DNA of 30,746 nt, taken from a virus. The notes below the pieces were generated by a model. It was not told the origin of the DNA. It saw only the letters and a list, made by a program, of their open reading frames with translations, and did no database searches. Below, in pieces: positions 1-30,746 of the stretch. The translations under genes were made by a program, and so were the position numbers. Location of the stretch: positions 1-30,746 of the IMG/VR virus record IMGVR_UViG_3300046010_000908. One strand, 5' to 3'. How positions within the stretch are numbered: the stretch's first letter is position 1; each line of letters begins with the position of its first letter.

Positions 1-1
1 A

Positions 2-259
2 ATCGGCGTACTACAAAATGCTCCAACATCAGGACAGGAAGCAGAAGTTCTTGTCGTTGGCGGAACAAAGATTGTTGCGGGAGCGGCAATCGGCGAAGGC
101 GCTCTAGTTGGTACAGGTTCAACAGGCAAGGCAGTTGCTTTGGTTGCTGGAACAGATACTACAAAGTATGTTGTTGGAACTCTTCTGACCGAATCTGCGG
201 CAGATGGAAACATCGTTACAGCCGTAATTAACTGCGCTAATCCAGGCAGAGCGGCATAA
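2..259 (+). CDS. Capsid decoration (cement) protein, 3' part
   Basis: The open frame runs in from the left edge and stops with TAA at 257-259, so only the C-terminal 85 residues are seen. They are rich in Gly, Ala, Val and Thr, with a pattern like GVLQN, then AEV, then a run of the type KIVAGAAIGEGALV. I associate this with the DUF2190-type capsid decoration proteins that are usually encoded just before the major capsid gene. The protein would bind the outside of the capsid and stabilise it. The next gene starts 15 bases later with a GGGGGA-type ribosome site. The family call rests on pattern and position. Confidence 0.7.
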   Translation: MGVLQNAPTSGQEAEVLVVGGTKIVAGAAIGEGALVGTGSTGKAVALVAGTDTTKYVVGTLLTESAADGNIVTAVINCANPGRAA

Positions 260-274
260 GGGGGAAAATAAAAA

Positions 275-1252
275 ATGCCACAGCCAAATATCAATTCCGT
301 CCATGTGGACGCAATCCTTACAAATATCTCGGTTGCATATTTACAGAACCAAGATAACTTTATCGCTGACAAGGTATTCCCAGTAATCCCTGTCGATAAG
401 AAGAGCGATAAATACTTTACCTACACCAAGAACGATTGGTTCCGTGACGAGGCTCAACGCCGTGCTCCAGGAACTGAATCTGCTGGTGGCGGATACAATC
501 TTTCAACTGGAACTTACTCAGCAGATGTTTGGGCGTTCCATAAAGATGTAGATGACCAAACAGTTGCTAACGCAGACGCTCCTCTAAACCCTCTTCGTGA
601 GGCAACAGAGTTCGTTACTCGCCGTTTAATGCTTCGTCGTGAATTACAATGGGTTTCAGATTTCTTTGGAACTGGTGTATGGGCTGACGATGTAACTGGC
701 GTTGCTGGCGCACCATCTTCAGGTGAGACAAAGCAATGGTCTGATTACACATCATCCGACCCAATCTCAGACATTGAGAATGGAAAGGCTGAAATCTTGG
801 GCAATACAGGAATGGAAGCAAACACTTTGGTTCTTGGATACGATGTATTCAAGTCACTAAAGAATCACCCTGACCTAGTAGACCGCATCAAGTACACATC
901 TTCACAAACAATTACAACCGATATGCTCGCCGCAATGTTTGACATTCCTCGAGTAATGGTTGCTAAGGCAGTTAAGGCTACAAACAACGAAGGCGCAACC
1001 GAAGCATACGGATTCGCCCACGGCAAGAAGGCTCTTCTTTGCCATGTTGCTCCACAGCCTGGACTACTAACCCCTTCTGCTGGATACACATTCGCATGGA
1101 CTGGCGTATCAGGCGGACTTGGCGCAACTATCGGAACTTCACAGTTCCGTATGGAATCCATTAAGTCAGACCGAGTTGAAGCAGAAATGGCTTTCGATAA
1201 CAAAGTTATTTCTTCTGACCTTGGCTACTTTTGGAACACAATCGTCGCTTAA
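275..1252 (+). CDS. Major capsid protein (HK97-fold type)
   Basis: The 325-residue product has the length and layout of HK97-fold major capsid proteins. An N-terminal segment mentions FIADKVFPVIPV, a middle region holds charged helices (RRLMLRRELQW near residues 115-125), and the C-terminal half is beta-rich and ends in DLGYFWNTIVA. It forms the icosahedral shell. It follows the decoration protein directly and is closed by a strong hairpin terminator, which fits a highly expressed structural gene. There is no long N-terminal delta domain, so a separate scaffold or protease would have to be encoded upstream, outside the window. The start at 275 follows a purine-rich GGGGGAAAA site. Confidence 0.9.
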   Translation: MPQPNINSVHVDAILTNISVAYLQNQDNFIADKVFPVIPVDKKSDKYFTYTKNDWFRDEAQRRAPGTESAGGGYNLSTGTYSADVWAFHKDVDDQTVANADAPLNPLREATEFVTRRLMLRRELQWVSDFFGTGVWADDVTGVAGAPSSGETKQWSDYTSSDPISDIENGKAEILGNTGMEANTLVLGYDVFKSLKNHPDLVDRIKYTSSQTITTDMLAAMFDIPRVMVAKAVKATNNEGATEAYGFAHGKKALLCHVAPQPGLLTPSAGYTFAWTGVSGGLGATIGTSQFRMESIKSDRVEAEMAFDNKVISSDLGYFWNTIVA

Positions 1253-1262
1253 TTAGTTAAAC

Positions 1263-1306
1263 GAAGGGGGTGGGACTTTTCATGGTCTCACTCCCTTCCT
1301 TTATTT
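1263..1306 (+). terminator. Intrinsic terminator after the capsid gene
   Basis: GAAGGGGGTGGGA at 1263-1275 pairs with TCTCACTCCCTTC at 1286-1298 to form a 13-bp stem with some G-U pairs and a 10-base loop. CTTTATTT follows. It lies 11 bases after the capsid stop codon and would limit read-through into the decoration cassette. The AGGAGA ribosome site of the next gene begins right behind it. Confidence 0.8.
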
Positions 1307-1317
1307 AGGAGAAATAA

Positions 1318-1662
1318 ATGGCATTAGTAAACAGACTTACAAAAGGCGAAGCGGCAGTCGGCGCTCTACAAATTGGCGACAACGATATGGTTTACGGTAT
1401 CGAATTCGGCACAGTAGCAATCGACCCTGCTAACCTCAACGCAACAACTCGTGGTGCAACAACATTTACATTAACTGGTGCGGCAACAACCGACATCATT
1501 ATTGTGAACCCACCATCAGATTTGAATGATGATTTGATTTTCTGTGGAGCGGCTGTAACAGCGGCAGATACAGTAACAATTTATCTTTACAATCCAACAG
1601 CGGGTGCAATCAACCAAGCAGAAGCAACATTCTCATATTGCTGGATTGATACAACTGAATAA
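1318..1662 (+). CDS. Small virion protein of the aquatic-phage type
   Basis: The 114-residue protein is acidic, almost entirely beta-strand and loop, with Thr/Ala-rich stretches (ATTRGATTFTLTGAA) and a C-terminal TVTIYLYNPTAG motif. I have seen proteins of this pattern near capsid genes of aquatic phages, where they are taken to be structural; no activity is known to me. It begins six bases after an AGGAGA ribosome site and directly follows the capsid terminator. A capsid-surface or decoration role is inference from position and composition. No signal peptide or membrane segment is visible. Confidence 0.6.
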   Translation: MALVNRLTKGEAAVGALQIGDNDMVYGIEFGTVAIDPANLNATTRGATTFTLTGAATTDIIIVNPPSDLNDDLIFCGAAVTAADTVTIYLYNPTAGAINQAEATFSYCWIDTTE

Positions 1663-1663
1663 T

Positions 1664-1876
1664 ATGAAAGCACAAATTCTTAAATCAATGATTGTTGATG
1701 GTCGCAAACTTGTGGCTGGAGACATCGTAGAAGTCAAAGGTTGGCGCCATGCTAAGGCATTGGCTAATAACCGTTACATCAAATTGATTGAAGACAATGC
1801 TCCAAAAGCAGTTGAAGAAGTAGCAGAGGCTCCAAAGCCAAAGGCTACAAAGAAAACAAAAGAAGTCGCTGAATAG
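1664..1876 (+). CDS. Small protein with charged Ala/Pro/Lys tail
   Basis: I place the start at the ATG at 1664, one base after the preceding stop. An upstream in-frame ATG at 1604 would lie inside the neighbouring gene and add 20 residues unlike the rest. The 70-residue product has a compact N-terminal domain (KAQILKSMIVDGRKLVAGDIVEV, a beta-hairpin type I associate with small phage head proteins) and a disordered tail of Lys, Glu, Ala and Pro. A similar architecture appears in the gene at 14405. A structural or adaptor role is likely but unproven. Confidence 0.6.
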   Translation: MKAQILKSMIVDGRKLVAGDIVEVKGWRHAKALANNRYIKLIEDNAPKAVEEVAEAPKPKATKKTKEVAE

Positions 1877-1879
1877 TGC

Positions 1880-1919
1880 AAAGGGCGATTCGGTAAAATG
1901 AGTCGCCCTTTTCTTTCTT
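1880..1919 (+). terminator. Intrinsic terminator
   Basis: AAGGGCGA at 1881-1888 pairs perfectly with TCGCCCTT at 1903-1910, and the stem can extend inward by one A-U and one G-U pair. TTCTTTCTT follows at once. It sits four bases after the stop of the preceding gene. It is the second terminator within 650 bases, so the genes at 1318-1876 may form a short separately closed unit. Confidence 0.8.
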
Positions 1920-1929
1920 AGGAGTTTAT

Positions 1930-2202
1930 ATGGCAATTTCACACGCAAGAGTTTCAGTAGGCACCACCGCTACTAAATTAACTTCCGACTATGATGGCAA
2001 AGACGGACAAACCATCAATGTTCAAAATCCTACTGGTGGAGCAGATGTTTATTTAGGTGGTGAAGGTGTAACTACAACAAGTTACGGTTATCTTCTAAAG
2101 GCTGATGGTAATTTTTCTGTTGAGTTACAAGATGATGAAAAACTTTACGCCGTAGTTGCTTCAAGCACACAAACTGTAAATATCCTTCGTCAAGGCACCT
2201 GA
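1930..2202 (+). CDS. Small beta-rich virion protein
   Basis: The 90-residue protein begins MAISHARVSVGTTATKL and contains a VQNPTGGADVYLGGEGVTT segment and the ending VNILRQGT. This pattern recurs in small phage proteins found near structural genes and suggests a compact beta-sandwich. The start follows a TTAGGAG ribosome site. It is the first gene after a terminator, yet I see no clear promoter in the 53-base gap. Transcription may therefore come from read-through. A virion surface role is inferred from position. Confidence 0.6.
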   Translation: MAISHARVSVGTTATKLTSDYDGKDGQTINVQNPTGGADVYLGGEGVTTTSYGYLLKADGNFSVELQDDEKLYAVVASSTQTVNILRQGT

Positions 2203-2205
2203 TAA

Positions 2206-2751
2206 ATGGCTTTACCAGCAACATTATCGACCTGTACGGTTGTTGGGACTTATGTAGATTTGAGCGGTAACCCTGTTCGTGGCTCAATCAATATCACCCC
2301 GCAAACGATTCTAAAAGAAGTTACGCAGAATGTAATTATCATTCCTGTTGTAATTCAAAAAACTTTTGATGCTACGGGTTCCTTTACTGTTGTCCTTCCT
2401 GTAACTAGCGATACAGATGTAACACCTCAACCTTTTATTTATACTTTTGAAGAGAATTTCACAGGCGGACGCACAATAGAATTGGCTCTTCCGCTCTCAG
2501 TTGCAGGAACCACCCAAAACCTTGCAGATTTGCTCCCTGCGCTTGATTCAGCAGATGCGGCGGCTTATGTATCGGTAGACTCTTATCAGGCTCTATTAAC
2601 CCGATATAACAACGCTGAGAGCATCCGTGTGCTAGTTGTAGATGCAGATGAAGAGGCAGATGACGCCGATACTTATGCCAGCGATGCTTCTAAAGCGGCT
2701 GGCTCTTTAGCCAATTACAACATCAACCAGTTGATGATGATGGGAGTCTAA
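2206..2751 (+). CDS. Virion appendage protein, first of a tandem pair
   Basis: Residues 1-110 form a beta-domain with the signature GTYVDLSGNPVRG, then FDATGSFTVVLP, then TFEENFTGGRTIELALP. This pattern is used by phage appendage proteins. The remaining 70 residues are acidic and helical, rich in Asp and Ala, and end in LMMMGV. The gene at 2953 has the same domain and the same start (MALP/MALA), so the two are tandem paralogues. Expected role: a subunit of a fibre or decoration on the virion. It starts three bases after the previous stop. Confidence 0.6.
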   Translation: MALPATLSTCTVVGTYVDLSGNPVRGSINITPQTILKEVTQNVIIIPVVIQKTFDATGSFTVVLPVTSDTDVTPQPFIYTFEENFTGGRTIELALPLSVAGTTQNLADLLPALDSADAAAYVSVDSYQALLTRYNNAESIRVLVVDADEEADDADTYASDASKAAGSLANYNINQLMMMGV

Positions 2752-2752
2752 A

Positions 2753-2953
2753 ATGGCTGTTGAACCGTATGTACCCATTGCCCGATATAACACAGCAAAC
2801 ACTTTATTAACAGAATTAGAAGTTACAACAAATGATGCTGAAACCAATACAGATGATTTATCAACCGCAGTTGCTAATGCTTTAACCCATAAACAAACAG
2901 CAGAAAATCTTGTGGCTTCAGGTTTTGATTTATTCTTTTTGGTAGGTTGCTGA
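2753..2953 (+). CDS. Short helical protein between two paralogues
   Basis: The 66-residue product is probably a single long helix (acidic, regular Leu/Ala spacing such as LLTELEVTTNDAETNTDDLSTA) with a hydrophobic end, FDLFFLVGC. It starts one base after the upstream stop, and its TGA overlaps the next ATG (TGATG). The preceding gene also ends in a helical segment with a hydrophobic tip, so this may be a detached or duplicated copy of such a tail. I do not recognise a family. A role in assembling the flanking appendage proteins is only a guess. Confidence 0.5.
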   Translation: MAVEPYVPIARYNTANTLLTELEVTTNDAETNTDDLSTAVANALTHKQTAENLVASGFDLFFLVGC

Positions 2954-3630
2954 TGGCGCTCGCACCCTCATTAAGCACAGTAAGCATTACTGGTAACTAT
3001 GTAGATTATGAAGGCGTAGCCATTCAAGGTCAGGTTCGATTTACCCTTGGTGATGTTCTTCGTAATGGTACAGATGACCAAATGGTTGCTCCATCCAGCA
3101 TCGTAGTTCCTTTAAGTGCAGGTGCATTTAGCGTTACCCTTCCAGCCACAAATGACCCTGATATTGTTCCCAACCCTTTTACCTATACAGTTGAGGAATC
3201 TTTTCCTGGGGGTAGAACATACACAATTTCAGTTCCTTACAACACCGTAGGTTCCCTTGATTTAGCAGATTTAAGCCCTACCCCAACCCTTAGCGAGAAC
3301 TTTGTTCAGGCTATTGATGAAACAAGTTTTGCAAGCCTTGAAGATGATATTGATGCTTTAGATGTAGAGATAAATCAAACCACAGATAAGATTCTTGCTT
3401 CAGGAAAGTATTGGTATATCGGCAGTACCTACGCTACTTATACAGCGCTGGATACGGCTTTTGCCACATATACCGCATTAACGGCTGGTACTTACAGTTT
3501 AGATGGCGCAGACATTTCTGCCTTTGTCACCTTGGCTGAAGCATCAGAAGCAAGCGCATCCGCAAGTGCGACAATAGCCACCAATAACTCGACTGGTACA
3601 ATCAGTCCATTACTTCTAATCGGAGGATAA
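2953..3630 (+). CDS. Virion appendage protein, second of a tandem pair
   Basis: I choose the ATG at 2953 because it gives MALAPSLSTVSITGNYVD, which aligns with the start of the paralogue at 2206. An ATG at 2947 would add two residues. Residues 1-110 repeat the paralogue's domain: GNYVDYEGVAIQG, GAFSVTLP, TVEESFPGGRTYTISVP. The C-terminal part differs and is Ala/Ser/Thr-rich, with LDTAFATYTALTAGTY and a helical end before PLLLIGG. Both probably assemble into the same kind of fibre or spike, with divergent tips or anchors. Function is unproven. Confidence 0.6.
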   Translation: MALAPSLSTVSITGNYVDYEGVAIQGQVRFTLGDVLRNGTDDQMVAPSSIVVPLSAGAFSVTLPATNDPDIVPNPFTYTVEESFPGGRTYTISVPYNTVGSLDLADLSPTPTLSENFVQAIDETSFASLEDDIDALDVEINQTTDKILASGKYWYIGSTYATYTALDTAFATYTALTAGTYSLDGADISAFVTLAEASEASASASATIATNNSTGTISPLLLIGG

Positions 3631-3634
3631 CCGT

Positions 3635-3964
3635 ATGGCAACTACTTACAAGGTATTGGGTCAATCCAATCCCTCAGCCACGACTGCTACAACTCTGTAT
3701 ACCTGCCCTGCTCTAACACAAACGGTTATCTCAACCATCACAATTTGTAACCAAGCAGGTACATCAGGAACTTACAGAATCGCTGTGCGTCCAAATGGAG
3801 CGACACTTGCTCCTGAACACTATGTAGTGTACGACGCTACTATTCAAGCCAATACAACAGCGGCTTATACACTTGGTCTAACCATTGACGCTTCAGATGT
3901 TGTAACTGTTTACGCATCAAGCGCCAATATGTCTTTCAATGCGTTCGGAAGCGAGATAGCATAA
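3635..3964 (+). CDS. Small virion protein (MATTYKVLGQ type)
   Basis: The 109-residue protein starts MATTYKVLGQSNPSATTATT and contains STITICNQAGTSGTYRIAVRP and a C-terminal DVVTVYASSANMSFNAFG. This is a pattern I recognise from many aquatic phages, where such proteins are generally listed as virion or hypothetical. It is predicted to be an all-beta, jelly-roll-like domain. Its place in a row of similar small proteins suggests a component of head decorations or fibres. No enzymatic motif is present. The gene starts four bases after the preceding stop. Confidence 0.65.
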   Translation: MATTYKVLGQSNPSATTATTLYTCPALTQTVISTITICNQAGTSGTYRIAVRPNGATLAPEHYVVYDATIQANTTAAYTLGLTIDASDVVTVYASSANMSFNAFGSEIA

Positions 3965-3965
3965 T

Positions 3966-4625
3966 ATGGCAATTACCACTAATGGCGGGGCTGGCGTAAC
4001 CGCAGATGCAGTAGCCACCCTTAGTAACAAAACACTTGAAGCACCAGTAATCAATAACGCAACCTTTACAGGCGCTCAAGCAGGACTTGAAATCAAGTTT
4101 GGCAACAACATTGTTCTTGAAGGAACAACTGCTAACGATTTTGAAACAACCATTACGGCTGGAGACCCAACCGCTGACCGCACAATTACCCTTCCCGATG
4201 TAACTGGAACGGTTGTTACTACTGGCAATTTGACTGCAATTACAACAGTTACAAGCGCAACTTTAACAAGCCCAACAATAACTGGAGCAGTATTTAATGA
4301 TGGCTCAGTTGTTTTTGAGGGTGCAACAGCAAATGATTTTGAAACAACTTTAGCAATCACAGACCCAACTGCTGATAGAACAATTACTTTCCCTGATTCA
4401 ACAGGTACAGTTGCTCTGACTTCAGGAGTTATTAACAACAGTCTTTTGACTACAACTGGCGATACTATTTACGCATCAGGAGCAAGTACACCTGCTCGCC
4501 TTGCAGTAGGAACAACAGGACAAGTTCTAACAGTCGCAGGAGGGGTTCCAACATGGGCAACTCCAGCGGCGGGTACAACAGCCAACGACCAAGCCTTCGC
4601 CTTTGCGGTGCAGGTATTCGCATAA
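3966..4625 (+). CDS. Fibre-like protein with repeated segments
   Basis: The 219 residues contain two copies of a segment of the form FEGATANDFETT then DPTADRTITFPD then TGTV (about residues 45-85 and 105-150). A third copy is in the gene at 9100. The N-terminus carries TLSNKTLEAPVIN, a motif typical of phage tail fibres, where it forms beta-helical or trimeric stalks. The C-terminus (TGQVLTVAGGVPTWA) is also fibre-like. It most likely forms part of a receptor-binding or decorating fibre. Whether it sits on head or tail cannot be told from sequence; neighbours are head-associated by position. Confidence 0.65.
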   Translation: MAITTNGGAGVTADAVATLSNKTLEAPVINNATFTGAQAGLEIKFGNNIVLEGTTANDFETTITAGDPTADRTITLPDVTGTVVTTGNLTAITTVTSATLTSPTITGAVFNDGSVVFEGATANDFETTLAITDPTADRTITFPDSTGTVALTSGVINNSLLTTTGDTIYASGASTPARLAVGTTGQVLTVAGGVPTWATPAAGTTANDQAFAFAVQVFA

Positions 4626-4636
4626 GGAGAAAATAA

Positions 4637-4996
4637 ATGCCAACAACAGTATCAAGAATCCCGTTATCTTTTTCCACGCATGGTCGTGGAATTAAAGTTG
4701 CGGCAACATCATCCCCAGGAACTGATATTCACACAGCAACATCTTCTACTTCTGACTGCGATGTTGTAACACTATACGCATACAACTCATCAGCATCAGC
4801 AGTAAACCTAACTATTCAATGGGGTGGAACATCTACTCCTGATGATGACATCAAGTTGTCAATTCCAGCAACATCAGGTCTAACTCTTGTAGTTCCTGAT
4901 TTAGTTGTCCGTAACTCTTTGGTTATAGAGGCTTATGCTGGCACAACAAATGTTGTGACAATCCACGGATTCGTAAACCGAGTAGCAACTACCTGA
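4637..4996 (+). CDS. Small beta-rich virion protein
   Basis: The 119-residue protein is rich in Ser, Thr and Val, with a central VVTLYAYNSSASAVNLTIQWGG stretch split by a loop and the ending VVTIHGFVNRVATT. The strand pattern suggests a jelly-roll. The start is supported by an AAGGAG ribosome site eight bases upstream. It belongs to the run of small proteins between the capsid and connector genes. A decoration or fibre-adaptor role is inferred from this setting alone. Confidence 0.6.
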   Translation: MPTTVSRIPLSFSTHGRGIKVAATSSPGTDIHTATSSTSDCDVVTLYAYNSSASAVNLTIQWGGTSTPDDDIKLSIPATSGLTLVVPDLVVRNSLVIEAYAGTTNVVTIHGFVNRVATT

Positions 4997-5009
4997 TAGG
5001 AGTTAGCGA

Positions 5010-6032
5010 ATGTCGCTAATCAATCGGTTATTAAAGGCAAACCCGTCAGCGCAAGTTTCAGATATGCTGACGGGGTATTTTGTCATTCCTTCTGCTAAGG
5101 GTGTGTTTGAACAAGTTGGTACAAGAGGTTTATTTGCGGGCGGTAAGGCTCCGACCAATACAGCAGGAAATGGTCAAAATGTCATTCAATACATTGATAT
5201 AGCAACAACGGGAAACAGCACAGACTTTGGCGATTTAACGCTTGCTCGTTCGGCTTTTCAGGGTTTCGGAAGCACGGGTCGTGCTTGTTTTGGTGGCGGT
5301 ATGAATACAGGCGGAATTACTGTAAATGTAATAGATTATGTAACAACTTCTACATTGGGCAACGCTAATGACTTTGGAGATTTACTTGCTATCAATAGAC
5401 AACTAGGTGCTTCATCAAATAACACAAGGGGTGTGTTTATCGGTGGTTACAATGACAGCGCAGGTGATATTGGAACTATTCAATATGTAACAATCGCCTC
5501 AACAGGTAATACGACAAGTTTTGGAACCATGACAAGAGCAGAGTTTACAAAAACTGGTGCTGGTTCGTCTACAAGAGCAATACAAATGGGTGGTGCTTAC
5601 AATGGTGGAAGTAACTACTCAGACACTATTACTTACTTTGAATACGCCACTCTTGGGAACTCCACAAGTTTTGGGACATTATCGGGTGATAGAGTGACTC
5701 CATCCACCGCTTCATCTAGTACAAGATGTTTGGGTATGGGTGGGTTTGGGCTTAGTGTTGGTTTTAGAAATACTATCGATTATGTAACTATTGCTACGAC
5801 TGGTAACGCCACAAACTTTGGTAACTTGACTACCTCAATGTATGAAGGTTGTGGCATTTCAAATAATACTCGAGCGGTAAATGCTGGTGGTTTAACTGGG
5901 GGTAGCACAGTTCAAAATGTAATAGATTATGTCACGATTGCCTCAACAGGAAACGCAACTGATTTTGGTGATTTATTACAAAACACGCTAGCCGAAGCAG
6001 GTGCTAGTAATGGTCACGGAGGACTCGTATGA
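5010..6032 (+). CDS. Six-repeat propeller-like virion protein
   Basis: The 340-residue protein has a short N-terminal region with PSAQVSDMLTGYF and PSAKGVF, then six repeats of about 47-50 residues. Each repeat runs TRGxFxGG, a variable loop, NxIDYVTIASTGN, a three-residue spacer, FGDL, then a variable stretch ending in Ser. The TRGxFxGG opening and the regular length resemble kelch-type beta-propeller blades, so six repeats would make one six-bladed propeller. It ends in SNGHGGL. It overlaps the next gene by ATGA. A carbohydrate- or receptor-binding role on the virion is inferred. Confidence 0.7.
   Translation: MSLINRLLKANPSAQVSDMLTGYFVIPSAKGVFEQVGTRGLFAGGKAPTNTAGNGQNVIQYIDIATTGNSTDFGDLTLARSAFQGFGSTGRACFGGGMNTGGITVNVIDYVTTSTLGNANDFGDLLAINRQLGASSNNTRGVFIGGYNDSAGDIGTIQYVTIASTGNTTSFGTMTRAEFTKTGAGSSTRAIQMGGAYNGGSNYSDTITYFEYATLGNSTSFGTLSGDRVTPSTASSSTRCLGMGGFGLSVGFRNTIDYVTIATTGNATNFGNLTTSMYEGCGISNNTRAVNAGGLTGGSTVQNVIDYVTIASTGNATDFGDLLQNTLAEAGASNGHGGLV
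5121..6026 (+). repeat. Six tandem blade repeats
   Basis: Six imperfect coding repeats of about 140-155 bases are recognisable by the conserved GNxxxFG residues (GNSTDFG, GNANDFG, GNTTSFG, GNSTSFG, GNATNFG, GNATDFG). The best-conserved DNA core encodes DYVTIASTGN. Loops between TRGxFxGG and the core vary freely in length and sequence, as expected for surface loops on a propeller. Confidence 0.8.
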
Positions 6033-7945
6033 CATATTTACCACAAATTAGAATCCTTGTTCCTAGCGCACAAGTAAGTAGTTATACAACTGGTAGTTTT
6101 AATTTACCTAGTGCGAGGGGTCAGTTTACAAGTGCGGCAGTAAGAGCCTTATACGGTTCAGGTATTCTAGCAAATAATAACAACACAGCCAATATCGATT
6201 TTTTCAATATATCCTCACTTGGTAACGCAAGCACTTTTGGAAATGTAACCGTAGAAAGGCGAGGTATCCAAGCATTTTCCTCACCAACTAGAGGTGTATT
6301 TGGTGGCGGATACTCTGATATTTCAAGTGGTTCAAGAAATGAAATTGATTATGTAACTATCGCTACAACTGGAAATGCCGCAGATTTCGGTGATATGACT
6401 TCAGCAAGACACGAAGCAACACAGGGTTGTTCATCAGATACTAGAGGTCTATTTAGCGGCGGTGCAAGCACATCAATCGGAACTAACAATGTAATTGATT
6501 ATGTAACCATTGCTTCAACTGGAAATGCCATTGATTTTGGTGATACGACTACCAGCAAATATGGAATGGCTTCTACCTCCTCAACAACAAGAGGTTTATT
6601 TGCTGGTGGTAATCAGAGCGGTGTAATAAATGTGATTGATTATGTAACCATTGCAACTACTGGAAATGCTATTGATTTTGGTGACTTGAGTGTTAGTCGA
6701 GATTTTGCTGGAGGTCTTTCCTCAAATACAAGAGGTGTATTTGGTGGCGGTAGGTTAAGTTCAGGCGAGTCAAACACTATTGATTATGTAACGATTGCTT
6801 CTACTGGAAATGCAACTGACTTTGGTGATTTACTTACTACTTTATTTCACATGGGAAGCACATCCTCAAAAATTCGTGGCGTTTTTATGGGTGGAAGTAC
6901 TGGAAGTTATACCAATGTAATTCAATTTGTAAACATTGAATCGACTGGAAACGCAACAGACTTCGGTGATTTAACAGCCGCTAAACAATCAGGTGGAGCC
7001 ACCTCATCAAGTCACGGTGGTCATGCTGGTACTGACCCAACTCTTGAACAAGGCGTCATGGTTATTATGGGTGGATATGACGGAGCATATAAAAATGAAA
7101 TCTCCTACATAGATATAGCAAGTTTTGGTAACGATGTTGATTTTGGAGATTTATCCGCAACAAGGGGTTGGCTCGCTGGTATCGGAAATACAACAAGGGG
7201 CATTAGTGCAGGTGGCGAAAAACCATCACCAACAGCAAATCTAAACATTATTGAATACTTCACTTTTGCAACAAGTGGAAATATGACTGACTTTGGCGAC
7301 TTGCTTTTTGAAGGTTATGGCGCCTATGGAACAAATAATGCAACAAGAGGTTTATTTAGCGGGGGTGAAACCACGGGGGGCATACAAAATGTTATTCAGT
7401 ATGTAACAATCGCCTCAACAGGCAACGCAACAGATTTTGGTGATTTAACACAAGCCCGTACTTATCATGCAAGTGTAAGTAACGGTACTACCGCTTTTAC
7501 TTGTGGTGGAAACAATGGAAACACTTTTTACAATATCATTGATTATGTAACCATTGCTTCAACAGGAAATGCTACTGATTTTGGTGATTTGACGGTCACT
7601 AGGTCTATTCAAGATTCAAGAGCACACTCAACCACAAGAGCAATTTTGGCTGGTGGAAGATTAAATAATACAAGTAGCAATACTAATACTATTGATTATT
7701 TTACAATGGCTAGCGTTGGAAATGCAGTAGATTTTGGTGACTTAACGGCTTCTAAACTAACAATGGGGCAAGGTTCTACAATTAGAGGTGTCTTTGCGGG
7801 AGGTCTTATTGAATCAGGTTCAACATATCAAACTGCTATCGATTATGTAACTATTGCTTCAACAGGAAATGGTGTAAGTTTTGGTTCATTAACCGACAGT
7901 AAATATGCTTCAGGTGCGGCAAGTAATTCACACGGAGGACTGTAA
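6029..7945 (+). CDS. Twelve-repeat (6+6) propeller-like virion protein
   Basis: The 638-residue paralogue of the preceding gene keeps the same N-terminal motif (PSAQVSSYTTGSF, PSARGQF) and then carries twelve blade repeats. After repeat six there is SSSHGGHAGTDPTLEQ; after repeat twelve comes SNSHGGL, the same ending as the six-repeat neighbour. The protein is therefore best read as two six-blade units fused in tandem, joined by a short linker. Start ATG overlaps the upstream TGA. It likely displays two propellers on the virion surface to bind host glycans or neighbouring structures; that role is inference. Confidence 0.7.
   Translation: MTYLPQIRILVPSAQVSSYTTGSFNLPSARGQFTSAAVRALYGSGILANNNNTANIDFFNISSLGNASTFGNVTVERRGIQAFSSPTRGVFGGGYSDISSGSRNEIDYVTIATTGNAADFGDMTSARHEATQGCSSDTRGLFSGGASTSIGTNNVIDYVTIASTGNAIDFGDTTTSKYGMASTSSTTRGLFAGGNQSGVINVIDYVTIATTGNAIDFGDLSVSRDFAGGLSSNTRGVFGGGRLSSGESNTIDYVTIASTGNATDFGDLLTTLFHMGSTSSKIRGVFMGGSTGSYTNVIQFVNIESTGNATDFGDLTAAKQSGGATSSSHGGHAGTDPTLEQGVMVIMGGYDGAYKNEISYIDIASFGNDVDFGDLSATRGWLAGIGNTTRGISAGGEKPSPTANLNIIEYFTFATSGNMTDFGDLLFEGYGAYGTNNATRGLFSGGETTGGIQNVIQYVTIASTGNATDFGDLTQARTYHASVSNGTTAFTCGGNNGNTFYNIIDYVTIASTGNATDFGDLTVTRSIQDSRAHSTTRAILAGGRLNNTSSNTNTIDYFTMASVGNAVDFGDLTASKLTMGQGSTIRGVFAGGLIESGSTYQTAIDYVTIASTGNGVSFGSLTDSKYASGAASNSHGGL
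6140..7942 (+). repeat. Twelve tandem blade repeats in two sets of six
   Basis: Counting the conserved GNxxxFG gives six repeats before and six after a linker at about 7001-7055. The DNA around the IDYVTIASTGNA core is nearly identical among several copies, so recombination between copies could change the repeat number. Each set ends with Ser-x-His-Gly-Gly. Confidence 0.8.
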
Positions 7946-7946
7946 G

Positions 7947-8798
7947 ATGGATATACAAAAATCAAACGAGAGGCAATTCATGGAAATAGCACTACAAGAG
8001 GTAAGTAACGAACTTTCCTTAACACCTGAGTATAAGGGAATGATAGAACACATCAATTCTAATCTTCCTGCTATTAGTAGAGATTCTGAAAACTTCTATA
8101 AGTCAGCATCTCAATATAAAAATGTAACCTTGGATGTTACTGACTTAACCCCAATGGGTTCTATGAAACACATCTTGGCTGTAATTGACCGTACCCGTAT
8201 GGCTCTTGAAGAAGCACATATTTCAGTTAAGCGTAAACAAATTGAGTTAAAGAAAAAAACCATTGAATACGATAATGCTGAAGATGGACCTGATAAAGAA
8301 CTTCTTTGGATAGATATTGTTGAAATCAATAATCACCTCAGTAACTCTGAAAACTCAGTTAAGGGTGCTTTGCGTAAGTTAAGTTTCTTCACTACTCAAT
8401 ACCAAGCAATTATGGACAAACTGGGCGTTAGTGAAATTACTGAATTAGATTATGAAATAAATGAATCACGCCATCACATTATGACGGCTATGAAACAAGC
8501 CCTATGTGCGGCAAGAACTAGAGGCGGAATCATTGATGAGGGTAATCAAATCTATTTATTTGATATGGGAATCAATGGCACGGTTGCTCAAGCAGAAATG
8601 TTTGCCTACCTACAAGCAGAACAAGAAATGTTGGCTAGAGGCGAAGAACCTACTCATGAACTTACAATGAAATGGCTTGAGGCTTGCGCCGATAAGTTTG
8701 CTGATTGTGGGGCTAAGTTCGCAGAACTTCGTGGGTTTATTCCACTAGACAAAAAATCACTAGCAAAGGAGATTACAAGTGGCAAAGAAAGTAATTAG
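7947..8798 (+). CDS. Helical phage protein of unknown function
   Basis: The start at 7947 follows GGAGGA at a good distance. An upstream in-frame ATG at 7905 lies inside the preceding gene. The 283-residue product is mainly alpha-helical, with a charged coiled-coil-like region near residues 85-125 and a conserved-looking block around AARTRGGIIDEGNQIYLFDMGING. I recall similar blocks in hypothetical proteins of aquatic phages, next to a small protein like the one downstream, but know no function. It contrasts with its beta-rich neighbours and might be an assembly factor for them. Confidence 0.6.
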   Translation: MDIQKSNERQFMEIALQEVSNELSLTPEYKGMIEHINSNLPAISRDSENFYKSASQYKNVTLDVTDLTPMGSMKHILAVIDRTRMALEEAHISVKRKQIELKKKTIEYDNAEDGPDKELLWIDIVEINNHLSNSENSVKGALRKLSFFTTQYQAIMDKLGVSEITELDYEINESRHHIMTAMKQALCAARTRGGIIDEGNQIYLFDMGINGTVAQAEMFAYLQAEQEMLARGEEPTHELTMKWLEACADKFADCGAKFAELRGFIPLDKKSLAKEITSGKESN

Positions 8799-9078
8799 TT
8801 ACAAATTAAACACAGATGGAACTGTTCCTGATTTTGTAGAAGATGGTGGCTATCTAGCAAAGGACGCTAACGACACACCTAATATGGTTGTTCTTGGTGT
8901 ATCAAAAGATGGCGCAGATATATCAGGCGCCGAGGCTGAGTTTGCTGATGAGGCAAGTGCAGTTACCTATGTTGAAACCTATTTATCAGATTCAACAACT
9001 ATTGACCCAATAACAAATGAAGAAAGAGTGTTTGTTGTTGCAGATGCAGTAACAGACCTGTTTGCTAAACTAGCGTAA
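8779..9078 (+). CDS. Small virion-associated protein, GTG start
   Basis: The gene starts with GTG at 8779, seven bases after AAGGAG, and overlaps the upstream gene by 20 bases. The 99-residue acidic product begins MAKKVISYKLNTDGTVPDFVEDGGY and is a mixed alpha/beta domain. I have seen this N-terminal pattern in hypothetical proteins of aquatic phages next to the helical protein upstream, so the two probably work together. No catalytic motif is visible. Confidence 0.6.
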   Translation: MAKKVISYKLNTDGTVPDFVEDGGYLAKDANDTPNMVVLGVSKDGADISGAEAEFADEASAVTYVETYLSDSTTIDPITNEERVFVVADAVTDLFAKLA

Positions 9079-9099
9079 ATTACGAATTGAGGTATTGAA

Positions 9100-9600
9100 A
9101 TGGCAGGTACAACAACTAAGGGTCTACGCTATCCAACAGCGGGAGATAACCCTGCCGTTCATACTGACTTCCTTAATTTAGCAACAGATGTTGATACAGA
9201 GTTAGATGATTACATTCTTAAATCTGCTCCATCTTTTACTGCCACAGTAACCCTTGGTGCTGGTGCCGACATTATTTTTGAGGGTACTACTAATGATGGT
9301 TTTGAAACAACCTTAACGGTTACAGACCCAACGGCTGACCGAGTGGTTACTCTGCCTAACGCAACCGATACTTTAGTTGGACGGGCTACAACCGATACTT
9401 TAACTAACAAAACTTTGACTTCTCCTACAATAAACGGTGGAACTCTTTCTAGCGTTACTTTAGGCAATGCACTCGCCGCTGGTACTTACAAAATTACAGG
9501 TCTAGGCGATGCCTCTGAAGCAACAGATACCGATGCTGTCAATGTTAAGCAAGCCTTAAATCTTGCTCGTACTCAAATGCTTATGCTCGGTGGAATGTAA
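9100..9600 (+). CDS. Fibre-like protein sharing a module with the gene at 3966
   Basis: The 166-residue protein opens with KGLRYPTAGDNPAVHTDF, a common start of phage fibre proteins. It then carries one copy of the FEGTTNDGFETT - DPTADRVVTLPN segment found twice in the gene at 3966, and a TLTNKTLTSPTINGGT motif typical of fibre stalks. The C-terminus (ITGLGDASEATDTDAVNVKQ) matches the type that ends tail-fibre shafts. Expected role is a fibre or fibre base. Its stop overlaps the next start (TAATG), which couples it to the head-tail connector gene. Confidence 0.65.
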   Translation: MAGTTTKGLRYPTAGDNPAVHTDFLNLATDVDTELDDYILKSAPSFTATVTLGAGADIIFEGTTNDGFETTLTVTDPTADRVVTLPNATDTLVGRATTDTLTNKTLTSPTINGGTLSSVTLGNALAAGTYKITGLGDASEATDTDAVNVKQALNLARTQMLMLGGM

Positions 9601-10046
9601 TGACTTTTACCTATTCGGGTGACCCAAGTACCTCAACCCGTAACTATGTTCGTTTTCTAATTAACGATACTGATTCGACTGATGCTTTATTTAGCGATGA
9701 AGAATTGAATTATGTAATTTTGGAGTGGAGTAATGATGCCTATAATGCGGCAAGAGAATGTGCTGAGATTCTTATTGCTCGTTTTAGCCGTCTAGCCGAT
9801 AGCAGTTCTAAGAGCGTTGGCGATATTTCGGTATCTGAATCTTATTCATCAAAAGTTACCCACTATAAAGAGTTGGCTGAGAGTTTATTGCGTAGACAGA
9901 TGCGTAAATCTCCTCCCGCTCCATGGTCTAATGCTCAAGCACTTAAATCTACAAATGACAGGATTGTTGATGATTTCAATACCGACTTTTATGCTGGTAT
10001 TCACGACAATCCAAATAATGTCCAAGACAAACGCATAGTTGAGTAG
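9600..10046 (+). CDS. Head-tail connector (adaptor) protein
   Basis: The 148-residue, mostly helical protein starts MTFTYSGDPSTSTRNYVRFLINDTDS and has an FSDEELNYVI segment. This is the signature of the HK97 gp6 / SPP1 gp15-type adaptors, which form a ring under the portal. A helix with RECAEILIARFSRLAD and a C-terminal KELAESLLRRQM follow. Its position before head-closure, gp10-like and tail-terminator genes fits this role exactly. Confidence 0.85.
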   Translation: MTFTYSGDPSTSTRNYVRFLINDTDSTDALFSDEELNYVILEWSNDAYNAARECAEILIARFSRLADSSSKSVGDISVSESYSSKVTHYKELAESLLRRQMRKSPPAPWSNAQALKSTNDRIVDDFNTDFYAGIHDNPNNVQDKRIVE

Positions 10047-10054
10047 GGGTAGCC

Positions 10055-10390
10055 ATGGACGCTATCTATACTAAAGTCGCAGAGTTCATGACGGACTCTG
10101 TGGTATTTACACCCAAAGCCTCAGTTGATAAGTACAACAAAACAACTTTTGGTGCGGCTAATACAAATGTCACAGTCACAGGTCGTTTAATTTACGACAC
10201 TACAAAATCTAAAGATGTTCAAGGTATCGAAGTTGTTGATATTGGACGATTCATTACCTATGGTCCCGCAACCTCAATTACGGTAAATCATAGAATGGTC
10301 GTCGGGGCGGACACCTTTACGATAAATGCAGTAGATAACATCGCAGACGAAAACGGAGCGCATCACACCGTCATCAGATTTGGACGGTAG
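10055..10390 (+). CDS. Head closure (stopper) protein
   Basis: The 111-residue beta-barrel-like protein has the order expected of head-closure proteins (SPP1 gp16 type): an N-terminal helix, VVFTPKASVDKYNKTTFG, a VTVTGRLIYD strand and a C-terminal HHTVIRFGR. It would seal the connector after packaging and provide the docking face for the tail. It lies between the adaptor and the gp10-like gene, the usual order in siphoviruses. The assignment is by pattern and synteny. Confidence 0.75.
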   Translation: MDAIYTKVAEFMTDSVVFTPKASVDKYNKTTFGAANTNVTVTGRLIYDTTKSKDVQGIEVVDIGRFITYGPATSITVNHRMVVGADTFTINAVDNIADENGAHHTVIRFGR

Positions 10391-10392
10391 TT

Positions 10393-10803
10393 ATGGCAAA
10401 GTCGTCTTTTAGACTCGACTTATTCGGCGATAAAGAGTTAGTAAATGCTCTTGAGGCTGGCAAAGACGATACCCCTCAAGCCATAGCCCAAGCAATATGG
10501 GAAGAGGCTAATTTAATTTTTGCTAAATCACAGATTCTTGTTCCAGTAGATACAGGAGTTCTTCGTGGTTCAGGTGGAGTATCCGCTCCACAAATGGGAA
10601 ATCAAGGCTATTTTGTAGATATTTTCTATGGTGGTCCCGCCGCCCCATACGCTCTTTATGTCCATGAAATTATTGGCAACTACCACAACCCACCGACACA
10701 GGCTAAATATCTTGAACAGCCAGTCATGGAAGCAATGTCCACTATCCAAGAAAACATAAAGGGTAGAATTATCGACATCATACAGAAAGGTCACAGGGGC
10801 TAA
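10393..10803 (+). CDS. HK97 gp10-like neck/tail-completion protein
   Basis: The 136-residue protein contains the family signature: VPVDTGVLRGSGGV near residues 51-64, then a strand, then APYALYVHE and TQAKYLEQPV toward the C-terminus. HK97 gp10-like proteins act at the head-tail joint. The gene starts two bases after the head-closure gene and its TAA overlaps the next ATG. The call is firm for family; the exact step in assembly is known only for relatives. Confidence 0.85.
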   Translation: MAKSSFRLDLFGDKELVNALEAGKDDTPQAIAQAIWEEANLIFAKSQILVPVDTGVLRGSGGVSAPQMGNQGYFVDIFYGGPAAPYALYVHEIIGNYHNPPTQAKYLEQPVMEAMSTIQENIKGRIIDIIQKGHRG

Positions 10804-11228
10804 TGGCAACTATTCTTGAATCAGTAGGTGACTACCTACAAAATACTTCAAGCGCTTTTGGCGCCCATGCTTCTCAAGGAACTCTTGGTACAAGCATATT
10901 TTTAGGCACCCTTCCTGATAGCCCTGATGCGTGTGTAGCGGTATATGAGAACGCTGGCAGTTCCCCAACATTCACTATGGGTTCAGGCGGTATCAGAATT
11001 GACTACCCAATGCTTCAAATTATCTGTCGTGCTGGTCGAGAAGATTATCCAACGGCTAGAGATAAAGCAGAAAATATCCGTGTTTTGCTTGCGTCGGTGC
11101 TTGAACAAACCGTCTCAGGGGTGCATATTATGAGGATTGAACCAATGGGTTCAGTAAACTTGTTAGGAGTAGACCCAAAGTACCGTCCACTAATCTCGGT
11201 GAATTTCCGATGTCTAGTGCGAATGTAA
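10803..11228 (+). CDS. Tail terminator protein
   Basis: The 141-residue protein contains SIFLGTLPDSPDACVAVYENAG, then RIDYPMLQIICRAGREDYPTARDKAENIR. This is the pattern of the small 'minor capsid' or tail-terminator proteins of actinobacterial phages. These cap the tail tube and join it to the neck. It follows the gp10-like gene by a TAATG overlap. Its last 19 bases overlap the start of the zinc-finger gene downstream. Confidence 0.75.
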   Translation: MATILESVGDYLQNTSSAFGAHASQGTLGTSIFLGTLPDSPDACVAVYENAGSSPTFTMGSGGIRIDYPMLQIICRAGREDYPTARDKAENIRVLLASVLEQTVSGVHIMRIEPMGSVNLLGVDPKYRPLISVNFRCLVRM

Positions 11229-11398
11229 ACGAGGAGCCGACGGCTCCGCAAGAGAGAGTGGTAGACCCGTATGGCAGAAACGCAACAACCGATGAGTTCC
11301 AAAGGTGCTGGAAATGCGACAGGCTCCTTTTCGAAAGCGCAACCCGCCCATGGAGCATCAGATGTCCAAGGTGCAAGTCTAAAAATAAATCAGGATGA
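11210..11398 (+). CDS. Com-like zinc-finger protein
   Basis: The 62-residue protein has a disordered N-terminus and a C-terminal zinc finger with CxxC pairs: RCWKCDRLLFE near residues 32-42 and SIRCPRCKSKN near 49-59. This closely resembles the Com protein of phage Mu as I remember it (a cysteine pair followed by KLLF, then IRCPRCK). Com binds a stem-loop in its own mRNA and activates translation of the overlapping mom gene. Here too a downstream gene starts inside this one. The start overlaps the tail-terminator gene by 19 bases and has only a weak ribosome site. RNA binding is inferred. Confidence 0.65.
   Translation: MSSANVNEEPTAPQERVVDPYGRNATTDEFQRCWKCDRLLFESATRPWSIRCPRCKSKNKSG
11233..11247 (+). 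promoter_or_regulatory. RNA hairpin upstream of the overlapping gene
   Basis: GGAGCC at 11233-11238 and GGCTCC at 11242-11247 form a perfect six-base-pair stem with loop GAC. It lies just after the tail-terminator stop and ends 23 bases before the ATG at 11271, inside the Com-like reading frame. No U-tract follows, so it is not a terminator. It could be a target for the Com-like protein or part of translation control. Confidence 0.4.
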
Positions 11399-11663
11399 TT
11401 TTTTTAGTCAATTAGATGCACTTGTAGGTAGTAGGAATGATGGTGGCTGTGCTATTGGCGCCATGGTTTCAAAACTAGAAGAACCAATTCAAAAGAAACT
11501 CAATGAAATTTTTATTAACAAAAATGTTGAGTCTGCTAAATTAGCGCAGTTAATGTCAGCCTATGGTCTTACAGTATCTTCATCAGATGTTCTAAGACGG
11601 CATCGAAGAAGATTACAAGGAAGAGACGGGTGTAAATGTCCTCAAATCTTGACGACGCCTTAA
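11271..11663 (+). CDS. DNA-binding-like protein (possible small terminase)
   Basis: The 130-residue frame overlaps the Com-like gene by 128 bases in another frame. Residues 1-40 are low-complexity. The folded part begins near residue 41 and holds an acidic helix, AIGAMVSKLEEPIQKKL, then SAKLAQLMSAYGLTVSSSDVLRRHRRRLQG and a Cys-containing end (GCKCP). The helix-turn-helix-like region ending in RRHRRR recalls small DNA-binding proteins of actinophages that sit beside packaging genes; I cannot prove a terminase role. No alternative start lies between the end of the Com-like gene and the folded part, except a Met at residue 65. Confidence 0.55.
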   Translation: MAETQQPMSSKGAGNATGSFSKAQPAHGASDVQGASLKINQDDFFSQLDALVGSRNDGGCAIGAMVSKLEEPIQKKLNEIFINKNVESAKLAQLMSAYGLTVSSSDVLRRHRRRLQGRDGCKCPQILTTP

Positions 11664-12835
11664 ATAATTTATTAAAGACTTCAGAGATGGAGTCGATTCA
11701 AAAGTTACTGCCAAGAGATAGAAAAGCAGATTGGTTGCCTGGGGTTACTTGGCAAGGTGAAGAAGGAACAGTTACTACTCAACCAATGGAGGGTGATAAC
11801 GCACCTGATTGGTCAGGAGTCCTTCGGATGTGGGGACTTGACCCTGAGCATTTCCAAGTAGTTGAGCCAGTTCTTTTCAATGTTTGGGGCGATACTTTAG
11901 GAGTTCTCAATCGCCAATGGAAAGGCAAAGTAATTCGTAAAGGCAAACAAGAAGTTGCCGATATTGAAGCCTTAATCCAAGATATTAAAAAACATAAACC
12001 TCGTGAACGCAAACAGATAACAGGCGGAGCCAGCCTTGTTGTTTGTGCTTCAGATTGGCAAACGGGTAAAAGAGATGGGGACGGTCTCAAAGGTTTAGTA
12101 GGTAGATGGCTCCAAGCAGTTGATGATGTTGAATTTAGAATTAAAGAGTTAAAAAAAATAGGTCGTCCGATTGATTCAATTACCGTTCTTTGTCTTGGTG
12201 ATTTAGTTGAAGGGTGTGATGGTCATTATGACATTCAAACTTTTACAGTTGAAGTAGATAGAAGAGACCAAGTAAAGATTGCTCGCCGTCTTTTAAGAGA
12301 TGCTCTTATCCGTTGGTCAAAGGTTGTCCCAAATATCACGGTTGCGGCGATTGGTGGAAATCATGGTGAGAACCGTAAAAATGGAAAAGCCTTTACTACC
12401 CTCAATGACAATGACGATGTAGCCCTAGTTGAGTCAGTTGCAGAAATCTTTCAGGCTAACCCTGAGGCTTACGGTCACATTCGGTTTGCAATTCCTACGG
12501 ATGAGTTGAGTTTAACCCTTGAGGTAAACGGAAAAATTATTGGAATTACACATGGGCATCTTGCTCGCAGTTCAGGAAGCGTTGAAGCCAAACTTCGTCG
12601 CTGGATTGCTGACCAAACTTTAGGACGCCAATCAATAGGCGATTGTGACATTTTGGTGTCAGGTCATTATCATTCATTTCGTCTAGCAGATTGGGGAGGA
12701 GTCAAATGGCTACAAGCGCCGAGTCTCGACGGGGGAAGCGTGTGGTGGAGACAGTCCAAGGGGGAGGTTGCGGATGTGGGAGTTCTGACATTCCTAGTGA
12801 CCAGCGAGGGAGTCTCGGACATCCAAGTCTTATGA
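11636..12835 (+). CDS. Calcineurin-like metallophosphoesterase
   Basis: The 399-residue protein has metal-binding motifs in family order: DWQ at 140-142 (where DxH is usual), GDLVEG at 188-193, GNHGEN at 241-246, THGH at 305-308 and SGHYHS at 342-347. Such enzymes hydrolyse phosphodiester or phosphomonoester bonds using two metal ions. Actinophage relatives near structural genes are sometimes labelled Mre11-like, but no nuclease partner domain is seen here. The DxQ form of the first motif is, as I recall, normal for this phage subgroup. It overlaps the upstream gene by 28 bases and shares ATGA with the next. Confidence 0.8.
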   Translation: MSSNLDDALNNLLKTSEMESIQKLLPRDRKADWLPGVTWQGEEGTVTTQPMEGDNAPDWSGVLRMWGLDPEHFQVVEPVLFNVWGDTLGVLNRQWKGKVIRKGKQEVADIEALIQDIKKHKPRERKQITGGASLVVCASDWQTGKRDGDGLKGLVGRWLQAVDDVEFRIKELKKIGRPIDSITVLCLGDLVEGCDGHYDIQTFTVEVDRRDQVKIARRLLRDALIRWSKVVPNITVAAIGGNHGENRKNGKAFTTLNDNDDVALVESVAEIFQANPEAYGHIRFAIPTDELSLTLEVNGKIIGITHGHLARSSGSVEAKLRRWIADQTLGRQSIGDCDILVSGHYHSFRLADWGGVKWLQAPSLDGGSVWWRQSKGEVADVGVLTFLVTSEGVSDIQVL

Positions 12836-13116
12836 ACGACCCTAGAGACATCGCTTTATACGCCGCTGAATTGGTCTCAGGAGACCGTCAGGACGCTTAT
12901 GGGCATCCACTTGATAACTTAACAAGGGCTTCAAAAATATGGGCTGTAATCCTCGGCTGTGAGGTTTCTGCCGAGCAAGTCGCCCTTTGCATGGTTGGCA
13001 TGAAGATTGCCCGTGAAGTCAATCAATCCAAGCCCGACACCGTAGTAGACGGCATTGGCTATTTTCTTACGCTTGGCATGATTCAAGAAGAGCGCCTCCG
13101 TAGGGAGAATAACTAA
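12832..13116 (+). CDS. DUF6378-like protein
   Basis: The 94-residue helical protein contains ELVSGDRQDAYGHPLDN, IWAVILGCEVSAEQVALCMVGMKIAREVN and DTVVDGIGYF, the hallmarks of DUF6378 phage proteins. I take the ATG at 12832, which overlaps the upstream TGA and fits family length. An ATG at 12706 has a perfect GGAGGAG site but adds 42 low-complexity residues inside the phosphoesterase gene. The helical layout with conserved acidic residues recalls all-alpha nucleotide pyrophosphohydrolases; that link is speculative. Confidence 0.75.
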   Translation: MNDPRDIALYAAELVSGDRQDAYGHPLDNLTRASKIWAVILGCEVSAEQVALCMVGMKIAREVNQSKPDTVVDGIGYFLTLGMIQEERLRRENN

Positions 13117-13125
13117 CCCCAGTTG

Positions 13126-13153
13126 TGATATACTTGTCTTGTCCCGAGAGGAG
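13126..13153 (+). promoter_or_regulatory. Candidate extended -10 promoter and strong ribosome site
   Basis: TGATATACT at 13126-13134 is an extended -10 element (TGn plus TATACT, one mismatch to TATAAT). No good -35 is present, which extended -10 promoters tolerate. CGAGAGGAG at 13145-13153 is the ribosome site of the gene at 13160. The same nine bases precede the Gam-like gene at 24917. The stretch CTTGTCC at 13138-13144 can pair with GGGCAAG at 13153-13159 and partly cover the ribosome site. Confidence 0.45.
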
Positions 13154-13159
13154 GGCAAG

Positions 13160-14296
13160 ATGAGAGAGTTCAGAATTTCCGAAATAGGAGTTGAGAAGAC
13201 TCTTGCTAAAGCGCAGAAACTTGCTCAACGGGCGCAGAAAAAAGGTTTAAGTGGTGGCTACCAAGTACGCATTGAAAAGCGTTTTGAAGAAATAGAAGGC
13301 ATCAGCCACGAATATCAAGTTTTAGTTATTGAAGGCGAACCAGTCAAATTTAATGGCTGGCAATTTATCGGTGTTGCCGAGTTTATCGAAGGCAAAGCAA
13401 TCACAAAATCAATCGCAGGTGGTCGTGAAATCAAGCCATCTGAAGTCAAGGTTGGTTATTGCGAGCATTGCCAAAAATCTAGGTTTCGTTCAAAAGTAAT
13501 CTTTGTTCAAAATGAAGAAGGCAAGTTATTTCAGGTTGGCTCCAGTTGCGTAAAAGATTACATAGGCTGGCAGTTCAGCGCTTCTTACTTACCAACAGAG
13601 GAAACTTTTGAAGAAGAGTTTGGTGGCTACTCAGGCAATGGCTGGACAGGTCATTCAACAATCGGAGTTTTGGCTCACGCAATCACTCAGGTTCAAAAGG
13701 GCGGATACATACCTTCAGGTTCAGGTATCTCTACTAAATCTCTTGTTTGGGGATATTTAAGCGAAGGACACCACGGCGCTAAAGTTTGGCAAGAATATGT
13801 AGGAGAAAAACCAACCGAGGTTGAATACGAGAAGGCTAGAGAGTTAATCGAATACGGCAAGAATTTTGAAGGCGAATCTAGTTACGCTGAAAATGTCAGA
13901 ATTGTATGTGGTTTGGAATATCAAACTTACAGCACAGTTGGAATTTTGGTTTCGATTATCAAAGCCAAGCAAAAGAGCCAAGAGCAGGAAGTTGCCCGTC
14001 AAGAGGCTAAGGTTTACAAGGCTGAACAGTTCGCCCCAACTGGCGAGCGCATCGAATTGGAAGTTACAGTTCTCAGCGAAAACACCTTTGAGACTCAGTT
14101 TGGCTGGACAACTCTTTATACCTTTGCAAGCGGTGATTACCAATTCAAGTGGTTTGCCTCTAATGGGACAAAGTTAGAAGTGGGCGATAAAGCGGTTGTT
14201 AAGGGAACAATTAAAGGCTCTGATGAGTACAAGGGAAGTTTCTCAACATTGCTTACTAGATGCAAGGTTCTCCAAATTGCAGAAAAAATAGCCTGA
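13160..14296 (+). CDS. Cys-motif protein with OB-like C-terminus, separately promoted
   Basis: The ATG at 13160 is preceded at six bases by CGAGAGGAG; a TTG at 13139 is in frame but unsupported. The 378-residue protein has a charged N-terminal helix and a GWQFIGVAEF segment. A Cys-motif then runs from GYCEHCQKSRFRSK to a VGSSCVKDYIGW block near residues 99-139, where further ligands are not obvious. The C-terminal domain (about 285-375) contains GWTTLYTFASGDYQFKWFAS and LEVGDKAVVKGTIK and resembles an OB-fold. I recognise the family only as a hypothetical protein of phages and plasmids. Nucleic-acid binding is likely by analogy. Its own promoter sets it apart from the structural genes around it. 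Confidence 0.6.
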   Translation: MREFRISEIGVEKTLAKAQKLAQRAQKKGLSGGYQVRIEKRFEEIEGISHEYQVLVIEGEPVKFNGWQFIGVAEFIEGKAITKSIAGGREIKPSEVKVGYCEHCQKSRFRSKVIFVQNEEGKLFQVGSSCVKDYIGWQFSASYLPTEETFEEEFGGYSGNGWTGHSTIGVLAHAITQVQKGGYIPSGSGISTKSLVWGYLSEGHHGAKVWQEYVGEKPTEVEYEKARELIEYGKNFEGESSYAENVRIVCGLEYQTYSTVGILVSIIKAKQKSQEQEVARQEAKVYKAEQFAPTGERIELEVTVLSENTFETQFGWTTLYTFASGDYQFKWFASNGTKLEVGDKAVVKGTIKGSDEYKGSFSTLLTRCKVLQIAEKIA

Positions 14297-14404
14297 TACA
14301 CTAGACCTACTGTGCGCTAGTCGCCCGAGTTTTTCGTCTCTTCCGTGTCCGAGTGACCTGACGGTCACTTGGGCTATCTATGTGCCGTCACGGAGGAGGT
14401 TTGA
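14297..14404 (+). promoter_or_regulatory. Structured intergenic leader
   Basis: The longest gap between genes here (108 bases) can fold strongly. CCGAGTGACC at 14349-14358 pairs with GGTCACTTGG at 14363-14372 around a TGAC loop. CCGTG at 14343-14347 pairs with CACGG at 14389-14393 and encloses that hairpin. GCCCGAG at 14323-14329 can instead pair with CTTGGGC at 14368-14374. The outer right arm touches the GGAGGAGG ribosome site at 14392-14399. The hairpin has no U-tract after it, so it is a poor terminator and a better candidate for mRNA control. Confidence 0.5.
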
Positions 14405-14707
14405 ATGACTCGTTATAGAGTCTTGCAGGGTATTGATTACCCACCAAACAAACGAGTTGAGGCTGGAAAAATTGTTGAAGATTTACCAGCAACCTCGGTT
14501 AAATGGCTTTTAGAGTCAGGCATTATTGAAGATGCCGATAAGCCAACAAAGAAAATCGAAGAGCCTGTTGTAGAAGAACCTAAAACCGAACCAGTTGCAG
14601 AACAACCTGCCGTTGAAGACGGTTTTGACCCTGATGCCAAAGATATTGATGGCGATGGTTTTCTCCAAGATGGCACCCCATTTCAACGCCCAGTTGAGGA
14701 GAAATAA
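14405..14707 (+). CDS. Small acidic structural protein with calcium-loop-like end
   Basis: The 100-residue protein has an N-terminal domain (YRVLQGIDYPPNKRVEAGKIVEDLP) similar in layout to the protein at 1664. A Pro/Glu-rich linker follows, with repeated EEPV-type pairs. The C-terminus carries DPDAKDIDGDGFLQDGTPF, which looks like an EF-hand or dockerin-type calcium loop (DIDGDG). It opens the tail module behind a very strong GGAGGAGG site, and its stop overlaps the next ATG (TAATG). It is probably a head-tail or tail assembly component; the calcium binding is inferred from the motif. Confidence 0.55.
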   Translation: MTRYRVLQGIDYPPNKRVEAGKIVEDLPATSVKWLLESGIIEDADKPTKKIEEPVVEEPKTEPVAEQPAVEDGFDPDAKDIDGDGFLQDGTPFQRPVEEK

Positions 14708-15438
14708 TGCCTACTTTTAGCCATGGTAAAAATGTCAATGTCTTCTTAGATGAGTTTGATTTTTCTACTTATTTTAATGATGTAAGTGCTTCAACAAGCG
14801 TAGACACAGCCGAAACAAGCGCTTTTGGAACAAGTGCTAAGACCTATGTTGTGGGTCATCGAGATGGAACAGTCTCACTTTCAGGAATGTTTGAGGGTAC
14901 TGCCTCTACTGGAACAGATGAATTTTTTGATAGTGCCTTGGGTGCATCAACAAAAACTTTAGTAATTGTTGCTCCAAGCGGTCACTCAAATGGTGCAGGA
15001 GCAATCTTGCTACAAGCCGACGATACATCTTATGAGGTCTCAAGTGCCATCGCAGATGTTGTCCAAGCAAGCGCAGAATTCCAATCAACCGATGCAGTAG
15101 AACACGGAAAAATTCTTTCTTCAGGTTCAACTGTTTCGGCTACTGGAAACGGAACTAGCGTAGATAACGGAGCCTCTACCGCAAACGGTGGAGCAGGTTT
15201 TCTATCAGTTCCAGTAAATACACGCAATGGAAACATCACAGTAAAAATCCAACACTCAGCAGATAACTCAACTTTTGCTGATTTAGTTACTTTTACCGTG
15301 GTGAGCAGTACAACCAAAACTTCTGAAAGAGTTGAGGTTGCTAGTGGTACAACAGTAAACAGATACCTACGAGTGAATTACACAGTCGCAGGTTCAACAG
15401 GCTCGGCTACCCCTGTGGTGGCTTTTACTAGGAGGTAA
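14707..15438 (+). CDS. Major tail (tube) protein, long form
   Basis: The 243-residue protein begins MPTFSHGKNVNVFL and contains SVDTAETSAFGTSAKTYVVG then DGTVSLSGMFEG, as in siphovirus tail-tube proteins. Residues 1-140 form the tube domain. Residues 150-243 form an added Ig-like or beta-sandwich domain (KIQHSADNSTFADLVTF), likely exposed on the tail surface. The next gene is a shorter paralogue without this domain. The tube subunits polymerise around the tape measure. Which copy is the main subunit cannot be told from sequence. Confidence 0.8.
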   Translation: MPTFSHGKNVNVFLDEFDFSTYFNDVSASTSVDTAETSAFGTSAKTYVVGHRDGTVSLSGMFEGTASTGTDEFFDSALGASTKTLVIVAPSGHSNGAGAILLQADDTSYEVSSAIADVVQASAEFQSTDAVEHGKILSSGSTVSATGNGTSVDNGASTANGGAGFLSVPVNTRNGNITVKIQHSADNSTFADLVTFTVVSSTTKTSERVEVASGTTVNRYLRVNYTVAGSTGSATPVVAFTRR

Positions 15439-15444
15439 AAAACA

Positions 15445-15861
15445 ATGCCTACATTTCGTCATGGTAAATCCACCGTATTCAAAGTAGATAACTCAGGTGG
15501 CACACTTACCGATATTAGCAATACCCTTACCGATGTTTCATTCCCACAATCAGTAGACACAGCCGAAACCAGCACTTTTGGTTCATCAGCGAAGTCTTAT
15601 GTTGTTGGATTATCAGATGCAACATTCAGCATCTCAGGAAACTTTGATGCAACAGTTGATGCTCACTTGGCTGGAATTCTTGGTCAAGCGGCTTCAGTTT
15701 CTTTCGAGTATGGTCCTGAAGGTTCAACTGCAACTTACACCAAATACACAGGAGAGTGCTACCTAACCTCTTACGAGAAGAGTGGTGCAATCGGCGATGT
15801 AGTGACATACTCAGCAGAGTTCCAAGTGACAGGTGCAGTAACACGAGGCACCTACTCATAA
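15445..15861 (+). CDS. Tail tube paralogue, short form
   Basis: The 138-residue protein starts MPTFRHGKSTVFKV and repeats the upstream signature: SVDTAETSTFGSSAKSYVVG, DATFSISGNFDAT, and a final VVTYSAEFQVTGAVTRGTYS. It lacks the C-terminal beta-sandwich. A GGAGGT ribosome site at 15431-15436 supports the start. The pair most likely arose by tandem duplication. The shorter form may be the bulk tube subunit, with the longer one decorating it, or each may form a different region of the tube. Confidence 0.75.
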   Translation: MPTFRHGKSTVFKVDNSGGTLTDISNTLTDVSFPQSVDTAETSTFGSSAKSYVVGLSDATFSISGNFDATVDAHLAGILGQAASVSFEYGPEGSTATYTKYTGECYLTSYEKSGAIGDVVTYSAEFQVTGAVTRGTYS

Positions 15862-15926
15862 TAGGAATTGTTTGGAAAAAACTAAATAAATTATCGTGAC
15901 CAACCTAGTGTCCCAAGGAGAAAAGT

Positions 15927-16289
15927 ATGACTGATTTACGGGGAAAGATATTTGAAGCAGACGATATTACGAAGGAATTACTAGAAGTCCCTGAGTGGGG
16001 CGTAACAGTAGAAATTCGTTCTATGACGGCTGGACAGAGAGCAACTCTTACTGAAGGAGTTACCTCCGCTGATAAAGTTGATGTTTCTAATATGTATGCA
16101 AAAACTGTAATCGCAACTGTATTTGACCCTACAACTGGATTACCAATCTTTACCGAGAATGACCGTGAGGCAATTCTTTCAAAGAATGGTGCAGTCATTG
16201 AGCGTTTGGCAACAAAGGCTCTTGGCAGTTCAGGTCTTAGTGATAAGGCGGTAGACCAAGCACAGGCTCGATTTCCTCAAGAATCCTGA
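15927..16289 (+). CDS. Tail assembly chaperone, short form
   Basis: The 120-residue protein (ELLEVPEWGVTVEIRSMTAGQRATLTEG, then TVIATVFDPTTGLPIFTENDREAIL) fits the G-type tail assembly chaperones encoded between tail-tube and tape-measure genes. These bind the tape measure during tail assembly. It follows an AAGGAGA ribosome site after a 65-base AT-rich gap. As in most siphoviruses, a second product is expected by ribosomal frameshift; the downstream frame is described in the next entry. The short form ends at TGA 16287-16289 in a UCC UGA context. Confidence 0.8.
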   Translation: MTDLRGKIFEADDITKELLEVPEWGVTVEIRSMTAGQRATLTEGVTSADKVDVSNMYAKTVIATVFDPTTGLPIFTENDREAILSKNGAVIERLATKALGSSGLSDKAVDQAQARFPQES

Positions 16290-16467
16290 GAGACGGTTTC
16301 TTTTCGAAATTGCTGAAAAGTTAGGACGGACGGTGGGTGAACTTCTTTACGGAAGTGGCTCCCACCGCCCTCTTAGCAGTATGGAATTAACTGAGTGGAA
16401 CGCTTTCTATGTCTTAAAAGAAAAAGAAAGAGAAAAAGCCGAGAGAAGAGCAAAGGCAAGGAGATAA
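16255..16467 (+). CDS. Tail assembly chaperone frameshift extension
   Basis: This frame is open from 16255 to TAA at 16465-16467 and has no convincing start. It encodes DFLKNPERRFLFEIAEKLG, then TVGELLYGS, ELTEWNAFY and a Lys/Arg/Glu-rich end, the layout of the T part of gpG-T chaperones. It lies in the +1 frame relative to the short form. A +1 shift at UCC UGA (reading GAG at 16288) would give a 179-residue fusion. An earlier slip at UUU C (16272-16275) is another option. The fused form would coat the tape measure. Confidence 0.75.
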   Translation, partial: TKHRLDFLKNPERRFLFEIAEKLGRTVGELLYGSGSHRPLSSMELTEWNAFYVLKEKEREKAERRAKARR

Positions 16468-16470
16468 AAC

Positions 16471-19400
16471 ATGGCTGAGTCACCAACCATGGAAGTCCGT
16501 GCTCGCCTTACTGCGGACTCTGCTCAATTTACAAAAGGTTTAGAAGAGGCTCAAAGAAGCGCTCAAAGTTTTCAGGGAGCGGCGTCTAAACTTAATGCAA
16601 GTCTAAATGCGCTTGGTGCTGTCGCCGCTGGTACTGCAATTAGTTTAATTGTTTTTGCTACAAAATCATTCAAAGCGGCGGCTGAAGTTCAAGAGTTAGA
16701 TATTGCTTTACAGGCTATCGGTAAATCAACTCGATATGGATATGCCCAACTTGCTATCGCATCTGAAGAAATTCAAAATGTTGGATTATCTGCGGTGGCT
16801 TCTCGTAAGGCAATTATTAAATTGGCACAATCAAATGTTGATTTGAGTAGTGCAACTGCATTAGCGACTATTGCTCAAGACCTATCTGTAACAGCAAGCG
16901 TCAATTCGGCGGATGCTTTGAATTCTTTAATTTTTGCTATTACAACAGGTCAAACAAGAATGTTGCGTCAAATTGGTATTACTGCTGGAGCAACAGAAGC
17001 CTTTGCTATTTATGGGCGGACAATAGGTAAAAGCGCAAGTGACTTAACTATGGCTGAAAGACGCCAAGCGGTTCTTAATTTAATTCTGAGAGAAGGAACT
17101 AAAGTTCAAGGTGCTTATGCTTTAGCAATACAAAGTCCTTCTCGAGCATTAAAAGAAATGGGCGACCAAACTAGAAGACTGCAAGAAGCAGTTGGATTAA
17201 GATTACTCAATGCTTTTAGTGCTTTAATTTTATCTACTCTTGAATTGCGTACTAAATTAGCAAGAGCCTCCGAGGGTACTGGTACTTTTTCCAAAGTGCT
17301 TGATGCTTTAGAAAAAGTATTAACTAAATTAGCAACTCCATTTACAACTTTAACAACCAATATAGGAAACTTTATTGAAAGAATTGATAAAAGTAAATTA
17401 AGTGTTAATGAAATTGCTTCGACTATGGAAAAAGTATTGCCTATTGCGGCGGCATTTGCTACTTTCTTTGGTATACGAGCAGGTAAATCTTTAGCGCAAG
17501 CGGCGCCTTTCTTCGAAGGATTTTTCTTACAACTATCAAGATTTAATTTGGTTTTCACAACATTTGTTTTAGCCGTAACTTCTCCTCAATTAAGAGGAGC
17601 AATAGGACAATTAGTTACTGCTTTTGCGCCACTTGTACCAGCAATTCAAAAATTAAGTGTTGTATTTGCAAACTTATCTGCTTTAGCAATCGGTGTAGTT
17701 GCAAAGGCTATAAGCACAGTCGCATCGATAGTTCAAAGAATTACAAGTTTATTCCAAAATAATGCAAGAGCCACACAAATTCTTGTTATAGCCTTCACGG
17801 GAATTGCTACTGCAATCGGTCTTGCAACCGTAGCCTACTATGCCCATGCGGCGGCTCTTAAAATAGTCACCTTTACTCAGGCTCTTTTGCAAGTTGCAAC
17901 AACTTTATTGAGTGGAGCGCAGTTGGCAAGTATCGCCTCCACCAACGGTCTAGCGGCGTCAATGCTTAGACTTAATGCAGTTATAGCGGCTAACCCAATT
18001 ATGCGAGCAGTTTTAATAATTGGTGCTTTAGTGACAGCCCTTGTAGTTGCTTACAAAACATCTGAGAATTTTAGAAAAGTTGTTGGCATGGTATTTAACT
18101 TTGTGGCTAAAGTTGTAATTACCGTCCTTGGTTACATCATTCAGTATTTTGGTTATGTATTAAAAATGTTGGCTTCAGCAATGAGAACATTTGGAGGCTT
18201 TGCTGAAGTAGTAGCAAAAGTATTTGAGTTCATAATAGATGTAATTCTCACTTGGGTTAAGTTTGTATTGACTTCATTTAAGAATGTTATTGATGCTTTT
18301 GTCAATCTTATGGAAACAAACGCAACTCTCTATAAAATTGTAGTTGCCGTGTTTAATGGTATTTTGCGAGCCATTGCTCTAGCAGTTACAGTTATCGTTA
18401 CAAACTTTGCCAACATCTTGAAGGCTATTGCTACTGGTATCTATTTCTTTGAAAGATTATTAGATGTAGCCAAGACTATTGCCAAGGGAGTGATTGGCGC
18501 ATTTTTGGCTTTAGGTAAAGGTGTAGTTAGTGTTTTTGCTAAGGTTGCAACTGGTTTAGGTGATTTCTTAGATAACGCATTGACAACAGTAAAAGAATGG
18601 GTAAAAAAAGTAACTGCCCCATTGATGAAAATTCCTATTGTTTCTACTGCGGTAAATGCGGCTATTGGCACCATAAGTGGTATGGCGGAATTTGCAAGTT
18701 CAAAACTTGGTGGAGTTGCCAAATCAATCACAAATTTATTTAGTGCATCTGATGATGGTGGTGCAAAATCAGTTGATGCAATAACAGGTGTATCTAAAAC
18801 TTTAATTAAGAACGCTAAAAGTTGGGGCAATTATTCTGAAGGTGCGGCTGGCGCCATTTCGGATGTTGCAAACAAAATGCTTAATTTTAATGAGAAGGTT
18901 GTTGATTTAGCGGCAAAAGATAACGGCACAAAAATAGTTGAGGGTTTAATTGCTGGTGCTAAAAAAGTATCACCACTTCTTGAAAAAATGATTGCTGGAT
19001 TAGGTACAGCAATTAAATTTGATTTTGCTGGAACCGTAGGCAAATTTATTGAAGAGATGGCTAATAAGGCTGATGAGGCGGGTGACAAGTTAATTGAGTT
19101 CGGCAAGAACATGGTTATCTTTGCTCAACAAACAGATTTTGCTGGTGAACTTGGTGACTTTATTGGAAATATCAGAGAAAGTCTTGAGGAAGGTCTTGGC
19201 TTCGGCGACATTCTCAAAAAAGAAAAAGAAATTGCAGAGGGCATAAAGGCTGGCGGAATTGACGAGGGCGCTCTAAATGACATACAAAATTCAGCCGATT
19301 TGATGAAAAAAATTCGTGAGGCTATGAAGGCTGGTATTGAGTCAATGAGCGATGTTCTTAAAGACTTACAACAAGCGGCTAAAGATTTTGCTGATTCTCT

Positions 19401-19950
19401 TAAAGACACAATCTTAGGTTTTGCTGGACTTAAGGGAGTAGAACTACCTGACGGATTTATTCCAAAGGCTAAATCTCTTATTGAGAATATGCAAACAAGA
19501 CTTAATAAGAGCAATCAGTTCGCTCAACAAATAAATCAACTTCAGGCTTTAGGACTTGACGCAAAAGCAATTCAAGATTTAGTTGAATCAGGACCAATCA
19601 AGGGTGCTCAACTAGCGGCGTCAATCCTTGGCGGTGGCGCAGAGGCTATTGCACAAATAAATGAAATTCAAAGAGCAATCAATATAACTGGTGCGGCTAT
19701 CGGTAAATTTGGTTCCGAGGCGGCGTTTGGACAAAAAATTTCAAATGCTCAAATGAAACTTGCTCAAGTTACAGATGCAGAGGCAAGAATTTCGGGAGTA
19801 AGCGGAAATAACATTGTTATCGAACAAGGTGCTTTTGTGGTCAATGTCGATACAACTGGTGCTACCAGCCAAGATGAAAAGGCTGACATTATTACTCAGA
19901 GAATTCAAGAAACATTCGCTATATTGGCAAAGGAGTTGGCTAACAAATAA
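16471..19950 (+). CDS. Tape measure protein
   Basis: At 1159 residues this is the longest gene in the window. It starts EVRARLTADSAQFTKGLEEAQRSAQSFQ, the usual opening of phage tape measures. Long helical and Ala-rich stretches follow, with several hydrophobic segments between about residues 320 and 700. It sets tail length; at about 1.5 angstrom per residue it would match a tail near 170 nm. I see no lysozyme or peptidase motif in it. Its stop overlaps the next start (TAATG). Confidence 0.92.
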   Translation: MAESPTMEVRARLTADSAQFTKGLEEAQRSAQSFQGAASKLNASLNALGAVAAGTAISLIVFATKSFKAAAEVQELDIALQAIGKSTRYGYAQLAIASEEIQNVGLSAVASRKAIIKLAQSNVDLSSATALATIAQDLSVTASVNSADALNSLIFAITTGQTRMLRQIGITAGATEAFAIYGRTIGKSASDLTMAERRQAVLNLILREGTKVQGAYALAIQSPSRALKEMGDQTRRLQEAVGLRLLNAFSALILSTLELRTKLARASEGTGTFSKVLDALEKVLTKLATPFTTLTTNIGNFIERIDKSKLSVNEIASTMEKVLPIAAAFATFFGIRAGKSLAQAAPFFEGFFLQLSRFNLVFTTFVLAVTSPQLRGAIGQLVTAFAPLVPAIQKLSVVFANLSALAIGVVAKAISTVASIVQRITSLFQNNARATQILVIAFTGIATAIGLATVAYYAHAAALKIVTFTQALLQVATTLLSGAQLASIASTNGLAASMLRLNAVIAANPIMRAVLIIGALVTALVVAYKTSENFRKVVGMVFNFVAKVVITVLGYIIQYFGYVLKMLASAMRTFGGFAEVVAKVFEFIIDVILTWVKFVLTSFKNVIDAFVNLMETNATLYKIVVAVFNGILRAIALAVTVIVTNFANILKAIATGIYFFERLLDVAKTIAKGVIGAFLALGKGVVSVFAKVATGLGDFLDNALTTVKEWVKKVTAPLMKIPIVSTAVNAAIGTISGMAEFASSKLGGVAKSITNLFSASDDGGAKSVDAITGVSKTLIKNAKSWGNYSEGAAGAISDVANKMLNFNEKVVDLAAKDNGTKIVEGLIAGAKKVSPLLEKMIAGLGTAIKFDFAGTVGKFIEEMANKADEAGDKLIEFGKNMVIFAQQTDFAGELGDFIGNIRESLEEGLGFGDILKKEKEIAEGIKAGGIDEGALNDIQNSADLMKKIREAMKAGIESMSDVLKDLQQAAKDFADSLKDTILGFAGLKGVELPDGFIPKAKSLIENMQTRLNKSNQFAQQINQLQALGLDAKAIQDLVESGPIKGAQLAASILGGGAEAIAQINEIQRAINITGAAIGKFGSEAAFGQKISNAQMKLAQVTDAEARISGVSGNNIVIEQGAFVVNVDTTGATSQDEKADIITQRIQETFAILAKELANK

Positions 19951-21521
19951 TGGCTACCTATGTACTTCGCCCTAACGCAAACTGGAATAATGCTTCGGCT
20001 TTTACCATCTCAGGTGGTTCAGGTTCAGTTCATGCGGCGCTCGCCGATTCAAGCGATAGCACTTACATCACCCGTACTAGCACAACAGTTCCAGCATCTT
20101 ATGAAGCAGAGTTCGGGACACAGACTCTTGCGGCTACCGAAAAGGTGGCTTATGTAAATCTTCGAGCAAGAGCAACTATTGGAACAACAGGTTCAATCGA
20201 GTTAAGCCTTGGTGTTATCACAGACCGAAATGGTCGTACCGTAAGTTATTCAGTTCCTTACTCAAAAGCAAACACACTTGCTTTGACCACTCTTGATACT
20301 GCTCTAAAATTAACCACCGCTCCAAACGGTCAGGCTTGGAGTCAAACTTTAATTGATAATCTAGTTGTTAAATTTACAGACAATGCAACAGCAAGTGGTG
20401 ACCGTGCAGGTCTCTATGAGTTATTTGTAGATGTAATTACAACCGCTCAGCCTTCAGTTACCGTAACTGCACCTACTGGAACTGTTACCGATACAACTTT
20501 TCCTTCCGTAACTTGGACTTATGCAGATACAGACGGTGACCCTCAAAATGCTTATGAGATAAAAGTTTTTGATTCCACAACTTATAGTGCGGGAACATTT
20601 AGTGCAGATACATCCACGCCAACTGTTCAAACTGGTGTTGTTACTTCTAGTAACGACGGTCAAACTTTAGAGGCAGATTTGGCTGATGGAACAACATATC
20701 GTGCCTATGTACGAGTTGCTCAATTATTGAACGGTTCTAATTACTTTAGCGATTGGGCTTATAGTCAATTTACTATTGATGTTGATGCTCCAGCCACTCC
20801 TTTAATTACTGCATTTTATGATTCTAATGTAGGAGCAGTTACTCTTACTGTTTTTGGAAGAACAAACTTTTTATCTCCTAATCAAGCGTCTCTTGAAACC
20901 AACACAACAGGTTGGGCGGCGGTTACAAATTGTGCAATCGCTCGCTCTACTGCTCAAGCCTCAGTTGGTAGTGCCTCTTTAGAAATTACAGCAAGTTCTA
21001 GTGGTGATGCAGTTGCCTCAACTACAACAGCAACAAAATTTGCAGTTACAGCCAATCAAGAGTTTTCTGCTATTGCTGATTTCAAAGCAGGTACAACAAC
21101 TCGTTCAGTAGCAGTTGGAATTAGATATTTGAATACAAGTGGTACGACAATTAGTACAACTTATGGAACATCAGTTAGCGCTACCAGTTCGGCTTTTGTT
21201 ACAGCAAGTGCTACCGTTTTGGCACCACCTACCGCAACACACGCACAGGTATTTGTAAAGATTACAAACGCTGGTTCGGCTGAAGTATTTTATGTAGATA
21301 AAATTGCGTTCCACTCAGGAGATACCCCAGTATTTACTAGGGGTGGATTTAGTAATTTTGTTTTTGATATTGAGCGTTCTAATGATAGTGGTTCTACTTA
21401 TTCAGCAGTTCGTAATAGTCCAGTAACGGCAGACTCAACACAAATTGCTGAGTTAAATGATTATGAAGTACCACTAGATGCAACCGTAAATTATCGTGCG
21501 AAAGCGAAGGCTGATATTTAA
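19950..21521 (+). CDS. Distal tail protein with FN3-like and carbohydrate-binding-like domains
   Basis: The 523-residue protein has an N-terminal beta-domain to about residue 165. An FN3-like unit follows at about 166-280 (PSVTWTYADTDGDPQNAYEIKVF, YRAYVRV, FSDWAYSQFTI). A jelly-roll resembling carbohydrate-binding modules lies at about 306-458 (NQASLETNTTGWAA, then AQVFVKITNAGSAEVFYVDKIAF). The order after the tape measure is typical of a minor tail protein at the tail tip. Binding of host surface glycans is plausible from the jelly-roll but not shown. Confidence 0.75.
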   Translation: MATYVLRPNANWNNASAFTISGGSGSVHAALADSSDSTYITRTSTTVPASYEAEFGTQTLAATEKVAYVNLRARATIGTTGSIELSLGVITDRNGRTVSYSVPYSKANTLALTTLDTALKLTTAPNGQAWSQTLIDNLVVKFTDNATASGDRAGLYELFVDVITTAQPSVTVTAPTGTVTDTTFPSVTWTYADTDGDPQNAYEIKVFDSTTYSAGTFSADTSTPTVQTGVVTSSNDGQTLEADLADGTTYRAYVRVAQLLNGSNYFSDWAYSQFTIDVDAPATPLITAFYDSNVGAVTLTVFGRTNFLSPNQASLETNTTGWAAVTNCAIARSTAQASVGSASLEITASSSGDAVASTTTATKFAVTANQEFSAIADFKAGTTTRSVAVGIRYLNTSGTTISTTYGTSVSATSSAFVTASATVLAPPTATHAQVFVKITNAGSAEVFYVDKIAFHSGDTPVFTRGGFSNFVFDIERSNDSGSTYSAVRNSPVTADSTQIAELNDYEVPLDATVNYRAKAKADI

Positions 21522-21946
21522 TGGCAACAATTTCTTCGGGTTATACAACCACCGTACCAATTCAAATTACAAATCCTAAGCAATGGTCTTTTACTGCACC
21601 CGAAAGTCCTACAATTCAAATTACGGGTATTGATGTTTTACAACCGTTGAATTCTTCTATTGTTGAATCTTATGGTGTATTCAAACCTTTAGGCGCATCT
21701 AAGACAGTTGTGGTTTCACAATCAATCTATGGCATTGATGGCACTTATGAGTTTGTTACTACTGGAAAAACCGAATGGGATAAGTTATATCCTGTCTTGG
21801 TTTATCAAGGAACGCTTCATGTCCATGACCCACTAGGTCGTCAAAAATATGTACGCTTTGTAGATAGGAACTGGACGGAATCAGGAAACATTAACTCTTT
21901 AGTTCGTAGAGTTAAGGTTACTTACTACGAGGTCGGAGCACCGTAA
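21521..21946 (+). CDS. Minor tail protein
   Basis: The 141-residue beta-rich protein (PIQITNPKQWSFTAPESPTIQITG, GTYEFVTTGKTEWDKLYPVL, YVRFVDRNWTE) sits between the large distal tail protein and the hub protein, with TAATG overlaps on both sides. By position it may be a Dit-like or adaptor component at the tail tip. I do not recognise a named family. Its tight coupling to both neighbours argues that it is an integral tail-tip subunit. Confidence 0.65.
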   Translation: MATISSGYTTTVPIQITNPKQWSFTAPESPTIQITGIDVLQPLNSSIVESYGVFKPLGASKTVVVSQSIYGIDGTYEFVTTGKTEWDKLYPVLVYQGTLHVHDPLGRQKYVRFVDRNWTESGNINSLVRRVKVTYYEVGAP

Positions 21947-23064
21947 TGTATCCAGTTTCCGCTGACTTCAAAGAGGCAGTTCGGAAATCTCATTCCACAA
22001 CAGTCAAAATTGAGATTTACGACATGGCTAACGGAACTATATTGAGTACAGCCTCTCCAATTAGCGGAGAAGTAACTATTGATAATCGTCGCTCAATCCG
22101 CCGTGAATGTACTTTAGAGTTCGTTGATACAGATGGCACTTTAGTTCCAACAAATAATATCTCTTCAGTCCTTCTTCCCTATAACCGTGAGGTAAAGATT
22201 TATAGAGGAATTGTCTTTCCTGATGGAACTGAAGAATTAGTTCCGCTTGGGGTTTTTGTTATTACTAGCGTTGATATAACTGAAACCTCCCAAGGAGTTA
22301 AAGTTGCAATCAAAGGTTCAGACCGTAGCCTTATCTTGGCTCGAGCAAAATTTACTAATCATGAATTTTATATTGAAGCGGGAACGGCAAAAGAAACAGC
22401 CATTGAACAAATTTTGAAATACCGTTATCCAAAAGTAAAAACTATTTTTCCTGCTACAAATCAAATAACAACTTTGTTATACCCAACTCTCGACCAATCA
22501 AGTGACCCATGGCGTGAGGCTTTGAAAATTGCAGAGTCGGCATCAATGGATTTATATTTTGATGAAAACGGTATTGCTCGTATGAGACCAATACCTGACC
22601 CTGATAAGGGTAGTGCTGTTGCTACTTATACCGATGGCGAGGATTCAGTTCTGCTTCAAATTGCTCGCTCTCTTTCAGTTGATGAGTCATATAACGGAGT
22701 TATTTTTACAGGAGAAGGAACCAATTTAAGTCTAGGAGTTATTGGTGAGGCTTGGGATGATAACCCTGCATCTCCAACTTATCGCAAAACTTATGGTGAA
22801 GTTCCATTATTCAAATCCTCTCCTACCGTTCTTACAGTTGCCGAGGCACAAGAAGCGGCGTCAGCCGAATTAAAAAAAGTTATTGGCGCATCAGAAAAAA
22901 TTACATGGGACCAATTAGTAAATCCTGCTCATGATGTTTATGATTTAGTTAAGGTGACCCGTTCTCCAGTAGGCGTAGATAAGGTTATGATGCTTGATGC
23001 CATATCTATCCCATTAGCGGCTAGTGGCACAATGAACGCAATCGGAAGAAGTAGGAGATTCTGA
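21946..23064 (+). CDS. Tail hub protein, DUF5047-like
   Basis: The 372-residue protein begins MYPVSADFKEAVRKSHSTTVKIEI and has GEVTIDNRRSIRRECTLEFVD, both typical of DUF5047 tail proteins of actinobacterial phages. A hub-like fold follows: LVPLGVFVITSVDITET, then DPWREALKIAESASMDLYFDENG. That fits the gp27/Tal-type baseplate hub that closes the tail tube. No C-terminal peptidase or fibre extension is present. The family call is by pattern; the hub role follows from gene order. Confidence 0.75.
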   Translation: MYPVSADFKEAVRKSHSTTVKIEIYDMANGTILSTASPISGEVTIDNRRSIRRECTLEFVDTDGTLVPTNNISSVLLPYNREVKIYRGIVFPDGTEELVPLGVFVITSVDITETSQGVKVAIKGSDRSLILARAKFTNHEFYIEAGTAKETAIEQILKYRYPKVKTIFPATNQITTLLYPTLDQSSDPWREALKIAESASMDLYFDENGIARMRPIPDPDKGSAVATYTDGEDSVLLQIARSLSVDESYNGVIFTGEGTNLSLGVIGEAWDDNPASPTYRKTYGEVPLFKSSPTVLTVAEAQEAASAELKKVIGASEKITWDQLVNPAHDVYDLVKVTRSPVGVDKVMMLDAISIPLAASGTMNAIGRSRRF

Positions 23065-23747
23065 TGGACTTAAGTTATTTAGTAAATCAAATTAAAGCCA
23101 GCCCTCAAGGTTTGCGTTTGCGACAAGGCAAGGTAATTGTCGTCAATTCCGATAGAACTATGGATGTACAAATTGCTGGCGACACAAACACTTTGCCATC
23201 AATTAGATACCTGAGTAACTATGCTCCTAAACCTGATGACCAAGTTTGGCTTTTTAACTCAGGGGCAGATTTACTTGGTTTTGGAATGGTGGCTGGAGCC
23301 GATAGAACTCTTGCCCCAGTTGCTTATAGAACCACCGCTTTAACAGTTACAAAAGATACAAACACCTATATTTCTTTCCAAGCAGATAATTCAGATGGGT
23401 GGGGATGTTGGACAGTCAGCGACCCTACAAAACTTACAATTCCCGTGACAGGCAGATATATGGCTACCGCCTCTGTTTTATGGGAAGGACAAAATGGCGG
23501 ATATTGTGCTGTTTTTATTGAGAAGGGAACTCAAGAGATTGCTAGGCAAGATGGTGAACTAACCACCAAACAGCATGGTTATCACATGAGTGTTACCTCA
23601 GTACCGATAACTTTTACAAAAGGTGATTATGTCCGTATGGGAGTTCATCATGACCATAACCCTGATAATGATTTAATTCTTAGTTCAGGAGGAGTAGACC
23701 ACACAGGTTACTTTAATGCGCTATCTTTAATCTACCTTGGTTCATAA
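23064..23747 (+). CDS. Tail tip protein with OB-like and C1q-like domains
   Basis: The 227-residue protein has an N-terminal domain of about 80 residues (GKVIVVNSDRTMDVQIAGD, then DDQVWLFNSGADLLGFGMV) that looks like the small OB-fold of baseplate spike proteins. The C-terminal half is a jelly-roll of C1q/TNF type (TGRYMATASVLWEG, GYFNALSLIYLGS) of the kind used for receptor binding. His-rich HHDHNPDND near residue 205 could bind metal. It is the last gene of the tail module, followed by a hairpin. Confidence 0.7.
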   Translation: MDLSYLVNQIKASPQGLRLRQGKVIVVNSDRTMDVQIAGDTNTLPSIRYLSNYAPKPDDQVWLFNSGADLLGFGMVAGADRTLAPVAYRTTALTVTKDTNTYISFQADNSDGWGCWTVSDPTKLTIPVTGRYMATASVLWEGQNGGYCAVFIEKGTQEIARQDGELTTKQHGYHMSVTSVPITFTKGDYVRMGVHHDHNPDNDLILSSGGVDHTGYFNALSLIYLGS

Positions 23748-23766
23748 AACCATAGGTTATTATTTA
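23735..23766 (+). terminator. Possible terminator between tail and lysis genes
   Basis: CCTTGGTT at 23735-23742 pairs with AACCA and AGG at 23748-23756 (one bulged T), and TTATTATTTA follows. The loop holds the tail gene's stop codon. The stem is short and A/T-containing, so termination may be partial, letting some transcription enter the lysis genes. Confidence 0.5.
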
Positions 23767-23789
23767 CCTACCTACATTTAGGAGAAACA

Positions 23790-24059
23790 ATGGACAGCAA
23801 AACTAAAGCAATGCTCGCTTCTTATGGACGGTCATTTTTAGCGGCAGTAACAACAGCCTTCATGATTACAGGCGGGGACATCCTTGCTCTTGATGGCGAT
23901 TCACTTAAGGCAATTTTAGCGGCTGGTATTTCAGCCGTACTCCCAGTCGCCATCAGAGCGGCAAATCCTAAAGACCCTGCTTTTGGCAAAATTGCCGACG
24001 GAGTTACTGAAGCAGTAGTTAAAAAGATTACTGCCAAAAAGTCGGTGAAGAAAAAGTAA
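23790..24059 (+). CDS. Holin
   Basis: The 89-residue protein has two predicted membrane segments, about residues 13-29 and 38-57. A short acidic turn (GGDILALDGDS) separates them, and the tail is strongly basic (KKITAKKSVKKK). This is the plan of two-helix phage holins, which open the inner membrane to let the endolysin out. It starts after a TTAGGAG site and is coupled to the endolysin by TAATG. The pairing with the downstream gene makes the call firm. Confidence 0.85.
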   Translation: MDSKTKAMLASYGRSFLAAVTTAFMITGGDILALDGDSLKAILAAGISAVLPVAIRAANPKDPAFGKIADGVTEAVVKKITAKKSVKKK

Positions 24060-24574
24060 TGCCAGCACTTCAAGGAACAGCGGAGCGCTTAGTCGAAATA
24101 GCAACGGCGGAAGTCGGCTATATTGAAGAAGCAGTTCCCGAAAATAAGACAAAGTATCAAAAGGCTAATCAGCCTTGGTGTGGTGCTTTTGTAAACTGGT
24201 GCGGTAAAAAAGCAGGAGTTGAAATTCCTAATACTGTTTACACGCCAGCGGGAGCAGATGCTTTCAAAAAAATGAAGCGTTGGCAAGAAGGGGAAACTGC
24301 TCAACCTCAAGCGGGAGATATTGTTTATTTTGATTTTCCTGCCGACGGAGTTGATAGAATTAGTCATGTCGGGATTGTTGTCAAAGACAATCAAGACGGC
24401 ACAGTTACCTGTATAGAGGGAAACACCAGTTCAGATAAAAAAGGCGACCAACGCAACGGCGGAGAAGTTTGCCTTAAAATTAGAGCCTTCAAAAAGAAGA
24501 ATAGAAATAAGTTCAAGCCTAATCTCCCAGTTGCCATTGTTGGCTTTGGGCGCCCTAAGTTTACGGGGGCATAA
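24059..24574 (+). CDS. Endolysin, CHAP-type peptidase/amidase
   Basis: The 171-residue enzyme has a CHAP layout: QPWCGAFVNWCG with the catalytic Cys near residue 41, SHVGIVV with His near 103, and IEGNTS with Glu/Asn near 120-122. The segment AGDIVYFDF before the His is also typical. It would cut peptide or amide bonds in the host wall. The C-terminal 40 residues are basic and may aid wall binding, but no separate binding domain is seen. No signal peptide is present, so it relies on the holin. Confidence 0.85.
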   Translation: MPALQGTAERLVEIATAEVGYIEEAVPENKTKYQKANQPWCGAFVNWCGKKAGVEIPNTVYTPAGADAFKKMKRWQEGETAQPQAGDIVYFDFPADGVDRISHVGIVVKDNQDGTVTCIEGNTSSDKKGDQRNGGEVCLKIRAFKKKNRNKFKPNLPVAIVGFGRPKFTGA

Positions 24575-24576
24575 GA

Positions 24577-24858
24577 ATGAGCGAAGAAGTGAAGCCCAGT
24601 TTAGGAGAGATTATGCGTAGGCTTGATGACCTAACCATGGAAGTCAAGCAGATGAATCTAAATGTGAGCCAAACTTATCTTCGCAAAGATGTTTACGAAT
24701 CCGACTCAGAGCGATTCTCTCAAGCCATGGTTCATATAACAGACCGACTTGAAAAGATGGAGTCTCGCTCTGAGTGGGTAGTTCGAACAGTCGGTGGTCT
24801 CATGATTGCCACGATTGTCGGTGCCTCCGTGTATGTTGGGCAGATAATCGGGTTCTGA
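24577..24858 (+). CDS. Coiled-coil lysis accessory with C-terminal membrane anchor
   Basis: The 93-residue protein has an N-terminal helical part with heptad-like Leu/Met spacing (RRLDDLTMEVKQMNLNVSQ) and a single membrane segment at about 67-93. This resembles XhlA-like small membrane proteins of lysis cassettes. It begins two bases after the endolysin stop. It may be a second holin-like or regulatory component. The short, unique anchor at the very C-terminus makes an enzyme unlikely. Confidence 0.7.
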   Translation: MSEEVKPSLGEIMRRLDDLTMEVKQMNLNVSQTYLRKDVYESDSERFSQAMVHITDRLEKMESRSEWVVRTVGGLMIATIVGASVYVGQIIGF

Positions 24859-24863
24859 GGTAC

Positions 24864-24911
24864 TTGACAGACTAAACTAGGGTTTAGTATCCTCTCCCCA
24901 AACGAGAGGAG
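24864..24911 (+). promoter_or_regulatory. Early promoter with palindromic operator
   Basis: TTGACA at 24864-24869 is a perfect -35 element; TAGTAT at 24885-24890 is a fair -10 with a short 15-base spacer. Between and overlapping them is a perfect inverted repeat, ACTAAAC-TAGG-GTTTAGT at 24871-24888. A dimeric repressor bound there would block polymerase. CGAGAGGAG at 24903-24911 is the ribosome site of the Gam-like gene. This would drive the recombination and replication operon. Confidence 0.65.
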
Positions 24912-24916
24912 TCCAC

Positions 24917-25459
24917 ATGGACAACGCATTAGAAGTAACACCAGTTGATGATTTTGAAATCATTCAAGAGCCAGCCCGTGAACCATTCAAAGTTGATGAT
25001 GATTCCAAGGCAGATTGGGCAATGCGAAAACTTGCCTCAATTCGGCGCAAACAAGCAGAGAACAAAGACATCTTTGACCGAGAGGTTAAGAGGGTCATGG
25101 AATGGCTTGAGAAGGTCAATACAGCCCTTGAGAGGGATGCTGAGTGGTTTGAGTCCAACCTACGCCCATACGCCCTTCAGGAGCGCTCTAAAGACCGTAA
25201 AAGCATAGTTCTGCCCCACGGCACAATCAAAACTATTTCAGGTCGAGTTAAGTTCGATATTGAGGATGAAACTAAGTTCATTGAATGGGCTGAGAAGAAC
25301 GCCCCCGAATTAGTCAGAGTTAAAAAAGAAATTGATAAAAAAGCGCTAGGTGCTTTGAATCAATCTGAAGATAAGGTAATATCAACCCAAGGTGAAATTG
25401 TGCCAGCAGTAAAAGTTATACCTGCTGAGACTTCAGTTTCATTTGTTATTGCAGAGTAG
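24917..25459 (+). CDS. Gam-like host nuclease inhibitor
   Basis: The 180-residue protein has a long charged helical region (residues 30-90, VKRVMEWLEKVNTALERDAEWFESNL) followed by SIVLPHGTIKTISGR and FIEWAEKNAPELVRVKKEIDK. This is the signature of Mu Gam-like proteins, which bind DNA ends and block exonucleases. It is the first gene behind the early promoter and directly precedes an ERF annealase, a natural pairing for recombination of linear phage DNA. The family call is strong. Confidence 0.85.
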   Translation: MDNALEVTPVDDFEIIQEPAREPFKVDDDSKADWAMRKLASIRRKQAENKDIFDREVKRVMEWLEKVNTALERDAEWFESNLRPYALQERSKDRKSIVLPHGTIKTISGRVKFDIEDETKFIEWAEKNAPELVRVKKEIDKKALGALNQSEDKVISTQGEIVPAVKVIPAETSVSFVIAE

Positions 25460-25470
25460 AGAGAGGGACA

Positions 25471-26139
25471 ATGGAAAACAAATTACCTATCGCTCAAGCA
25501 TTGAGCGAGATTATGAAAGCAGTTGGCGGTATCGCCAAGAAGGATAAAAACACATCTCAAGGATTCAATTTCCGAGGGATTGATTCAGTAGTCAATGCAG
25601 TCTCACCAGCCCTACAAAAGTTTGGTGTGGTTGTAGTTCCATCAGTTGAAGAGTACGAATATCAAACAGTTGAGATAGGTCGTAACCGAACAGCAATGGG
25701 ACATGTCAAAGTCAAAGTTAGTTATACATTCATTGGTGCAAACGGTGATGCAATTAAAGCCACGGTTGTTGGTGAAGCGATGGACTCGGGCGATAAGGCA
25801 ACAGCCAAAGCCATGTCAGTTGCTTTCCGTACAGCCCTACTTCAATCACTAGCACTACCAACCGATGAAGTAGACCCTGATGCACAATCCTACGAACGCT
25901 CATCCTCTGATGATGTTATGGCGCCCTCTGCGGTTCTAACAAAAATTCATCAAGCGTCCGACTTGGAATCATTGGCTTCAGTTGGTCAGTACATAACTGC
26001 CAACAAAGAAAAATACAACGCTGAACTTTTAGAGCAGTTCCGTCTTAAGTTCCGTGAGCAACAATTAAAAATTAACCCACCAAAATTGGAAGAGGAATCC
26101 GATGAAGTCAAAGTCGAAGGAGTTGCTGTTTCATCCTGA
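25471..26139 (+). CDS. ERF-family single-strand annealing protein
   Basis: The 222-residue protein contains QGFNFRGIDSVVNAVSPAL near residues 30-48, then VVVVPSV, then a block with EAMDSGDKATAKAMSVAFRTALLQ, which is diagnostic of ERF recombinases. These form rings on single-stranded DNA and anneal complementary strands. The C-terminal 60 residues are acidic and probably bind partners. No exonuclease gene is seen in the window, so it may depend on host nucleases or one encoded further right. Confidence 0.9.
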   Translation: MENKLPIAQALSEIMKAVGGIAKKDKNTSQGFNFRGIDSVVNAVSPALQKFGVVVVPSVEEYEYQTVEIGRNRTAMGHVKVKVSYTFIGANGDAIKATVVGEAMDSGDKATAKAMSVAFRTALLQSLALPTDEVDPDAQSYERSSSDDVMAPSAVLTKIHQASDLESLASVGQYITANKEKYNAELLEQFRLKFREQQLKINPPKLEEESDEVKVEGVAVSS

Positions 26140-26491
26140 ACTTCCATACGCAGGGACTTCGGGACATAGTGGGACAGATACATCTAAAGAGCGAGCGCTA
26201 AAGGCGGATAGGTCGGGTAAGACTGCCCTACGCCAAGCGCAAGCCTTAAACCTTTTATCGCAAAGAGAATTGGTTGGGCTAACTTGGAAAGAGTTATCTG
26301 AAGTAACAGGACTTCACCATGGAACCGCTTCGGGTGTATTGTCCGTCCTCCATAAATCAGGTCGCATTGCCCGTCTCAAAGAGACTCGTAATGGATGCAA
26401 GGTTTATGTAGATGTTTCTTGTATTGAAGGTAGATTAGTTGAACGACAAGGGCGAAAGAAAAATTGCCCTCATTGTGGAGGAGATTTGTGA
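26102..26491 (+). CDS. Winged-helix protein with C-terminal CxxC
   Basis: The 129-residue protein starts 38 bases inside the ERF gene, after a GAGGAA site. Residues 11-30 hold the FHPELPYAGTSGHSGTDTS block that I recognise from early actinophage proteins. Residues 48-103 form a winged helix (LTWKELSEVTGLHHGTASGVLSVLHKSG). CPHCGGDL at the C-terminus has two Cys that could bind zinc in a dimer. It is likely a DNA-binding regulator or replication accessory. Its stop overlaps the next start (GTGA). Confidence 0.75.
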   Translation: MKSKSKELLFHPELPYAGTSGHSGTDTSKERALKADRSGKTALRQAQALNLLSQRELVGLTWKELSEVTGLHHGTASGVLSVLHKSGRIARLKETRNGCKVYVDVSCIEGRLVERQGRKKNCPHCGGDL

Positions 26492-27204
26492 GCATCAGGT
26501 GGATTACTAAAGTTTGGGCGGATTCGCCTTACGATGGAACCAAACTTTTAATTCATCTTGCGCTCGCAGATATTTCTCATGATGATGGTCGATTCTTCGC
26601 CTCTCAGTCAAACCTTGCTTCCAAGGGTAGATGTTCAGTTGAGTATGTTCGGAAAGTCATAAACGAGATGGTGGCTGATGGGCATATCAAGATTATTACT
26701 AAAGGTAATTCCCGAGGTAATGCAACTGTCTACCAGTTGTTATGGAAGAAACTCCCCAACTCAGTAGGGGACGAACAAAGTTTAGGAGAGGTAGAACTCC
26801 CCAACTTAGATACCCCCGACTCCCCAACTCTGACCCCTTCACTCCCCAACTCCACTCCGTACCATCCGTCCTATACATCCGTCCTATCTACAACGAAGAG
26901 TGACGAAACTGCTGTCGCAGTTGTCGCACTCTCTGAAGCAGTAGCAAGAAAATGGTGGGAGAAGCAAAGAGTTAAACCATTGGGTAAAAGTGCTTGGCAC
27001 TCTTTACTAGCAATCTGCCAAGCGGCAGAGAAGCGAGGCTACCAAGCCGAACAAATTGAACAGGCGTTAGATTACATAGGCACAGTTCCATCTATGAGAC
27101 AGATGGACTTAGTTCTTAGAGGAGTGGGGGTAAAGACAAAACATGAGCAATCAGCAATTAGAGCCATCGAGTTATCAGAAAAACTCCGCAATGAGTCTGT
27201 CTGA
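26488..27204 (+). CDS. Replication initiator-like protein
   Basis: I use GTG at 26488, five bases after GGAGGAG, with GTGA overlapping the upstream stop; a TTG at 26464 is in frame but unsupported. The 238-residue protein has an N-terminal winged-helix domain (SQSNLASKGRCSVEYVRKVINEMVADGHIKI). A Pro/Ser/Thr-rich linker at about residues 88-145 follows, then a helical C-terminus (KWWEKQRVKPLG, IEQALDYIGTV). This is the plan of lambda O-type initiators. The linker DNA carries direct repeats described separately as an origin. The role is inferred from domain plan and repeats. Confidence 0.7.
   Translation: MSIRWITKVWADSPYDGTKLLIHLALADISHDDGRFFASQSNLASKGRCSVEYVRKVINEMVADGHIKIITKGNSRGNATVYQLLWKKLPNSVGDEQSLGEVELPNLDTPDSPTLTPSLPNSTPYHPSYTSVLSTTKSDETAVAVVALSEAVARKWWEKQRVKPLGKSAWHSLLAICQAAEKRGYQAEQIEQALDYIGTVPSMRQMDLVLRGVGVKTKHEQSAIRAIELSEKLRNESV
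26751..26887 (+). other. Candidate replication origin with iterons
   Basis: ACTCCCCAACT occurs exactly four times, at 26751-26761, 26796-26806, 26819-26829 and 26841-26851, spaced 45, 23 and 22 bases. CATCCGTCCTAT then occurs twice in tandem, at 26863-26874 and 26876-26887. The third copy of the first repeat and the second copy of the second are read in different codon frames from their partners, so DNA rather than protein sequence is conserved. The cluster sits in the linker part of the initiator gene, as the lambda origin does in O. An AT-rich stretch lies just upstream at about 26685-26710. Confidence 0.65.
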
Positions 27205-27589
27205 TATTGCAGTTCTTGTCGGCTTCATCGGTATTTACGATTTAAGAATTCAAGTTGATGAGTTAAAGGTTCGAGCATGGGCAGAATCTTTTGACTCGGA
27301 TTTACCATTACAGGAAGCAAAACGAATTGTTTCTTGGCATTATGCAAACTTTGACACGGCTATCCAACCATCACACATAAACAAAGAATGGCGTCGTAGG
27401 ATGTCTGATGAAAGAGAAAGAGAAAAAAGCCGTCTTCTAAGTTTAGAGTTTGAGGAACGAGAAAAACAAAAAGCATCTCCTGAAGTTATTGCTAAATGGA
27501 AAAAAGAGTTTCGGGAATACAGGGAAAGAAACAGGGTGGCGGATGCTCCGTTGGAAACAGATAGCGGGACTGTGGCACCTGACGCATGA
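27191..27589 (+). CDS. Replication loader-like helical protein
   Basis: I prefer ATG 27191 (overlap 14 bases, giving MSLSDIAVLVGFIGIYDLR) over ATG 27143 (overlap 62 bases); neither has a good ribosome site. The 132-residue product is helical, with WAESFDSDLPLQEAKRIVSWHYANFD and IQPSHINKEWRRRM, then a charged helix and a disordered end. I recall a similar small domain in actinophage proteins next to replication genes, perhaps helicase loaders. Directly following the initiator supports a replication role; nothing here shows activity. Confidence 0.6.
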   Translation: MSLSDIAVLVGFIGIYDLRIQVDELKVRAWAESFDSDLPLQEAKRIVSWHYANFDTAIQPSHINKEWRRRMSDEREREKSRLLSLEFEEREKQKASPEVIAKWKKEFREYRERNRVADAPLETDSGTVAPDA

Positions 27590-27688
27590 AGATATTTCGA
27601 TTTGTCGATTGGTATTACAAATGGAGATTCAAACGACGGCAAAGGTATGCCCTGCTTGCTTGGACGCCCTCGCAGACGAGAGACTCCA

Positions 27689-28057
27689 ATGGCAAACCCT
27701 AAACTTAAAGTTGATGATGAGACTCGATTCGCAGTTCTCGCCCGAGCCTTTTACAAATGTGAAAGATGCGGAAGAGATTTCCTAGGTTTTCCAGTCTCAG
27801 TTCACCATCGGCGCCCAAGAATGATGGGCGGAAGTAAGAATCAGGAACTCCATAAATCAGCGAATCTTATTGTTTTATGTGGGACTGGAACCTCAGGTTG
27901 TCACGGTTGGGTTGAATCAAATCGGGATAAGGCTAGGGAGTTGGGTTACTTAATCCAAAAGGTTGAATCGGCTGGAGAGATACCTTTTCAAGATAACAAC
28001 GGTCTTTGGTGGTACTTGGATAATAACGGTGGAAAGAGACAACTTGACATTGTTTAA
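27689..28057 (+). CDS. HNH endonuclease
   Basis: I start at ATG 27689, six bases after GAGAG, giving 122 residues. A TTG at 27602 is also in frame. CERCGRDF at 24-31 and LCGTGTSGCHGW at 63-74 supply four Cys for a structural zinc. SVHHRRPRMMGG at 37-48 carries the catalytic His pair, and SANLIVL gives the Asn. HNH enzymes nick or cut DNA with a single metal ion. It stands free in the replication operon, with no intron or intein evident, and may help recombination or packaging. The 99 bases before it hold no gene I can support. Confidence 0.85.
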   Translation: MANPKLKVDDETRFAVLARAFYKCERCGRDFLGFPVSVHHRRPRMMGGSKNQELHKSANLIVLCGTGTSGCHGWVESNRDKARELGYLIQKVESAGEIPFQDNNGLWWYLDNNGGKRQLDIV

Positions 28058-28078
28058 CCTATACCTCACCTTTAAGTT

Positions 28079-28486
28079 ATGGATTGCTTATGTTATGCGG
28101 ATGACGCTGAACAACTTATTTATCGACTTGAGTTGGCTCAACGCCCTTGGACAACAAACGCAGAGCGCTCAGGCAATCGATGGGAAAGAGCAAAACTCAC
28201 AAAAGAGTGGCGCTCGGCTTTTCAACTACTGGCTAAATATGAGAAGATACCCCCTATGGCGTGGATTAGCGTCACCGTTGAACCTCACCAAAAAGGCGGG
28301 AGGCTTCAAGATGTAGGTGCATGTAATCCAGCAGTCAAAGCGGCTATCGATGGAATCGTTGATGCAGGAGTTCTTCCTGATGACTCTTCAAAATTTCTTC
28401 GTTCGTTAATTTTTCTGCCACCACAGAACGATAGAAATTCTTTAGTGCTTTACATTCGAGGAGCGAGGAAAGAGAGGAAAGTATGA
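28079..28486 (+). CDS. RusA-like Holliday junction resolvase
   Basis: The 135-residue protein has the RusA-like core: RAKLTKEWRSAF near residue 37, VTVEPHQKGGRLQDVGACNPAVKAAIDGIVDAGVLPDDS split over residues 65-103, and a final strand. Asp78, Asp91, Asp95 and Asp101/102 with Lys87 are candidates for the metal site. RusA cuts four-way junctions, which fits its place near ERF. The start at 28079 has a weak ribosome site; its N-terminal 15 residues look unlike the family and may be untranslated. Confidence 0.8.
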   Translation: MDCLCYADDAEQLIYRLELAQRPWTTNAERSGNRWERAKLTKEWRSAFQLLAKYEKIPPMAWISVTVEPHQKGGRLQDVGACNPAVKAAIDGIVDAGVLPDDSSKFLRSLIFLPPQNDRNSLVLYIRGARKERKV

Positions 28487-28689
28487 ACTGGAGTTTAATA
28501 TGGACAGTAGTTGGTTTAGCCATTGCCAGTTTTTTTATTTTGCCAATTTACATTGGTTACATAATTGCTTACAAAAAAGCAATGCTGAAAATTGAATTGG
28601 AGTTCGTTGCAACAGCGAATCAAATTCATAAGAAAGTAAAGTTTGATGATGCAGTCGAACGCCTGTTCGAAGAAGGAGAAGCGATATGA
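28483..28689 (+). CDS. Small single-span membrane protein
   Basis: The 68-residue protein has one membrane segment at about residues 4-28 followed by a charged helical cytoplasmic part (KIELEFVATANQIHKKVKFDDAVERLFEEGE). It is coupled at both ends by ATGA overlaps to the resolvase-like gene and the next regulator. I know no family. It could localise a replication or modification complex to the membrane, or act in superinfection exclusion. These are guesses from topology and place. Confidence 0.6.
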   Translation: MNWSLIWTVVGLAIASFFILPIYIGYIIAYKKAMLKIELEFVATANQIHKKVKFDDAVERLFEEGEAI

Positions 28690-28985
28690 GTACAGTAATG
28701 GAAGCAACAGAGTTAGACGGCAAAGGACTTGATGAGGTCAAACTTCTAACAGATGCAATCCGTACCCATCAATCTCAGATTCAAGACTTGGGTAAAAGAC
28801 GCAAGCAGTTGATTCTTAGATTACGAAAACAAAGAATCACCTACCGAGAGATTGCTGAAGCCATGGGTGTATCAGAGCAGTTAATTTACAAAATTATCCG
28901 CAACGATATTGAAAGAGTTCCTGAGTACGACAACGACGGGAACATTATTCGTAGACGAGGACGACCAGCGAAACAATTAGCCTAA
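28686..28985 (+). CDS. Helix-turn-helix regulator with AT-hook-like end
   Basis: The 99-residue protein has a charged coiled-coil-like N-terminal half (QSQIQDLGKRRKQLILRLRKQ) and a helix-turn-helix at about 50-72 (ITYREIAEAMGVSEQLIYKII). Its basic end RRRGRPAK looks like an AT-hook. It probably binds DNA as a regulator. Its location inside the early operon, right before the methyltransferase, suggests control of that operon, possibly through the palindrome at 24871, but no direct evidence links them. ATGA and TAATG overlaps couple it to both neighbours. Confidence 0.7.
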   Translation: MSTVMEATELDGKGLDEVKLLTDAIRTHQSQIQDLGKRRKQLILRLRKQRITYREIAEAMGVSEQLIYKIIRNDIERVPEYDNDGNIIRRRGRPAKQLA

Positions 28986-30055
28986 TGAAGTTCATTGAAC
29001 TTTTTGCAGGTATTGGAGCCTTTCGACTTGGACTTGAAAGAACAGGTCATGAGTGCGTTTGGGCTAACGAATGGTTAGAGAGACCTAGGAGTATTTATGC
29101 ACGAAACTTCGGACACCAACCTGACGGACGAGATATTAGAAATGTTTCCGCTGGAGACCTTCCTGATGCCGACCTCCTCGTTGGAGGATTCCCTTGTGCG
29201 ACTTTTTCAGTCGCAGGGAAGCGAACAGGATTCTCTTTGGATGACACCCGAGGGACACTCGCTTTTGAAATGTTTAGACTCGCTCACGAAAAATCAATAC
29301 CGTATCTCCTCTTTGAGAATGTCAAAGGACTACTCAACCACGACGGAGGAAGAACATTCGAAATCATCCTTGAAGTCTTGGATGGCTTGGGGTATGACTG
29401 TCAATGGGAATTGCTTGACAGCCAAAATTTCGGCGTCCCGCAACACCGAGAAAGGGTATTCCTTATCGGACATCTTAGAGGAAACCCCCGACCAAAAGTA
29501 TTTCCTATCGGAGCAACAAGTAGAAGCAATGATGGCTCGAACTCGGAAGAACGAGAAGGAAGGCAGGGGCTTTTCTCCGACATTTCTCCGACCCTCGACG
29601 CTCACTACTACAAAGGAGGAAACTCCCGACAGTATGTAGTTGAGCAGTTCATTCGCAGAGATAATTCTTTTAGAACTTTTGAGAATGTTGCTCCAACTTT
29701 ATTGGCTCACATGGGAACAGGTGGAAACAATGTGCCATTTGTTAGACCAGTTCTCGATGTAGCAAGAGTAAACAAATCACCAAACGGGCGACTTATTAAA
29801 GATGATGGAGACCCGATGTACACAATAACAGCGCAAGACCGTCACGGAGTTCAAATTGGGGATGAGGATGGCTTTGCGATTAGAAAACTAACTCCCTTGG
29901 AGTGCGAGCGCCTTCAAGGATTACCCGATGGATGGACGGAGTTCTACGAAGATGGAAGAAGAGTTTCAGATTCCGAAAGATACGAACGATGCGGACGGAC
30001 AATCACTATCTCAGTCGTGGAAGCGATTGGTAGAAAACTTCATGACTTCTACTGA
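28985..30055 (+). CDS. DNA (cytosine-5) methyltransferase
   Basis: The 356-residue enzyme shows the C5-methyltransferase motifs in order: FIELFAGIGAF at 3-13 (SAM binding), GGFPCATFSVAGKR at 67-80 with catalytic Cys71, ENV at 111-113, NFGVPQHRERVFLIGH at 148-163, LTPLECERLQGLPDGW near the end and a C-terminal SVVEAIGRKL. The usual Gln after Pro-Cys is Ala, which I recall in other phage enzymes. Motif X reads GRT where GN is common. It has no restriction partner nearby, so it likely protects phage DNA from host enzymes. Confidence 0.92.
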   Translation: MKFIELFAGIGAFRLGLERTGHECVWANEWLERPRSIYARNFGHQPDGRDIRNVSAGDLPDADLLVGGFPCATFSVAGKRTGFSLDDTRGTLAFEMFRLAHEKSIPYLLFENVKGLLNHDGGRTFEIILEVLDGLGYDCQWELLDSQNFGVPQHRERVFLIGHLRGNPRPKVFPIGATSRSNDGSNSEEREGRQGLFSDISPTLDAHYYKGGNSRQYVVEQFIRRDNSFRTFENVAPTLLAHMGTGGNNVPFVRPVLDVARVNKSPNGRLIKDDGDPMYTITAQDRHGVQIGDEDGFAIRKLTPLECERLQGLPDGWTEFYEDGRRVSDSERYERCGRTITISVVEAIGRKLHDFY

Positions 30056-30689
30056 GCCATTCTCATTCGACACTATTAAAAACTTTGATGAGCATATTGC
30101 TCAATCAATTCCCAACTACCACACGCTGACTGAAGCAATCTGTGACCTGAGTACATACTTCATGACTGAAGATACTCAAGTGATTGACCTTGGTTGCTCT
30201 ACTGGAAAACTATTAGAAAGACTTCCGCATCGTGGCAGAAAAGTTGGAATCGATATAGCCGATAACCTTTTGCCTGAGTCTCATGATGAGACTTTGTATA
30301 TCCGCCGAGACCTTAGAGCCTTAGATAATTTTGGTAAGTCCAGTTTAATTCTTTCAATCTTTACCCTTCAGTTTATTCCTTACGAAGACAGACCGAACAT
30401 CCTAAGCAACATCTATGAATCTCTAGTTGAGGGTGGGGCTTTTATATGGGCTGAAAAAGTCCGTGAAGAGGATGGGGAACTTGAGCAAGCCATCAATGGC
30501 GCTTTCTTTGATTTTAAGCGCAAGGCTTTCACCCCTGAGCAGATATTAAATAAAGAGCGAGACTTGAGACCAATTATGAAAGTCAATTCATCTGTGAGAA
30601 ATCAGATATTGGCTGAGAACGCTGGCTTCACAGTTGGCACTATGTTTTGGAAGTTCTATAACTTCGAGGCTTGGCTATTTGTGAAATGA
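30042..30689 (+). CDS. CmoA-like SAM-dependent methyltransferase
   Basis: The ATG at 30042 overlaps the methyltransferase gene by 14 bases and gives 215 residues. It begins near NFDEHIAQSIPNY, like cellular CmoA. DLGCSTG at 49-55 is the SAM loop; FTLQF at 107-111, GGAFIWAEK at 131-139, FFDFKR at 155-160 and a final FYNFEAWLFVK follow in CmoA order. CmoA converts SAM plus prephenate to carboxy-SAM for tRNA wobble-uridine modification. By my alignment, the E. coli Arg thought to bind the carboxylate falls next to Glu172-Arg173, so substrate choice is open. Plain methyl transfer is an alternative. Confidence 0.7.
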   Translation: MTSTEPFSFDTIKNFDEHIAQSIPNYHTLTEAICDLSTYFMTEDTQVIDLGCSTGKLLERLPHRGRKVGIDIADNLLPESHDETLYIRRDLRALDNFGKSSLILSIFTLQFIPYEDRPNILSNIYESLVEGGAFIWAEKVREEDGELEQAINGAFFDFKRKAFTPEQILNKERDLRPIMKVNSSVRNQILAENAGFTVGTMFWKFYNFEAWLFVK

Positions 30690-30696
30690 GGAGAAA

Positions 30697-30746
30697 ATGA
30701 TATTTCATAAGCATCTACTAATAAACGCCAAAGTAAATAAACCAAT
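30697..30746 (+). CDS. Start of a gene, possibly a short SAM decarboxylase relative
   Basis: An ATG at 30697 follows AGGAGAAA and opens a frame to the window edge: MIFHKHLLINAKVNKP. This opening resembles that of short phage proteins related to S-adenosylmethionine decarboxylase, as I remember them. Sixteen residues are too few for a firm call. If right, it would join the two SAM-dependent enzymes upstream in one operon. Confidence 0.4.
   Translation, partial: MIFHKHLLINAKVNKP

Follow-up and report, generated by a model that had tools for sequence, protein, structure and literature searches.

Intragenic origins in phages and plasmids

Gp38 of phage SPP1 binds direct repeats of oriL, an origin that lies within gene 38 and is accompanied by an AT-rich unwinding element and the loader gp39 (PMC6316719). 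The lambdoid origin is likewise found in the middle of the O gene, where it consists of iterons and an AT-rich region (PMC7466680). Among plasmids, the Rep protein of pSK41 binds four boxes located centrally in rep, the origin encoding the linker of the protein, and a mini-replicon of the hybrid pPR9, whose N-terminal domain is Pfam HTH_36 (PF13730), is able to replicate (PMC5703833).

Here we describe a comparable array in a viral sequence of 30,746 nt, IMG/VR record IMGVR_UViG_3300046010_000908, the whole of which is referred to as the window. With a probability of roughly 0.88, positions of about 26750–26925 are a phage theta-replication origin of the intragenic iteron kind known from lambda, SPP1 and pSK41, situated within the very gene that encodes its initiator. 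As in SPP1, direct repeats within the initiator gene are followed by a helicase-loader gene, in the window a predicted one, and the predicted fold of its product best matches gp39 (PDB 1no1). Unlike SPP1, the iteron and initiator sequences are different, the DNA beyond the iterons is no richer in A and T than what surrounds it, and no oriR-like second cluster of the 10-mer core CTCCCCAACT was seen in 14 related contigs of 54–62 kb, whereas SPP1 has a second origin, oriR.

The likeness to lambda drawn in the preliminary description also holds, in that the iterons lie mid-initiator, between the parts encoding the DNA-binding and C-terminal domains (PMC7466680). Both have four sites about two turns apart, and in both the number of iterons can change with the linker. 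However, lambda has 19-bp imperfect inverted repeats, an evident AT-rich region and the loader P, while the window has mainly 9–11-bp single sites and one inverted pair. With the staphylococcal RepA_N initiators of pSK41 and pPR9, the window protein shares a predicted architecture of winged-helix N-terminal domain, origin-encoded linker and helical C-terminal domain, including a weak match to the HTH_36 domain of pPR9. Unlike the window phage, pSK41 is a plasmid, its RepA_N match is absent from the window initiator, and it contacts DnaG, whereas a separate, predicted loader gene follows the window initiator.

The repeat array

The four exact copies of the 11-mer ACTCCCCAACT that had been claimed for this locus are all present (Table 1), and the exact sequence is absent elsewhere in the window. 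When up to two mismatches are allowed, 18 matches are found against 7.2 expected, a count reached in 0 of 100 shuffles; the repeats are real and go beyond chance. The two tandem 12-mers reported with them were likewise recovered as exact copies of CATCCGTCCTAT, with a 13-nt period.

Two details of the preliminary description needed amendment. First, its regular spacing with one double interval stands as to the distances, which are 45, 23 and 22 nt, but the long gap is not empty, since in most relatives it holds an inverted half-site, GTTGGGGAG, the reverse complement of the core CTCCCCAAC. This site, which follows copy 1 and forms a direct/inverted pair with it, explains the double interval. 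On comparison with the relatives, the GTAGGGGAC of the window is a worn version of it, and one relative (G007) carries an exact inverted copy, CTCCCCAACT, at that position. Second, the copies were said to lie in different codon frames, which is true of copy 3 alone (read S-P-T), as the other three share an L-P-N frame. With three of four copies in one frame, the main case for selection on the DNA is synonymous conservation rather than frame alone.

Table 1. Features of the proposed origin and its surroundings, in window coordinates.
Feature	Position	Strand	Remarks
Gam-like and Erf-like recombination genes, upstream in cassette	24917..26139	+	Pfam/PHROGs
MarR-like helix-turn-helix gene, upstream in cassette	26102..26491	+	Pfam MarR_2 weak; order as in Arthrobacter phages
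Replication initiator gene	26488..27204	+	GTG start, 238 aa; PHROG 270/391/8540, Pfam HTH_36 weak, AlphaFold2 model
Predicted winged-helix DNA-binding domain, coding part (residues 1–86)	26488..26745	+	model; weak Foldseek matches
Iteron copy 1, ACTCCCCAACT	26751..26761	+	exact here; one base off in many relatives
Block strongly constrained at synonymous sites (proposed origin)	26755..26925	+	codons 90–146; values in text
Inverted half-site, degenerate GTAGGGGAC	26764..26772	-	GTTGGGGAG in most relatives
Iteron copy 2, ACTCCCCAACT	26796..26806	+	core invariant in relatives
Iteron copy 3, ACTCCCCAACT, other codon frame	26819..26829	+	TCC CCA ACT codons invariant 50/50
Iteron copy 4, ACTCCCCAACT	26841..26851	+	core invariant in relatives
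Tandem 13-mer copy 1, CATCCGTCCTATA, proposed unwinding-side element	26863..26875	+	CAACAGTCCTAT in L103/L121/L141/L147
Tandem 13-mer copy 2, CATCCGTCCTATC	26876..26888	+	tandem with copy 1
Predicted SPP1 G39P-like helicase loader, overlaps initiator gene	27143..27589	+	model, Foldseek 1no1, Kovu synteny

The initiator gene and its neighbours

The gene that bears the repeats encodes a winged-helix initiator, as judged by PHROGs, a structural model and the annotation of a homologous cassette. It matches PHROGs 270, 391 and 8540, 'replication initiation (O-like)', with E-values of 2e-8 to 2e-6 (reported also as 1e-8 to 1e-6). In the syntenic, cultured phage Kovu, this gene and the next are annotated as 'RepA-like replication initiator' and 'helicase loader'. 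A Pfam search of the protein gave weak matches to HTH_36 and DnaD_N and none to RepA_N (PF06970), and sequence profiles found no useful match in the PDB. In the RefSeq entries NC_041947, NC_055032 and NC_055033, the initiator gene is named 'transcriptional repressor', which is probably a misannotation.

An AlphaFold2 model built from 38 relatives (mean pLDDT 64, a modest value) predicts a winged-helix N-terminal domain with the order H-H-E-H-H-E-E (residues 3–84), a disordered linker (residues 87–145, pLDDT<50) and a C-terminal domain of helices (residues 148–234). The array lies 260–370 bp inside the gene and coincides with the predicted disordered stretch, which bears out the earlier placing of the repeats where a winged-helix initiator gene codes for its linker. 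Foldseek comparisons of the model returned winged-helix structures, all weak (E >=0.01), including 5kbj ('Rep-DNA complex'), 4pt7 ('initiator') and 9a5c (DnaD). Plasmid initiators (4pt7, 5kbj) are thus among the matches, which support a winged-helix fold for the model and not any particular family.

The gene that follows is predicted to encode a helicase loader of the G39P fold. Its 148-aa product was modelled with a pLDDT of about 90 over residues 20–100, and the top-ranked Foldseek match was SPP1 G39P (1no1; probability 0.99, TM(target) 0.77, rmsd 2.3 Å), which is far ahead of other PDB matches yet weak by its E-value of 0.38.

Elsewhere in the window, a repeat unit of ~48 aa (N-x-IDYVTIASTGNATDFGDL) occurs about 15 times in the products of two adjacent genes at 5010–7945, which probably encode a repeat-built structural or receptor-binding protein. 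A 385-aa protein encoded at 13139–14296 belongs to a PHROG of unknown function (2319) that is common to phages of Vibrio, Aeromonas and Streptomyces. Finally, the region 28985–30689 holds a gene for a C5-cytosine DNA methylase and, overlapping it, another ORF for a SAM-dependent methyltransferase (29928–30689), suggesting evasion of host restriction.

Selection on the array DNA

More than 100 IMG/VR contigs possess the initiator gene or the array, and the codon alignment comprised 75 distinct genes, or 50 after thinning at 97%. Over all 75 genes, identity at synonymous sites averages 0.91 within codons 90–146 and 0.58 elsewhere, and 0 of 20,000 column permutations give a block of equal length with such identity. 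The core CTCCCCAAC of copies 2–4 is invariant at the codon level in all 50 thinned relatives, including copy 3 in its other frame. Copy 1 is one base off in many relatives (CTA for CTC in 28 of 50), where it often reads CTACCCAAC. Amino-acid conservation within the block (0.86) is not above that of the flanking domains (0.93 and 0.87), and so conservation of the protein does not explain the synonymous constraint. Relatives keeping the linker amino acids without the repeats, which had been named as evidence that would count against an origin, were sought and not found. Taken from the alignment, selection is acting on the DNA of the array and not on the protein alone.

The stretch beyond the iterons

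The two tandem 13-mers vary jointly among relatives, with CATCCGTCCTAT in both copies in most of them and CAACAGTCCTAT in both in L103, L121, L141 and L147; homogenisation between tandem copies could be an alternative cause of the joint change. Seven GC-rich relatives have, directly behind their last iteron, 45 bp that rank among the least stable 0–0.4% of the locus (the best 45-mer within 25 positions being taken), and most of the seven have 13–15-nt tandem repeats there. The corresponding stretch of the window is similar in absolute stability (-58 kcal/mol, against -48 to -57 in the GC-rich relatives), but it is average for its own AT-richer locus and not unusually AT-rich. Tandem repeats of 13–15 nt, for example GAACTTAGAACCAAT in three copies, stand right after the iterons of Laroye (L264 4342–4391) and Kovu (L366 2903–2950), where the DNA of the locus is at its least stable.

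The unstable post-iteron DNA of the GC-rich relatives and the helicase-loader-like next gene provide independent support for the origin reading. A turning point of GC skew near 26.8 kb, proposed earlier as a check, was absent from the locus in all six genomes analysed, namely Laroye and five related contigs; their overall skew seems to track the direction of the genes.

Distant relatives and cultured Arthrobacter phages

Three GC-rich contigs (L262, L263 and L274), with 36–41% protein identity, retain the sites, here spaced 21 nt apart, together with the inverted site and a tandem 13-mer, the CAACCGTC repeat. With the protein of L262 (L127) as query, Arthrobacter phages were found whose cassette has the same order as the window: Gam nuclease inhibitor, recombination ATPase, HTH, initiator, small protein, HNH and HTH. 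The window capsid is 54–57% identical to capsids of these phages, and hence the host of the window phage is very likely an actinobacterium.

Frame-independent repeats, whose presence in relatives the preliminary description had suggested looking for, do occur in these cultured phages, at the same place in the gene and with another sequence. The initiator gene of Laroye has iterons GGCCCGTCAGCGGGCC (spacings 46, 18, 24, 23), those of Edmundo, Shrooms and Waltz have GGGTACCCC (18, 24, 24, 24), that of Kovu has GGGTAGTCC (25, 24, 23) and that of Ottawa has AACCGGAGC (25, 24, 24); in Laroye, Ottawa and Kovu the copies do not share one codon frame. Laroyevirus, Kovu and Ottawa resemble the window phage in their homologous capsid, cassette order and initiator with intragenic iterons and a tandem-repeat stretch, and differ in iterons unrelated to those of the window. 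Under a uniform rule (at least three exact 9-mers at 18–27-nt or doubled spacing), 10 of the 16 initiators compared have an array, against 1 of the 58 control genes, several of the 16 being close kin, such that the independent count is smaller. Some Arthrobacter and Microbacterium relatives have no such array; by the same rule, the initiators of Bolt007, Prairie, Altadena and Lesiram lack a three-copy array.

The Waltz initiator (L268 1458–2384) looks recombinant, since its N-terminal DNA-binding domain and its iterons are Shrooms-like while its C-terminal domain is Laroye-like. The N-terminal domain and the array would seem to travel together in Waltz, as in plasmid pPR9 (PMC5703833), although adjacency by itself would favour this. 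It is tentatively suggested that such phages of actinobacteria have an origin type of their own, in which 20–25-nt iterons change in sequence with the initiator N-terminal domain and two or three 13–15-nt tandem repeats always come after them. These repeats, which would vary in concert and be held at a nearly constant absolute stability whatever the GC content of the genome, may form a second sequence-specific element with a putative reader.

No origin is annotated in the regions of Laroyevirus, Kovu and Ottawa that were examined, and an earlier description of an in-gene iteron origin in these actinobacterial phages was not found in the literature searched, most subscription journals lying outside it. 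The arrangement, already known from lambda and SPP1, proves to be widespread in this phage group.

Alternative functions of the array

One alternative is that the array serves as an operator, through which either the initiator or the MarR-like protein encoded next to it, bound within the gene, would control transcription or copy number, with the origin elsewhere. Winged-helix proteins often bind repeats, iterons commonly serve as regulatory sites too, and two genes for DNA-binding proteins do lie side by side here. This alternative is nevertheless improbable, given the position of the sites deep within the gene, the tandem repeats that follow in the stretch least stable in GC-rich relatives, and a layout equal to that of SPP1 oriL, lambda ori and pSK41. 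Moreover, the site is found nowhere else in these genomes: in the 14 related contigs of 54–62 kb, all 39 copies of CTCCCCAACT are inside the array and none is upstream of the operon. Among 2.9 million viral contigs, triple CTCCCCAAC arrays were confined to this initiator gene and a few simple tandem repeats. A DNA-level search of annotated phages with the initiator gene gave no match, and a triple-iteron scan of bacterial genomes gave 65 matches without a convincing initiator homologue, those inspected being unrelated repeats; no host or prophage was therefore found.

A role in partition (as a centromere-like site), packaging or recombination is very improbable. Foldseek matches of the initiator model also include TubR and other centromere-binding winged helices, and Gam and Erf recombination genes are located upstream, but no partition ATPase or GTPase was recognised among the neighbouring genes scanned, and both the gene family and the neighbouring gene point to initiation. 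The idea that the linker itself requires repeated LPN(S) motifs, the DNA repeats being a consequence, can be dismissed: the LPN frame is common to three copies and invariant in relatives, yet copy 3 reads SPT with its DNA unchanged, synonymous sites are frozen, the linker is predicted to be disordered, and other phages with the same gene but without LPN have other DNA repeats, out of frame. An RNA element was also considered and dropped (fold z = 0.2, no Rfam match).

Proposed mechanism and significance

The preliminary description's central proposal, an iteron-like origin embedded in the initiator gene, is thus supported by the synonymous constraint, the iterons of Arthrobacter phages, the loader-like next gene and the unstable post-iteron DNA of GC-rich relatives. 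From this comparative evidence we infer that the array has origin activity, that the initiator binds it, and that unwinding and the start of replication take place there. The N-terminal winged-helix domain would bind the CTCCCCAAC sites, namely three copies in direct orientation, spaced by some two turns of the helix, and, upstream of them, the direct/inverted pair. Once occupied, the array would strain the adjoining stretch with its 13-nt tandem repeats, which may then unwind, and the C-terminal domain, together with the G39P-like loader of the next gene, would recruit the replicative helicase. The linker could tolerate the sequence needed by the origin because the array DNA encodes only this disordered part of the protein.

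If true, this reading would map, to the base pair, where replication begins in a large group of phages that are mostly uncultured. It would also locate the origin in cultured Arthrobacter phages, whose initiators still carry the names 'HTH protein' or 'transcriptional repressor', and make it directly testable in these relatives. Moreover, such origins would be candidates for small replicons in actinobacteria, and the natural series of initiator/iteron pairs may reveal how winged-helix initiators choose their sites.
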